Of a stretch of 64,000 bases of DNA, positions 1-64,000 are shown one piece after another. Source of the stretch: Macrocystis pyrifera (taxonomy: Eukaryota; Sar; Phaeophyceae; Laminariales; Laminariaceae). Made by a program: the position numbers and the translations under genes. The notes below the pieces were generated by a model that did not search any database, was not told the DNA's origin, and saw only the letters and a list, made by a program, of their open reading frames with translations. Within the stretch, counting starts at the first letter, position 1, and every line of letters begins with the position of its first letter. The stretch covers positions 1,860,001 through 1,924,000 of the forward strand of contig JASSKH010000026.1 of the NCBI GenBank assembly GCA_031763025.1. The letters are read 5' to 3'.

Positions 1-594
1 AGCGTTGAGAGCGTGGGGGCGGAGCTCGGTGCCGTCGTTCCACGCCAAGCGTCCGGTGGTCGAGCGAGCGACGAGAATGTCCATGTTTGCCGCATCCAGG
101 TAGGGGAGAGTATCCGAACCCGTGCACACGTCGATTGAAACAGACCGCAAAGAGTAGGCTGCGTGTCTGGCGCCGATGGCTTTGAACACCAGCTCGCTGT
201 TCAGGGGCCCGGTCGAGGCGTAGTCCGCGTCGAAGCTTCCCGCCCCGCCGACAGAGATGACGGCGCATGTTGTTTGAGCCACCTCCTGCAGACGCCGGGT
301 ATCGCCCACGCTCGCGGTACAGATTCGGGCGTTGTCTGAGCACGTCGGGTTTGTCATCTCGCACGTGAAGTCTACGCTGCACTGCACGCTAATGAATTCC
401 GTGAGTTCGACCACTGCCGCGGACAGGCTCTCCACACAGCCAGAGTACTCGCTCCACGATGCCGCGCAGCACACGTAGGCTTGGCACTCCTCTGCGCAGG
501 GATCCTCGCGACACAGATCCTTGATTTTGATTTCGCAAGTGTCACAAGACCCTTGGCCCTCGCATGGCATGCACCCTTCAACCATGTGGCCCTC
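1..594 (-). CDS. Cys-rich secreted protein gene, second exon (partial)
   Basis: An open reading segment of 198 codons on the minus strand runs from a splice acceptor (TTGTTTCAG just above position 594) to the window edge with no stop. It is rich in cysteine (CEGQGSCDTCEIKIKDLC, then CAEECQAYVCC) for about the first 100 codons. A cysteine-poor stretch follows that could be a folded domain (around VFKAIGARHAAYSLRSVSID). The exon starts in phase 0, which matches the phase 0 donor of the exon at 5,003-5,692, so both probably belong to one gene. I do not recognise the family. The many paired cysteines suggest an extracellular, disulfide-bonded protein. The 3' end lies outside the window. Additional small exons between 595 and 5,002 cannot be excluded. 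Confidence 0.6.
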
Positions 595-1197
595 CTGAAA
601 CAAACAACGAACCACAAAACCGACAACAACGGGCGAGGACAGGCTCAGACCTTCGTCATGCATGATATGCTCGTGCCAGTATTATACGAGTATACCAGTA
701 GGTGGTTATGGCAATCCCTCCCCGTGGACAGAGTGCAAAAACATACCATACTGTACTGTAGGTAATGTCACTAATGTCACTAAAACGAGCTAAAATGAGG
801 CGTACCAGTATAATATAGGATACAATAGGGGTGCACTACTGTACAGTACTCTATGACATTCTGGCCAAAAGGTTGCTGATGGACGGAGCTCCTCCATTTA
901 CTTCAACTACCGAGGAGGAACCACACTTGCAGTACTGTACCGATTTTTGTCCGAATACCGTGGATTGCTGATCGGGTTCGGCTTTCATTTTATATCCTAA
1001 GTCCTACAGTATTGAGTTGTTCGTGTTGGTGCAGATATTGAGGTATTGAGGTACAAACCTCCTCAAGCGACGAGCCTGAGAGTAAAAAAAAGGCGCAATG
1101 CCGATGTTGCAGCCCTACCGTAGCCCGCGTCAAGCTGCAGTACAGGACAGTACAGTACAGTGCAGTACGGCACACACAATGCATGCAGTACGTACAG

Positions 1198-1256
1198 TAC
1201 ATACATCACATACAGCACATACAGCACATACAGCACATACAGTACATACAGTACAT
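1198..1256. repeat. CATACAGCA / CATACAGTA microsatellite
   Basis: Six to seven tandem copies of a 9-base unit CATACAGCA or CATACAGTA follow a looser CAGTACAG-rich stretch that starts near 1,138. It lies within the probable intron of the Cys-rich gene. Confidence 0.8.
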
Positions 1257-3814
1257 ACGTATGCGCTGACTGTTCTGCCGGCCTGGACAGTAGATAAAAG
1301 CCTACGCAGATACAATAAAAGCTAAATGTGCTGTATGGTTGCTCTGTGCCACTGCATTGTACGAGTATGGTTGGTACGGTCTACCTTGACTGCTGCAGCG
1401 AATGAAGGTGTCAATGAAAACGATGAAGGAAAGAAGCGTTGTAAATTGTTAGGCTCGAAATAAAATAAAATAAACAGTATGATACCGATGAGGCCGTTTC
1501 TTATGCGGGGTATTGTTTTTGAGGTTGCAAACAGAGATGTTTTTTTTTTTTTTTTTTTTCTTTCAAGATAGTACTTGCAAGGTAAGGCGAGGGAATCGAG
1601 CCGGCTCATCTCGGAAGGAGTCTACTACTCTCGAAGAGGTACCCAAACCTGTTTCCCACTGCTCGAGGGTCGCGGCTGCGAGAAATACGGAGTATTAAGA
1701 GCTCATATTTAAACTCTCCGGTCAGAAAAGCGGCAGTTGAACAACATCGGGGCTGTGTTTGATCTACTTTTTTTCTAGCAAGAAAATTGAAAAAAGAGCT
1801 AGTCCAATAATCTTGCAACTGTGACTCTCGAGAAGCGGGGAACTGATCTGGGTGCCTCTACGAGAGTAGTCAGACTCACTCCGAGAAGGTCCGGTTCGAT
1901 TATATATCCTTACGGGACACAACCTAACTTGAAAGCAAAAAAAAACTCTGTTTACAACCTAAAAAAATGTCCCGCATAAGAAACGGCCTTGTCCTGTTTG
2001 GTACGGTGAACTGGCAGAATACAAATAATTGCGCTTTCAGCAGCTTTCACCGAATGAAGGGCGATATTCGGCAGGTGGCATATGAGGACGCACGAGTAGC
2101 CGAAAACTCGTAAATATATCCTTGGCGAAGGTACGAAGTGCACGCCCTTCACCAGTCGAAACATTGTATACACCATTGAACTACTTGTAGATTAGTGAAC
2201 GCCAATGAAACTTCAACGATTTCGTCCCCTCATTTGTGTGTGTGGTGTTATGAAGGGATAAAGGGATGAATACCGACTTAATTAATTCGTCACAGCAGGA
2301 GGTTGAAGGGCGCGACTCGTACCCCCTCCAGTTCCTTCCGGTCTTGGACAAATACATCGCGCGTTGGGTAACTCATTCACTACCATCGACATGTGCGATA
2401 CGAAGTATGTGCTTAATCGCCCGCGCTGTCTTTTTTGACACGCGCAATACATACCTCGTATGCGATTGTTGTACCGTGGGAAAATACGTACTCGTCATTG
2501 TCGTCATCGTTGAGGTATGATACGAGGTTAGGACCAACCGCTCGGAGGTTTGAATTGAAGCACAAGTGTTGAGCGCAAACTTAAAAGCGCGCTGCCCCAA
2601 CCGGCACGTCTGGGGTGGGCCGGGTATCAATGCAGAATGCAGAAGAGCGTGAAGTTATGCATAAACATACAAACTCGGGATGTAATCTACAGCAATAAAA
2701 AAATATATGTGTTCAAGGGCATAGTTTACTATAGAAGGAACGTGATGCGCGTAAGTATAGAACATACACGTTTCGCGCCACACAATGCCTCGAGGTGACG
2801 CAATACCAATAAGAAACGATTCGGAGTCGAGATCGCAAAACCGCGACGGAACTGTAGATGCATTAAATGACTGTTTGGTGTTCGAAACACACGCGAACAT
2901 CAAAAGGACAGATCTGGAGTCCCATCATATTAATAGTACGTGGCTGCCCGCGAGAACTGTGTATTTACATATATTAGCATATGAGCTGGGTCAAGGACAA
3001 CGCCCCAAAATCATGACTGATCCAATGCCTACGGCGTGTTTTGGAGATTCAACCAATTTTATATATATTGGCTCCCGTGTTTATGAACCGCTTTCAACCC
3101 GTTATTGCTGCATACTGTAATTTATTTGGTATTTTTTTCGCCGGGTAGTTGGGTCTTTTTTTTGGGAGGGGGGGGATATTTGCGTCGTACGAGTAGGAGA
3201 TCCAAATTTTCCGTCGAAAAAACTGAACAAAACGAAAACATTCTGTATCCAGTCGGTAGGGTTTTACAGAACACATGTGACAAGTTTCAGGGTCTATCTC
3301 CAAAAACGGCGTGGATATGGTAAAAGTGCAAAAAAAAAGGCGTTGCCTCGTAATTACTTGGTTTCTGCATGGCATCAACTTTCGGCGTCATTTAAGACTT
3401 GATATTCGTCCTACGAAGTGAGTTGTTCGAAAATTTGCTCGATTTGTTTTTGCTGGATAGAATACCTAGAACCGGTTCGTTCAGAAAAAAAAAGGTGAAA
3501 AAACTTTCTACTGACACGCCTGGGGCTATTTTTGGCCATTTTTAAGGCGGCCTGTGGTTAGTCGGGACACAAATCGCCGATTAAAAAAAAACAGACTTTG
3601 CCACCCTTTTCCGCTGTTTTTTACGGTCACTATGATACCTGCTGGTACCAAATATGTGCTACTCGAGTAGACATTGCGATCGGCATTCGTGACGGACAAA
3701 AAAAAATGGTGCGATATGCTTGAGCCAACCCGCACACACTTCATACGGTACGTTACAGAAAATATGCATGCTACTTTTTCCGGCTGCTGAACGGTAAAAA
3801 TATTTTTATTATGC

Positions 3815-4030
3815 TTGCCATCCGACAATGTGTATTGTTGTTCCAAAACAGACTAAGCAACAGAAAGGGAAGAACACTCCAGAACAAAAGCGCAGCAGTA
3901 TCATAAGACAAATCAAAACCGATGTAACGGATATGAATACCACAACCAACATCATTCCATCTCATCCACCAAAAAACGACCACTCCCCTCCCCAAGAAGA
4001 ATCTACGAAAAGCCGCTGTCCATATCATGG
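3815..4030. repeat. Dispersed repeat E, copy 1
   Basis: About 215 bp align with 48,096-48,335 (shared blocks such as AAAAGCGCAGCAGTATCAT and ATCAAAACCGATGT). The two copies differ by many substitutions, so the family is old. No terminal repeats or coding frame were recognised. Identity of the element is unknown. Confidence 0.65.
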
Positions 4031-5002
4031 GTAAAACAACGACGTATTGATCTTGAGATCGGTAACGAAGTCCGTGCAGGGAACCAACGGAACCTCACAT
4101 TATTTTTTAATATGCGACAAAATGTATGAATGTGGGGGCGCGGAAACGACAAAACCAAGGCAATCGATTAAATGGCGCGTCCACGTTTTTTTCTGCGTAC
4201 GTACGTACGTACACAGGCGCCCGATGTGTGCTTGTACATTAATATCTATATACCCCGGTTCATACAGTACAATAATAGTCCAGGTCGCCTTCTGCTTCCT
4301 CATGAAAGAACAGCACGTAATTTTCTGGGCCCCTTGTCGGCTTATTAAAAATAAATGAGCGCGTTTTTGATGTTCTGGCTGCTGGGTAATAAGGGCGGCA
4401 TTAGGTGGTTCGAAGGTATGAAAAAGTGAAAGTAACCTGAGCGCGAGCTGACGTACAAAACCACGAGGACTTTCAAGTTCGCAGTGTGGGGCAAGCGTGA
4501 AACAGGAGTACCTTGTATACTTTGCACATGTATACGATACACAGGTAGGTGCGCGAGCAGGTTGCCATGCGCTGCGTCCGTGAGTTGAGTGAGTTGGAGG
4601 CAAAAAATAACAAACCGGTTCAATGCGTCGACGACGAAATGACTACAGTAAATAAACGCATGCACGGGGATGTTTAGACGTTCGCTGCGTTTCAGTAACT
4701 AACATGAGATACAGTACAATGTTCCGCGTAGAAGAGCCATAGGAACCACAGCGCGCCCTCGCTGATGTGCCCGCGAAACCAAGACAAGTTCTTACCTGAG
4801 GTGCTGTATATATCTACTGCACTCTATTGCCTGGTACCTGACGATGTCTAGTAGTGTTTGATTTTAAAAGTACTATAATAACACGACGGACTACTCGCAG
4901 CCGCAGCAGGCCGCGAAGAGTTCCAACTCGAATCAGAAGCTCGAAGCAACCAGCTTGATGGAATGTTGATTCAGCTCATGATACTAAATCGTTCTCTCTC
5001 AC

Positions 5003-5692
5003 ATGGCAACACGCCCGACACTCCTTGCCCTCGTTGAAGTAGTTGCACAGAGTCACACCGTAGTCTTCATCTCCATCCCACGTGAGACACGTCGAATCGC
5101 ACACCATGGACCTCGAGCGCTCCGTGAGCTTGCGCTGCTTGAGCGCGGACAGGTCACCCCACGCGCACGACGAGCAGTCGTATTCTCCGGACTCCTCATA
5201 GAAGTCGTAGCTTCCAGGTGACATCATGGCCGCAATGTCAGAGTTCCATTCCTCAATCCCATAGCCAAACCCCCCCCACAAACCGTCTGAGCTTTCAGGG
5301 TCATAGGGCGGGTACCACTCACCCGTAATGTAGCCGTCGGGGACCGGACTAACAGCGACCGCGACAGCAGTAGATGTAGCGACCGAGCACGGCACACACG
5401 ACGTGTCCGCCTCGTCACACACATCTCGGCAGAAGCAGCACCCAGTAGCTTCGTACGCTGAGCAGCCCACAACCCCAGAACCTTCCGGGCAGCACCTCTC
5501 GGAGGCGAACACAACGCGTTCGCTGCTCGATTGGCCGTAGTCCTTGGCCTTGTCTAGAATTGGCGGCATGGGGCAGCACGCATCTCCATCGTCGGCACCG
5601 CAGCAGTCCGTGCCAGTTGCACCGACGGCTCCGGCAGAAATAGCAAGGAACGCGAGAGTGAGCCTCGTCGCCGACGTACCACCACCCAGCAT
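5003..5692 (-). CDS. Cys-rich secreted protein gene, first exon with signal peptide
   Basis: The reading frame starts at ATG 5,692-5,690 and encodes an N-terminal hydrophobic segment (LTLAFLAISAGAVGA) that fits a signal peptide. More than twenty cysteines follow, many as CC or CxxC pairs (DCCGADDGDACCP, CCFCRDVCDEADTSCVPC, ECRACCH). The frame would read a further eight codons to a stop at 4,976. However, GTGAGAG begins right after residue 230 (codon ACC TGC CAT region, position 5,002), is a good splice donor and is in phase 0. I therefore end the exon at 5,003. It probably joins the exon at 594-1. The acidic Tyr/Gly-rich middle (residues about 115-165) may be a flexible linker. A secreted or wall-associated role is inferred from the signal peptide and cysteines only. 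If the donor is not used, this is a complete 238-residue single-exon protein. Confidence 0.65.
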
Positions 5693-6648
5693 AGTGGCCT
5701 ATAGTCTAGGCTAGTAGCGGTCGATTCCAGGTGTTCTGTTCTGCCGAGCGTCTCTCCGTGTGGACGCTGTACACGCTCCTTTGTTGTTCGTGCGAGAAAA
5801 CTGGTGCCTGGGGGCGAGGAGCGAGGAAGGAGGAGCTAGAGGGTACAACAAGAAGCGTCTTTTTGTCGGGCTGCGTTGCTGCGAACAGCCAGTTCGTCCG
5901 CGCGGTCGAGTCACGACTGGACGAATTTTGGACGAATCAGTGAAACAACGCATGAACCGGAATAAAATTCAGTCTGAAACGGAACAAAGGAAGTTGAACC
6001 CGTGGTGGCAGGCATTTTTGACAAGGTGACAAAGAGGGGAGAGGGGAAAGGAGCCTGGTTGAGAATGCAGTATGCATGGCGGCACTCAAAGAACAGCGGC
6101 CAGTCATAGCAGCGCATCGCTCCAGGTATACCATGCCAAGCATGTGCGACCTCTTTACCCGCGACTACTATTAATACTACAGCAGTAGACACAGCGCAAA
6201 CCAAAGTAAGTACATCGCTCCTGGTATACCATGCCAAGCATGTGCGACCTCTTTACCCGCGACTACTATTAATACTACAGCAGTAGACACAGCGCAAACC
6301 AAAGTAAGTAAGTGGTGCTTCGAAACGCGGAGGGTGTTGTATCTTTTTTGTTACATACGTACAGCAGTATAGATCGCAAGAGCAGAATTATTCTAGGCTG
6401 GCCATACTCTCGACCCTGGGTATCACCGGGAGAGTCGCTGCCTTGTGCTCCACGAGGCCATACACACACCGCAGCTCGCGCGATCACACGTAAAACTTGC
6501 GACACATGAGTTCCGACGAAATTCAAATTATCGACCTCGCATTTGCAGCTGAGGGATCTCTGCAGTACGAAAAGATCGCGGATCGAGGATCTTCAATTCT
6601 GGTACTTTTTTTTTAATACAAGTATCAAGTTGAGTATCAACTGTTAAT
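5693..6648. other. Intergenic stretch upstream of the Cys-rich gene
   Basis: This holds the presumptive promoter side of the minus-strand Cys-rich gene (no clear TATA box identified) and a 98-bp tandem duplication. Otherwise there is no coding frame I can support. Confidence 0.5.
6115..6310. repeat. 98-bp perfect-looking tandem duplication
   Basis: A 98-base unit beginning CATCGCTCC at 6,115 is repeated immediately at 6,213. The copies differ at one visible position (CCAGG versus CCTGG near the start), so the duplication is recent. Confidence 0.9.
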
Positions 6649-6744
6649 ACTCCCCTTTGGAACCGCCGTCGTCCCGTTTTGGGGGCAAAGCAGTCAAATT
6701 TGAAGTAGTTTGTCCCAAAAACGGAACTGCAGTTCTAAAAGGGT
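6649..6744. mobile_element. Palindromic MITE family B, copy 1
   Basis: This is a hairpin-like element of about 96 bp. Its outer arms (CCCCTTTGGAA-type left, CTAAAAGGG right) are complementary, with an inner GGACTGCAGTCC-like block on each side. It is related to copies at 32,410-32,507 and 35,062-35,156. It is the most diverged of the three. Confidence 0.6.
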
Positions 6745-7646
6745 TTTGATCAGTCGAACTATTACAGTAATAGAAACCACAACAGTACGCCTAGCCCCTC
6801 TAGGCCTATCAATCGGCAGCGAGCACAGTGCCGTGCTCTGCTTGTGCGCGTAACACGAGAAGCTAGGAGGGGGCACGGGACGAGTATGGCCGTTCTTCTC
6901 TTCTCTCTCTGCCTCTGGGCAACTTCACAGCTATTAGTTTTTTCCGTAGGTAGAGCCCATGACTATAAATAATTAATTCCGTTGGTTGTGAACAAAACAC
7001 GCATCTCACGTGAACTTAGAGATACTACGTACGCTTAATCAGTCGAACTCACAGCTGACGTATTTCATAATTTTATAAAAAATCATCACACTTTCACTTT
7101 CCAGCTTTTGGCTCGTACGTAGGAGGAGAGGTTTTATCCTCAGCGGTCTTCTTCTGAACAAGCCGTGGTCACAGGTGTCGTCCCTTTTCCCCCCGGCACG
7201 TGCCTTCATTTTTTATCGCGAATATATCCACGAACTGCTTTATTATGTGACAACTATAATAAAAAAATACTAGTAATAATAATAAATAGTTATACTACTA
7301 CTGCTGCGTACCAGGTATTAATAATATAATGAATTATGTTAGTTTTTTCATCTTGAATGAATAACGCCCTGCACAATGTCAGAAGGCAAATAATTAAAAA
7401 AATATATATATAATAAATAGTAAGCACACCCGTATTTTGTTCGTGGGTACTCTGATTGCGTAATTAATACTCGTACGATCATCTGTGTGGTGCAGACATA
7501 TTATGTGTGGGCAGTACGGAGGAACTGAACAGGCGAACGTACTCGTACTCGTACAAAGCAGCAAAGGCGTCGTTTCCCCTACAAGTACTCGAATACCTGG
7601 TACCAGGTATATGATACAAGGTATATATACGATATACATAATATTA
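6745..7646. other. AT-rich intergenic DNA
   Basis: Apart from the SINE fragment and one family C motif, this stretch holds only AT-rich DNA with TAATAATAA runs. There is no gene. Confidence 0.5.
7088..7220 (-). mobile_element. tRNA-derived SINE, 3' body fragment
   Basis: On the minus strand this matches the body of the SINE family seen at 46,780-48,073 (blocks AAAGGCACGTGCC-like, then GGGGGGAA, then TGTGACCACGGCTTGT). The tRNA-like head is absent, so this is a truncated copy. Immediately to its left is one copy of the motif CAGTCGAACTCACAGCTGAC, which belongs to repeat family C. Confidence 0.7.
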
Positions 7647-8140
7647 TGTGATGCGGAGGTCGCTCTAGGGTAGTGGTAAGGGTAGTGGTAAGGGACGCAG
7701 GTGGTTCTGGAAAGCAGTGCTTCGCTTCTTCTGATTTAGATCTTCTTATTGATGGCGAGAGCTGAGGAGGTGCTCTGGTAGAGAAACGAGAGGTAGGGGA
7801 GCGGGACTCGACGCCCAGATATACTCGTCCCACCCCACGCCACAAGCTCTCCTAAATTCCTCTTATCTGATGTACGCCTACAGAACTTTCCTATGGCTAC
7901 CGGTCGTTCTTCTGCTAATTTAAGAACTTCTCACTTGGTAGTCCTATCTGCGTCAAGGAACATTACTCTCGTCTAACGGGCTATCCGCCCTAGGGAACAT
8001 TCCTAAGAGAACGTTACTCTCGACTAACGGAATATCCGCTGGGTTAATCCATTCTTTGGATTATTCTCGTATTCGTGAGACTACAAGACCGCAACGTATT
8101 ATCTATATCTATAGCCCATGAATACTCCACTCATATCACA
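7647..8140 (-). repeat. LTR (3' copy in element orientation)
   Basis: This is a 494-bp direct repeat partner of 8,715-9,215, with ends TGTGAT and ATCACA. It is the left-hand copy on the plus map. Confidence 0.9.
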
Positions 8141-8714
8141 TTAGCCCACCCTGAATAGTCGTATATGCAGACCACAAGATGGTCGGAGGGTGATGACAAA
8201 GTTCATCCCAAACGGCCAGGAAAAAGGTGGTCGAAGATGTGGCTATTCGAAACGAAAGAAATGAGGCTATAGATCCCCCCACACCTCGTAATAAAACCCA
8301 AACACTACGAAGAGGGGGTGTTCGCTGAGAACAACCACTGAAAGGGAGACTAAAGGAGAGATAGACACAGAACTCAAAGCAGAGGCGAAAGGAGAAACCA
8401 CCCAAAATGAAAACAAAGAAAGACGAACGCAAAAGGAGACAGAAACCGAAGCGAAGGCTGAAGAAGAAAACGAAGACCGAAGTGAAGGCAAAAGAAGGAC
8501 GTACAAGCGTATTACTGGAGCCATTGTCTGGGGCCCAAGGAGGTACGAAAGGGTTGTTCGCTGAACCGGGTTGGCAAACGAGGAAATTCTAAAAAGGAGA
8601 CAGCGATCACAATTCAAAAACATAAATATATATCCGCTAGGCCCCATGCCTTGTCTTGTGGCGAAGGTCCTAACATGGTAGACATCACGCGACCGTCCTG
8701 CCGTCGACGCCAGA

Positions 8715-9215
8715 TGTGATGCGGAGGTCGCTCTAGGGTAGTGGTAAGGGTAGTGGTAAGGGACGCAGGTGGTTCTGGCAGCTGGAAAGCAGTGCTTCGC
8801 TCCTTCTGATTTAGATCTTCTTATTGATGGCGAGAGCTGAGGAGGTGCTCTGGTAGAGAAATGAGAGGTAGGGGAACGGGACTCGACGCCCAGATATACT
8901 CGTCCCACCCCACGCCACAAGCTCTCCTAAATTCCTCTTATCTGATGTACGCCTACAGAACTTTCCTATGGCTACCGGTCGTTCTTCTGCTAATATAAGA
9001 ACTTCTCACTTGGTAGTCCTATCTGCGTCAAGGAACATTACTCTCGTCTAACGGGCTATCCGCCCTAGGGAACATTCCTAAGAGAACGCTACTCTCGACT
9101 AACGGAATATCCGCTGGGTTAATCCATTCTTTAGATTATTCTCGTATTCGTGAGACTACAAGACCGCAACGTATTATCCATATCTATAGCCCATGAATAC
9201 TCCACTCATATCACA
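8715..9215 (-). repeat. LTR (5' copy in element orientation)
   Basis: This is a 501-bp direct repeat partner of 7,647-8,140. Two bases separate it from the primer-binding site. Confidence 0.9.
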
Positions 9216-9260
9216 ATTATACCTGGTGGTAAGTATTATAATACCTGATCGTAGTACCTA

Positions 9261-9365
9261 TTACGGGGGTCCATAGTTAACGGGACCAAATTTTGTTGGT
9301 AAAAATAGGTAAATATACAGGTTTTTATGTATACCATAGGTCCTGTTAACTATGGACCCCCGTAA
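9261..9365. mobile_element. 105-bp palindromic MITE family A, copy 1
   Basis: The element starts TTACGGGGGTCCATAGTTAA and ends with its reverse complement, with a TA dinucleotide on each side (9,259-9,260 and 9,366-9,367). The arms of about 28 bases and the AT-rich centre make the whole element a hairpin. TA target duplication plus terminal inversion fits a Tc1/mariner-mobilised MITE. Four more copies of exactly 105 bp occur in this window. Confidence 0.9.
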
Positions 9366-11700
9366 TAGTATACCAGGTAATAATTAGTGTTCTGATTTAT
9401 AATACCTGATGCTACGTTCATATTGATTCACCCCTGCGGAACTTGAACCCATTTTTTTTTTTTACAAATTTGGAATCAGTGTGGGATCATTGTTGTGGGA
9501 ACATTTTATTTTTCTCTTGGTTTTACTATATATCATATATACAAAAATGCCCCGCTTCGAATCTTTGGAGTTCCACGTATAAATAAACACCTGTATACTC
9601 CAGCAAGAAACATTCCTGGCGTGCTGGACCGCCGGGCGTAAAATGCCTGAAACATCATGTGTCCGGTATTTACCATATGATACGTTAAATCGCGCAAGGG
9701 CCTTCTTCCGCACAGCAGTCGCCAGTGTCCAGGCAGGAGTCACGAGCCAGGCGCATTCCTACTCTTTTTTTTTCTCGATCTGAAAATTCGTGCCCAATCC
9801 GAAAATGTTGCAAACCAAAACAATCTTACCATCTGGTCACAGTAAAGCGGCTTGACGTCGAGACTGATGACATGCATTTTCCATATTGTTTACCACGTCG
9901 CACACTGCACTGAGCCTTGGAACGGGTGCAGCGATGGCTTCCGACAATAGAAAAATGGAAAATCTGCTGCTGACAGCAAGCATAACAGCTGCAGAGAGAT
10001 CAATCGGCCAAACCATGACATCAATTTTCGGGTCAGAAGATCACCGACACCAGTCAGCGAACCTTTCATTGAGTCGAGCGCTTCTGCAGTCAACGCACGT
10101 CCGCACGAATCGGTTGCCTAGCGTGAAACCGCACGGTTAGAGCGGATCACAGATTTGCATGCGGCAACTCAAGCGCAACCTGCGGCGTCGTCGTCAGCTT
10201 CATGTTTGTTTGTTTGCTTGTTTGAGGAGTCGGTGTCGGATTTGGTTGCGAATGCTTCTGAGTGTAAGGAGAGGCGTGCCGTAAACGGGAGGTGTGTATG
10301 TGTATATAATCATCATCTGAGGCAATGTCATTGTCTGATGCCCCCCTCCATCCCTCCGACTCAGGTAGTCTGCGTGCGGCGAGGACGATGCAGACACCTA
10401 CCTGCTGAAAAAAAGAGGGAGGGGGGCAAACGGGTAGGAGCACGAACGAACAAGCCCGCCGCGACGAGAATGCCACGGACCCCACGCTATTAAAGGTCTA
10501 CTCGCTTCGCCTAGCAGAGGCGCAAGACACGAGCCAGGCTGATAGCCAAGCGAAGGCGTGTGAACTGTCGTAACACCACAGCCTAGTAACTTCCGAAAAG
10601 CTCCCAAGCTTAGAATCTAAAACACAAAAGATCATATTATTAATAATAGCAAGACTCACTAAACCTCATCAGGGCGCGAAACTTCAAGTAAAACAGAAAT
10701 ATAGGCCTACCTCCACCCGGCATGGCGCCGTCAAACATCACATGTCCCTCATGTCCCTCAACGACTCGAACACTCAGCACCAGAGCTCAGACTCGAACTG
10801 ACCCAGCCCGGCGGAATTTTTCCAGCGCAAATTTTCCACACCCAACGGATCCAACAAGGTCCAGCCCTCAGGCCACAGCGTAGACCAAGATCGGTACTTG
10901 TGAGGGTGGCTCACCTTGCCGTTAGAGTTCGATTGAGAGGTTCAACAGATAGATCAGCTCCTCAGCTCCCCAAAATCTCCGATGTGGCTACAACTTCCAG
11001 TGTTCCAATTGATATCACGGGCAACGAGGCAGCTCAATAAAACCAGATATACGCGATATATGACAGGTTTGTACACAGTTCGTTTGGCACTGAACATGTC
11101 TCTTTTGTTATTTGGGGTGGTGTCGAGAGACACCAGGAGGCGTAGGGCGCGGCCTTTTAATGGATTCCCACCTACATAAATTAGAAGCTTCTTCTGCATG
11201 GAACACTCCTATTTTGCCCCTATATTTTGTTTCAGCGGGGAACTTCCGAAAGCTTGATCTCTGCCAATCGAGGCAAAAAACCCTCCGCTCAGGACTGGTT
11301 CGGACAGTCTGCTTAATTGTAGTAATCCTGGTGTTGCAACATATTGCTGCAACACCGCCCCTGCCCGACGCATTGCGATCGTCGGTGCAAACTGGGCATG
11401 CGTTCACGGTCCGTAAACAGCGTTTGCGTCCACCATTGGAGCCCCACGCCCCGACGCTGCAACAACAGCCATGCCGGACGTATAACTATCGTCGCTTCAG
11501 ACCGGGAGCCCCGCTTACGGCCCGGAAATACCACACGTGTGTTTTCCTCAAGATAGACCCTCCGTTCTTCCTTGTCGATCCGTCCCCATGAACTCCCCCC
11601 AGTACGAGACCTGTGAGTCACGGCGACCAGCGAGTTCAGGGAGGCAATCCATCCAAAGTCCCAGAGTATTGCGTGCCGCGTCCAAAAACCACTCCCGCCA
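9366..11700. other. Intergenic stretch, no gene recognised
   Basis: Short open frames exist on both strands between 9,886 and 11,600, but none has recognisable domains or convincing splice context. Around 11,340-11,520 an imperfect tandem pair (unit about 109 bp, starting CTGCAACA) is visible. From about 11,540 the sequence grades into the satellite. Confidence 0.4.
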
Positions 11701-12542
11701 AAACTTCAACGACACCATCAACAAAAAAATACTCCCACTATTTTCAAGCAAGCACTCAAACTCCCTGCCCTATTCCACCCTGCCCAACCGCGAAGGCCAG
11801 GACGATGCTGGCCCCCAGGTAGAACACGACGATCCACACACCCGTGGAAAACACGACACGCGGGGGACAAGGGCGCGAGGGCGGGAGCGAGCAAGCCCAC
11901 CGAGGCAACAACGCCTCGGCGATAAAACAAAAAATTGCCCGCCCATTCCATTTACAGACGATGCGCGAGAAGAGTCAGGATGGCAGCCAAGCGACGAAGT
12001 AGGGCATGCCACCATACCACCAGCACCAGCTCTGACACAACCCAAACCTCAAAATCTAGCCACCTCGCGCAAACCCTGACACGGAGATAGAGCACTACTC
12101 CGCGCCCGACATGGCGCTACCGAATTTCTGAGCGCAGGAATTTGCATGCCCACCTCCCCCAAAACCTCAAAGCCCAAAAACCCCCCCGACAAACTCCGGA
12201 CTCACACCATAACCCCGACCGACACGGCGCTTGAATTTCAAGTAGCGAACGTTTCCGTGCCAACCCGTACCCGTGCCCTCACCCGGCATGGCGCTACCGA
12301 ATTTCTGAGCGCAGGATTTGCATGCCCAATTCCCCCAAAAACGCAAAGGCCAAAACAAACCCTCGACAAACTCCGGACTCACACCATCACCCCGACCGAC
12401 ACGGCGCTTGAATTTCAAGTAGCGAACGTTTCCGTGCCAACCCGTACCCGTGCCCTCACCCGGCATGGCGCTACCGAATTTCTGAGCGCAGGATTTACAT
12501 GCCCACCTCCCCCAAAAACGCAAATCTCACAAACAAGCAGGC

Positions 12543-12803
12543 TCACGCTAATAACTGGACACGGCGCTTCAACCTCCAGCCCAAACGTACGTGCCCGCAA
12601 CTCCTACAAAGACAAGGCCAGAAAAGACAACACCACACGAGCAACAGGTACTTAGCTGACAGCTCTTGGAGTCCAGCCCACAGGTCTTCGTCTTGGCCGT
12701 CTTGAAGCACACCTTTTTGAGGGGGGAGAGAAAAAGGGACGGGGAGTGACCTCTGGGGCAAGAGCAGCAGCACCGCTAGCATAACCACGCTCAGGAGAAA
12801 CAC
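12543..12803 (-). CDS. Small satellite-encoded ORF with hydrophobic N-terminus (uncertain)
   Basis: An 86-codon frame starts MFLLSVVMLAVLLLLPQRS, which resembles a signal peptide or anchor. An acidic stretch (LQDGQDEDLWAGLQEL), a Cys/Trp-rich hydrophobic stretch and a basic end follow. The same frame is open in every complete unit: 14,129-14,389, 15,713-15,973, 17,297-17,557, 18,882-19,142, 20,467-20,730, 61,613-61,858 and within 63,020-63,415. The few differences are mild in this frame. They comprise one in-frame codon insertion (20,467 copy), two synonymous changes, one Glu to Asp change and two replacements in the last copy. Transcription is not shown. A chance frame in a young satellite remains a real alternative, because five of the units are nearly identical. 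Confidence 0.3.
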   Translation of the reverse strand: MFLLSVVMLAVLLLLPQRSLPVPFSLPPQKGVLQDGQDEDLWAGLQELSAKYLLLVWCCLFWPCLCRSCGHVRLGWRLKRRVQLLA

Positions 12804-13377
12804 TGCTCAAACTCAAAAAAAAAAAAAAACAAAGCGAAACTAAAACAAGAAAGAGAAAAAAAAAAAGAAAAGACCGCCCACAAAAAAAAGCGAAGTACAC
12901 TAGCTGCAGAACGTACAGGTCAGCCGCGCGCGCACAAGACTCCACGACACCATGAGCAACAAAATTCTCCCACTATTGAAGCAAGCACTCAAACTCCCTG
13001 CCCTATGCCGCCCTGCCCAACCAGGAAGTCCAGGACGATGCTGGCCCCCAGGTAGTACACGACGATCCAGACGCCTGTGGGAAACACGACACGCGGGGGA
13101 CAAGGGAGCGAGGGCGGGAGCGAGCAAGCCCACCGAGGCGAGAACGCCTCGGGGAAAAAAGAAACAAAAATGGCCTGCCCGCTCCCTCCACAGACGATGC
13201 GCGAGAAGAGTCAGGACGGCAGCCAAGCGACGAAGTAGGGCATGCCACCATAACACCAGCACCACCTCTGACACGACCCAAACCTCAAAACCTAGCCACC
13301 TCACGCCAATCCCGACACGGCGCTATAGCACTGCCCCTCGCCCGGCATGGCGCTACCGAATTTCTGAGCGCAGGGTT

Positions 13378-14082
13378 TGCATGCCCACCTCCCCCAAAAC
13401 CTCAAAGGCCAAAAGCCCCCCGACAAACTCCGGACTCACACCATAACCCCGACCGACACGGCGCTTGAATTTCAAGTAGCGAACGTTTCCGTGCCAACCC
13501 GTACCCGTGCCCTCACCCAGCATGGCGCTACCGAATTTCTGAGCGCAGGGTTTGCATGCCCACCTCCCCAAAAACCTCAAAGGCCAAAAGCCCCCCCGAC
13601 AAACTCCGGACTCACACCATAACCCCGACCGACACGGCGCTTGAATTTCAAGTAGCGAACGTTTCCGTGCCAACCCGTACCCGTGCCCTCACCCAGCATG
13701 GCGCTACCGAATTTCTGAGCGCAGGATTTACATGCCCACCTCCCCAAAAACCTCAAAGCCCAAAAACCCCCCCGACAAACTCCGGACTCACACCATAACC
13801 CCGACCGACACGGCGCTTGAATTTCAAGTAGCGAACGTTTCCGTGCCAACCCGTACCCGTGCCCTCACCCGGCATGGCGCTACCGAATTTCTGAGCGCAG
13901 GATTTGCATGCCCAATTCCCCCAAAAACGCAAAGGCCAAAACAAACCCTCGACAAACTCCGGACTCACACCATCACCCCGACCGACACGGCGCTTGAATT
14001 TCAAGTAGCGAACGTTTCCGTGCCAACCCGTACCCGTGCCCTCACCCGGCATGGCGCTACCGAATTTCTGAGCGCAGGATTT
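13378..14082. repeat. Example of the inner 176-bp subrepeat ladder
   Basis: In the second unit the junction motif (TGCATGCCC or TACATGCCC) lies at 13,378, 13,553, 13,729, 13,905 and 14,082, which gives steps of 175, 176, 176 and 177 bp. Each subrepeat contains the near-palindrome CTTGAATTTCAAG. The mixed step lengths shift the reading frame from one subrepeat to the next, which argues against a protein repeat. The same ladder is present in every unit of both blocks, with two to four steps. Confidence 0.9.
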
Positions 14083-17000
14083 ACATGCCCACCTCCCCCA
14101 AAAACGCAAATCTCACAAACAAGCAGGCTCACGCTAATAACTGGACACGGCGCTTCAACCTCCAGCCCAAACGTACGTGCCCGCAACTCCTACAAAGACA
14201 AGGCCAGAAAAGACAACACCACACGAGCAACAGGTACTTAGCTGACAGCTCTTGGAGTCCAGCCCACAGGTCTTCGTCTTGGCCGTCTTGAAGCACACCT
14301 TTTTGAGGGGGGAGAGAAAAAGGGACGGGGAGTGACCTCTGGGGCAAGAGCAGCAGCACCGCTAGCATAACCACGCTCAGGAGAAACACTGCTCAAACTC
14401 AAAAAAAAAAAACAAAGCGAAACTAAAACAAGAAAGAGAAAAAAAAAAAGAAAAGACCGCCCACAAAAAAAAGCGAAGTACACTAGCTGCAGAACGTACA
14501 GGTCAGCCGCGCGCGCACAAGACTCCACGACACCATGAGCAACAAAATTCTCCCACTATTGAAGCAAGCACTCAAACTCCCTGCCCTATGCCGCCCTGCC
14601 CAACCAGGAAGTCCAGGACGATGCTGGCCCCCAGGTAGTACACGACGATCCAGACGCCTGTGGGAAACACGACACGCGGGGGACAAGGGAGCGAGGGCGG
14701 GAGCGAGCAAGCCCACCGAGGCGAGAACGCCTCGGGGAAAAAAGAAACAAAAATGGCCTGCCCGCTCCCTCCACAGACGATGCGCGAGAAGAGTCAGGAC
14801 GGCAGCCAAGCGACGAAGTAGGGCATGCCACCATAACACCAGCACCACCTCTGACACGACCCAAACCTCAAAACCTAGCCACCTCACGCCAATCCCGACA
14901 CGGCGCTATAGCACTGCCCCTCGCCCGGCATGGCGCTACCGAATTTCTGAGCGCAGGGTTTGCATGCCCACCTCCCCCAAAACCTCAAAGGCCAAAAGCC
15001 CCCCCGACAAACTCCGGACTCACACCATAACCCCGACCGACACGGCGCTTGAATTTCAAGTAGCGAACGTTTCCGTGCCAACCCGTACCCGTGCCCTCAC
15101 CCAGCATGGCGCTACCGAATTTCTGAGCGCAGGGTTTGCATGCCCACCTCCCCAAAAACCTCAAAGGCCAAAAGCCCCCCCGACAAACTCCGGACTCACA
15201 CCATAACCCCGACCGACACGGCGCTTGAATTTCAAGTAGCGAACGTTTCCGTGCCAACCCGTACCCGTGCCCTCACCCAGCATGGCGCTACCGAATTTCT
15301 GAGCGCAGGATTTACATGCCCACCTCCCCAAAAACCTCAAAGCCCAAAAACCCCCCCGACAAACTCCGGACTCACACCATAACCCCGACCGACACGGCGC
15401 TTGAATTTCAAGTAGCGAACGTTTCCGTGCCAACCCGTACCCGTGCCCTCACCCGGCATGGCGCTACCGAATTTCTGAGCGCAGGATTTGCATGCCCAAT
15501 TCCCCCAAAAACGCAAAGGCCAAAACAAACCCTCGACAAACTCCGGACTCACACCATCACCCCGACCGACACGGCGCTTGAATTTCAAGTAGCGAACGTT
15601 TCCGTGCCAACCCGTACCCGTGCCCTCACCCGGCATGGCGCTACCGAATTTCTGAGCGCAGGATTTACATGCCCACCTCCCCCAAAAACGCAAATCTCAC
15701 AAACAAGCAGGCTCACGCTAATAACTGGACACGGCGCTTCAACCTCCAGCCCAAACGTACGTGCCCGCAACTCCTACAAAGACAAGGCCAGAAAAGACAA
15801 CACCACACGAGCAACAGGTACTTAGCTGACAGCTCTTGGAGTCCAGCCCACAGGTCTTCGTCTTGGCCGTCTTGAAGCACACCTTTTTGAGGGGGGAGAG
15901 AAAAAGGGACGGGGAGTGACCTCTGGGGCAAGAGCAGCAGCACCGCTAGCATAACCACGCTCAGGAGAAACACTGCTCAAACTCAAAAAAAAAAACAAAG
16001 CGAAACTAAAACAAGAAAGAGAAAAAAAAAAAGAAAAGACCGCCCACAAAAAAAAGCGAAGTACACTAGCTGCAGAACGTACAGGTCAGCCGCGCGCGCA
16101 CAAGACTCCACGACACCATGAGCAACAAAATTCTCCCACTATTGAAGCAAGCACTCAAACTCCCTGCCCTATGCCGCCCTGCCCAACCAGGAAGTCCAGG
16201 ACGATGCTGGCCCCCAGGTAGTACACGACGATCCAGACGCCTGTGGGAAACACGACACGCGGGGGACAAGGGAGCGAGGGCGGGAGCGAGCAAGCCCACC
16301 GAGGCGAGAACGCCTCGGGGAAAAAAGAAACAAAAATGGCCTGCCCGCTCCCTCCACAGACGATGCGCGAGAAGAGTCAGGACGGCAGCCAAGCGACGAA
16401 GTAGGGCATGCCACCATAACACCAGCACCACCTCTGACACGACCCAAACCTCAAAACCTAGCCACCTCACGCCAATCCCGACACGGCGCTATAGCACTGC
16501 CCCTCGCCCGGCATGGCGCTACCGAATTTCTGAGCGCAGGGTTTGCATGCCCACCTCCCCCAAAACCTCAAAGGCCAAAAGCCCCCCCGACAAACTCCGG
16601 ACTCACACCATAACCCCGACCGACACGGCGCTTGAATTTCAAGTAGCGAACGTTTCCGTGCCAACCCGTACCCGTGCCCTCACCCAGCATGGCGCTACCG
16701 AATTTCTGAGCGCAGGGTTTGCATGCCCACCTCCCCAAAAACCTCAAAGGCCAAAAGCCCCCCCGACAAACTCCGGACTCACACCATAACCCCGACCGAC
16801 ACGGCGCTTGAATTTCAAGTAGCGAACGTTTCCGTGCCAACCCGTACCCGTGCCCTCACCCAGCATGGCGCTACCGAATTTCTGAGCGCAGGATTTACAT
16901 GCCCACCTCCCCAAAAACCTCAAAGCCCAAAAACCCCCCCGACAAACTCCGGACTCACACCATAACCCCGACCGACACGGCGCTTGAATTTCAAGTAGCG

Positions 17001-20000
17001 AACGTTTCCGTGCCAACCCGTACCCGTGCCCTCACCCGGCATGGCGCTACCGAATTTCTGAGCGCAGGATTTGCATGCCCAATTCCCCCCAAAAACGCAA
17101 AGGCCAAAACAAACCCTCGACAAACTCCGGACTCACACCATCACCCCGACCGACACGGCGCTTGAATTTCAAGTAGCGAACGTTTCCGTGCCAACCCGTA
17201 CCCGTGCCCTCACCCGGCATGGCGCTACCGAATTTCTGAGCGCAGGATTTACATGCCCACCTCCCCCAAAAACGCAAATCTCACAAACAAGCAGGCTCAC
17301 GCTAATAACTGGACACGGCGCTTCAACCTCCAGCCCAAACGTACGTGCCCGCAACTCCTACAAAGACAAGGCCAGAAAAGACAACACCACACGAGCAACA
17401 GGTACTTAGCTGACAGCTCTTGGAGTCCAGCCCACAGGTCTTCGTCTTGGCCGTCTTGAAGCACACCTTTTTGAGGGGGGAGAGAAAAAGGGACGGGGAG
17501 TGACCTCTGGGGCAAGAGCAGCAGCACCGCTAGCATAACCACGCTCAGGAGAAACACTGCTCAAACTCAAAAAAAAAAAACAAAGCGAAACTAAAACAAG
17601 AAAGAGAAAAAAAAAAAGAAAAGACCGCCCACAAAAAAAAGCGAAGTACACTAGCTGCAGAACGTACAGGTCAGCCGCGCGCGCACAAGACTCCACGACA
17701 CCATGAGCAACAAAATTCTCCCACTATTGAAGCAAGCACTCAAACTCCCTGCCCTATGCCGCCCTGCCCAACCAGGAAGTCCAGGACGATGCTGGCCCCC
17801 AGGTAGTACACGACGATCCAGACGCCTGTGGGAAACACGACACGCGGGGGGACAAGGGAGCGAGGGCGGGAGCGAGCAAGCCCACCGAGGCGAGAACGCC
17901 TCGGGGAAAAAAGAAACAAAAATGGCCTGCCCGCTCCCTCCACAGACGATGCGCGAGAAGAGTCAGGACGGCAGCCAAGCGACGAAGTAGGGCATGCCAC
18001 CATAACACCAGCACCACCTCTGACACGACCCAAACCTCAAAACCTAGCCACCTCACGCCAATCCCGACACGGCGCTATAGCACTGCCCCTCGCCCGGCAT
18101 GGCGCTACCGAATTTCTGAGCGCAGGGTTTGCATGCCCACCTCCCCCAAAACCTCAAAGGCCAAAAGCCCCCCCGACAAACTCCGGACTCACACCATAAC
18201 CCCGACCGACACGGCGCTTGAATTTCAAGTAGCGAACGTTTCCGTGCCAACCCGTACCCGTGCCCTCACCCAGCATGGCGCTACCGAATTTCTGAGCGCA
18301 GGGTTTGCATGCCCACCTCCCCAAAAACCTCAAAGGCCAAAAGCCCCCCCGACAAACTCCGGACTCACACCATAACCCCGACCGACACGGCGCTTGAATT
18401 TCAAGTAGCGAACGTTTCCGTGCCAACCCGTACCCGTGCCCTCACCCAGCATGGCGCTACCGAATTTCTGAGCGCAGGATTTACATGCCCACCTCCCCAA
18501 AAACCTCAAAGCCCAAAAACCCCCCCGACAAACTCCGGACTCACACCATAACCCCGACCGACACGGCGCTTGAATTTCAAGTAGCGAACGTTTCCGTGCC
18601 AACCCGTACCCGTGCCCTCACCCGGCATGGCGCTACCGAATTTCTGAGCGCAGGATTTGCATGCCCAATTCCCCCAAAAACGCAAAGGCCAAAACAAACC
18701 CTCGACAAACTCCGGACTCACACCATCACCCCGACCGACACGGCGCTTGAATTTCAAGTAGCGAACGTTTCCGTGCCAACCCGTACCCGTGCCCTCACCC
18801 GGCATGGCGCTACCGAATTTCTGAGCGCAGGATTTACATGCCCACCTCCCCCAAAAACGCAAATCTCACAAACAAGCAGGCTCACGCTAATAACTGGACA
18901 CGGCGCTTCAACCTCCAGCCCAAACGTACGTGCCCGCAACTCCTACAAAGACAAGGCCAGAAAAGACAACACCACACGAGCAACAGGTACTTAGCTGACA
19001 GCTCTTGGAGTCCAGCCCACAGGTCTTCGTCTTGGCCGTCTTGAAGCACACCTTTTTGAGGGGGGAGAGAAAAAGGGACGGGGAGTGACCTCTGGGGCAA
19101 GAGCAGCAGCACCGCTAGCATAACCACGCTCAGGAGAAACACTGCTCAAACTCAAAAAAAAAAAACAAAGCGAAACTAAAACAAGAAAGAGAAAAAAAAA
19201 AAAGAAAAGACCGCCCACAAAAAAAAGCGAAGTACACTAGCTGCAGAACGTACAGGTCAGCCGCGCGCGCACAAGACTCCACGACACCATGAGCAACAAA
19301 ATTCTCCCACTATTGAAGCAAGCACTCAAACTCCCTGCCCTATGCCGCCCTGCCCAACCAGGAAGTCCAGGACGATGCTGGCCCCCAGGTAGTACACGAC
19401 GATCCAGACGCCTGTGGGAAACACGACACGCGGGGGACAAGGGAGCGAGGGCGGGAGCGAGCAAGCCCACCGAGGCGAGAACGCCTCGGGGAAAAAAGAA
19501 ACAAAAATGGCCTGCCCGCTCCCTCCACAGACGATGCGCGAGAAGAGTCAGGACGGCAGCCAAGCGACGAAGTAGGGCATGCCACCATAACACCAGCACC
19601 ACCTCTGACACGACCCAAACCTCAAAACCTAGCCACCTCACGCCAATCCCGACACGGCGCTATAGCACTGCCCCTCGCCCGGCATGGCGCTACCGAATTT
19701 CTGAGCGCAGGGTTTGCATGCCCACCTCCCCCAAAACCTCAAAGGCCAAAAGCCCCCCCGACAAACTCCGGACTCACACCATAACCCCGACCGACACGGC
19801 GCTTGAATTTCAAGTAGCGAACGTTTCCGTGCCAACCCGTACCCGTGCCCTCACCCAGCATGGCGCTACCGAATTTCTGAGCGCAGGGTTTGCATGCCCA
19901 CCTCCCCAAAAACCTCAAAGGCCAAAAGCCCCCCCGACAAACTCCGGACTCACACCATAACCCCGACCGACACGGCGCTTGAATTTCAAGTAGCGAACGT

Positions 20001-20816
20001 TTCCGTGCCAACCCGTACCCGTGCCCTCACCCAGCATGGCGCTACCGAATTTCTGAGCGCAGGATTTACATGCCCACCTCCCCAAAAACCTCAAAGCCCA
20101 AAAACCCCCCCGACAAACTCCGGACTCACACCATAACCCCGACCGACACGGCGCTTGAATTTCAAGTAGCGAACGTTTCCGTGCCAACCCGTACCCGTGC
20201 CCTCACCCGGCATGGCGCTACCGAATTTCTGAGCGCAGGATTTGCATGCCCAATTCCCCCAAAAACGCAAAGGCCAAAACAAACCCTCGACAAACTCCGG
20301 ACTCACACCATCACCCCGACCGACACGGCGCTTGAATTTCAAGTAGCGAACGTTTCCGTGCCAACCCGTACCCGTGCCCTCACCCGGCATGGCGCTACCG
20401 AATTTCTGAGCGCAGGATTTACATGCCCACCTCCCCCAAAAACGCAAATCTCACAAACAAGCAGGCTCACGCTAATAACTGGACACGGCGCTTCAACCTC
20501 CAGCCCAAACGTACGTGCCCGCAACTCCTACAAAGACAAGGCCAGAAAAGACAACACCACACGAGCAACAGGTACTTAGCTGACAGCTGCTCTTGGAGTC
20601 CAGCCCACAGGTCTTCGTCTTGGCCGTCTTGAAGCACACCTTTTTGAGGGGGGAGAGAAAAAGGGACGGGGAGTGACCTCTGGGGCAAGAGCAGCAGCAC
20701 CGCTAGCATAACCACGCTCAGGAGAAACACTGCTCAAACTCAAAAAAAAAAAAAACAAAGCGAAACTAAAACAAGAAAGAGAAAAAAAAAAAGAAAAGAC
20801 CGCCCACAAAAAAAGC

Positions 20817-21155
20817 GATTTTGGCTTTTGGGTGGTTTTGATTGGCCATCGGTGGTGTTGTCGGTGCGGCCGTGGACACGAGGATGAATTTGCTTTTTAG
20901 ATTAGTCGATTTGAGGCATAATTGATGGAGAAATGGCAATATCTGTGTCTCTCAAAATGTTGGGCGATAATCTTACAGCCAGTGGTGTTAACGTAGATGA
21001 GTACCTTATTGATGTTTGGTTTTTCGTTCAGTATTGCTTTCAGTGAGCAGCACTTTTGTTAACAAAGACTGGCGTTTGGAGCTTTGAAGATTTCGTGATA
21101 TTCCTTGATTATTCCTTCTCGGCTGTCCTAATGACCGCTTTCCCTGCTAACCCAT
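20817..21155. other. Satellite edge to recombinase remnant; no gene
   Basis: The satellite ends in AAAAAAAGCG and unrelated AT-rich sequence begins. No coding signal is seen before the tyrosine-recombinase remnant. Confidence 0.5.
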
Positions 21156-21359
21156 TTGCGGGGGGCAGACCTTCCGAACCATATCATGATGCACTCTTTT
21201 CGAGTTGGAGGCCCCCTCATCAGATCCCTGGCTGGGACGGCGGTAGACGAAATCGTGAAGATAGGTGGCTGGAAGACGGAGTTCATTGCAAAGTACTACA
21301 TTGGCGCTATTTCTAGTGGCTGGGCCTGGGGTGGCAAGAGATTACGCGGCCAGCGCTAA
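21156..21359 (+). pseudogene. Tyrosine recombinase C-terminal remnant
   Basis: The 67-residue frame contains HSFRVGG, then VDEIVKIGGWKTEFIAKYYIG. This fits the last part of a tyrosine recombinase: box II HxxR (HSFR), the later Gly-Trp of the GGW motif, and the nucleophilic tyrosine in KYYIG. Family knowledge places such recombinases in Crypton-type transposons and in DIRS-like elements. A fragment this short cannot say which. The N-terminal domain and the first catalytic arginine region are not recognisable upstream, so this is a remnant. A tandem pair of related 70-bp blocks follows at 21,547-21,810. Confidence 0.6.
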
Positions 21360-21546
21360 GCGGACGCAAACCGGCTTCCGCTGTCGCCCGAGTTTCAGAA
21401 AGATTTCGCCGCATGTGCGAAGAAGGGGTTGAGGCTAGAGTAAGCAAGTTTGGGTGCGACAACTACGTTTCCGACCAGTGGCCCATTAAGATCGCAAAAG
21501 CAAATACTATCCAACGACGCAACGAAGTATGGGCGGGACCACGGAT

Positions 21547-21810
21547 CGGCGCAGAAGGCGTGATCCAAAAATCCTATACTTACATTAAATGATCCAGGAC
21601 ATCGCGACAGAATACTACAGTAGAATGAGTATGCATGGGCTTGGATGCCCAGATCATTTGCAGGTACTAACTCCGCGCAGAGCATGCGATGCGCTCGTCC
21701 ACTCAGCGCGGCGCGAAATACCGGACGAGGACCCCTGCCGGCGCAGAAGGCTTCATCCAAAAATCCAATACTTACATCAAATGATCCAGGACATCGAGAC
21801 AGAATACTAT
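21547..21810. repeat. Diverged direct repeat, spacing 192 bp
   Basis: A block of about 70 bp (starting GGCGCAGAAGG and containing ATGATCCAGGACATCG) occurs at 21,547 and again at 21,739 with a few substitutions. It may be part of the recombinase-bearing element or its terminal region. Confidence 0.7.
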
Positions 21811-21940
21811 TAATACCAGGTCCCAGGGTATTAAGTACTACCACGTCTGGAAATGTAGGGATCTTTTGGTATTCATCTTCATGATCAAACGTTCACCACA
21901 TTTCCGGACAGAGTGGAACACATTTCTCGCCAGGTACTGT

Positions 21941-22066
21941 GCAGGTGGCTTGGTAGGTGGTCATCGTGCCTACTAAAATCAACTACGTGGGTTCAATTCT
22001 CACCGAGTATACATACTCGTAAGACCGTCGCAGGGTTTTTTTCCTGCATAAAAAGTGATTAGAGCC
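21941..22066 (+). mobile_element. tRNA-derived SINE, head fragment
   Basis: It contains an A-box-like TGGCTTGGTAGG and a B-box-like GGTTCAATTCT at tRNA-like spacing, followed by the TTTTTTCCTGCATAAAA block of the family. The body is missing. It is more diverged than the copies at 46-48 kb. Confidence 0.7.
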
Positions 22067-23614
22067 CATCTTAGCGGGGAACACTAAATTTCGTTGTTTG
22101 GAAATAAAATTTCAATTCCATAATCGATTTCGAAAAAAAACGTGTTTGTATCCTATCGGGAAACGGCGCATTCATTGTCAAACAAAAAGGAATCCGAAAC
22201 AACCTGGAATAACGCAGCGCGTCACACAACGCCCAGCCGACAAACAGCGACGAGCGTAGACGAGAGCGAAGGTTTGCGTTGTCGCGTGCGCGCCGCCGCC
22301 AGCATTTTTTTCTTTTTGGTGGCGCAGGATAGGAAGCTATCACTCTCAGGATGTCTTGGGTGGGCGGAGGGAGCCCTCAAGCGCCACGTACGGAACAGCA
22401 ACGGTGATGCAGCTATCGAGGTCTCGAGCGTATCCTCTGTGTTTTTTCTCGTTTGCTCGGTTTTCGTGACGGTTGGCCGATCGAGCAGGCCGAAAAATTG
22501 GGCTTGCGGTCGACATGATTTATTTTGAGGCGCCACCGCCGGGGTGCGATGTGCTATGGTCTGTGGCCGTGGGCGCGGCTATTGCTCCGGTCGCCTGTCG
22601 TTGAGGTTCGCGTTTTATCGCCTCGGCCGTGGTCACCGAAGCGGCCAAGAATCACCCCAATTCCAGCGGGGGTGTTGACCCACTATGAACATGCTACGTC
22701 AAGGCCGATCAACTCCCAAATTCGAAACTGAAATAAATAAAATCACACGAAAAAAGTCCCAAAAGACTTTTCACTCAAATTGTTTTTTTCTAATTTGCCC
22801 CTTCGAATCCTGCCTGATCATTCACTCTTCGGCCAATCATATGCAAATTAAATTAGAAAAAAAAAATTCAAATCAAGTTGAAAGAACCAAAAGTCCTCGA
22901 TAAGATAGGCCCTCAGCGGAAAGCGCGAGAGCGTGAGTTAGCATTATTTGATGAAATACGACGAGAAGTGGAATGCTGGATCCTGTATGCGCCATAAAAA
23001 TGAAGGCACGTGCCGGGGGGGAAGAAGGGACGGCAACCGTGACCACGGTTTGTCCAGAAGCTGGAAAGTAAAATTGACGATTGCAACAAACAAACAAACA
23101 AACAAATAAACATGTACCTGGTATATTCTTTTTGCATCGGCGAAATCGGCGTTAATAATTGTTATATTCAAAACTACTTTGGTCATTCCTTTCGTACACA
23201 CGTTTCCGAGCAGGCACTATGGTATAAAAGTGTTTTGAAGCGCCCTTTTTTCTATCGGGGTCCGCGGTGATTGTGTGCAAAAAATTGACAACGCCGCTTT
23301 CACAGCTCGCTGCAGAAAAAAGAACAGTCACGAAACGACGGAGCTAAGCAGAGCGAATTCAACCACGAAGTCGAGCAACACCAGCATTGATTGTCACTAC
23401 GAAAGGCAAGGAAAGACCAGCACCCCCCCCCACCACCATCACTATGCTAAGGGCGGTTGTTATCGGAGAGATTTTCCCCAGATTTTCCAGACTTTCTCGA
23501 TTTGTGAATTGTGCTTCAATACACACGGAGAGGCGTTCTGTCACAATTTGTGATTTGTTTTAGAGGGAGAAGTATCTGGAACGCCTAGCACTCACATGCA
23601 ATATAATTTTTTGC
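22067..23614. other. Intergenic stretch, no gene recognised
   Basis: Outside the SINE fragment this region has short open frames on both strands (for example around 22,140-22,530). None has domain-like composition or convincing splice sites. Confidence 0.4.
22914..23108 (+). mobile_element. tRNA-derived SINE, body fragment
   Basis: It begins with the family block GCGGAAAGCGCGAGAGCG and continues through GGCACGTGCC, GGGGGGG and TGTCCAGAAG to an A-rich tail of AAAC repeats. The tRNA-like head is absent. This is a 5'-truncated copy, as is usual for retroposed SINEs. Confidence 0.75.
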
Positions 23615-24212
23615 ACATGTCGGACAGATCAGATCCCTATTTCTTGATCTAGATCATTTTTGACACATGTATCTATGATCTATGGGATCCGCGGGATCTA
23701 GATCCGTTCGGGGGGGGGGGGGGGTCTAAAGGATCTGTATGATCTAGCGTATGTTTGCCGTTATAGGGAAAACATATCTAGATCTATGACACACATTTCT
23801 TCGGGCGGGGTCTACCTAACGCCTTTTGCACACATATTTGGCCGGGTACAGGATCTGTGGGATCTGGATCCCTTCCCGCCTTGGGATCGGTATGATCTGG
23901 ATGATCTATGATAGCACATGTTTGTCCGAGTGGGATCTAAAGGGTCTAGATCTTTCACACATGTTTACTATATGGAGATCGGTACAAGACGCCTCTTTCA
24001 CACCGGGTGGGATCTACAGGATCTGCATGATCAAGCTCATTTTGCCCGGGAGATGATGTGTACGAACCAGCACATTTTTCGTCTAGGGGGATCCACAAGA
24101 TCTAGATCTTTCACACATGTTTGTCGGGGTTGGATCTATAGGATCTAGACCTTGGGCACAACATATTATCGGGGCCGCGATGGGATCTACATGATCTACT
24201 CAGCAGTAGATC
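23615..24212. repeat. GATC-dense degenerate minisatellite
   Basis: About thirty GATC tetramers lie within roughly 600 bp, in recurring phrases such as GGGATCTACAGGATCTG and AGATCTTTCACACATGTTT. Unit length is irregular (roughly 40-70 bp), so this is a decayed tandem repeat. Confidence 0.8.
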
Positions 24213-24516
24213 ATGCTCTGTCCGACGTGTACATATTTGGGAAAATTAAACAGGAAAATCTGGAAGAAAAACAACATGCGTGAACACAATTCTGGGAAAT
24301 CTGGCAATTTTGGACCTTCGTAAGATTCTTCGATAATAGATTATATCTGAAATAATAATGTACCGTATCATATAATATCATGCGATATCCCATCATAACT
24401 ACTGCTTGTAGCACTAAAGTAAACCGTAAAAAAGGTAACTTCCCGTAGGGAGGTGGAGTTTGTGGAGGCGTTTTGGAATTCGAAGAAGTTGGGCAGAATC
24501 GTCAGATGAGGCGAGA

Positions 24517-24789
24517 TCAGACGTCAGTAGAAAGCGTCTTGCCACCAGAGCTGCTTGGTCTTAGACGGCCGCTGCGGCAACGAGAGTTCGTAGCAGTAGT
24601 GGACCCAGACAATTGATCGACTTTCCCACCCGCCTGCCCTGTCGCTCGAGAGGGGGGGGAATCAGGTTGCAACAACTCGGTGTGATTGTTTGGGTGTCGG
24701 TTGTGAGTGCTAGATAGCCTCGCAGAGATTGGAGCGGGGCCATCAGAGTTCGGGTTAGCCTGATCCATGAAACGTAAGAGGGTTTCCAT
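24517..24789 (-). CDS. Isolated Ser/Asn/Pro-rich open frame (doubtful)
   Basis: A 90-codon frame (starting METLLRFMDQANPNS) has low-complexity Ser/Asn/Gly-rich composition and no recognised domain. No signal peptide or splice context was found. It could be an exon or transposon fragment, or chance. I list it only because it is the most protein-like frame between 24.2 and 27.5 kb. Confidence 0.15.
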   Translation of the reverse strand: METLLRFMDQANPNSDGPAPISARLSSTHNRHPNNHTELLQPDSPPSRATGQAGGKVDQLSGSTTATNSRCRSGRLRPSSSGGKTLSTDV

Positions 24790-24954
24790 GAAAGGTAGAA
24801 GGGGAGATAAGAATGGGGCTTCTGACGGTGGGAGTGATCGTTCGTATCATATTTGGGTTTCGACTGAATGTGCACGGTAAGGGTAGTCTTCATGTGAAAA
24901 AATAATCCAGACTTCTTGAGCTATAACAAAATTGACCATCTTGTCCAATCGTTT

Positions 24955-25130
24955 TATCTACTGAGTGTATGATATGATACCAGGCGTCATATTATAATCC
25001 ATGATATGATATCATAGTCGACCATATGTTTATCGTTTTACTGTAGTGTATGATATGGTACCTGGTATAATAAACAGTATAATCTATGATATGATATCGC
25101 ATTATAATCTGTGATATGATATCATCGTCT
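24955..25130. repeat. ATGATATGATATC-rich simple repeat
   Basis: Phrases of the type TATGATATGATATCAT recur about six times in 175 bp, interleaved with TACCTGGTA motifs. It is AT-rich and self-complementary. Confidence 0.7.
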
Positions 25131-27565
25131 CTACCTGGTATGTCTTCGAAAATCACGGAGGTCAGTTACTGTACTGCTGTTGTAGTTGTATAGTTGCGTT
25201 GATGTTTTGACGATTGCACGCAATACTGTTAATAATAGCACAGATAATAGCACAGAACCACAATCGCGACACAAGCCAAGCCAAGCGGAATGAGCAAGAC
25301 ACAATCTCCTGCCCATCCCAGAAACGAAAATTGGGTACGACGTTATTATTACAGTACAGTACGTACACCCAAATCAGTACACTTGATACTATCAACAAGA
25401 GTAGCGGGCTGACTCGACTGGGAGACATTTCACCTGCCGACGATGTTGATGATGATGACTGATTTATGATGATGACCATCATGATCATGGCCGAAAGGCC
25501 AGCCAGGGATCAGGAACAGCAGGACAAGCTGAACATGCATAGCCCAGACCACAGGCCACAGAGAAGGTCGTACTGCTGCAGATGATACGAAGGCAGGACT
25601 GGGCAAGAGGACAGAGAGCGTTGAACGATAGCTATCATCGTAGCTCTTGCTTGACATCGTCCGGCCCGCGGAGCTCCTGCCATGCAGCAGGACAAGGAGA
25701 AGCGGCAGGTGGACGGAAAGGAAAAAAAAAACGCGCAGGGGGGAAGGGGGAGAAGGAGGAGGGAGAGGAGATGAGAGAAGGGAGGGACTAGGGCTGCAGG
25801 CGGAAGAGGAGGAGGAGCAGGCGAGAACATCGGGTGTGTGTGCCTTTGTGAGCGAGCACGTGGCAGAGACAGAACAATCCGCGCGTGGGCAGCATATCGC
25901 GGAACCTGCCACCCCCTTCTCACTGCAGGCTATTGCACACCATGGACACACGTTTTCACAAGGCGAGGCATGATTGCGTCGCAAGGAGCGCTGTGCTTCT
26001 GTGCTGCTGCCCTACGGCCACCGAGGCACGCGCGAGTGAGAGCTGCGGAGAGCGCACTGCTGCTGGTGAGCGAGCGACTTTGTGCGGAACCTCGCGGGAT
26101 CGATTTTTGGCGCCAATTTTTATAGAGTGCAGAAAAAGCAGGCAACGCGCTCAAGGGTTCACCCCCCAACGAAGCCCCCGCCCAGCTCTCTGCTGCTACT
26201 GGGCTGCTGCCCTACAGTGACCGAGGCGCGCAGTGCGCTCCTGCTGCTGAGAGCGAGCGACCTTGCACGGAATCTTGCGGGAGACTTTCTTCGCGCTGTT
26301 ATATTATAGTCATGGCAGAAAAAGCAAGGCAACTCTCCAGGCATCACCCTCGCCCCACTGATCTCTTTTGCGCGCACGACGGATGCAGAGCGCGCAAATA
26401 AGAGCATGGACCGAAACTAACGCGAAGCTCTGGCTCTATCGCCTCAAGGGCTTGCAGGGACGCGTAGCTGGTTTCTGGGGGCGCTGGCCTCTGTAGCAGG
26501 CACAGACCCAAGCGGGCGGCAGGATCGGCAATGCATGCGAGCATATACTATAATAACAAGAAGAGAAGAACATCCTCACCTCTCTCTCAGAACATCGGAA
26601 TCGTCGACCTTGCCACGGAGACGCCATGTCCACTGAATGAAGACGATGGTTGATGATGGCGTGCGTGCGTGTCGAGCAGCTTCTTCTGGGGAGCGTGGGC
26701 ATGTACGGGTTCCCAGCGGACGGAGCAGAGTCGGCTAGGCAACCAGACACGCAGGCAGGCGGAGGCACTCCCTTTCTTGGGTCACACGATCGACTCTTCG
26801 AAGCAGAGACATCGCGCTTCCCCCGCTAACAAGACCGCATCGCGGGGCCCAGCCCCCTGCGCATGTGGGACATGGCTCGGCTCGGGGGGCGGGCGGTGGT
26901 CGTTGTGGTGGAGCTGGGTCGTCAGAGAAGCTTCAAGGGTCAGCTGGCAAGCAGAAGAGGAGGTGCTGATGGTGGTGTCGGTATTGATGGTGAGGTCGCA
27001 GAGTGAGCAATGTGGCGGGAAGCGGGGGGTGGGAGTGGCCGTTGAGATTTTCTCCTGTGCGTATCTTTTTTACCGCAATGAAATGGATTGGTAGAGTTGC
27101 CCCGAAGTCCCGAGACCGCGCCTGACTGTTCAATGATTGGTCCACGTATGCGGGCTTTTTTTGGCGCGAAAATCCGACAGTTCCGTGATCACAAGAAGAG
27201 CAGAAATCCTCGGAGATTCGTATACGAAGATATACGAAAGACGTACCGCGCATATACCGGTCCACATTTCATATGATACGCCCAGGCCTACAGTAGTCCA
27301 GGCGGTGTGGTGACCGTGACCTTGTTTGCTCATATAACAAACAAATACATATGTACTCGATGTTGTCTACTGTTGTAGCCGCCCAACAATGTGTACTCTG
27401 TGTCTGTACAGATTACGTGAAATGTAAATATTTATTATTTCAGGCTGAGCCGCAAACCCGTGTATGACAGATAGCCAAAAACAAAATAATACCGTAGGAG
27501 ATTCTCAATTGCGGCCTATTTTTAATAAAATACTGCCATAATAACCACATACACCTGAGTTGCAT
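25131..27565. other. Intergenic stretch, GC-rich in the middle, no gene
   Basis: Between about 25,640 and 26,540 the sequence is GC-rich. It contains an imperfect duplication in which a block around CTGCTGCCCTACGGCCACCGAGG (at about 26,005) recurs near 26,208 with its downstream GAGCGAGCGAC and GCGGGA segments. Open frames overlap on both strands but have no recognisable domain. Confidence 0.4.
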
Positions 27566-28385
27566 GTTGCACTGCCAACAAACGCAAAAAGTCCCGACAA
27601 CCAAGACACTGGAATCACGTCTGCCGCCGTTTTTTTAGGAGGACTTTTCGTTCTTTTGCTATAATAGCTCCGACCGTTTCCATCGAGTCAAAATTCGGCA
27701 GGACAGATATGAATGAGCTCCTTGGTGCACTCCCGTGAGTGTGCCAAAACGACAGCGCTTTTCGTGTTGTCCTTCGGGGCGGACTTCGTCCCTGAAGTTT
27801 GAAAGTGTGGTTCCAGGCGCTTGAATTTTCGGTTTCTTATACTGCAATCGAGTGTTTTTTTTCTGATGATGTAGAACGACCAGGAGCAGAACCCAGAAGC
27901 CACGAGTACGTTTCAGTACCTTCCTCCGTCTCGTTCTACACCAGATATATATTTTTTGACGACTACAGCAGTATACCTGGTACAAGAAACCGAAAATTCG
28001 AGCGCCTGGAATCACTCTTTCAAACTTCAGTGACGAGGTCCGCCCCGGAGGAGGACACTAAAAGTGCTGTCGCTTTGGCACACCTACGGGAGTGCACCAA
28101 GGAGCTCATATAATATATATGGCTCGATGGAAACGTTCGGAACTGGAGCAACACAACGAAAAGTCTTCGCAAAAAAAACGGCGGCCGTCGTGATTCCAGT
28201 GTCTTTATTTAGTAATACGGGGGTCCATAGTTAATAGGACCTATGCTATACATAAAAACCTATATATTTGCCTATTTTTACTAACAATATTTGGTCCTAT
28301 TTACTATGGTCCCACGTAATAGTAGTATATTGTCGGGACTTTAGGCAATAATATCAACCAGTTTTTTTTTTGTGGGCAGTGCAAC
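27566..28385. mobile_element. Foldback element with long inverted arms
   Basis: A left arm (27,566-27,840) is matched in reverse complement by a right arm (27,985-28,385). The end motif GTTGCACTGCC is mirrored by GGCAGTGCAAC. Inner matched blocks include GACACTGGAATCACG and GGAGCTCCTTGGTGCACTCC. The arms are roughly 80-85 percent complementary and enclose a loop of about 145 bp. The right arm is interrupted by a 105-bp MITE. No transposase frame is visible. Long-armed foldback elements are typically non-autonomous DNA transposons. No clear target duplication was found. Confidence 0.8.
28215..28319. mobile_element. 105-bp palindromic MITE family A, copy 2 (nested)
   Basis: It has the same length and arms as the 9,261 copy, with TA on both sides. 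It sits inside the right arm of the foldback element, so it inserted after that element arrived. Confidence 0.9.
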
Positions 28386-30723
28386 ACAGACAGGTACATG
28401 GGGCAGTACGTACTCGTACAGCTTTATTTTGTTGTTGTACATGGTATGGCGTGGTCTACTTGAACTTTATGGTAAAATGTGATGAGATCCTGATGACGAT
28501 TGATTGTGATCATGGTCGACGACGGTGAGCTCTATACTGAAGCCATTTTGAAGCTTTCTACTTTTTTTTTCTGGTCACTTTTCTTTTTGGTCGCGAAAAT
28601 AAGAGAAAAACACACTATAAATACTCGTGGCGATTTGAAGAAAGTACAGTAGTCCACGAATACTATACTGTATCCAGCACAATAACAACCCATCATTGGG
28701 CCCAACGGAAAAGGGTAACTCAAAATAGGCACAGACTCGAAAAACAAGAGTACCTCGACGTATACGTACGAGTCCTTGCGCACACTAATAGCACTGTACG
28801 GAATCAGTCTATACAGTCGACAGATAGGCCTCTCACTGAGGACAACTAAGTTTTTTTTGGTCCGAGAGTCTACAATATACTAAAGGTAAGGCCCAATGCG
28901 GTGCAATAATAACGTATCTGTCACCCCCCCCCCCGCCGCTCTTTCTCGCTTCCTGGCGGTCCCTATGCTGGCGCGACACCCTCCTCGAAATGGCGACCTG
29001 CGTAGTCACCGAGACGATTTGAAGCAGGCGTTCCTTCACCATCCCTTTCCTTTCCATATATACCAGGTATATAATATGGCTTACTTTCGGTCGCCGATCG
29101 AAAGATAAGAACATGTTCGGGATGTAAGAGCGGTCAAATCGGCTTATCCCGCCCATAAAAAAACAAAACCACCAGGTATACTCTGTATTGCCCGCAACAT
29201 ACAAGAGGAGCGTTGTGTAGTCAAGAGCGCCTGTTTGGGTTTGTCACGATACTCGGGGTACCCACTGTATAACACACTTACTTGCGCGGCTTCATGACTG
29301 CACCATGCGTGTGTTCCGAGGGCTGCATGACATGGTGCATGTCGACGGGCGCTGCCCGTTACACACCTTTTCAACTTTTACACATATTGCAATTTCAACG
29401 AAAAAAATTGACATAATAACGTCAAAGGCAGCACCATCTCCCCGTTCCCGCACATCCTTATAGTACTGGGACGATGGCCGACGTTGGTTGCCGCACGTAC
29501 GTAGAAATACTCCAGAATCAAGCAAAAAAAAAACGACTCGCGCGCGAGTCCGCAAGAGACGTCATGTCCAGGTATAGGTACAGTAATACTTGCGTGTGTG
29601 TGAATAGTGAGTAAATCGATTAGTCTGCACACTTACCACTGCCACCACCGCCACTCCCTTCCAAATCCCCGTCTACTTACGTTTTACTTTGTCCTGGGCA
29701 CTTTATCTACTTTGAGCCGCGTGCTTCCTCCCGCGCGTACGTACGTACACGACAAACAACATCGTCTCGAATGTCCCCAATTGCAGCGATACCAACCGAA
29801 CCTTATATGCTCTCCTTCCTGGGTGCTTCGCTGGGACGGCGGTGCACCCTGCTCATGACTTGATATGCTAGAAAAACGCATTGAGCTCTCGAACGAAGGC
29901 CGTTCAATTTACATTCAATCGTGGGCTAGCTTATGATGCATCATGAGACACCCTATCGCCTATCGAGACTTGTAAACAAAATCTATTCGATCATCAACAG
30001 GTTATCCCCTTCGGATCATACAGAACGGTTGACAGGTACTGTAGTTTCCCGGATATCAACGACCGGTATCACATGGCTTGTCCTAACCGGAACGCGGTTT
30101 GGTCCCGTTGCACCAAAACCGCTCCAACACACCTAATAATACGCGAAGGTGTTACCTACTGGGGTATAAACCTACAGTGCTAGTCTACACGATGGTAAGA
30201 GGTCACCCAATCACTACAGCCAGGCAAAAGCTTTTTTGTAACATTCTTCACCCCCCTTGGATTGGAGCAGCGGGGTCTTTGCTTGGGGCCGTATCGGTTG
30301 ATGACGGACTACGGTCGTGTACACGCGCCTACCCTATGTCCACCCCAACTTATGGGGGCCCAGCTATCCAGGACACCATTCTAGCTATCAAAGACTCACG
30401 CGCACATTTTTATGTATAACGTAAAGCCCCGCAAGATATGTTCGATCCCGTGTCCTCGATGATGTCAAATGTGAAGGTCTTGGCCAGCTGAGCTGTAGAA
30501 ATACCGGGTAAAAGGTCAACCAATTGGTACTCGTAGATAAATTGAGCAACGTGAGCCGTATAAGTATCACGCATACTACTGCCGCCAACGACAAAAGGCG
30601 TGCTAACATTACGCGTACAGCAGCAGCGATCAAAACAACAGAAATCACCCAGGCACCGCACTGCTGCCTAAGACTGAAGGCGCACCAAGCTTGGTATTAC
30701 GTGCACAATGCTCGCCCGAGGAC
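28386..30723. other. Intergenic stretch downstream of the Pmp-like gene
   Basis: No gene is supported. There are short homopolymers (a C run near 28,925) and scattered TACCAGGTA-type motifs. A minus-strand open frame near 30,410-30,600 follows a good acceptor-like tract, but it does not fit the phase of the adjacent gene and is left out. Confidence 0.4.
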
Positions 30724-30795
30724 TTATGGCGAGGAACACGTGAATTCATTTGTGTCATCGGAGAGTGAATAGTATATGTTGTCGCACTCGTCGTC
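30724..30795 (-). CDS. Pmp-like gene, last exon
   Basis: The acceptor ACTGCAG lies downstream of a very long pyrimidine tract (30,829-30,960 on this strand). Phase is 0 in. It encodes 23 residues (DDECDNIYYSLSDDTNEFTC and three more) and a TAA stop at 30,726-30,724. The Cys...IY...F.C pattern suits a disulfide-closed cap at the end of a beta-helix. Confidence 0.6.
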   Translation of the reverse strand, partial: DDECDNIYYSLSDDTNEFTCSSP

Positions 30796-33700
30796 CTGCA
30801 GTTTGGCACCATCACCAAACAGGGTAGGCGGAGGGGAGGGGGGTGGGGGGGGGGAGAGGAGTGGAAGGGGGGGGGGGGGGGGGAGGGGGAGAGGGAGGAG
30901 AGAAAGGGGGGGCGGGGCGGAAGGGAGGGGGGAGGAATGGGGAAGGCGGGGAGAGGGTAAGGGTGAGGGTGAAAAAAACACATGAACATATCCAGCTGGA
31001 CGTGAAACTACTGTTAGGACAGTAATTGAAGGTATTATCGTCTATTGTTAGAGGCACCTAAGTGCGCGGTGCTTGCAATACGCGGCCGACTCTACGCCCG
31101 AAGGCATCATAATTCTATTGAAAGTCCATCAGAACTCCTGTCACTCCCAAGTTTGATATATCACCTGTATCGCCGCGTCCGACAACGAAAAGCGGACGGC
31201 ACGACCCCCCACGATAACACATGGACGCCACGCACCCATGCACACATTATACAGAGACGAAACCCAACGTTACTGCGCGTTGCCGAAGGCTTGAGGCGTT
31301 TCACACAATGAACGACACGCTTTCGTCAAGAGAATTGAGCCATGAGCTTTGCTTTTCCGCGCGCTTCCGCTTCGTACTTAACCCCCCGTTACTATGAATG
31401 CCGTAAAAATGGTCCCACGCTAATTTCAAGCCTTTAGTTCCCAAAACACATAGCAGAAATATGTATGCTCACCCCTCCGATGTTGCCCACGAGTATGAGC
31501 TCTGCGTTGTCGGTTATCAGCGAGGCGTTCTCGCCAACATAGACGGCCCCACCGCCGAACCAGTAGCCGACGTTGCTCACGAACATCGCCGGACCCTCGA
31601 TCCTTGAGAACATGGTCAAAGATAAAGAGCGTCGTATATGTATATGTATAATTTCAGTTAATTAATCTTGACGTCTAAGTGCTGTACTGGTTAAGCACAA
31701 CCGATATGGTACAGGAAGGAGTTAGACTTCGTGAATAGGAGTCCTGTTCGTTTTTATTTCCCTTGTTTTTTATTTCGGGATGGGAATGTGTCTGAGTGGT
31801 CAACGTTGAAGTTCATGGCTGCACATTGTCGATGGCAACCCAATGATAACAAAGCGTGGGGATGAAGCTTGGATGCGACTTAGGATTCAGAATAGAAAAT
31901 AAGAGTAAGTGATGAGAAAGAAGGAGCAAGGACAGCAAATTGGGATAGAGATCAAGCTGTACAGATTCTAGAAGGCTAGACTTTATGCACAGGGCTCCTT
32001 TTGTTCGGTGGTTTTATTCTTTCGGAGTGTTTTTGGGTGGTCAACGTTAAAGCTCATGCCATTATACACGTTGTCGGATGGCAAGAATCATAGCAAAACT
32101 ATAAATAAAAAAAAAACAATCACAAAGAAAAATATTGTGCACATGTACATCAGTCGTGCATACCTGGCACTTCGCTATTTTGACATATTGCATGGTCGCA
32201 TGGTATGATAATATGAGGCAAGCTATGGTACTATGGTTGACGACCGGTGCTACGATAGGGGTATACTACCAACTGTATCACTCTATCGGGCGTAAATAGA
32301 AGGACCGCTTGATATTGATATTGATATTAATGTATAAGAGGTATTTATGTTTCCGACCAGAGTGGTAGGTTGTTTCAGCTAAAGCATTTCTGACTAACGG
32401 GGCTCCGTAACCCCTTTTAGGACTGCAGTCTCATCTTGGGGGATAAACTTTTTAAAATATGAGCAGTTCGTCCCCAAATCGGGACTGCAGTTTGGCCTGC
32501 AAAGGGTTAACTTAACCGACGAATTACTGATGCACCCAATCATATCGTTGGAATGCCAGTCACGTTTCACGGCACTATTCGTTGTAGAACCAGTATTAAT
32601 AGTAGGCCATGAGGTTTGCTCGTCGTCTCGGATTTGTTTATTTTTTGTCGGTTTTTGTTGTTGTATATTGTAGAGTTGCTCCAGTGTGGAAGGAAGGCAA
32701 CACACCCTCACAAAAATTATTACGGAGGACCATAGTAAATAGCACCTACGGTACAGACAAAAACCTATATATTTTCCTATTTTTACTAACAAAAATTGGT
32801 CCCATTTACTATGGTCCCCCGTAATAGGCGCTGCCCCTGTAGGGCAAACAAACACGCGTCGGCCGCTCGCGTTCGACGAAACCATAAACGTTTACCATGT
32901 AAGACTGGTACTACCACGCGGTAGAGGGGCTTTCCCCCCATTTTCATTGCGTACCGTATTTAGGCCACTCGGGCGAGCAGCCTGTACCTCACTGAAAAAC
33001 AAATCGGATTTGGAAAATACTTTTGCCGGTACAGCGTAGCAGTCTCCATGGCTAACAAGGAAATATAGTAATCGTTAAAGACAATACTATCGAGACCAAG
33101 CGGTTCTTATAATTACGGCCAGAGTGGTGGTCTATTTCTATAGTCTAGTCTAATCTATAATATCACTGCAAACAAATAGTGTTGCCACTCGGCCGAGTGG
33201 CCTGGAGCGGGGGGGGGTGAAACAAAGAGGATATGAAAATGACTCCCCCCCCTGCTTGTAGGGATGCGAGGGTCTATGGTCATACGACTGCGGTCATGCA
33301 TGATCATGAGTACCCCCCCCCCCTGTGCAAGCCATGTCCGCCTGGTCGGTGAAAACCCGACGTGCTCCGTCCCGGCATTGTAGGGATGCAAGGGTCTATG
33401 GTTACACGACTACGGCCATGCATTACATTTTGCGAGTACACCTCCCCCTGCCGCAGTATTGTTTGGATTACAGTGAGATAGATGTACGTGCGGTGGAACC
33501 AATCATCGATCATAGGGAGTGGTATCGTCTTCGCCTGAGGAGTAGTCTACGCACACACCATATGCCACACGCATCAGCTAGAGTGTGCCAGAGATGCGCA
33601 AACAGGGATCGAGCGCTGGCAATCACGCAATGCGCCGCAAGCGAATGGATGGGTTGTATGTACTGCTCGCGGGACAGGGTAACGACACTCAAGCGCATAC

Positions 33701-36700
33701 GGTCGCGAAGAAAAATAAGTATGTGCTTGCTCGATTCTGTGCGCCTATCTTATGATATGTGTTGCTGTATATCAAACAGGGGAACGATATAGCCAAGCTC
33801 GCACGGGGATCAGAAAAAAAAACAAAGACCTATCTACAGCAGTATTCGATTGCACGCCTATTCATGCCTTACGTGAGGGTGCCAGCTTCAAGGCCCAGAG
33901 CACCGCCAGTTTCAGCGTAGCCTCCGTAGAACAGGGCACCCCCTTCGAAGTTAACCTCTGATCTGTTCAATACATGGCCACCTTTGCCCTGCCGCAGCAT
34001 TTCAACAACAGAGGGTAGGGGAGAGGGGGGAGGGGGGGGGGGGGGGGGAACAAGACACAACAAAGAGGAAGAAGACGCGTGCTGAGGCAAGGAAAGGTCG
34101 GCACCATTTTTCTCTGATGAGGTTAGAATACTCACTCGAGAAGCCCCATATATACCTCACCCCCCAAAAAATGACTTTGGAGAGAAAATGTAGACGCCTA
34201 CATAAACCCGATGACCAACAAACACGATGGCCGAGGAGGAGGTGCACAACAACGAAATTTAAAATAGTGCAACAGTAAGGCATGCCTAATAAGGCACGTG
34301 CCAAAATAAAGCATGGTCCACAAGGCATGCCTTCGGTGGCCGAGGCGGAGGTGCACAACGAAATTTAAAACAGTGCAACAATAAGGCATGCGACCATCGA
34401 CCTGGGGATGGAACGTTGGTGAGGAATAGGATATACTATACCGGTAGCTAAAATGAAATGATATGGGGAATCGAAATTGGGAAACGATTGGGAGAGAAGT
34501 GTATGAGGGATACTGCTGATTTACGGAAGGATATTCGGTTTATATAGGAACGGCATCTACGCTATATTGTCGGAAGGCAAGCATTAAAATAATAATAAGG
34601 CATGCTTATTAAGGTGACTATTAATAGTAAGGCACATGCCTAACAAGGCACATTCCTAATGAGGCGCATGCCAGACAAGGCGCATGCCTATAGAATAAGG
34701 CACATGCCTTCTTAGGGAGGTACTAATAGTCAGTCAGAAATATTTCGGTTGAAAAGAGTGTTACCCGTATATATGTACTTCGTGTATCGTGGCACGTGTC
34801 AAGGTAACGGAGGAAACTACGAACGAAACATATCTACTATTACAGGGGTCCATAGTAAATAGGCCCTAAGTACACAGAAAAAAAACTATATATTTATATA
34901 TTTTACTAACAATAATTGGTCCCATTTACTATGGTCCCCCGTAATATTATACTTCAAACATATCCCAGTCATCAAGCACCGTGACTGCGGTTGAGTTCGC
35001 ACAGCAGTAGGGGAGCGATTTTTTTTTTCAGCGCTCGTGTATTCGGGAAACGATAAGGTTGACCCCTTTAGAACTGTAGTCCCGTCTTGGGGGACAAACT
35101 ACTCAAGAACTCGGGTATTTTTTACTCAAAAACGGAATGGCAGTCCTCAAAGGGGTTTAAGGGTTGCCAATACACATCGAAAACAAGCCGCTCTTCGGAA
35201 AGATCTGGTCGGCCAGAAGAGCCTTCCGAAAACGTAGTATTAATAGTGGTTCGACTTCATTTGCACCGTTTCTACCGTTGTGGAGAGGACACGAGCAGCG
35301 CTTGAAATACGATCGTGTATCAGACCCCTGTGCGAATTCAACGCTCTCTACGGTATGCTATACACCAACTTCGAGTGGCGAGTAGCGAGTGCTGCGCGGC
35401 GAACAAAAGTCGTGCCAGAACACAACAGATGCTGCCGGACGCGTGCACGTGGCACTTTTGGGTCACACTTTTTCTGGTTGGCGGTGTGGTGCTCCTCACC
35501 TGCAAGAAATGAGTACCCTTGGACCGCACACTGCCACACCGCTTAATCCCATCTGTGCCAAGCGATCTCACCGGCACTATATAGGGCAACCGGCACTATA
35601 TAGGGACCGCTACTGAACGATAAGGAGTATCGCACCTCCACTCCGCGGTTCCCGAGGAAGGACGCCATTGCGTCCTCGTTGAATTCAATGTCTCCCTCGT
35701 TGTAGATTGCGCCGCCGATCTATTCGATGCGTGTTCGTAGGAGAGACGTGTCAGGTGGGTGGGTGGGTGGGTCGTGGAGAAACGAATCCCGTTAGATTGT
35801 GAAATTCGATGGGCGCATGGTCTGTTCGCCCGCTGTGTGGCCCTGGTTTTATCATCCCCCCCCCCCCGTGCGATTGGTAGGAGGGAGTAAACTACGCCAA
35901 CTCTTACCAGGTACAGTAGCGGTCACTCGACAGTGCCGGTTGCCTGCTACAGGTGCACAACACAAATAGGGCGGGGAGACAACTGCTTCCAGGTACAGCA
36001 GTAGTGGCCCCTCTATAGTGCCGGTTGCCCGCGATAATGCCTGTGGCATCGCTTGGCACAGGTGGGATTACAGTAGCCAGTTTGGCAGTGTGCGGAGTAT
36101 ATAGTGCCGGTTGCCGCCATATATAGTGCCGGTTTCGTTGGCTGGCGCATGTCATACAAGCACTATTATGGAGTGGCCACTACTGTATCAGGTACTATCG
36201 TACAAGCTTCCAGGAGTACATCATCGGGGGGGGGAAACAACCACTACGTGGTACTGCAGCACTGCACATGACTGCACGATTGCATACATAGGGAGATAAC
36301 TGCTACCTGGTACTGTGAAGGACGACATGAGTACATAAGTTGGAGGGATATAACTACTACCAGGTACCTGGCACCGCTTTACATGACATTTCTACAGGAG
36401 TAACCAACAAAAAAGACGCTACGAGGCAAAGTGGCGGTATGCGCAAGAGTCGACGTGTGTGAGAGAGGGCGGGGGGGGGGGGGGGGCAGGTTAGCAGGGC
36501 TACCCGCAGAACGTGACATCGAGGCTATTGTACGACGCAACGGTAGACTTTCGTGGATATTTTTCTGAGCTTGATGTCATTAATGTGATTCGTTAGATTG
36601 ATGACCGACCGCGACGTTCAAGTTGAAGCTGCACACTGTCGAAGGGTGTACTAAGAAATACCGGTACCTGATACTCAATAGCAACGTACTGTCGTGATGA

Positions 36701-39700
36701 ATGTTCTGTAGTGACTACAGTAGTCTATCTAGCCAATGCTTAGAAGCATGGAGCACTGGATAAGTTTGTAGTAGGACAGCTTTTTCTGATCAACTCTGTA
36801 CGTTGGAATGGTCATGACACCATGACATAAAAAAGTCAGGTATGCTGTGCGCCTAGGCTCTACGCCATGTTTTGGTTGCCATACTGCAAAGAACTTGTCA
36901 CAATGCAAGAAAATATCCAGCAACATATGGCGAGGTGAAGCAGAGGACATTTACTGGACACGATTCACTCGTTTTCCCGCTGCCGCTCGAAAAACGGCGG
37001 CAACTGGAAGAAACAGAGGAGGCAAAGCAAATCGAAGCAAAAGCAAAGCAAAGCAAAGAACTGAGCAAGCGAGCCCGCCCTCACCGCGGCCACGTTATCC
37101 TTGAACTCCGATGCTTCGCCCCGAACAGTGATCCTTCCTAGGTTGAAGATCGCCCCACCCTCGCCTACCCCATCATCCTGGAAGGGGACATAATAAATTC
37201 AGAAATTGTCGAGTCACATCGACGCGAGACGACGAGTAGGGAAGAACTGGGTGCAGTCCACACGTGGACTCTTGCGCATACCGCCATTTTTCCTCGTGAT
37301 GTCTTTTTTGTTTGTGACGAACCCTAGTGGGGAAGGGGGGAGGAGAGCCTACTATGTGGCCCCGGATCTGAGATACAATGCTGTAATACGGAAGGCATGC
37401 TGCATCATGGGAGGGCCGGTGTTATAGTGTTTATAGTGTAAAACCTCACATTGCTGTTTTACGAAGGCATGCCTTACGATGAGAGGGTCGGTATCATAGA
37501 GTATACTAGTTAGAGTGTATACTGTAGTGTAACACCTCGCACATAGCTTAAATACGGAAGGCATTCCTTTTCATGGGAAGGCCGGGCTATAGTGTATACT
37601 ACCAGTGGTAAAGTGTAATACCTGGCACATTGGTATATTACGCAAGGCATGCCTTATCATGAGATTATCATGAGATCATCATGAGCGGGCTGGTATTGTA
37701 GTACCTATGGTGCAAAACCTGGCACGGACGCGCGATACGATAAGGGCACGAGTACGTAGCACCTGACTCTTCTGGGGTTCTTCAATTGAGCAGCATACCA
37801 ATAAAAATGGCCAAACGATATTATGAGACAATATGACAGCTTACCTCAACCTTTACCGACGAAGATCAATGCCCCTTTAGGGGGGTGCCTTAATTTCTGA
37901 GCCCATCACATCAGGGAGCTCAAGACCTCTACCCGACACATGGGGTTCGAAGAAGTTTGTTTGCGCAACAAACCCGGCCCAAGATTGCTCGTGTTCGTAC
38001 GCAGTCCCGAAACAAATATACTGGAAAAAAAACAAAACATACTACGTAACCGGTACTTGGTTGCTCGAAGACGGACACCACCCAATCAGAAGGTGCACAC
38101 CTCGTAACGTGGATGAGTCTGACCAATCCTATGGCTTGGGCTCTAGCGAACAATATATGAATGCAACACAGGGATAAGACATGCCTTATTGGCTTATTGG
38201 GTACCTACTCCTCGGTTGAGGACCTCCGTCAGTCAGAAACGTATTAAAGATACACTCAAACCACTGAGCTAACAGTCGCAACCACTGAGCTGCCTTACCT
38301 ACTCCTTGAGGACCTCTATCAGTCAGAAATGTATTAGAGATACACCCTAACCACTGAGCTAACAGTCAGGTAACCACTGAGCTAACAGTCAGCGCTGACT
38401 GTTAGCTCAGTGGTTAGGGGTGTATCGTTAATAAAGCTGTACCAGGAAACCTAATGCAGCAGCGACTAGATGATACCGACTACCGCCGTAATCGGTGTCA
38501 TCCCTGATCAAGGCGAATAGTGCTTCAAGACAAGTAAGGCGCGCCCTATCGCACCATGCGCCTACATTACTATTTTACGGAGGACCTCAAGTATGTAGTA
38601 CAAATAGTCAGGACCCACGACGGACCCCAAAAAACATGTTTTGAAAGAAAAGAACGAAGAAGGACATCTCACAGCTCTTGTGAGATTCGAAAACATTACA
38701 GCATGCACGTACATGTATAGATAGATATGAATCACCCTATATAAAATTATGTGTATACAAACTACATTTTGTGCTTTGATTTCTGCGTTGCAAACCATGT
38801 TTGGTCGTGATTTTCTGTGTTTCCCCCGTGAACAGGAAACGGAGGGACGAGCTGAGGAACGCCATTTTCGCTACGTAACGCTTCCTATTACGGGGGTCCA
38901 TAGTTAATAGGACCAAATATTGTTAGTAAAAATATATAAACATATAGGTTTTTATGTATTCCATAGGTCCTGTTAACTACGGACCCCCGTAATAACAAAA
39001 ACAACTAATTAATTCACACCAATCGTAGCTCAAGCACTATCGTCAACTATTTAATTTCACCCCTACCTCATGAATATTGAGGATAGTCTTCACGCGTGAG
39101 CGGATGATGGGGGGGGGGGGGACGGGCGTTGCTGAAATTACTCACATACGATCGGTTTTCGATCATGGTTACGCCGTTGCGGAAAGCGATCTTGCCGCTC
39201 TGGCCGTTGTGGATCGCACCACCGTCACCAGGTCCGCTCTCTCCACCCCCCTGGCTCTCGCAGCCCGAGATGACGGCGTGCTGATCGAACCTGACGTAGC
39301 CCTGTATAGCGGCCACGCGACATCGACAAAATTGACCAAAAGGCAGAGGAAGTGCGTGTGGGCAGCAGAGGGAATACCACGCAAAAGGAGCAAGCAAGTC
39401 AGGAGGGCGTAAGGTGAGGTTGGAAGGGGTGGTACGCAACAATCGGAACAGCAGGCCTGACCATCGCAGATGGATTGCAGTATTGTATCATATTGTTAAT
39501 ATAATAGATGCCTTCTACTTATGTACATCTTCGGCGGTCAGTCAGTGTGCGCCTCACAAGCCAGCCTGAGATACATGGGCGGCGTGGGATCATTGTCACA
39601 CTGAAAAAAAAAAACATCCTCACCGCGGAGATGATTATGTATACACTAAAATTTCCTGGCAGCCAGAAACGTCGCATGCTCACGAAAAAAAAAAAACTGA

Positions 39701-42700
39701 TTGTCGTGTGTACCACAATTTATTATTACAGTACCTGGTAGTATATAAGGCAAACCTACCATAGACAATAGAGACCTGCGGTTGCCATGCATGGCGGAGC
39801 AATGCAGGCTCTCCCATCTTATAATACCTCCACGAAGAAGACAAAAAATCGGGAGGCCCCAATTTTCCGCAAAAAAACAAGCCTCCCATTTAATGTCACG
39901 ATTCGTTGTGGCGCACCAGGTCGTCCCTTTCTGTTCGAAACCAATTTCTTAGGTGGATAAAATGGGCAAATGTGGGCTTGCGGGCTCTCGCTTCAAGCGC
40001 AGGTCGGCCTGGCAAAAAAAAAAAGTCTGCACGTTATCGGTCGTTAACTTCAATCTTGCTCGTCGGCCCGGCCTAACCCAACCCCAGACCGAACCCTAAG
40101 CTCAACACTTAGGGTGGTTCGAGGTTTGCAGGGGTCGCGTATTTTTTGGTGGCGTTTTTCCAAAGAGAACGTGCGGTCGAAAGAGGCAGGCAGACTCGAC
40201 CAACCGGACCAATGACCTGCAGGGAAAAATGCTGGCCGACCTGCATTTTGGGCGAGCCGTAAATACCAGGGCTTTCCTCGGGATTCTTCCCATTGTGAAA
40301 ATACCGTGAGATTCCACGGGAAATGGAATAATCCCGTGATCCGGTGGAATTTTCAAAATCCCGTTTCCGTCCAAAATGACCCTGTGGAAATATTCGCGAT
40401 CCCGATCCCGTCCCCTGTTTTTTTTTAAAATCCCGATCCCGTGCAAACTAGTCCCGTGAAATTGGAGGAAATCCGGTGAAGTCCGTGTCCCGTCCCGTGC
40501 AAACTCGTGAATTTCGAGATTTCCCAAATCACGTCCAATCCAGTCCCGTGGTTTCGTGACCCCGCGGGATTTATCCCGTGATTTCTGATACAACGGGATT
40601 TTGGAGGGATTTTGGTGTATAGTCCACCAATTAGACGTGCTTAACTCAAAGGCAGGAAGTCAAACTTTCGAACATTGCCTGTAACATTAGGTCGTTAAAT
40701 GAGCTATGTTTTCTATATATTTCTATACCAGGTACTAATTCCCTATGATTAAAAATCTATTCGTTTTACGAATGCCCCCCCCAGTGTGACACGCCGTCCA
40801 TTCAATATAAAACACGGGCGCCATTATTACTAGTTTATGGCCCGCACACGCACAAGCTACAACCCCGACGCGTGCAATCCCGTGATATCTCAATTCCGTC
40901 CCGTGGAGTACCAAGCTTTTTTCGTCCCGTATAATCCCGTCCCGTGAAGTGCCGTGACATCATAATCCCGTCCCGTGGAGTACCGTGATTTCTTCGTCCC
41001 ATGAAATCCCGTCCCGTATAATACCGTGGCATCTCAATCCCGCCACGAGGGCAGTCCCGTCAAATCTCAATCCCGTTCAAATTTTCCCGTCAATTCCTTC
41101 ATGGTTCAATCCCGTACTACTACTGTATAGTCCCGTGCTTTAAATACCCCTTCATATCCCGTCCCGGGGAGTCCCGGGATATTTTTAGATCCCGCAGAAT
41201 CCCGTCCTGGGACGAAAATTCGGTTCCGATGAAAGCCCTCTGGTAAATACAGCAGTACGTAGTCGATTGGTCAACCTTTTACCAGTAACCCAACAAATAC
41301 TGGGTCGTAGGGGATTGGTTCGCCTTTTATATACCACAGCCCAAAATACTACGTACTGCAATACCTTAGCAAATGGCGTTGACGGCAGGAGATGGATTTT
41401 TGGGGATCGTAGTTATCGCGCCGTAAGTAATACATACAACGCTACAAAAATCGTCAGCGATGTACTCATACCTCGTTGTAGATTGCGCCGCCGGACCATG
41501 AGTCGGAGCTGAAGTCTAAGCCGCCGGTCTGGCTGCGGACAACGATGTTGGCAATTTCCACCCTTCCGAGGAACCTGGCGTAGCCTCCAGATTTCACGTT
41601 TAGGACGCCGCCGTTCACCTCCTGCTCAGCGTTGGGGTTTACGTGGAAGTAGGCTGTGTATCTCAACAAATAAATGACATCGTTTATTAATTACCTCGGC
41701 CCTCACGTGTCAATCGACTGTTTCAGTGCGCGAAATGGTACTGGCCGAAATCAATTGGAAATCGAACCAGCTGTAAGTATTATCGTCTCGTCGACCCTGG
41801 TGGCATCCAGGGGAGTCACTGGCCAGTAGTTAATCGCGAGGGAAATAATGGAAAACGCGCGCGGCTCACCCAGCTTGCAAAGTTGAGTATCGACTAATCT
41901 GCCGATCGGTTTAACTCACAGCTGAGGTGCTTTCTTAGTTTTTTTTATTTTATTTTATAATTTTTGAAATACGTCAGCAGCAGCTCATCCCCGGAAGAAT
42001 TATTCACATTTAGAACCATACCATACTAAAAAATCAATAACATTCAATCAATCTGTAAATATTTGTGAAATGAAAAGGTTTCTCTTCAACATGTTGCAAC
42101 ATCATAGATCATTATCCCTAGTTCGGGTTATATAGTATCAGTGCGCAGAATGATTATTTAAAATTGTCCTGTTGACCCGGGCAGCATCGAGGGGAGCCGC
42201 TGGCCTATCTCTTTGATAAAGAATTACATATAGAATACGCGCGTTGGGTGTATCACAACACTTGTAAAATATACTGGTAGCTAAAATGAAATGTTGGAAT
42301 AATAATGTTGTGGGGAATGTTATGATACTGCTTTGTATGAGGTTGAAAGCCCGGAAATTACCTAGATCAGCCACTGGGAACGTATTTGTAGTACTTGGAA
42401 GGCGTATCTTAGATGGAAAACCAGGGGTTTTCCAGAGGCGCACGAGCTTGGTCTCAGTCTCCGCGTGCACGAAAGGAATAAAACTGCTCTTCTTCTATAG
42501 CTAAGCAAGCAACACATGTGAGTACCAACGATTACCGACTTAAAAGGCAGACCTGTCCAGGGATACAACGTGTCCCGCAACCCTTGATCTTAACAAGTGG
42601 CGTCGACGGCAGGACCAAGCGTACCGGGGATTTGGACTTTTTGCAGGGGAGTGTCGTCTGCATGGCGGCCGAGCCAAACCCGTGCTTCCCCCCCGAGGAG

Positions 42701-45522
42701 GCGGCCCTGGTGGTCTCTGCCGCTCGCCGTCTCCGACGCGAGAAGCCGGCCGAAGGTCTCTCTGTCCACGACGCTTGGCTCGAGATGTCGGACGATTCCT
42801 GGGCGGCTCAACAGCGCCGTGCCTACACAATGGCTCTGTGGTCAGCCTCCGGAAGGCCCACGACGCTTCTCCCACCACCGTCTCATGGCCGAGACCTGCC
42901 GCGTACCTTCTTCACTGCAAACGGCGGTCACACGCCGCCCTCCAGGAGCCCCTCCTCCCTTACTCGGGACCGGATGCTGGACACCACCCCCAGCGGACAC
43001 CGGCGAGCTGACGACCACCCCACCTCCTCCAGCGGACACCGGGGAGTTGGCGACAGCTCTGTGGCCGGGGACCGCTCTCGCTGCCGCGCTGGCGACCAGG
43101 CCCGCCAGCGCCCGAGGGTTGGAGGGGATTCGGCCGGTCCGGACGGCAGGTTCCGCCGGGGCTCGGGCGGGGAAACTGGTCGCAGTTCGTCTCGGCGCAA
43201 CGGGGCTGGACGGCGAAGAAACCGGGGGAAGGGGAAGGAGCGATCGGGTTACGGCCGGTACGGCCCACGGAGTAACTCTGGTCGAGCTAGTCCTCCCAGT
43301 TCTTCCTCGGACGGCGACACCAGAGCCCTCGTCCCAGCGAAGCACGCAACCAGCAAGAGGCAAGTGATTCCCTCGCTGACTGAGGTTGCTTCTTCCGCCG
43401 CGCGTCTTGGTCGTTTGACCATGCCCGATGACCGGGCCATGCCTGTGTCATCTAACCTTGCTCACGACCGAACTTCGGCGATCGACTCCGCCGCCGCTAC
43501 CGCCGCGAAACAGCACACTGCCGACGTCCAACGGCGTACAAACGCCTGGGACTGAAGGATATTTCGCGCATTTCTGTCCTACCTTTTCCCTCCTCGATCG
43601 ACCCTTGCGATGCCGCGCAGCAACGCCGCCGTGGATAGCTGATTTTCGCTTATTGACTGCACTCGATATATATTTAATTTTTGTCGTCTTCCTGGACTTT
43701 GAGGGATGAATTTTTGTCTGCCCGATATGTTTCTGGTGTGTTTTCCTTTTTCTTGGGCTGGGTTGGACATGTGTTTTTGCGCATTCTGCCCTGCCTACCC
43801 CCCCCGCCCAGTGTCGGGACTGGTCTGGGCACTGCCGCTCAATTGCGGCCCAGGACGCGCTTTCAGAGTTGTGGACTGGGTTTAGGTGGTTCTTGCCGTC
43901 TTCCGTGTTATCTTTCTTTTTGTTCCCGTACTCACTTTTCGCTTTTTTTCCGTGCATCTTCTTCGCCTCCCCCCTCGTGCGGGCGGCATGGCGATGGCTT
44001 TTATCGACGACTTCTTCCTGCCCCTTAAGGCTAGGTCTTCCCTTTATTTTTTTTACGTACTTTGCCGGCTTCGTTGCCTCGCCGTTCAGAGGTGTGGGAG
44101 TGAGTTTTGAGGAGCCGCATCTTCGACTCATGTTCTAGTTATTAATAGTGGAATCGGGGTTTCCACGAAATTTCCATAATTCTGCATATACGGCTCATCA
44201 GAGTGGGCTAGTGATATGATACTGCTTTGTATGAGGTTGAAAGCCCGGTAATTACCTGGGTTCGGTCACTGGGAACGTATTTGTAGTACGTATTTGGAAG
44301 GCGTATCTTAGATGGAAAACCAGGGGTTTTCCAGAGACGCACGAGCTTGGTCTCAGTCTCCGCGTGCACGAAAGGAATAAAACTGCTCTTCTTCTATAGC
44401 TAAGCAAGCAACACACGTGAGTACCAACGATTACCGACTTAAAAGGCAGACCTGTCCAGGGATACAAAGTGTCCCGCAACCCTTGATCTTAACAGGAATG
44501 GGAATTTGGAAGCGACAGGCAGAGAAGTGAATGAGGGATACTACTGATTTGAGGAAGGATATTTGGTATATATAGGAACGGCATCTACGCCATTTTTCAG
44601 AAGGCAAGAAAAATAATAATACTTGTAAAATTCGGTAAAAACGGAATATAGACGAGACGTATTACGCAGCTTGCAAAGTTGAGTATTAACTATTTAATCA
44701 GTCGAACTCACACAGCTGACGTATTTCAAAATTTAATAAATACGTCAGCTGTGAGAATTAAAAAAAATAGTCCTCGTAGCGTTTTTCTGCTGTGTCACAG
44801 CGGGCGTCAAGGGGGCGAGTGCCTACCTACGGATGGATGTCACATGTACAGTAAGAAATACTATTAATAACAGGCCGAATCGTATAATATGTACAGCAGT
44901 AGTACTGGTATACGAGCATACCGGCCCTCGCAAGAGACCTCAAGTCGGGTTCATCGGGCTGAATTTCTTATCTGGTAGGTGCGCGCCATAGCACACTTTC
45001 TTGTTGCGCTTTCTTATTTTGGTCCCCGAGAAACAACGAAGAGTGCCATTTTTGGGCCCACAGGTCACAGGCGCGGGAAGGCGCCAACCTCGTTGAATCT
45101 GCCTAAAAAAACGTACCAGGTACGTATACTTGTTGTGACTTTTGCGATTGCGAAAGGCTTGCCTGCGTGGAGATGGAGTCCACGTTTTGTGAAAACTCGA
45201 CTTCATTGTCGATCCGCAGCGTCCCGGACGAGCCCACGGCGAAGCGAATGTTGTTTAAAAAAAAGTTGACTAAAGCGGCAGGGTGCAGTATCTTGAGCTT
45301 GTTGCTGTCGACCGCTATGGTCGTCCAGCCATCGCAGGAGATCGCGGTGCTGGTGAGCTCGGCTACCACGTCGCCGGTCGCGGTCGCTGCGGCTGCTTCC
45401 TGGAGCTCCTCGCAGGAGCCGACGGACATGGTGGTGCTGCTTGCGTCTGCTTCCGGCAGGCCATTGTTGGAGAGGAGGAGAGATAGCAGCGACAAGGCTG
45501 GGGCGGCAGAGGGAAACTTCAT
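30724..45522 (-). CDS. Pmp-like secreted beta-helix protein, eight-exon gene (full span)
   Basis: Eight exons on the minus strand join with matching phases into 1,239 nt, i.e. 412 residues plus stop: 45,522-45,117; 41,653-41,472; 39,301-39,146; 37,177-37,085; 35,719-35,636; 33,988-33,873; 31,602-31,473; 30,795-30,724. The protein has an N-terminal hydrophobic segment. It then shows the paired tetrapeptides of polymorphic outer membrane protein repeats: GGA[I/L/V] in exons 2-7 (GGAIYNE, GGAIHNG, GGAIFNL, GGAIYNE, GGALFYG, GGAVYVG) and FxxN (FSQN, FKDN, FLGN, FVSN). Such repeats, best known from chlamydial Pmp proteins, build a right-handed beta-helix. In eukaryotes the role is mostly unknown; surface adhesion or cell-wall interaction is an inference. 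All introns are GT-AG, 0.7-3.5 kb. The exon 1 donor is the least certain site. Confidence 0.75.
30829..30960 (-). promoter_or_regulatory. Long pyrimidine tract at last intron's 3' end / G-rich plus strand
   Basis: On the plus strand this is a run of G-rich blocks, including 18 consecutive G. On the minus strand it is an almost pure C/T tract that ends about 30 bases before the exon 8 acceptor. It probably serves as the polypyrimidine tract. The G-rich strand could fold into G-quadruplexes. Confidence 0.5.
31473..31602 (-). CDS. Pmp-like gene, exon 7
   Basis: The acceptor is TTCTCAAG and the donor GTGAGC. Phase is 2 in, 0 out. It encodes FVSNVGYWFGGGAVYVGENA, an FxxN followed by a GGAV rung, then LILVGNIGG. 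Confidence 0.75.
32410..32507. mobile_element. Palindromic MITE family B, copy 2
   Basis: A 98-bp element lies between TA dinucleotides (32,408-32,409 and 32,508-32,509). It starts ACCCCTTTTAGGACTGCAG and ends with complementary arms (CTGCAGTTT, then AAAGGGT). Confidence 0.75.
32720..32824. mobile_element. 105-bp palindromic MITE family A, copy 3
   Basis: TA target dinucleotides lie at 32,718-32,719 and 32,825-32,826. The arms are TTACGGAGGACCATAG and CTATGGTCCCCCGTAA. It lies in intron 6 of the Pmp-like gene. Confidence 0.9.
33250..33450. repeat. Two-step repeat shared with the Ty3 element insert at 58.2 kb
   Basis: The block TGTAGGGATGCGAGGGTCTA occurs near 33,257 and again, slightly changed, at 33,379. 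The second copy is preceded by GTCCGCCTGGTCGGTGAAAA. The same arrangement occurs at about 58,170-58,310 inside the Ty3 element. It is probably a small mobile element present at both places. Confidence 0.7.
33873..33988 (-). CDS. Pmp-like gene, exon 6
   Basis: The acceptor is GCTGCGGCAG and the donor GTAAGG. Phase is 0 in, 2 out. It encodes VNFEGGALFYGGYAETGGAL. The split last codon is completed as ACG (Thr) by exon 7. Confidence 0.7.
34245..34720. repeat. AAGGCATGCCTT-type palindromic word cluster
   Basis: Words of the form AAGGCATGCCT, AAGGCACATGCC and AAGGCGCATGCC recur about ten times in two clusters (34,245-34,400 and 34,597-34,720) around one copy of repeat D. It lies in intron 5 of the Pmp-like gene. 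Confidence 0.7.
34436..34597. repeat. Dispersed repeat D, uninterrupted copy
   Basis: This runs from GGTAGCTAAAATGAAATG to GGAACGGCATCTACGC and AAGGCAAGCATTAAAAT. It is the uninterrupted counterpart of the copy split by the LTR element at 42,318-44,494. A third partial copy lies at 52,023-52,140. The family is unknown. Confidence 0.8.
34840..34944. mobile_element. 105-bp palindromic MITE family A, copy 4
   Basis: TA lies on both sides (34,838-34,839 and 34,945-34,946). The arms are TTACAGGGGTCCATAG and CTATGGTCCCCCGTAA. It lies in intron 5 of the Pmp-like gene. Confidence 0.9.
35062..35156. mobile_element. Palindromic MITE family B, copy 3
   Basis: About 95 bp with arms ACCCCTTTAGAACTGTAGTC and CAGTCCTCAAAGGGGT and an inner GGGGGACAAACTA block. 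The flanking TA is less clear than in copy 2. It lies in intron 5 of the Pmp-like gene. Confidence 0.7.
35565..36135. repeat. Inverted TATATAGTGCCGGTTGCC motifs
   Basis: The motif CCGGCACTATATAGGG occurs twice near 35,570-35,605. Its reverse complement occurs three or four times between 35,935 and 36,135, so the copies bracket exon 5 of the Pmp-like gene in opposite orientations. Confidence 0.65.
35636..35719 (-). CDS. Pmp-like gene, exon 5
   Basis: The acceptor CATCGAATAG is weaker in pyrimidines; the donor is GTGCGA. It is phase 0 on both sides, 28 codons: IGGAIYNEGDIEF, then FLGN. It is the clearest single Pmp repeat of the gene. Confidence 0.8.
37085..37177 (-). CDS. Pmp-like gene, exon 4
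   Basis: The acceptor GTCCCCTTCCAG has a good pyrimidine tract; the donor is GTGAGG. It is phase 0 on both sides, 31 codons: GEGGAIFNLGRITV, then FKDN. Confidence 0.8.
37380..37730. repeat. Degenerate minisatellite with AAGGCATGCC core
   Basis: Four diverged units (cores near 37,393, 37,464, 37,556 and 37,645) share ACGGAAGGCATGCC, ATCATGGGAGGGCCGG and TATAGTGTATAC. Spacing is about 70-95 bp. It lies in intron 3 of the Pmp-like gene. Confidence 0.7.
38213..38430. repeat. tRNA D-arm-like repeats with a 46-bp perfect palindrome
   Basis: The block ACCACTGAGCTAACAGTC occurs three times. At 38,371-38,416 it meets its own reverse complement to give a perfect 23 + 23 bp palindrome centred at 38,393/38,394. 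The reverse complement reads TAGCTCAGTGGTTAG, the classic D-arm / A-box of nuclear tRNAs. No B-box or full tRNA fold follows, so this is not a tRNA gene. It may be a tRNA-derived repeat head. Confidence 0.75.
38888..38992. mobile_element. 105-bp palindromic MITE family A, copy 5
   Basis: TA lies at 38,886-38,887 and 38,993-38,994. It is close to copy 1 in sequence (arms TTACGGGGGTCCATAGTTAA). It lies in intron 3 of the Pmp-like gene, about 300 bp from exon 3. Confidence 0.9.
39146..39301 (-). CDS. Pmp-like gene, exon 3
   Basis: The acceptor is CGCTATACAG and the donor GTGAGT is a full consensus. It is phase 0 on both sides, 52 codons, starting GYVRFDQHAVI and containing GDGGAIHNGQSGKIAF. Confidence 0.8.
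40267..41242. mobile_element. Non-autonomous hAT element with CCCGT arrays
   Basis: The left end is CAGGGCTTTCCTCGGGA. The right end in reverse complement is CAGAGGGCTTTCATCGGA. A perfect 8-bp target duplication GTAAATAC lies at 40,259-40,266 and 41,243-41,250. An 8-bp duplication with CAGGG-type ends is the hallmark of hAT transposons. The 976-bp interior encodes no transposase. It is dominated by degenerate arrays of CCCGT/CCCGTG words such as AATCCCGTCCCGTGGAG. It is inserted in intron 2 of the Pmp-like gene. Confidence 0.85.
41472..41653 (-). CDS. Pmp-like gene, exon 2
   Basis: The acceptor is GATACACAG and the donor GTATGA. Phase is 1 in, 0 out. It encodes 60 codons ending SWSGGAIYNE, so the GGAIYNE motif continues directly into the GYVRF of exon 3. 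Confidence 0.75.
41725..41832. repeat. Dispersed repeat F, copy 1
   Basis: This matches 46,676-46,775 over about 100 bp (blocks AAATGGTACTGGCCGAAATC and TCGTCTCGTCGACCCTGG). A shorter related block lies near 42,165-42,205. Family unknown. Confidence 0.75.
42318..42595 (+). repeat. LTR (5')
   Basis: It starts TGTTATGATACTGC and ends CTTGATCTTAACA. It pairs with 44,212-44,494. Confidence 0.9.
44212..44494 (+). repeat. LTR (3')
   Basis: It starts TGATATGATACTGC and ends CTTGATCTTAACA. It is preceded by the tract AGAGTGGGCTAG. Confidence 0.9.
44625..44760. repeat. Repeat family C, copy with inverted arms
   Basis: This contains AGCTTGCAAAGTTGAGTAT and CAGTCGAACTCAC. It then has a 16-bp inverted pair (CACAGCTGACGTATTT mirrored by AAATACGTCAGCTGTG) around an AT-rich loop. 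Related copies lie near 41,878, 7,035 and 47,133-47,290. Confidence 0.75.
44761..45116. other. 5' part of intron 1 of the Pmp-like gene
   Basis: No coding frame is supported. It is immediately downstream (minus strand) of the exon 1 donor. Confidence 0.5.
45117..45522 (-). CDS. Pmp-like gene, exon 1
   Basis: ATG is at 45,522-45,520. I chose this start because MKFPSAAPALSLLSLLLS gives a signal-peptide-like N-terminus; an upstream in-frame ATG at 45,555 would add 11 residues. The exon includes SNKLKIL, IRFAVGSSGTLRI and FSQN, the first repeat-like rung. The donor GTACGT after 45,117 is phase 1 and matches exon 2; other GT sites nearby are possible. Confidence 0.65.
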
Positions 45523-46023
45523 CGGCGCGGCGAGAGAGGAGAGAGGGGATATCACTGATCAAGCCGCCAGTTACTGGAGTAGTAGTAGTGGTAGTACTGC
45601 TGTAGTATTACTAGTATATACGAAGTAGTACTCGTAGATCAATCAGTGTCGTCACAGGGACAGACAGACGATTGAATAAATGATGATGTGCACACCGCAG
45701 TAGTACGAATAAGTAGTTATAGTAGCTTCAGTACTGTGGGTTGTTGTTGTGGCTGCTGTTGTTGCTGTAGTAGTAACTTCACTGCTGTGGGTTGTTGACA
45801 GTTAGTTGTTGCTGTGGTTGTTGTTGCTGCTGTTGTCCCGGTTGTCCTCAGGTCGCGAACGATATACTCTTTTTCTTGTTCTTTTTCGGTTTGTTTTTTT
45901 CGTTGCTTCTCTTTCTTTATGGTGTATTTTGGTTGCTGGCGTATGTATGTATGTTGTGTCGGCCGCACCTAGTGCGAAGGCATGGTATTACGTAGGCTAT
46001 TAATGCATTACGGTGTGTTATCT
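45523..46023. promoter_or_regulatory. Upstream region of the Pmp-like gene
   Basis: This should hold the promoter. A TATATA-like motif lies near 45,613-45,618, about 90 bp above the start codon, with CTACTAGTA-type words around it. Farther out is a TTG/TGC trinucleotide-rich stretch (45,730-45,840). No experimentally defined element can be named. Confidence 0.3.
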
Positions 46024-46140
46024 CTGTGTCGTAGTCTGTGACCACAGAGCTCGTATCTTTCTAGGGTGAAGAATCAGCACGGACACTGGGCTTGCTGGAT
46101 GTCGACGAGTAGAAGAACGGTTTAATGTGAAGAACACACA
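46024..46140. repeat. Dispersed repeat G, copy 1
   Basis: This matches 51,425-51,540 over about 115 bp (AGTCTGTGACCACAG, CGGACACTGGG and TTTAATGTGAAGA). It may be a remnant of a terminal repeat of an unrecognised element. Confidence 0.7.
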
Positions 46141-46675
46141 CACACACACTGCTGCTGTACACTTCTGCAATGTACAACAGGAGTAATAAAGACTGCTTTG
46201 TTTGGTGCTTTGCGTACCTGGCACAAAGTACGGCACGTATACGTACCACTGACGACCACAAGTGGGGCATCTTGTCTCTTCAGGTAGTCCGGGGTATTCA
46301 CTTGTTAGTTATTAATAGTCGTTGTTGTATTTTCAGACCCCAAGCAAGGTTGATGTTGATCCAGATCAGACTGACGCGAGAGACTTCAGACCCCAGAGCG
46401 ATTCGGCGTTTGGGAAGATCTTCGCCATAACTGATAATAACTTTCGATTGTCTTGTGTACCCCGGCTCTCAAAATGGAGTAGGTTTAGCAATCTGGGAGA
46501 AGGGATCTTTAGGGGTGTTTTTGACTTAAAAATTGAGTAGCGCGGTCTGCACTTCGGAATCGTCGTCTGCAATTCAGAAATTTCCTGGTTCGATGCAAAC
46601 GCGGCGCAGCCGCGTTTTATGGCCAGTTTGGGCCCGTTTTGGCTGCGGTCTGGGGTGTCGATCTGCTGTTGTTGT

Positions 46676-46775
46676 TTCAGTGCGCGAAATGGTACTGGCC
46701 GAAATCAATTGGAAATCGAGCCATATTATCGTCTCGTCGACCCTGGTAGCATCCAGGGGAGTCACTGACTAGTAG
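46676..46775. repeat. Dispersed repeat F, copy 2
   Basis: This is the partner of 41,725-41,832 with a short internal indel. It abuts the first SINE. Confidence 0.75.
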
Positions 46776-46779
46776 ATCT

Positions 46780-47095
46780 GCCGGCGTCCCCGGTGGCTTG
46801 GTAGGTGGTCCGCGAGCCTGTCAAGATCAATTTCGTGAGTTCGAGTCTCACCGAGTGCATGCTCATGCATAGGGACTTTTTCTTGCATAAAATTGATTAG
46901 CGGAAAGCGCGAGAGCGTGAGTTAGCTGTACATTCGATGAAAATCGACGAGCAGTGGGAATGCTGAACCCTATGCGCGATAAAAATTAAAGGCACGTACC
47001 GGGGGGGAGAAGGGACGACACCTGTGACCACGGCTTGTCCAGAAGATCGTCGAGGGTAAAACCTCCTACGAGTGGGCTGGAAAGTAAAAGTGATG

Positions 47096-47132
<37 letters not shown>
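46780..47132 (+). mobile_element. tRNA-derived SINE, full-length copy 1
   Basis: The head has the A-box-like TGGCTTGGTAGG and the B-box-like AGTTCGAGTCT at tRNA spacing. A body of about 240 bp follows (GAGAGCGTGAGTTAGCTG, ATGAAAATCGACGAGCAG, CCACGGCTTGTCCAGAAG). It ends in a pure A tail of 34 bases. These are the defining parts of a SINE transcribed by RNA polymerase III and retroposed by a LINE. Confidence 0.9.
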
Positions 47133-47134
<2 letters not shown>

Positions 47135-47290
47135 TCAACTATATAATCAGTCGAACTCACAGCTGACGTATTTCAAAATTCTGAATTTATAAAAACAAAA
47201 ATAAATACCTGGTAATTTTAAAAAGTTTGAAATTCGTCAGCTGTGAGTTCGACTGATTAAATAGTTGATACTCAACTTTGCAAGCTGCGT
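47133..47290. repeat. Repeat family C, inverted copy pair
   Basis: The block around CAGTCGAACTCACAGCTGAC (about 47,152) is mirrored at about 47,230-47,262, followed by GTTGATACTCAACTTTGC. This makes a palindromic, MITE-like structure between SINE copies 1 and 2. Confidence 0.75.
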
Positions 47291-47392
47291 AATACGCTTC
47301 GTCTATATTCCATTTGTACAGAATTTTACAAGTATGAGTATTGTGATAAATCGAGCGCGCGTATTCTTATTATGCTTATAATCCGGTTCAAG

Positions 47393-47723
47393 CCTGCGTC
47401 CCCGGTGGCTTGGTATAGGTGGTCCGCGTGCCTATCAAGATCAATTTCGTGGGTTCAAGTCTCACCGAGTGCATGCTCGTAGGAGATTGATTAGGGGAAA
47501 GGGCGAGAGAGAGCGTGAGTTAGCTGTACAGTCGATGAAAATCGACGAGCAGTGGGAATGCTGAACCCTATGCGCGATAAAAAATAAAGACACGCGTATA
47601 CCGGGGGGGAGAAGGGAAGACACCTGTGACCACGGCTTGTCCAGAAGGTCGTCGAGGGTAAAAAAACCTCTTACGAAGTAGGCTGGAAAGTGAAAGTGCT
47701 GAGTAAAAAAAAACAACAAAAAA
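47393..47723 (+). mobile_element. tRNA-derived SINE, full-length copy 2
   Basis: It has the same architecture as copy 1, with B-box-like GGTTCAAGTCT and an A-rich tail interrupted by C (AAACAACAAAAAA). Copy 3 starts directly at its tail. Confidence 0.9.
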
Positions 47724-48055
47724 GGCCGGCGTCCCCAGTGGCTTGATACGGTGGTCCGCGTGCCTATCAAGATCAATTTCGTGGGTTCAAGTCTCACCCA
47801 GTGCATGCTCGTAGGGATTTTTTCTTGCATAAAAATTGATTACATTAGCCGAAAGGGCGAGAGCGTGAGTTAGCTACATTCGATGAAAATCGACGAGCAG
47901 TGGGAATGCTAAACCCTATGCGCGACAAAAAGATAAAGGCACGTACCGGGGGGGAGAAGGGACGGCACCTGTGACCACGGCTTGTCCAGAAGATCGCTGA
48001 GGGTAAAACCTCCTATTAATACGAGTTAGGCTGGAAAGTAAAAGTGGTATTTTAG

Positions 48056-48073
<18 letters not shown>
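47724..48073 (+). mobile_element. tRNA-derived SINE, full-length copy 3
   Basis: It is head-to-tail with copy 2. The B-box-like GGTTCAAGTCT lies at 47,784-47,794. The tail of about 18 A runs into an AT dinucleotide stretch (to about 48,092). Copies 1-3 differ from each other by roughly 5-10 percent. Confidence 0.9.
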
Positions 48074-48089
<16 letters not shown>

Positions 48090-48095
48090 TATCCG

Positions 48096-48335
48096 ACCAT
48101 GATGTATGTATTGTAGCGTTGTTCCAAAAAAGACTGAAGGAACAGAAAGTAAGTGATGAGCTCTCCACAACAAAAGCGCAGCAGTATCATGCGACCAATC
48201 AAAACCGATGTGACGCACATAAAGAAGATTACCACAACCAACACCCCTCCGTCTCATCCACCACAAAACGATCATTCCCCTCCTCAAGCACTCCCTAAGA
48301 CAAGCATTTACCAAAAATCCGCTGTCCATCAACAA
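48096..48335. repeat. Dispersed repeat E, copy 2
   Basis: This is the partner of 3,815-4,030. It follows the AT stretch behind SINE copy 3. Confidence 0.65.
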
Positions 48336-49471
48336 AATGTTTGGTTTATAATCACTACGCGCATGTTTCGGCGAGCAGAAGGCCGTGCGGTGTTCCTGGT
48401 ATACACTGCTATCGGTAGTACCTAGAAGAGAGTCGTTGCCGTCTTCCTCTCTGCAGTTCTTCTACCTCCTCCAACCCCTCCCCCCCACATTAATTTCAGA
48501 GTTCATTTCCACCTCCTCTCAAAAACTCAGAAAAGGGGGAGAACGCATGCTGGATATTATCTTTAATTCTGCCCCCACGTGTGTGTGTCGCGGCTCATGT
48601 ATCCTGCCTCCTGTGTGGCCTGTGTCCTGTGACTGGGCCGTGATGTACGACCAAACGTCGACGAAACAAAAGTAGGGCACATACATACATATGTAGCGTT
48701 GGTACATAACGTGGGTACATACACAACGGACGCATATACGAGTACACACATACATATATATTATGTCTGATAGCGTGTGCCAAACTACATCAATACAACA
48801 GGTATAATACTTACTATAATACCAGGTATCGTACTTATTATCTACCAGTACTATATATGAAAATCGACGACCACACCGGGAATGCTTAACCCGCTGCCTC
48901 GCGCTGCCAGTTAAAAGATAACAAAATCAAGGCGTCAACGCGCGTCAACCGGGGGGGGGGGGGGGAAGAGTGGACAACCGTGCGAGACCAGCTTTCTCCC
49001 GCCCTCGCCCCGAAAGCAGTCGCCCCTGCTAGGCACTAACATTATTGATTGAGAGTCCACGTAAAAGTAAGTATTAATAGTACAAGGCGCTTCGCTCCGC
49101 GGGCGGTCTATACGCCGCGCCGCTACGCTCGCTCAGGAAGGAAAAGTACATCAAATTATGCGAAGCGGACAGAAGTCCATGATTGAACATTGTTCTTTCA
49201 TGACTGTAGTTGCAAACTGGCGACTCTTGATAATGCCAAGAGTCCCGCCGCCATGCTTCAGGAGAAAACAGCTCGGGCGCCACATACGCTTCGCGTCGCG
49301 GGCGGTTTTCCGCTACTCTCGCTCACATGTCGTACGTACGTACATACCCCAGGTAGGATACTTATTTTATTCTTTCGATATGCTCTGTGTCTGTACTCGT
49401 ATGTACGAAAGATAGAGCACAGCACGGCACAGCAACACAGCAAAAACAATGAAAATGAAACCGAAATTTTC
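48336..49471. other. Intergenic stretch, no gene
   Basis: Apart from the decayed SINE body, only short frames and ACATACATA-type simple sequence are seen. Confidence 0.4.
48857..49020 (+). mobile_element. Probable decayed SINE body
   Basis: GAAAATCGACGACC, GGGAATGCTTAACCC, a run of G and GTGCGAGACCAGCTT echo the order of blocks in the SINE body. Identity is low and the head is missing. Confidence 0.4.
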
Positions 49472-50376
49472 CAGGGATTTTCGCGAGTCATGACCCGACC
49501 CGCGGGTCGCGTCACAGGGTGTTTAAAATGTCACGGGTCGGGTCGGGTCGGGTCGGGTCGGGTCAAGAAGTGTTCAAAATCGCACGGGTCGGGTCGGGTC
49601 GGGTCAAGAGGTTTTCAAATCTCACGGGTCGGGTCGGGTCGGGTCAAGAGTTTTTCAAATCTCACGGATCGGGTCGGGTCGGGTCAAAAGGTGATGAAAA
49701 GCTCACGGGGCGGGTCAGGTCATGACCCGCGAGAAACGGGTCACTCGCGGGTCGGGCCAGCGTGACCCGCGAGTTCTTTTCTGCTGATCCGCCGGTCGGA
49801 CCCGCGCATCCGGCCGGCGGATCCGACACTTGAAACACTTCCCGCTCTCTTACCCAAAGGCTTCTGTCGTACAAATACTCAATAATACTCCTTTGGTATA
49901 TTATTCAAACATTAACACACCGCCAAATCTATATCCGCATGCCCGCATCCATCCATACCCACTCCAGCCAAGCCGCACATCGCTGCTGGACACAAAAATG
50001 AATATTAAGTTGTTTTTGAAGTGTCGACCCTCGGGCCGGATCCGCAGGTCGGACCTGCGGGTCAAGATAAATAGTCTCGCGGGTCAAGGTGACCCGACCC
50101 GCATGAAACCCGTGTCTCACGGGTCCATCCGAAGGTGACGGGTCGGGTCGGTTCGGGTCAGGAGGTTGTGAAATCTCGCGGGTCGGGTCGGGTCAGGATA
50201 TTTTCAAATCTCACGGGTCGGGTCGGGTCGGGTCAACAACTTTTTAAATCTCGCGGGTCGGGTCGGGTCGGGTCGGGTCGGGTCGGGTCAAGAGGCTTTC
50301 AAAATCTCGCGGGTCGGGTCGGGTCAGCTGACCCGACCCGACCCGTGAGATTTGACCTGACCCGCGAAAAGCCCTG
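49472..50376. mobile_element. Non-autonomous hAT element with GGGTC arrays
   Basis: The left end is CAGGGATTTTCGCGAGTCA. The right end in reverse complement is CAGGGCTTTTCGCGGGTCA. The flanking 8-mers AAATTTTC and AAAGTTTC (49,464-49,471 and 50,377-50,384) differ at one base, as expected for an ageing 8-bp target duplication. The 905-bp interior has no transposase. It is dominated by (CGGGT)n pentamer arrays, built into a 40-50 bp minisatellite of the form CACGGGTCGGGTCGGGTCAA. The arrays run in opposite directions near the ends. Confidence 0.85.
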
Positions 50377-50717
50377 AAAGTTTCTGAAAGAAAAAAATCC
50401 CCGTCCCCTTTAATTTACTACCTGACTGGAACACCTTACACCAGTCAAAAAGAAAAAATGAAAAAAAGAAAAAATCAAACAGCAGAGCTTCTCTCTCAGC
50501 CTCGTACGCCGCCCGCCTCTCTCGCGACCATCTCGCCACCGATTCGATCCGGGAAAAGCTTTCCTCCCTCTCTTCCACAGTGAACCCCGCCGCCCGCCTC
50601 GCGTGAAGCTCGGTGCTCACCGTAGACCTCGTTCGCCAGCTCGACAATGTTGGTGCTCAAACTGGGTTTAATTTTCAGCCCGGTGGCAAAAATAAGCATC
50701 TCTTGAATATTATATTA
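50377..50717. other. Stretch between hAT element and LINE fragment
   Basis: Open minus-strand frames exist but none is long or domain-like. A 41-bp candidate exon was considered and set aside. Confidence 0.4.
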
Positions 50718-51077
50718 CAATGAGCGGCTGACCCGCCGGGTGATGTTTGGGACGATGGCTGGTGGGGAGAATCCAGGACTAGGCCGACCGGAAAGACCTG
50801 GACCCAATGCCTAGCAGACGACCTCAGGGTTTTTCAAGCCACCGAGGGGTACACGGAAAGCTCCCCTCTGCTGTTCGGAGTAGAAACGGTGTTATGGCCG
50901 AGGGCGGCTAAGAAGAGCAGGAAGTGGTACCGGGGGGTCGTCGACGCGGCGGACTGTTTCATGGCGAGGTGGCACAGGGACGAGGAACAGAGGAGCCGGC
51001 TACGCCACGCAGCTGAGGACGCCAAGAACGGCGACAACGGGAGGGAGGGAGGGAGGGGGGAAGGGCAGCCGTACTGA
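50718..51077 (+). pseudogene. LINE (non-LTR retrotransposon) 3' end of the reverse-transcriptase ORF
   Basis: Two overlapping frames give the tail of a LINE ORF2. RRVMFGTMAGGENPGLGRPE is followed in the next frame by KTWTQCLADDLRVF, then LLFGVETVLWPRAAKKSRKW and FMARWHRDEE, ending at a stop at 51,075-51,077. The TW..CL.DDL and W..AA..S..WY pattern is typical of the region after the RT domain in many LINEs. The frame change near 50,800 shows the copy is dead. It is 5'-truncated, as most LINE copies are. No poly(A) tail is evident directly after it. The family could be the retroposition partner of the SINE, but no shared 3' end was found. Confidence 0.6.
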
Positions 51078-52022
51078 TACAGCTGTCGACGAATGCAGAA
51101 ACGAAATGATAGATCGGGTGGCTAGGTATCGGTTCGACTAGCTCTTATAGACTGTTGCCATTAGCTCCCTCTCTTTCGTGTCGCTTCGCCCGCGCAATAG
51201 ATATCTGTTCTTCCTGAGTACGTATGCTGTGCGTCTGGCAGCCTTTCTGAAGTCCTTGCGTCGTTTGTATCCTGTTTTCATTTCAATATTTTTATTTTTT
51301 ATTGTCTTTTTGCTCTTATTTTTTTTTGTCCTGCTTGTGTTGTTGTGTTCTCGTACCTGGTACGCTGACATTTCACTTGCTTGACACTTGAATTTGCGAT
51401 TATTTTATTATTTTTGGTCTTCCTCTGTCTCACAGTCTGTGACCACGGAATCAGTATCTCTCTAGGATAAGGAATCAGGACGGACACTGGGTGTACTGAT
51501 GAAGCTGGGTAGAAAGGACGATTTAATGTGAAGACAACAACAACAACAACGATCCCGAACAACCTTTAAATACTCGTACGTACTCTATCAAAAATCACAA
51601 ATGGTGGCCAGACAGAGCCTATTGATGCATTCCTAGTGTCTCGAGGCACACGCGACGCCTAGGCACGAAAGCGGAGACCGCGCTCCTTGCAACTCCCCTC
51701 TACCCGCCAGCACCCGCTGACACCCGCGACAGTGCCAGGTTCGCCCGCGGCGCCGTGCTCGGAGTACACGCACGCACACGAAACGAAAGAAGAAAAAAGG
51801 AAAGAAGGACTGAAAGTACGAAAAGAAATGGAGAAAACAAAGACCTACTGGAAAGGTCCGGCAAGTAATAAAAGGAGACGATTTCCAAGTGGGAGCTCTG
51901 AGAGGCCAGGGATGTACCAACCGAGCACGCTCAGAGAGTGAGATATAAGTAAGTAGTTCTATAGATAGGCACATGCAAGCACTTTATTTCCGTGGAAGGA
52001 AAAGTGCCAACTACAACAACAA
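51078..52022. other. Intergenic stretch with repeat G
   Basis: It contains T-rich sequence (51,280-51,335) and repeat G copy 2. Low-complexity frames near 51,633-51,974 are not convincing genes. Confidence 0.4.
51425..51540. repeat. Dispersed repeat G, copy 2
   Basis: This is the partner of 46,024-46,140 and is followed by an (AAC)n run. Confidence 0.7.
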
Positions 52023-52140
52023 TATGGCAGAGAAGCGTATGAGAGATACTACTGATTTACGGAAGGATATTCGGTTTATATAGGAACGGCATATACGTTA
52101 CGCTATATTGTCGGAAGGCAGGCATAATAATAATATAACA
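52023..52140. repeat. Dispersed repeat D, partial copy
   Basis: It matches the second half of the copy at 34,436-34,597 (GAGAGATACTACTGATTTAC, GGAACGGCATATACG). Confidence 0.75.
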
Positions 52141-52474
52141 TCAATAAACTTTGTGCGTAATTTCTAATTTTCACTTAATATTACAAAATATCATCCAACC
52201 CTCCCGCTGTATCAAGAGGGGGGGGGGGACGAGAGGGTACATATGAAATACCTGAAAAGCTGCCCCCCCACTCTGTCCGGGCAGGATATCGATGAGTAAT
52301 AAACATTGTCGATCCTGATGATCATGGTTGACGTGGCACATTCCCCTCCGCCGGCAGCTCACAATGAACAAGAAAAATGCAATTGTATAACTACAATATA
52401 ATGAATGGAGTCATCTCATCATCATGCCGTTACATGCGACGGAAAGGGGGTGCCCACACATGGTAATATTGTCT

Positions 52475-53269
52475 TATTAAGATCAAGGTCGGGACACTTG
52501 TATCCCTGAACAGGTTTGCCTGTTAAGTCGGTGCTCGTTGGCACTCACGTGTGTTGTTTGGTTAGAGGTAGAAGAAGAGCAGCTTTATATTCCTTTCGTG
52601 CACGCGGAGACTGAGCCGAGCTCGTGCCTCGCTGGGAAAACCCTTAGTTTTCCATTTACGATACGCCTCCCGAGTACTACAAATACGACCCCAATACCTG
52701 AACCCAGGTAATTACCGGGTTTTCAGCCTCATTTAAGGCAGTATCATGACACTAGCCCACTCTGATTAGCCGTATATGCAGAATTATGGAAAATTCATGG
52801 AAACCCCGATTCCACGAACTAAAACATGAGTCGAAGATGCGGCGCCTCAAAACCCACTCCCACGCCTTTGAACGGTGAGGCAACGAAGCCGACAAGGTAC
52901 GGCAAAAAAGTAAGAAAGAAAGGAAGGCTTAGCCCTAAGGGGCAGGAATAAATCGTCACGAAAGCCATCGCCATACCACCCGCAACGGGGGGGGGGCGAG
53001 GAAGTTGCATGGAAAAGCAAAAAATGAACACCAAAAACGAGAAGAAAAATAACACGGGAGACGCGAAGAACCACCTAAACCCAGCCCATAACTCTGGAAA
53101 CGCGTCCTGTGCCACAAATGAGTGACCCGATTATCCAGGCCAGCCCCGACACTGAACGGGGGGGTAGACAGGACAAAATACGCAAAAGCCATCCCCAACC
53201 CAACCCAAGAAAAAACAAACCAGAAGTAATTACCGGGCTTTCAGCCTCGTTCAAGGCAGTATCATAGCA
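52475..53269 (-). mobile_element. LTR-element remnant, same family as 42.3 kb
   Basis: On the minus strand a full LTR (52,751-52,475, starting TGTCATGATACTGCC) follows an interior segment related to 43.7-44.2 kb, and a second LTR start lies at 53,269. LTR identity to the 42.3 kb copy is clearly lower than within that copy, so this is an older insertion. It is broken. Confidence 0.85.
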
Positions 53270-53452
53270 GTCTCCCCTGCAATAACCTGAGGAGGCCCAT
53301 CTACTTGATACAAGGATTACCCTGGGCTGTGTAGTCGAACGATATTTTACCCAGCTGTAGCTCATTAGGTAAACACCTTCACATTTGGCGTCATACTCGT
53401 ACTCGTAGGCTTCATGATACACCCAACTCCATCTACTGCCTGCTGCTAAGGT
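53270..53452. other. Short stretch between two LTR-element bodies
   Basis: A minus-strand open segment with Tyr-rich residues (HEAYEYEYDAKCEGVYLMSY) spans it. It has no family match I know, and its boundaries coincide with element edges. Possibly a displaced host exon, possibly chance. Confidence 0.2.
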
Positions 53453-56349
53453 CTTGGGGATTCGGCCGGTCCGGACGACAGCTTCCGCCGGGGCTCGGGC
53501 GGGGAAACTGGTGGCAGTTCGTCTCTGCGCAACGGGGCTGGACGGCGAAGAAACCGGGGGAAGGGGAAGGAGCGATCGGGTGACGGCCGGTACGGCCCAC
53601 GGGGCAACTCTGGTCGAGTTACTTCCCCCAGCTCTTCCTCGGACGGCGACACCAGAGCCCCCGTTCCAGCGAAGCACGCAATCAGCAAGAGGCAAGTGAT
53701 CCCCTCGCTGACTGAGGTTGCTTCTTCCGCCGCGCGTCTTGGTCGTTTGACCATGCTCGATGACCGTGCCATGCCTGTGTCATCTAACCTTGCTCGCGAC
53801 CGAACTCGATCGACTCCGCCGCCGCCACCGCCGCAAAACAGCACACTGCCGACGTCCAACGGGCGTACAAACGCCTGGGATTGAAGGATATTTCGCGCAT
53901 TTCTGTCTTGCCTTTCCCCTCCTCGATCGACCCTTGCGAGGCCGCGCAGCAACTCACGCGTTCGGTCAAGGCCTCCGCCTCTGATATTCTCATGATGTGC
54001 AACGATGGCAGCCATGAAGGCCTTAGTTCTACTAACTGGATCCCCGGTTGGGAGTACCCTCTCAAGAAATCCTTCGCGCGCGCCATCACGCCTGACAAGC
54101 CTACGACCGCCCCTCTCACTACCTTGATGGATGGTTTTTTTAGACAGGTGTCGCGCGCCCTCGCAGCAGGATCGACGGGACCGGAGGCGTTCACGCTCCT
54201 CCTGAGGTTGCTGAGCAACCACTTCGACCGCACCAACACGGGGGCCAGCTACACCAAGTTGCATAATTTTGGCGTGGCTAACGGGACCCCTTTTTGCGAT
54301 TTTAGTCGTGCATGGCGAGGGGTGGTGTCCGCAGCGACGGGGACTGAGCGTGTTTTGGCACCGGGGGTGGAAGTAGTTCGGATGGCAGTGAACGAGCAGT
54401 ACCTTAGCTTGATGCCCACGCTGTACCCGGGAGTTTTGGCTACGGTATCGAGGCCGTTCGGCACTTTGGACGCCATGTGGTTAGCTTTCGAGACTCTAGC
54501 GAATAAAAAGACACCTGCCGTCAACGGCGAAAAATATTTTTCTTTGCCTGCTTCTTCAACGGGTGCGCGGTCATCCGCCCCGTCGGGCCCCGGCCCGCCA
54601 ATATTGGTCGCGGCCAGGGGCGGACGTTTCCCCAGTCGCCTTCTTGGCAGACGAGATCGCGCAATAATCCGCTTGTGATGAATGTCCACAAATCCATCCC
54701 TGACTGCCTCGACCCGTGGCTTGACACCTCTTCCAACTGCTGGCCCCTTGAAGAACACCACTATACCGAAGTTCACGCCGTTTGCATGTCCATCCACACC
54801 GAGGACCCTCCCCTTTGGAGCGGCCTACTTTCATCGTCCGCTCGCGCAGCCGCCCTCAGCGAAAACCGAGGACGCTATTTAAACTGTCACGAAGACACAC
54901 ACTCTCTTCGACAGTGTAGACACCCCTTCTTAAACCTTAGTGGTATCTTGAACCCCGACCTCGGAACGCTCGGCGACGACGGCGAGGCGTTCCGTCGTTG
55001 GCAAGAACGCATGATCAGACACCGCCGCGAGAACAATTCAAGACCGAACAAACACAACCAGAAGAAACACAGGCGTCGTCCCGGCCACTCGCGTGGGCAA
55101 CATCACGGTCAGGGTCAGCAAAACAGACAAGGTGACGGCTACAACACACACGCGGCACGAGGACACCCGCAGTCTCACTCCGATCATCATGGTGGTGGTT
55201 CGACCGCCCCTGCTTCTTCCGCCCCGGCTCCCATCTCGGGGGTTCGCTACGGTGCCTCGCATACCTCGGGCGGAAACCCGAATGGACGCCAGACAGGTAC
55301 CTTCCGCGCCGGTAACTGACAGGTCGACGGCGGTTCGGCTCCTCCTGCCCGCCCGCCGCCAGCATTGTCGGGAGAAAAAACCTTGATTTCACAAGATGCT
55401 CGCGTCCCAGGCTCGCTCAGTACTCCGCTCCCCCCCCGCGCGTTACTCCGTACTTCGGACCGACGCAGCGACTCAGCTCCACTGCTTTCTCCGGGGAGCC
55501 CCAGGGCGCCTCCCCCGACGTCGGGAGCCCGCGCCTCAAACGCCGCTCCCCTCAACATGGGCACGAGAGCAGGCGCGATAAACGCCTCTCTCCCAAACCA
55601 CGCACCGCGCAACACGACGGGTGTCGCGCCGTCGCGTCGTTTTTTTCAGCGAGGGTGTCCCCCTCCTACACCTCCCGACCATGCGGTGGCGGTCGGTTTG
55701 AGGTGCGGGAAGGCAAACACCGAAACCCCGAGATCTCGGTTGAAGCTCGACTCGGCGTTTCCTCGCAATAACGGTGGCCGCTCCACCCTGTTTCCTATTG
55801 AGGAAGGGTCGACAAGATTAGCTACCTCGTCCCCCTTCCCCACCAGGTCTACAGGACGGAAGCCCTCTCCGGTGGACCCTTTGTTGCCCCCCACCCGAGC
55901 ACCGTTCTTGAAGACGTCTACAGGGTCTGCAGGCCCTCTTTCGTCCTCGCGCACGCCACTCCACGTGCGCAGCGCTCCTTCGGCTCCAGTGGAACAGGAA
56001 AAACCTGGCACTGTCCGTCGAGCCAGTGGTGACTCCACGGCCTCCGGTCAGATCAACCGGACAGCATACCCGTTAAATTCGGAAGAATCGCAGCTCTCGT
56101 CAAGCAGAACGGGCTCAGAGCCTCCTGCCCCCTTTGGTCCAGGACAGAGATCATCGGGCGCAGCAAGAGAACCTTCTGGCGATTTTTTGCCTACGGGCAA
56201 TGGTGACACAGAGCCAGTATACGTGGAACCGAACTCGTCTCGTGCACCAGGGGCTCAGTGTTCTCAGAGAAGCACACTCCCCCCCCGACACGCCGCAACT
56301 GCGGCCACCGACGACTCGGCACCGTCAGTCTTTGACCCTACTCTCGAGT

Positions 56350-56860
56350 ATACAACGGAGCGGGTGGTACTGTTCTGGCATCCCCCCTCTTATTTTTCGC
56401 AGTGGTCCCCCTCGTGTTTTGTCATCGACGATGCGCCATATTCCTGCGCGGAGCAGTATATGATGGCTGAAAAGGCTCGCCTTCTCCAGGATCACGGCAC
56501 AGCGGAGCGGATTGTGGCCTCGCCAGACCCACGCGAGCACAAACGCCTTGGTCGAGGCGCGCATAACTTCGACTGCGCTATCTGGGACCGTGTTCGGGAA
56601 GACGCCGTCCTTGCTGGTAATTTTGCCAAATTCTCGCAGAACCCGGTCATGAAGCAGCACCTATTGAGCACTGGCACCAAATTTTGGCTGAAGCCAGCCC
56701 TTTTGATGCCGTGTGGGGCTTCGGTCTGCGGGCAGACGACCCCGAAGCTCACGACCCCTCTCGGTGGCATGGAAAAAAATTGCTCGGTAAAGTTCTTTCC
56801 GCCGTTCGCGACGCCCTCCGATCAAGTAGGCCGGGTTGGCACACCCCGCCTCTCTCATCA
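56350..56860 (+). other. NADAR (YbiA-like) domain part of the Ty3 element
   Basis: The segment shows the family order: FSQWSPSCF near the start, CAEQYMMAEKA (the EQY...KA signature), LGR in the middle, FAKFSQNP, and near the end SPFDAVWGFGL and LLGKVL. NADAR proteins act on NAD- or ADP-ribose-linked substrates. Bacterial YbiA cleaves N-glycosidic bonds of riboflavin intermediates, and other NADARs remove ADP-ribose from guanine. Here it lies between the gag and protease parts of a retroelement. Activity is not claimed for this fossil copy. Confidence 0.75.
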
Positions 56861-57925
56861 ATTCTGCACCCCAACCAGACCTGACAGAATTCATGAGATT
56901 ACACCAGCGCCGCCCCGCCCTTTGGCTGAGCCCTCGCTTGCCCAGGTCCTCCTTTGGAGTTTTCGACCTGTTTTTCTGACGCGCCGGCTGATCACAGCCC
57001 CGAGATTTTGGCTGTCGCACCTAGTGTCGACCCCTCCCTCGCGCTGCCAGAACATGGCCCCTGCCTCGTCGGGGGCACCATTACCCTCGATGACGCCTCT
57101 TTTACAACGAAAATCGCGATTCTCAGGGGAGCTGGCGTTCTTGCACCTTTTGATTGCGTGGCGCTTCTTGACACTGGTTCCCCGCAGACTTTCACCCGAC
57201 GAGATGTTTTGGATCGCATGCACTCGGTTGGTGCGGCATCCCTCGCGTGCGAGCAGAAAGGCGCCCCTCGTTCCTGGGGGGGGGTTGGCGAATCGGCCCC
57301 TCTGAAGACTTCGACGAGTGTGCGCCTGAGCGTTCAATTATCTCGAGAAAATGAGCCTACTTGCTCCCTCGCAGTTTGGGCCTACGTGGTCCCCCCCTCG
57401 GTGATGCAGCATGCTGTACTATTAGGACGTGACAGCTTGATGCGTTTTAATAGCCGCTCCTACCGCTCTCTGCCACCTCGGCCGTCTGATCAACGCGTTT
57501 TTGGCGAGCTAGAGTTAGTTCACCACGCCCCGACAGGCATGTCCGTGTACGCCATCGACCCCGCCGCTTCGGGTGGAGGCTTCCATCTACGCTACGAGGG
57601 CGCAGCAGGCGTCACCCTGTCCGACGATCCCCAGCTGCTTGCTGTTAACTTTGTTCGAAGCGATCGCTCCCCGGCCCTACTGGACACTACTTGGTCGACA
57701 TGATGCCCCAGCCCGACCTACCCTCGGTCGAGGAGCACTTCGTCTCCTCCGGACGACAGGTTCTTCCCCTCGTTGGAGTGGCGGCCCTCGAGCCGGGGGA
57801 TGTCCTCGGCGTCGCCCACGCCCCACTGCTGAGCGTCCCCCTGGACGTTTTGCAGCAGGACAACCGAGCCCCCAGCCCTCCCTCCGGACTAGGTGAGGTG
57901 TGTTCGGTTCCAGCAGTTACTGCCC

Positions 57926-58318
57926 CCCCCCTCGCAGCTCTTTACTCTGCACAAGGGAATTGATCGTATCACGTAGTGTGCAAGGTAAGGCACCCAAGAG
58001 GCAGTTACATAGTACTCCCATTGCTGTCTCTGGAAGTGGCCAACCGGAAATTAAACTAACTCATTGAAGCTGTCATCCATATGCAAGAAAGTCCGCCTCA
58101 CAAGCGGTTCTTAGTAGGATGCAGCTCACCCTTCATGCGACTCGCCGGACACCTCACGGCGCTTCGCGCTTGGTGCAAGCAATGTCTGCCTGGTCGGTGA
58201 AAACCCGACATGCTCCGTCCCGGCATTGTAGGGATGCGAGGGTCTATGGTCATACGACTACGGCCATGCATGAGATCGAGTACATCTCTCTTATCGAGTA
58301 CACCCCCCCTCGCAGCTC
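57926..58318. repeat. Segment bracketed by a direct repeat inside the Ty3 element
   Basis: The word CCCCCCCTCGCAGCTC occurs at about 57,926 and again at about 58,303. The stretch between them includes about 140 bp that also occurs near 33,330-33,450 outside any Ty3 element. This fits a small element inserted between the protease and RT parts, with a duplicated target. Confidence 0.55.
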
Positions 58319-60218
58319 CAGCCTCGCCCTCGCCTGCACTGCTTGTGCGTTTGACCTCAGAACAGCGCGCTTCGTTCCTGCGCGTCTGGGCACGCTTGCC
58401 GTCACATCTGCAGGAGGTGACTTTTGATCTCCACGGCGCAGGCTGGACCCCTGCGGTCATCGAACAGCTGGGGGACGTTCTCTGCGAATTTCCTGACGTT
58501 TTCTCGAAGTCCAAGTCGGATTTTGGTTCCTGCTCGTTGATGACTTTCGTGATCTCGGTCCCGGAAGGAAGCACTCCTGTCACGTCCAGGCCGCACCGCA
58601 TCAACCCCATCCTGGCCAAGGAAGTGGAGGCCACCTTGGATCAGTACCTAGCGGCAGGTCTGATCCAGCACTCGACTTCCCCGTATTCGAGCCCGCTGGT
58701 GGTCATCCCGAAGAAGTCTGGAGGCGTTCGGATCACCGTGAACTACAAAAAACTCAACCAGATCAGCCAACTCAGCCAGCTGCCTATTCCTCGCGTGGAC
58801 CAAATCCTCGACTCCCTGGGGAAGGGACGGGTGTTTTCCCTCTTCGATTTGGTCTCCTCGTTCCACCAGATTACCGCGCACAAGGACACCGTCCCTCATA
58901 CGGCGTTCTGCACTCCCACGGGCCTTTACGAGTGGCTCGTCATGCCCCAAGGCAGCAATGCTTCGCCCGGCTGGTTCGTCAAAGTGATTAACGAAGTCAT
59001 TAAAGGCCTGGCACAAGTGGCGGCCTACCTTGATGATGTGATCGTTTTCGACTCTGACCCGACGGCCCACGTCCGGACGATACGAGCCCTCTTCGAACGC
59101 CTGCGCAAACACAACCTCAACCTCTCTCCCTCGAAGGCTCGCCTCGGCGCCACGGACGCCAATTTTCTGGGTCACTCCATTTTCGCCCGCGGGTATAAGC
59201 CCTAATGCGGAAAAAGTTTCGGCTTTGCTGAAAATGCCCATGCCCAAGGACCTCAAGCAGGTCCGCGCCCTAATGGGCGGCGTAGGATATTATCGCAAGT
59301 TCCTGCCCGATCTGTCTAAACGGATACGTCCTCGCACCGCCCTTCTCCGGAAGGGGGTCAAGTATGTCTTCACGCCGGCTATGGAAGTTATCGTCCGCCA
59401 GATCCTCGCCAAGCTCGCGGCCCCACCGATTTTGGTTTTCCCTGACTGGGATGCCGTAGCCGACGGCTTCCGCCCCTTCCACGTGTACTGCGACGCCTGC
59501 ATCGACGGTTTCGGTGCCGCGCTCGAACAAGAACAACCGGACGGCTCGGTACGGCCCATTGCTTATATCAGCCGCGCTACCCTCGATTCCGAAAGGCACT
59601 AGGAACCGTTGGACCTGGAAGCTGGCAGCATTTTCTGGGCCATCAAACGACTCCGAGGTTACCTGTGGGGCACGAAATTTCGAATATTTCCGGACCACAA
59701 AGCACTTGAGAGTATCGGCAAAGTAGGGGACCACAACGCGCACGTCCAGCGGTGGATCGAGTTCCTCACCGCGTTCGACTACACCCTCGAGTACCGCAAG
59801 GGCAGCGCCAACGGAAATGCTGACTTTCTCTCCCGTTTGCTAGAGCCCGCCACAGAACACGACCGCAGTGGATCTAGCTGCCTCAACCCCGTCGAGGACG
59901 GTGGTATCTTCCTCATCCAAGACTGTGGGCTTCGCACTCACTCTTCGCCGACCCCTGGTGTCGGTTTGGGTGGGCTGGTGTCCCGCAGTGAAAGTGCCGT
60001 CTTGGGTGGGCTACCTCTCGCCTCTTCGGATTTTCGCGATTTTCGCACACACGGGCCACGTATGAGGATTGACGACCTCTCTGCTCCTTCGGGGAGATTC
60101 GTCGCTCGTGTATCTGCTTCCGTCGCCACCGTCGATCGCCGTCCTACTTTGGGGGACTTTTCACCCCTCGCCAACGCTGCTTTCGCTTCGGCTTTTGTCG
60201 TACCCTCCGGGGGCGCCC

Positions 60219-60466
60219 GGGCTCTGCAGAAGCCCCCGCTGCAGCGATGATTGTCGCCAGGTCGCTCCTCCCCCGACGAGCACTTTACAGGTCGAAGATT
60301 CCGTCGTGAGCACTGCTCCGTCCGCGTGTTCCCTTTCATGCCAGGGCTCCGCAGAAGCCCCCGCTGCAGCGACGATTATCGCCCAGCGTGCTCCTCCCCC
60401 GACGAGCACTTTACAGGGAAAAGATTCTGCCGTGATCACTGATCCGGCCGCGTCTACCCCATCGCC
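60219..60466. repeat. Tandem duplication of about 124 bp in the Ty3 tail region
   Basis: GGGCTCTGCAGAAGCCCCCG at 60,219 recurs at 60,343, followed each time by GACGAGCACTTTACAGG. The two copies differ at several positions. Confidence 0.8.
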
Positions 60467-61029
60467 GCCTGGCAACCCGGCGCCTCCGAACGTTTTGCCG
60501 TCTTCAGGCCGCATCTCATCGCGGACGCGCCGACGAACAGCCGCCGCCGCTGGCGCCGTGCCGTCTGCTGTTGATTATGGCTTCGGGCCCTGCGGGACCC
60601 CTAGACCATCAGCCCGGCGTGCTATCACCCCGCTGCGAGCCCCACGGCCGCGACCGCCCGCACCCGTCGTTTTAGCCCCGACTCTTGCCGCCTCGTCCGT
60701 CCCGACGGTACCAATCCCGTCCGGCCGCGACCGCACCGAGCCCGTGGGAGCTCCTCCTTTAATACTTCCGCCGCCAACTGACGCACCTCCCGTCACCTCG
60801 ACCGACTTGGGCGCCCACGGCGCAGCTGCCGAGTTTCAGTTCGGTGATTTCCGCAGCACGCTATTCGCACGCCGACTGGGCTCGGGAACAACAGGCTGAG
60901 CCTTCGTGCACTGCCGCCATGCGCTGCATAGCCCTTGGCCGACCGGAAGTTTTGCCAGACGACTTTTTATCAGGTTTCCCTTCCCACCAGCGCCTTCCCT
61001 TCTCGTAAGATCAAGAGCTGGCCACCAAG

Positions 61030-64000
61030 GATTTACATGCCCACCTCCCCAAAAACCTCAAAGCCCAAAAGCCCCCCCGACAAACTCCGGACTCACACCA
61101 TCACCCCGACCGACACGGCGCTTGAATTTCAAGTAGCGAACGTTTCCGTGCCAACCCGTACCCGTGCCCTCACCCGGCATGGCGCTACCGAATTTCTGAG
61201 CGCAGGATTTACATGCCCACCTCCCATAAAAACGCAAAGGCCAAGAAAACCCCCCCCGACAAACTCCGGACTCACACCATCACCCCGACCGACACGGCGC
61301 TTGAATTTCAAGTAGCGAACGTTTCCGTGCCAACCCGTACCCGTGCCCTCACCCGGCATGGCGCTACCGAATTTCTGAGCGCAGGATTTACATGCCCAAT
61401 TCCCCCAAAAACGCAAAGGCCAAAACAAACCCCCGACAAACTCCGGACTCACACCATCACCCCGACCGACACGGCGCTTGAATTTCAAGTAGCGAACGTT
61501 TCCGTGCCAACCCGTACCCGTGCCCTCACCCGGCATGGCGCTACCGAATTTCTGAGCGCAGGATTTACATGCCCACCTCCCCCAAAAACGCAAATCTCAC
61601 AAACAAGCAGGCTCACGCTAATAACTGGACACGGCGCTTCAACCTCCAGCCCAAACGTACGTGCCCGCAACTCCTACAAAGACAAGGCCAGAAAAGACAA
61701 CACCACACGAGCAACAGGTACTTAGCTGACAGCTCTTGGAGTCCAGCCCACAGGTCGTCGTCTTGGCCGTCTTGAAGCACACCTTTTTGAGGGGGGAGCG
61801 AAAAAGGGACGGGGAGTGACCTCTGGGGCAAGAGCAGCAGCACCGCTAGCATAACCACGCTCAGGAAACACTGCTCAAACTCAAAAAAAAAAAAAACAAA
61901 GCGAAACTAAAACAAGAAAGAGAAAAAAAAAAGAAGAGACCGCCCACAAAAAAAGCGAGGTACACTAGCTGCAGAACGTACAGGTCAGCCGCGCGCGCAC
62001 AAGACTCCACGACACCATGAGCAACAAAATTCTCCCACTATTGAAGCAAGCACTCAAACTCCCTGCCCTATGCCGCCCTGCCCAACCAGGAAGTCCAGGA
62101 CGATGCTGGCCCCCAGGTAGTACACGACGATCCAGACGCCTGTGGGAAACACGACACGCGGGGGACAAGGGAGCGAGGGCGGGAGCGAGCAAGCCCACCG
62201 AGGCGAGAACGCCTCGGGGAAAAAAGAAACAAAAATGGCCTGCCCGCTCCCTCCACAGACGATGCGCGAGAAGAGTCAGGACGGCAGCCAAGCGACGAAG
62301 TAGGGCATGCCACCATAACACCAGCACCACCTCTGACACGACCCAAACCTCAAAACCTAGCCACCTCACACCAATCCCGACACGGCGCTATAGCACTGCC
62401 CCTCGCCCGGCATGGCGCTACCGAATTTCTGAGCGCAGGGTTTGCATGCCCACCTCCCCAAAAACCTCAAAGGCCAAAAGCCCCCCCGACAAACTCCGGA
62501 CTCACACCATCACCCCGACCGACACGGCGCTTGAATTTCAAGTAGCGAACGTTTCCGTGCCAACCCGTACCCGTGCCCTCACCCGGCATGGCGCTACCGA
62601 ATTTCTGAGCGCAGGATTTGCATGCCCAATTCCCCCAAAAACGCAAAGGCCAAAACAAACCCTCGACAAACTCCGGACTCACACCATAACCCCGACCGAC
62701 ACGGCGCTTGAATTTCAAGTAGCGAACGTTTCCGTGCCAACCCGTACCCGTGCCCTCACCCGGCATGGCGCTACCGAATTTCTGAGCGCAGGATTTGCAT
62801 GCCCAATTCCCCCAAAAACGCAAAGGCCAAAACAAACCCTCGACAAACTCCGGACTCACACCATCACCCCGACCGACACGGCGCTTGAATTTCAAGTAGC
62901 GAACGTTTCCGTGCCAACCCGTACCCGTGCCCTCACCCGGCATGGCGCTACCGAATTTCTGAGCGCAGGATTTACATGCCCACCTCCCCCAAAAACGCAA
63001 ATCTCACAAACAAGCAGGCTCACGCTAATAACTGGACACGGCGCTTCAACCTCCAGCCCAAACGTACGTGCCCGCAACTCCTACAAAGACAAGGCCAGAA
63101 AAGACAACACCACACGAGCAACAGGTACTTAGCTGACAGCTCTTGGAGTCCAGCCCACAGGTCTTCATCTTGGCCGTCTTGAAGCACACCTTTTTTAGGG
63201 GGGAGAGAAAAAGGGACGGGGCGTGACCTCTGGGGCAAGAGCAGCAGCACCGCTAGCATAACCACGCTCAGGAAACACTGCTCAAACTCAAAAAAAAAAA
63301 ACAAAGCAAAACTAAAACAAGAAAGAGAAAAAAAAAAGAAGAGACCGCCCACAAAAAAAGCGAGGTACACTAGCTGCAGAACGTACAGGTCAGCCGCGCG
63401 CGCACAAGACTCCACGACACCATGAGCAACAAAATTCTCCCACTATTGAAGCAAGCACTCAAACTCCCTGCCCTATGCCGCCCTGCCCAACCAGGAAGTC
63501 CAGGACGATGCTGGCCCCCAGGTAGTACACGACGATCCAGACGCCTGTGGGAAACACGACACGCGGGGGACAAGGGAGCGAGGGCGGAGCGAGCAAGCCC
63601 ACCGAGGCGAGAACGCCTCGGGGAAAAAAAGAAACAAAAATGGCCTGCCCGCTCCCTCCACAGACGATGCGCGAGAAGAGTCAGGACGGCAGCCAAGCGA
63701 CGAAGTAGGGCATGCCACCATAACACCAGCACCACCTCTGACACGACCCAAACCTCAAAACCTAGCCACCTCACACCAATCCCGACACGGCGCTATAGCA
63801 CTGCCCCTCGCCCGGCATGGCGCTACCGAATTTCTGAGCGCAGGGTTTGCATGCCCACCTCCCCAAAAACCTCAAAGGCCAAAAGCCCCCCCGACAAACT
63901 CCGGACTCACACCATAACCCCGACCGACACGGCGCTTGAATTTCAAGTAGCGAACGTTTCCGTGCCAACCCGTACCCGTGCCCTCACCCAGCATGGCGCT
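61030..64000. repeat. Higher-order satellite array, right block (open at window edge)
   Basis: The same satellite as at 11.7-20.8 kb begins in mid-subrepeat at 61,030. One partial unit (to about 61,961) and one complete unit of about 1,404 bp (marker ATGAGCAACAAAATTCTCCC at 62,017 and 63,422) are followed by a third that runs off the window. The shorter unit has three inner subrepeat steps instead of four, which explains the difference of about 179 bp from the 1,583-bp units. These units are more diverged from each other and from the left block than the left-block units are among themselves. Confidence 0.95.

Follow-up and report, generated by a model that had tools for sequence, protein, structure and literature searches.

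A NADAR domain was found as a recurrent component of a Ty3/Gypsy-type retroelement lineage in the brown alga Macrocystis pyrifera, lying before the protease in two element families and largely retaining its active-site residues in both. The DNA analysed (the window) is a stretch of 64,000 nucleotides, and genome-wide searches covered 537 Mb in 223 contigs. An earlier note on the window had reported the domain and regarded its combination with a Ty3 element as the most novel in the window. However, a NADAR-bearing Gypsy lineage (Gypsy-12_Ec32 and kin) was published for Ectocarpus in 2025 (PMC12477816; this and the other papers are cited from their accessible parts), which was the only report of the combination found in the literature searched. 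The element described here is a further case of the reported kind, to which it adds a second genome, evidence on the active site and on selection, and a family-B derivative without reverse transcriptase (RT).

The element copy in the window

Using an intact copy as tblastn query, the NADAR domain was located at 56358-56836 of the window, where a Ty3/Gypsy-type element has its gag region upstream and its protease downstream of it. The interval given in the earlier note (56350-56860) proved accurate. The Pfam model PF08719, whose curated cut-off is 35.1 bits, matched in two pieces, with profile positions 2-117 at 56373-56681 (E 1.7e-27, 97.1 bits) and positions 117-163 in another forward frame at 56678-56821 (E 3.1e-12, 47.5 bits). 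Chance was excluded because either piece alone exceeds the cut-off, and the order of the tblastn matches agreed with the location between gag and protease that had been proposed. The domain is split by a frameshift near 56680, so that it cannot be read through in this copy, which is a dead element. In the broken domain, the codons for the active-site glutamate, lysine and glutamate are all three still present. The features of the copy, which belongs to the family designated A, are compiled in Table 1. A DTG motif in 57050..57535 was taken to be the aspartic protease motif.

Table 1. Features of the family-A element copy in the window.
Feature	Position	Strand	Basis
gag region	53908..54627	+	assigned by position; no Pfam match
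proline-rich linker, gag to NADAR	55659..56342	+	query match and sequence
NADAR, frameshift near 56680, E/K/E codons present	56358..56836	+	Pfam and tblastn
aspartic protease region	57050..57535	+	tblastn match; no Pfam match
protease-RT intervening region, three matching pieces	57536..58419	+	query match
reverse transcriptase, RVT_1, E 7.2e-28	58510..59202	+	Pfam and query match
RNase H, internal stop	59207..59833	+	Pfam and query match
RNase H-integrase linker	59834..60830	+	query match
integrase region, start only, 18% of query	60850..60999	+	query match

From protease to RT, the window copy has about 370 bases more than most family-A copies, perhaps owing to an insertion; L019 and L026 are also longer at this place. 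A 177-bp satellite starts at 61028, just past the end of the integrase match. Satellite repeats of 176-177 bp are present at 12105-20448 and 61028-64000, arranged in longer repeat units with a higher-order spacing of about 1.58 kb in the first block and 1.4 kb in the second. GGGTC-rich direct repeats were seen at 50138-50328, with the gag region following some 3.6 kb downstream.

Copy number, position and reading frame

The genome contained 1264 NADAR candidates (PF08719). The best 150 were scored and all of them passed the cut-off (160-181 bits vs 35.1), so restriction to a single copy, which the earlier note had named as evidence against its proposal, was not what was found. For 20 of the 150 scored NADARs, 10-kb loci were fetched, 18 of which belonged to family A and 2 to family B. 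Linker, NADAR and protease followed each other in this order in 18/18 family-A loci. Protease, RT and RNase H were likewise arranged in that order in all 18, with integrase next in 13; in the other five, the locus breaks off (L018, L020), is masked at this point (L019) or ends first (L021, L026). Based on the order protease-RT-RNase H-integrase of the predicted domains, the element is of the Ty3/Gypsy type. No LTR-like pair was detected in four 10-kb loci or in window 50000-64000, stretches that may not reach both ends of an element.

A second sample comprised 20 loci that were hand-picked from matches to the window protease and none of which has a NADAR among the 150 scored. NADAR was found, whole or in part, upstream of the protease in 19 of these loci, with L035 and L046 retaining only 34% and 26% of it, and L040 showed no NADAR in the stretch read. 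The domain was in one piece without a stop in a single locus (L042, 96% of the query). This sample understates NADAR intactness, since among the 60 best protease copies, the window aside, 22 have a scored NADAR (of the 150) directly upstream. The recurrence of NADAR at the same place in many copies, which the earlier note had named as support for its proposal, is therefore seen in both samples of family A as well as in family B (see below).

In L012, L018 and L028, a single open frame contains both NADAR and protease, which places NADAR in the N-terminal part of Pol. Upstream of NADAR, seven of the eight loci examined have a motif of the presumed Pol frame that is shifted by +1 relative to gag; the eighth, L024, gave no match. 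The motif is assigned to Pol from L012 only, in which its frame is open through NADAR (877 residues), and its frame differs from the NADAR frame in the other six loci.

NADAR class and active site

When a profile of eight element NADARs was compared with PDB sequences, it matched the Phytophthora nicotianae protein 8BAU (E 2e-25) and E. coli YbiA 2B3W (E 1.1e-9). The active-site residues E, K and E of the element domain align to Phytophthora E43, K50 and E125 with one constant offset of two; the roles of the catalytic E and K and of the class-position residue were taken from PMC11543638 and PMC11125620. Broken copies included, these residues were present in 36/36, 33/36 and 34/37 readable cells of family A and in 20/23, 21/23 and 23/23 of family B. 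The corresponding counts for 160 fetched bacterial, archaeal and viral-contig relatives were 159/160, 159/160 and 160/160. The class-defining position of the element NADAR is occupied by E, not D or H. As judged from the profile match, the catalytic E and K and the class E, the domain is a YbiA-class member of the NADAR superfamily (PF08719). Identity as a DarT1-linked NADAR (BC4488 class) was rejected, because the class position holds E rather than aspartate and the genome gave no DarT match in a search that ignored introns. The NADARs assayed in PMC11543638 had guanine-linked ADP-ribose in DNA as their substrate, and YbiA-class NADARs are able to strip ADP-ribose off guanine bases of DNA (PMC11543638, PMC11125620).

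Element families and origin of the domain

Family B is represented by 14 copies (L023, L028, L051-L062), in which NADAR is found at the same place as in family A, before the protease. The two families are 48-49% identical in NADAR, 57-58% in protease, 61% in integrase (L028) and 81% in RT (L051, L052). A family-A gag query gave no match in two family-B 10-kb loci. A late unrelated insertion, the second outcome that the earlier note had considered fatal to its proposal, was rejected because both families carry NADAR at a homologous position beside a homologous protease; the homology around the domain also covers integrase (in L028) and RT (in L051 and L052). The broken state of the window copy might in itself suggest chance, an artefact of the assembly or a late unrelated insertion that affects one copy only. 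The probability of this explanation is negligible given the 150/150 scored candidates above the cut-off and the same place of NADAR in the 18/18 NADAR-picked family-A loci and in the family-B loci, and a single-copy or artefact reading is ruled out by these candidates and family-A positions.

The NADAR pieces of L235-L238 represent two further groups, C and D, which share 47-59% identity with A, with B and with one another. For these loci the NADAR letters alone were read, in open frames listed as 345-2349 residues, so that they count as NADAR groups and not as element families. The nearest relatives found for the element NADARs were bacterial, at most 58% identical (80 loci kept of 228), followed by viral contigs, at most 56% identical (80 of 84). 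In a tree of 151 rows (136 relatives, left from 160 after thinning, 13 element rows and 2 PDB rows), families A and B were placed in a poorly resolved region together with myxobacterial, planctomycete and viral-contig NADARs. The tests gave no rejection of a single clade of element NADARs (p-AU of 0.992 and 0.93 for 11 and 15 element rows, values above 0.05 being no proof of one origin), and trees in which the element NADARs were constrained to one clade scored better than free trees. The tests included all 67 bacterial and archaeal rows and 25 and 20, respectively, of the 69 viral rows, and the decayed L043 and L045 were left out. In the simplest reading of these sequences, NADAR was probably gained once, before the split of A and B, from a bacterium-like or virus-like source.

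Selection on the domain

Plain pairwise dN/dS among copies was rejected as misleading, since the domain used for picking always looked more constrained: NADAR-picked copies gave 0.35 for NADAR and 0.54 for protease, whereas the closer protease-picked copies gave 0.26 for protease and 0.70 for NADAR. Because of this dependence on the choice of copies, a comparison between families and a comparison of shared with single changes were used. Between families A and B, NADAR showed a dN of 0.47-0.48 and a dS of 1.9-2.4, the latter near saturation and imprecise, with a pN/pS of 0.49-0.51. The pN/pS values elsewhere were 0.43-0.46 for protease, 0.39 for integrase, 0.20 for RT and 0.60-0.61 for a linker. 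Measured by these ratios, the long-term constraint on NADAR is slightly weaker than that on protease and integrase, much weaker than that on RT and stronger than that on the linker.

For recent family-A copies, changes common to at least three copies were compared with changes seen once. With few changes in some cells, the ratio for shared changes was 0.36 in NADAR over all copies, 0.33 in the protease-picked and 0.41 in the NADAR-picked set. It was 0.06-0.15 in protease, 0.04 in RT, 0.06 in integrase, 0.11 in RNase H, 0.19 in the protease-RT stretch, 0.41 in gag, and 0.54 and 2.25 in two linkers, and the ratios for single changes were 0.34-0.89. The difference between shared and single changes in NADAR reached a Fisher p of 0.079 (all copies) and 0.051 (protease-picked), and among NADAR-picked copies the shared changes gave a ratio (0.41) no lower than that of the single changes (0.34). 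NADAR was less constrained than protease among recent copies (Fisher p 0.028), and its shared changes were no different from those in the RNase H-integrase linker (Fisher p 1.0). The excess of silent over replacement change that the earlier note had expected thus holds between A and B (dN about 0.47, dS about 2); among recent family-A copies, the constraint on NADAR, as estimated from these ratios, is slight and of borderline significance.

A family-B derivative without reverse transcriptase

Twelve of the 14 family-B copies (L023, L028, L053-L062) have lost almost the whole of RT and RNase H, seemingly at a single junction; L051 and L052 are the only copies with RT, which was read for its first 135 residues only. 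In the ten RT-less copies matching on both sides of the junction, the frame of the RNase H tail is shifted by +1 from that of the RT start. A 301-base junction query yielded 687 first-look candidates, and 40/40 scored places matched over 299-301 bases at 97-100%. The deleted form has therefore multiplied, although a few of these matches may come from duplicated contigs (C48 and C161 are identical there). A scored NADAR was located 1.71-1.77 kb upstream of the junction in 29 of the 40 loci. Nine of the remaining 11 had a NADAR match, which was in one piece without a stop in three (L224, L227 and L229; over 144/160 residues in L227), and L228 and L232 had none in the piece read. RT-less copies retain NADAR and protease, some with breaks in the protease. 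The shared changes of NADAR in this RT-less family were 1 silent and 4 replacement, and the single-change ratio was 0.42.

Host context

All host searches ignored introns, so that the absence of a match is weak evidence. DarT had no match in a six-frame search of the genome, which other ADP-ribosyltransferases could escape. There were one exon-sized PARP match and three Macro domain matches above the cut-off, two of them partial, which together make a host ADP-ribose metabolism likely. For Tpt1/KptA, one contig had four exon-like matches in the expected succession, and a further match was elsewhere; the four pieces likely represent a host gene for the RNA 2'-phosphotransferase Tpt1/KptA (G000 C194:9969620-9975998). 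A search with the Phytophthora stretch gave 796 candidates, of which 150 were scored; many of these were element copies, four others were read, and no host NADAR was recognised among them. The EsV-1-7 family is hugely expanded in the genome (1585 candidates, 150 scored, all above the cut-off), an expansion that is a mark of brown algae. RuBisCO, used as an organism marker, had no match.

Possible functions of the element NADAR

The best-known settings of reversible nucleic-acid ADP-ribosylation are bacterial toxin-antitoxin systems and phage conflicts (PMC11125620). The explanation tentatively favoured here is that NADAR serves as a particle-borne YbiA-class de-ADP-ribosylase that would act for the element on its own nucleic acid. 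In this Ty3/Gypsy-type lineage, where it is fixed in the N-terminal part of Pol, it would be made as part of Gag-Pol and enter the particle of the element. There it may hydrolyse guanine-linked ADP-ribose, or a related ADP-ribose adduct, on element RNA or cDNA, so that the template would stay readable in the face of ADP-ribosylation by the host, by viruses or in connection with damage. Its position, the conserved active site, the many copies and the long-term deficit of replacement relative to silent change count for this explanation, whereas the lack of a DarT match, the single exon-sized PARP match and the weak recent constraint count against it. Alternatively, NADAR could act on RNA, protein or a small molecule.

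The presence of a Tpt1/KptA gene in the same genome would be in line with a role of NADAR in element RNA processing, on Tpt1/KptA-made ADP-ribose compounds or RNA ends, instead of counter-defence, but it says little, as Tpt1 is widespread. This role is possible, if doubtful: RNA processing was proposed by the Ectocarpus authors (PMC12477816) and NADARs have been linked with RNA repair (PMC9503650), yet the activity reported for the NADARs tested in PMC11543638 is on guanine-linked ADP-ribose in DNA. NADAR is unlikely to remove soluble ADP-ribose signals or the protein ADP-ribosylation of host immunity while leaving the nucleic acid of the element untouched. The three Macro matches and one PARP match, with the ADP-ribose metabolism that they make likely, would accommodate such a target, and soluble targets have been proposed for phage NADARs and macromolecular ones for RNA-virus NADARs (PMC9503650); tethering in Pol, however, would be better suited to a target nearby than to a soluble signal. 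It is similarly unlikely that catalysis is irrelevant and NADAR is a structural or nucleic-acid-binding spacer of Gag-Pol, or drifting cargo. Its far greater divergence than that of RT between A and B (48-49% vs 81% identity) and a shared-site ratio not different from that of the RNase H-integrase linker (Fisher p 1.0) would agree with a spacer or cargo, but even broken copies have kept the three catalytic residues almost without change and the long-term constraint is near that of protease and integrase.

That the lineage kept the active-site residues of NADAR while splitting into families provides a lead that nucleic-acid ADP-ribosylation could play a part in the genome conflicts of a multicellular eukaryote. 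A more speculative and quite improbable extension combines a counter-defence de-ADP-ribosylase, directed against a system, of the host or of a virus, that ADP-ribosylates nucleic acids and is yet to be described, with the RT-less family-B element as a satellite. The latter would bring its own NADAR and protease to helper particles, with NADAR working in cis on the packaged RNA.

Comparison with known systems

The element was set beside the Ectocarpus lineage by description, not by sequence. In Ectocarpus, too, the nearest outside NADARs are bacterial, and the lineage has a C-terminal chromodomain that is called putative (PMC12477816). In M. pyrifera, two stretches that extend beyond the integrase core (L028:7371-9527 and L015:3-1826) showed no chromodomain or other Pfam match in that part. 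The RT-less derivative, found here in family B, has no mention for the Ectocarpus lineage in the accessible part of PMC12477816. The genomes differ in size, with 537 Mb here and 200 Mb in Ectocarpus. The Tx1 elements of the Pacific oyster are likewise NADAR-bearing retroelements, with the domain in ORF1, but they are LINEs and not LTR elements, and their NADAR matches are called divergent (PMC12477816). In RNA viruses, NADAR is similarly embedded in a polymerase-containing polyprotein and has been proposed to counter host ADP-ribosylation (PMC9503650); these are different elements, likened here by description. The NADAR of Phytophthora nicotianae (PDB 8BAU, PMC11543638) is not described as part of a mobile element in the accessible part of that paper. 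It is the best-matching solved structure, has the same three active-site residues and is 35-39% identical to the NADARs of L235-L238.
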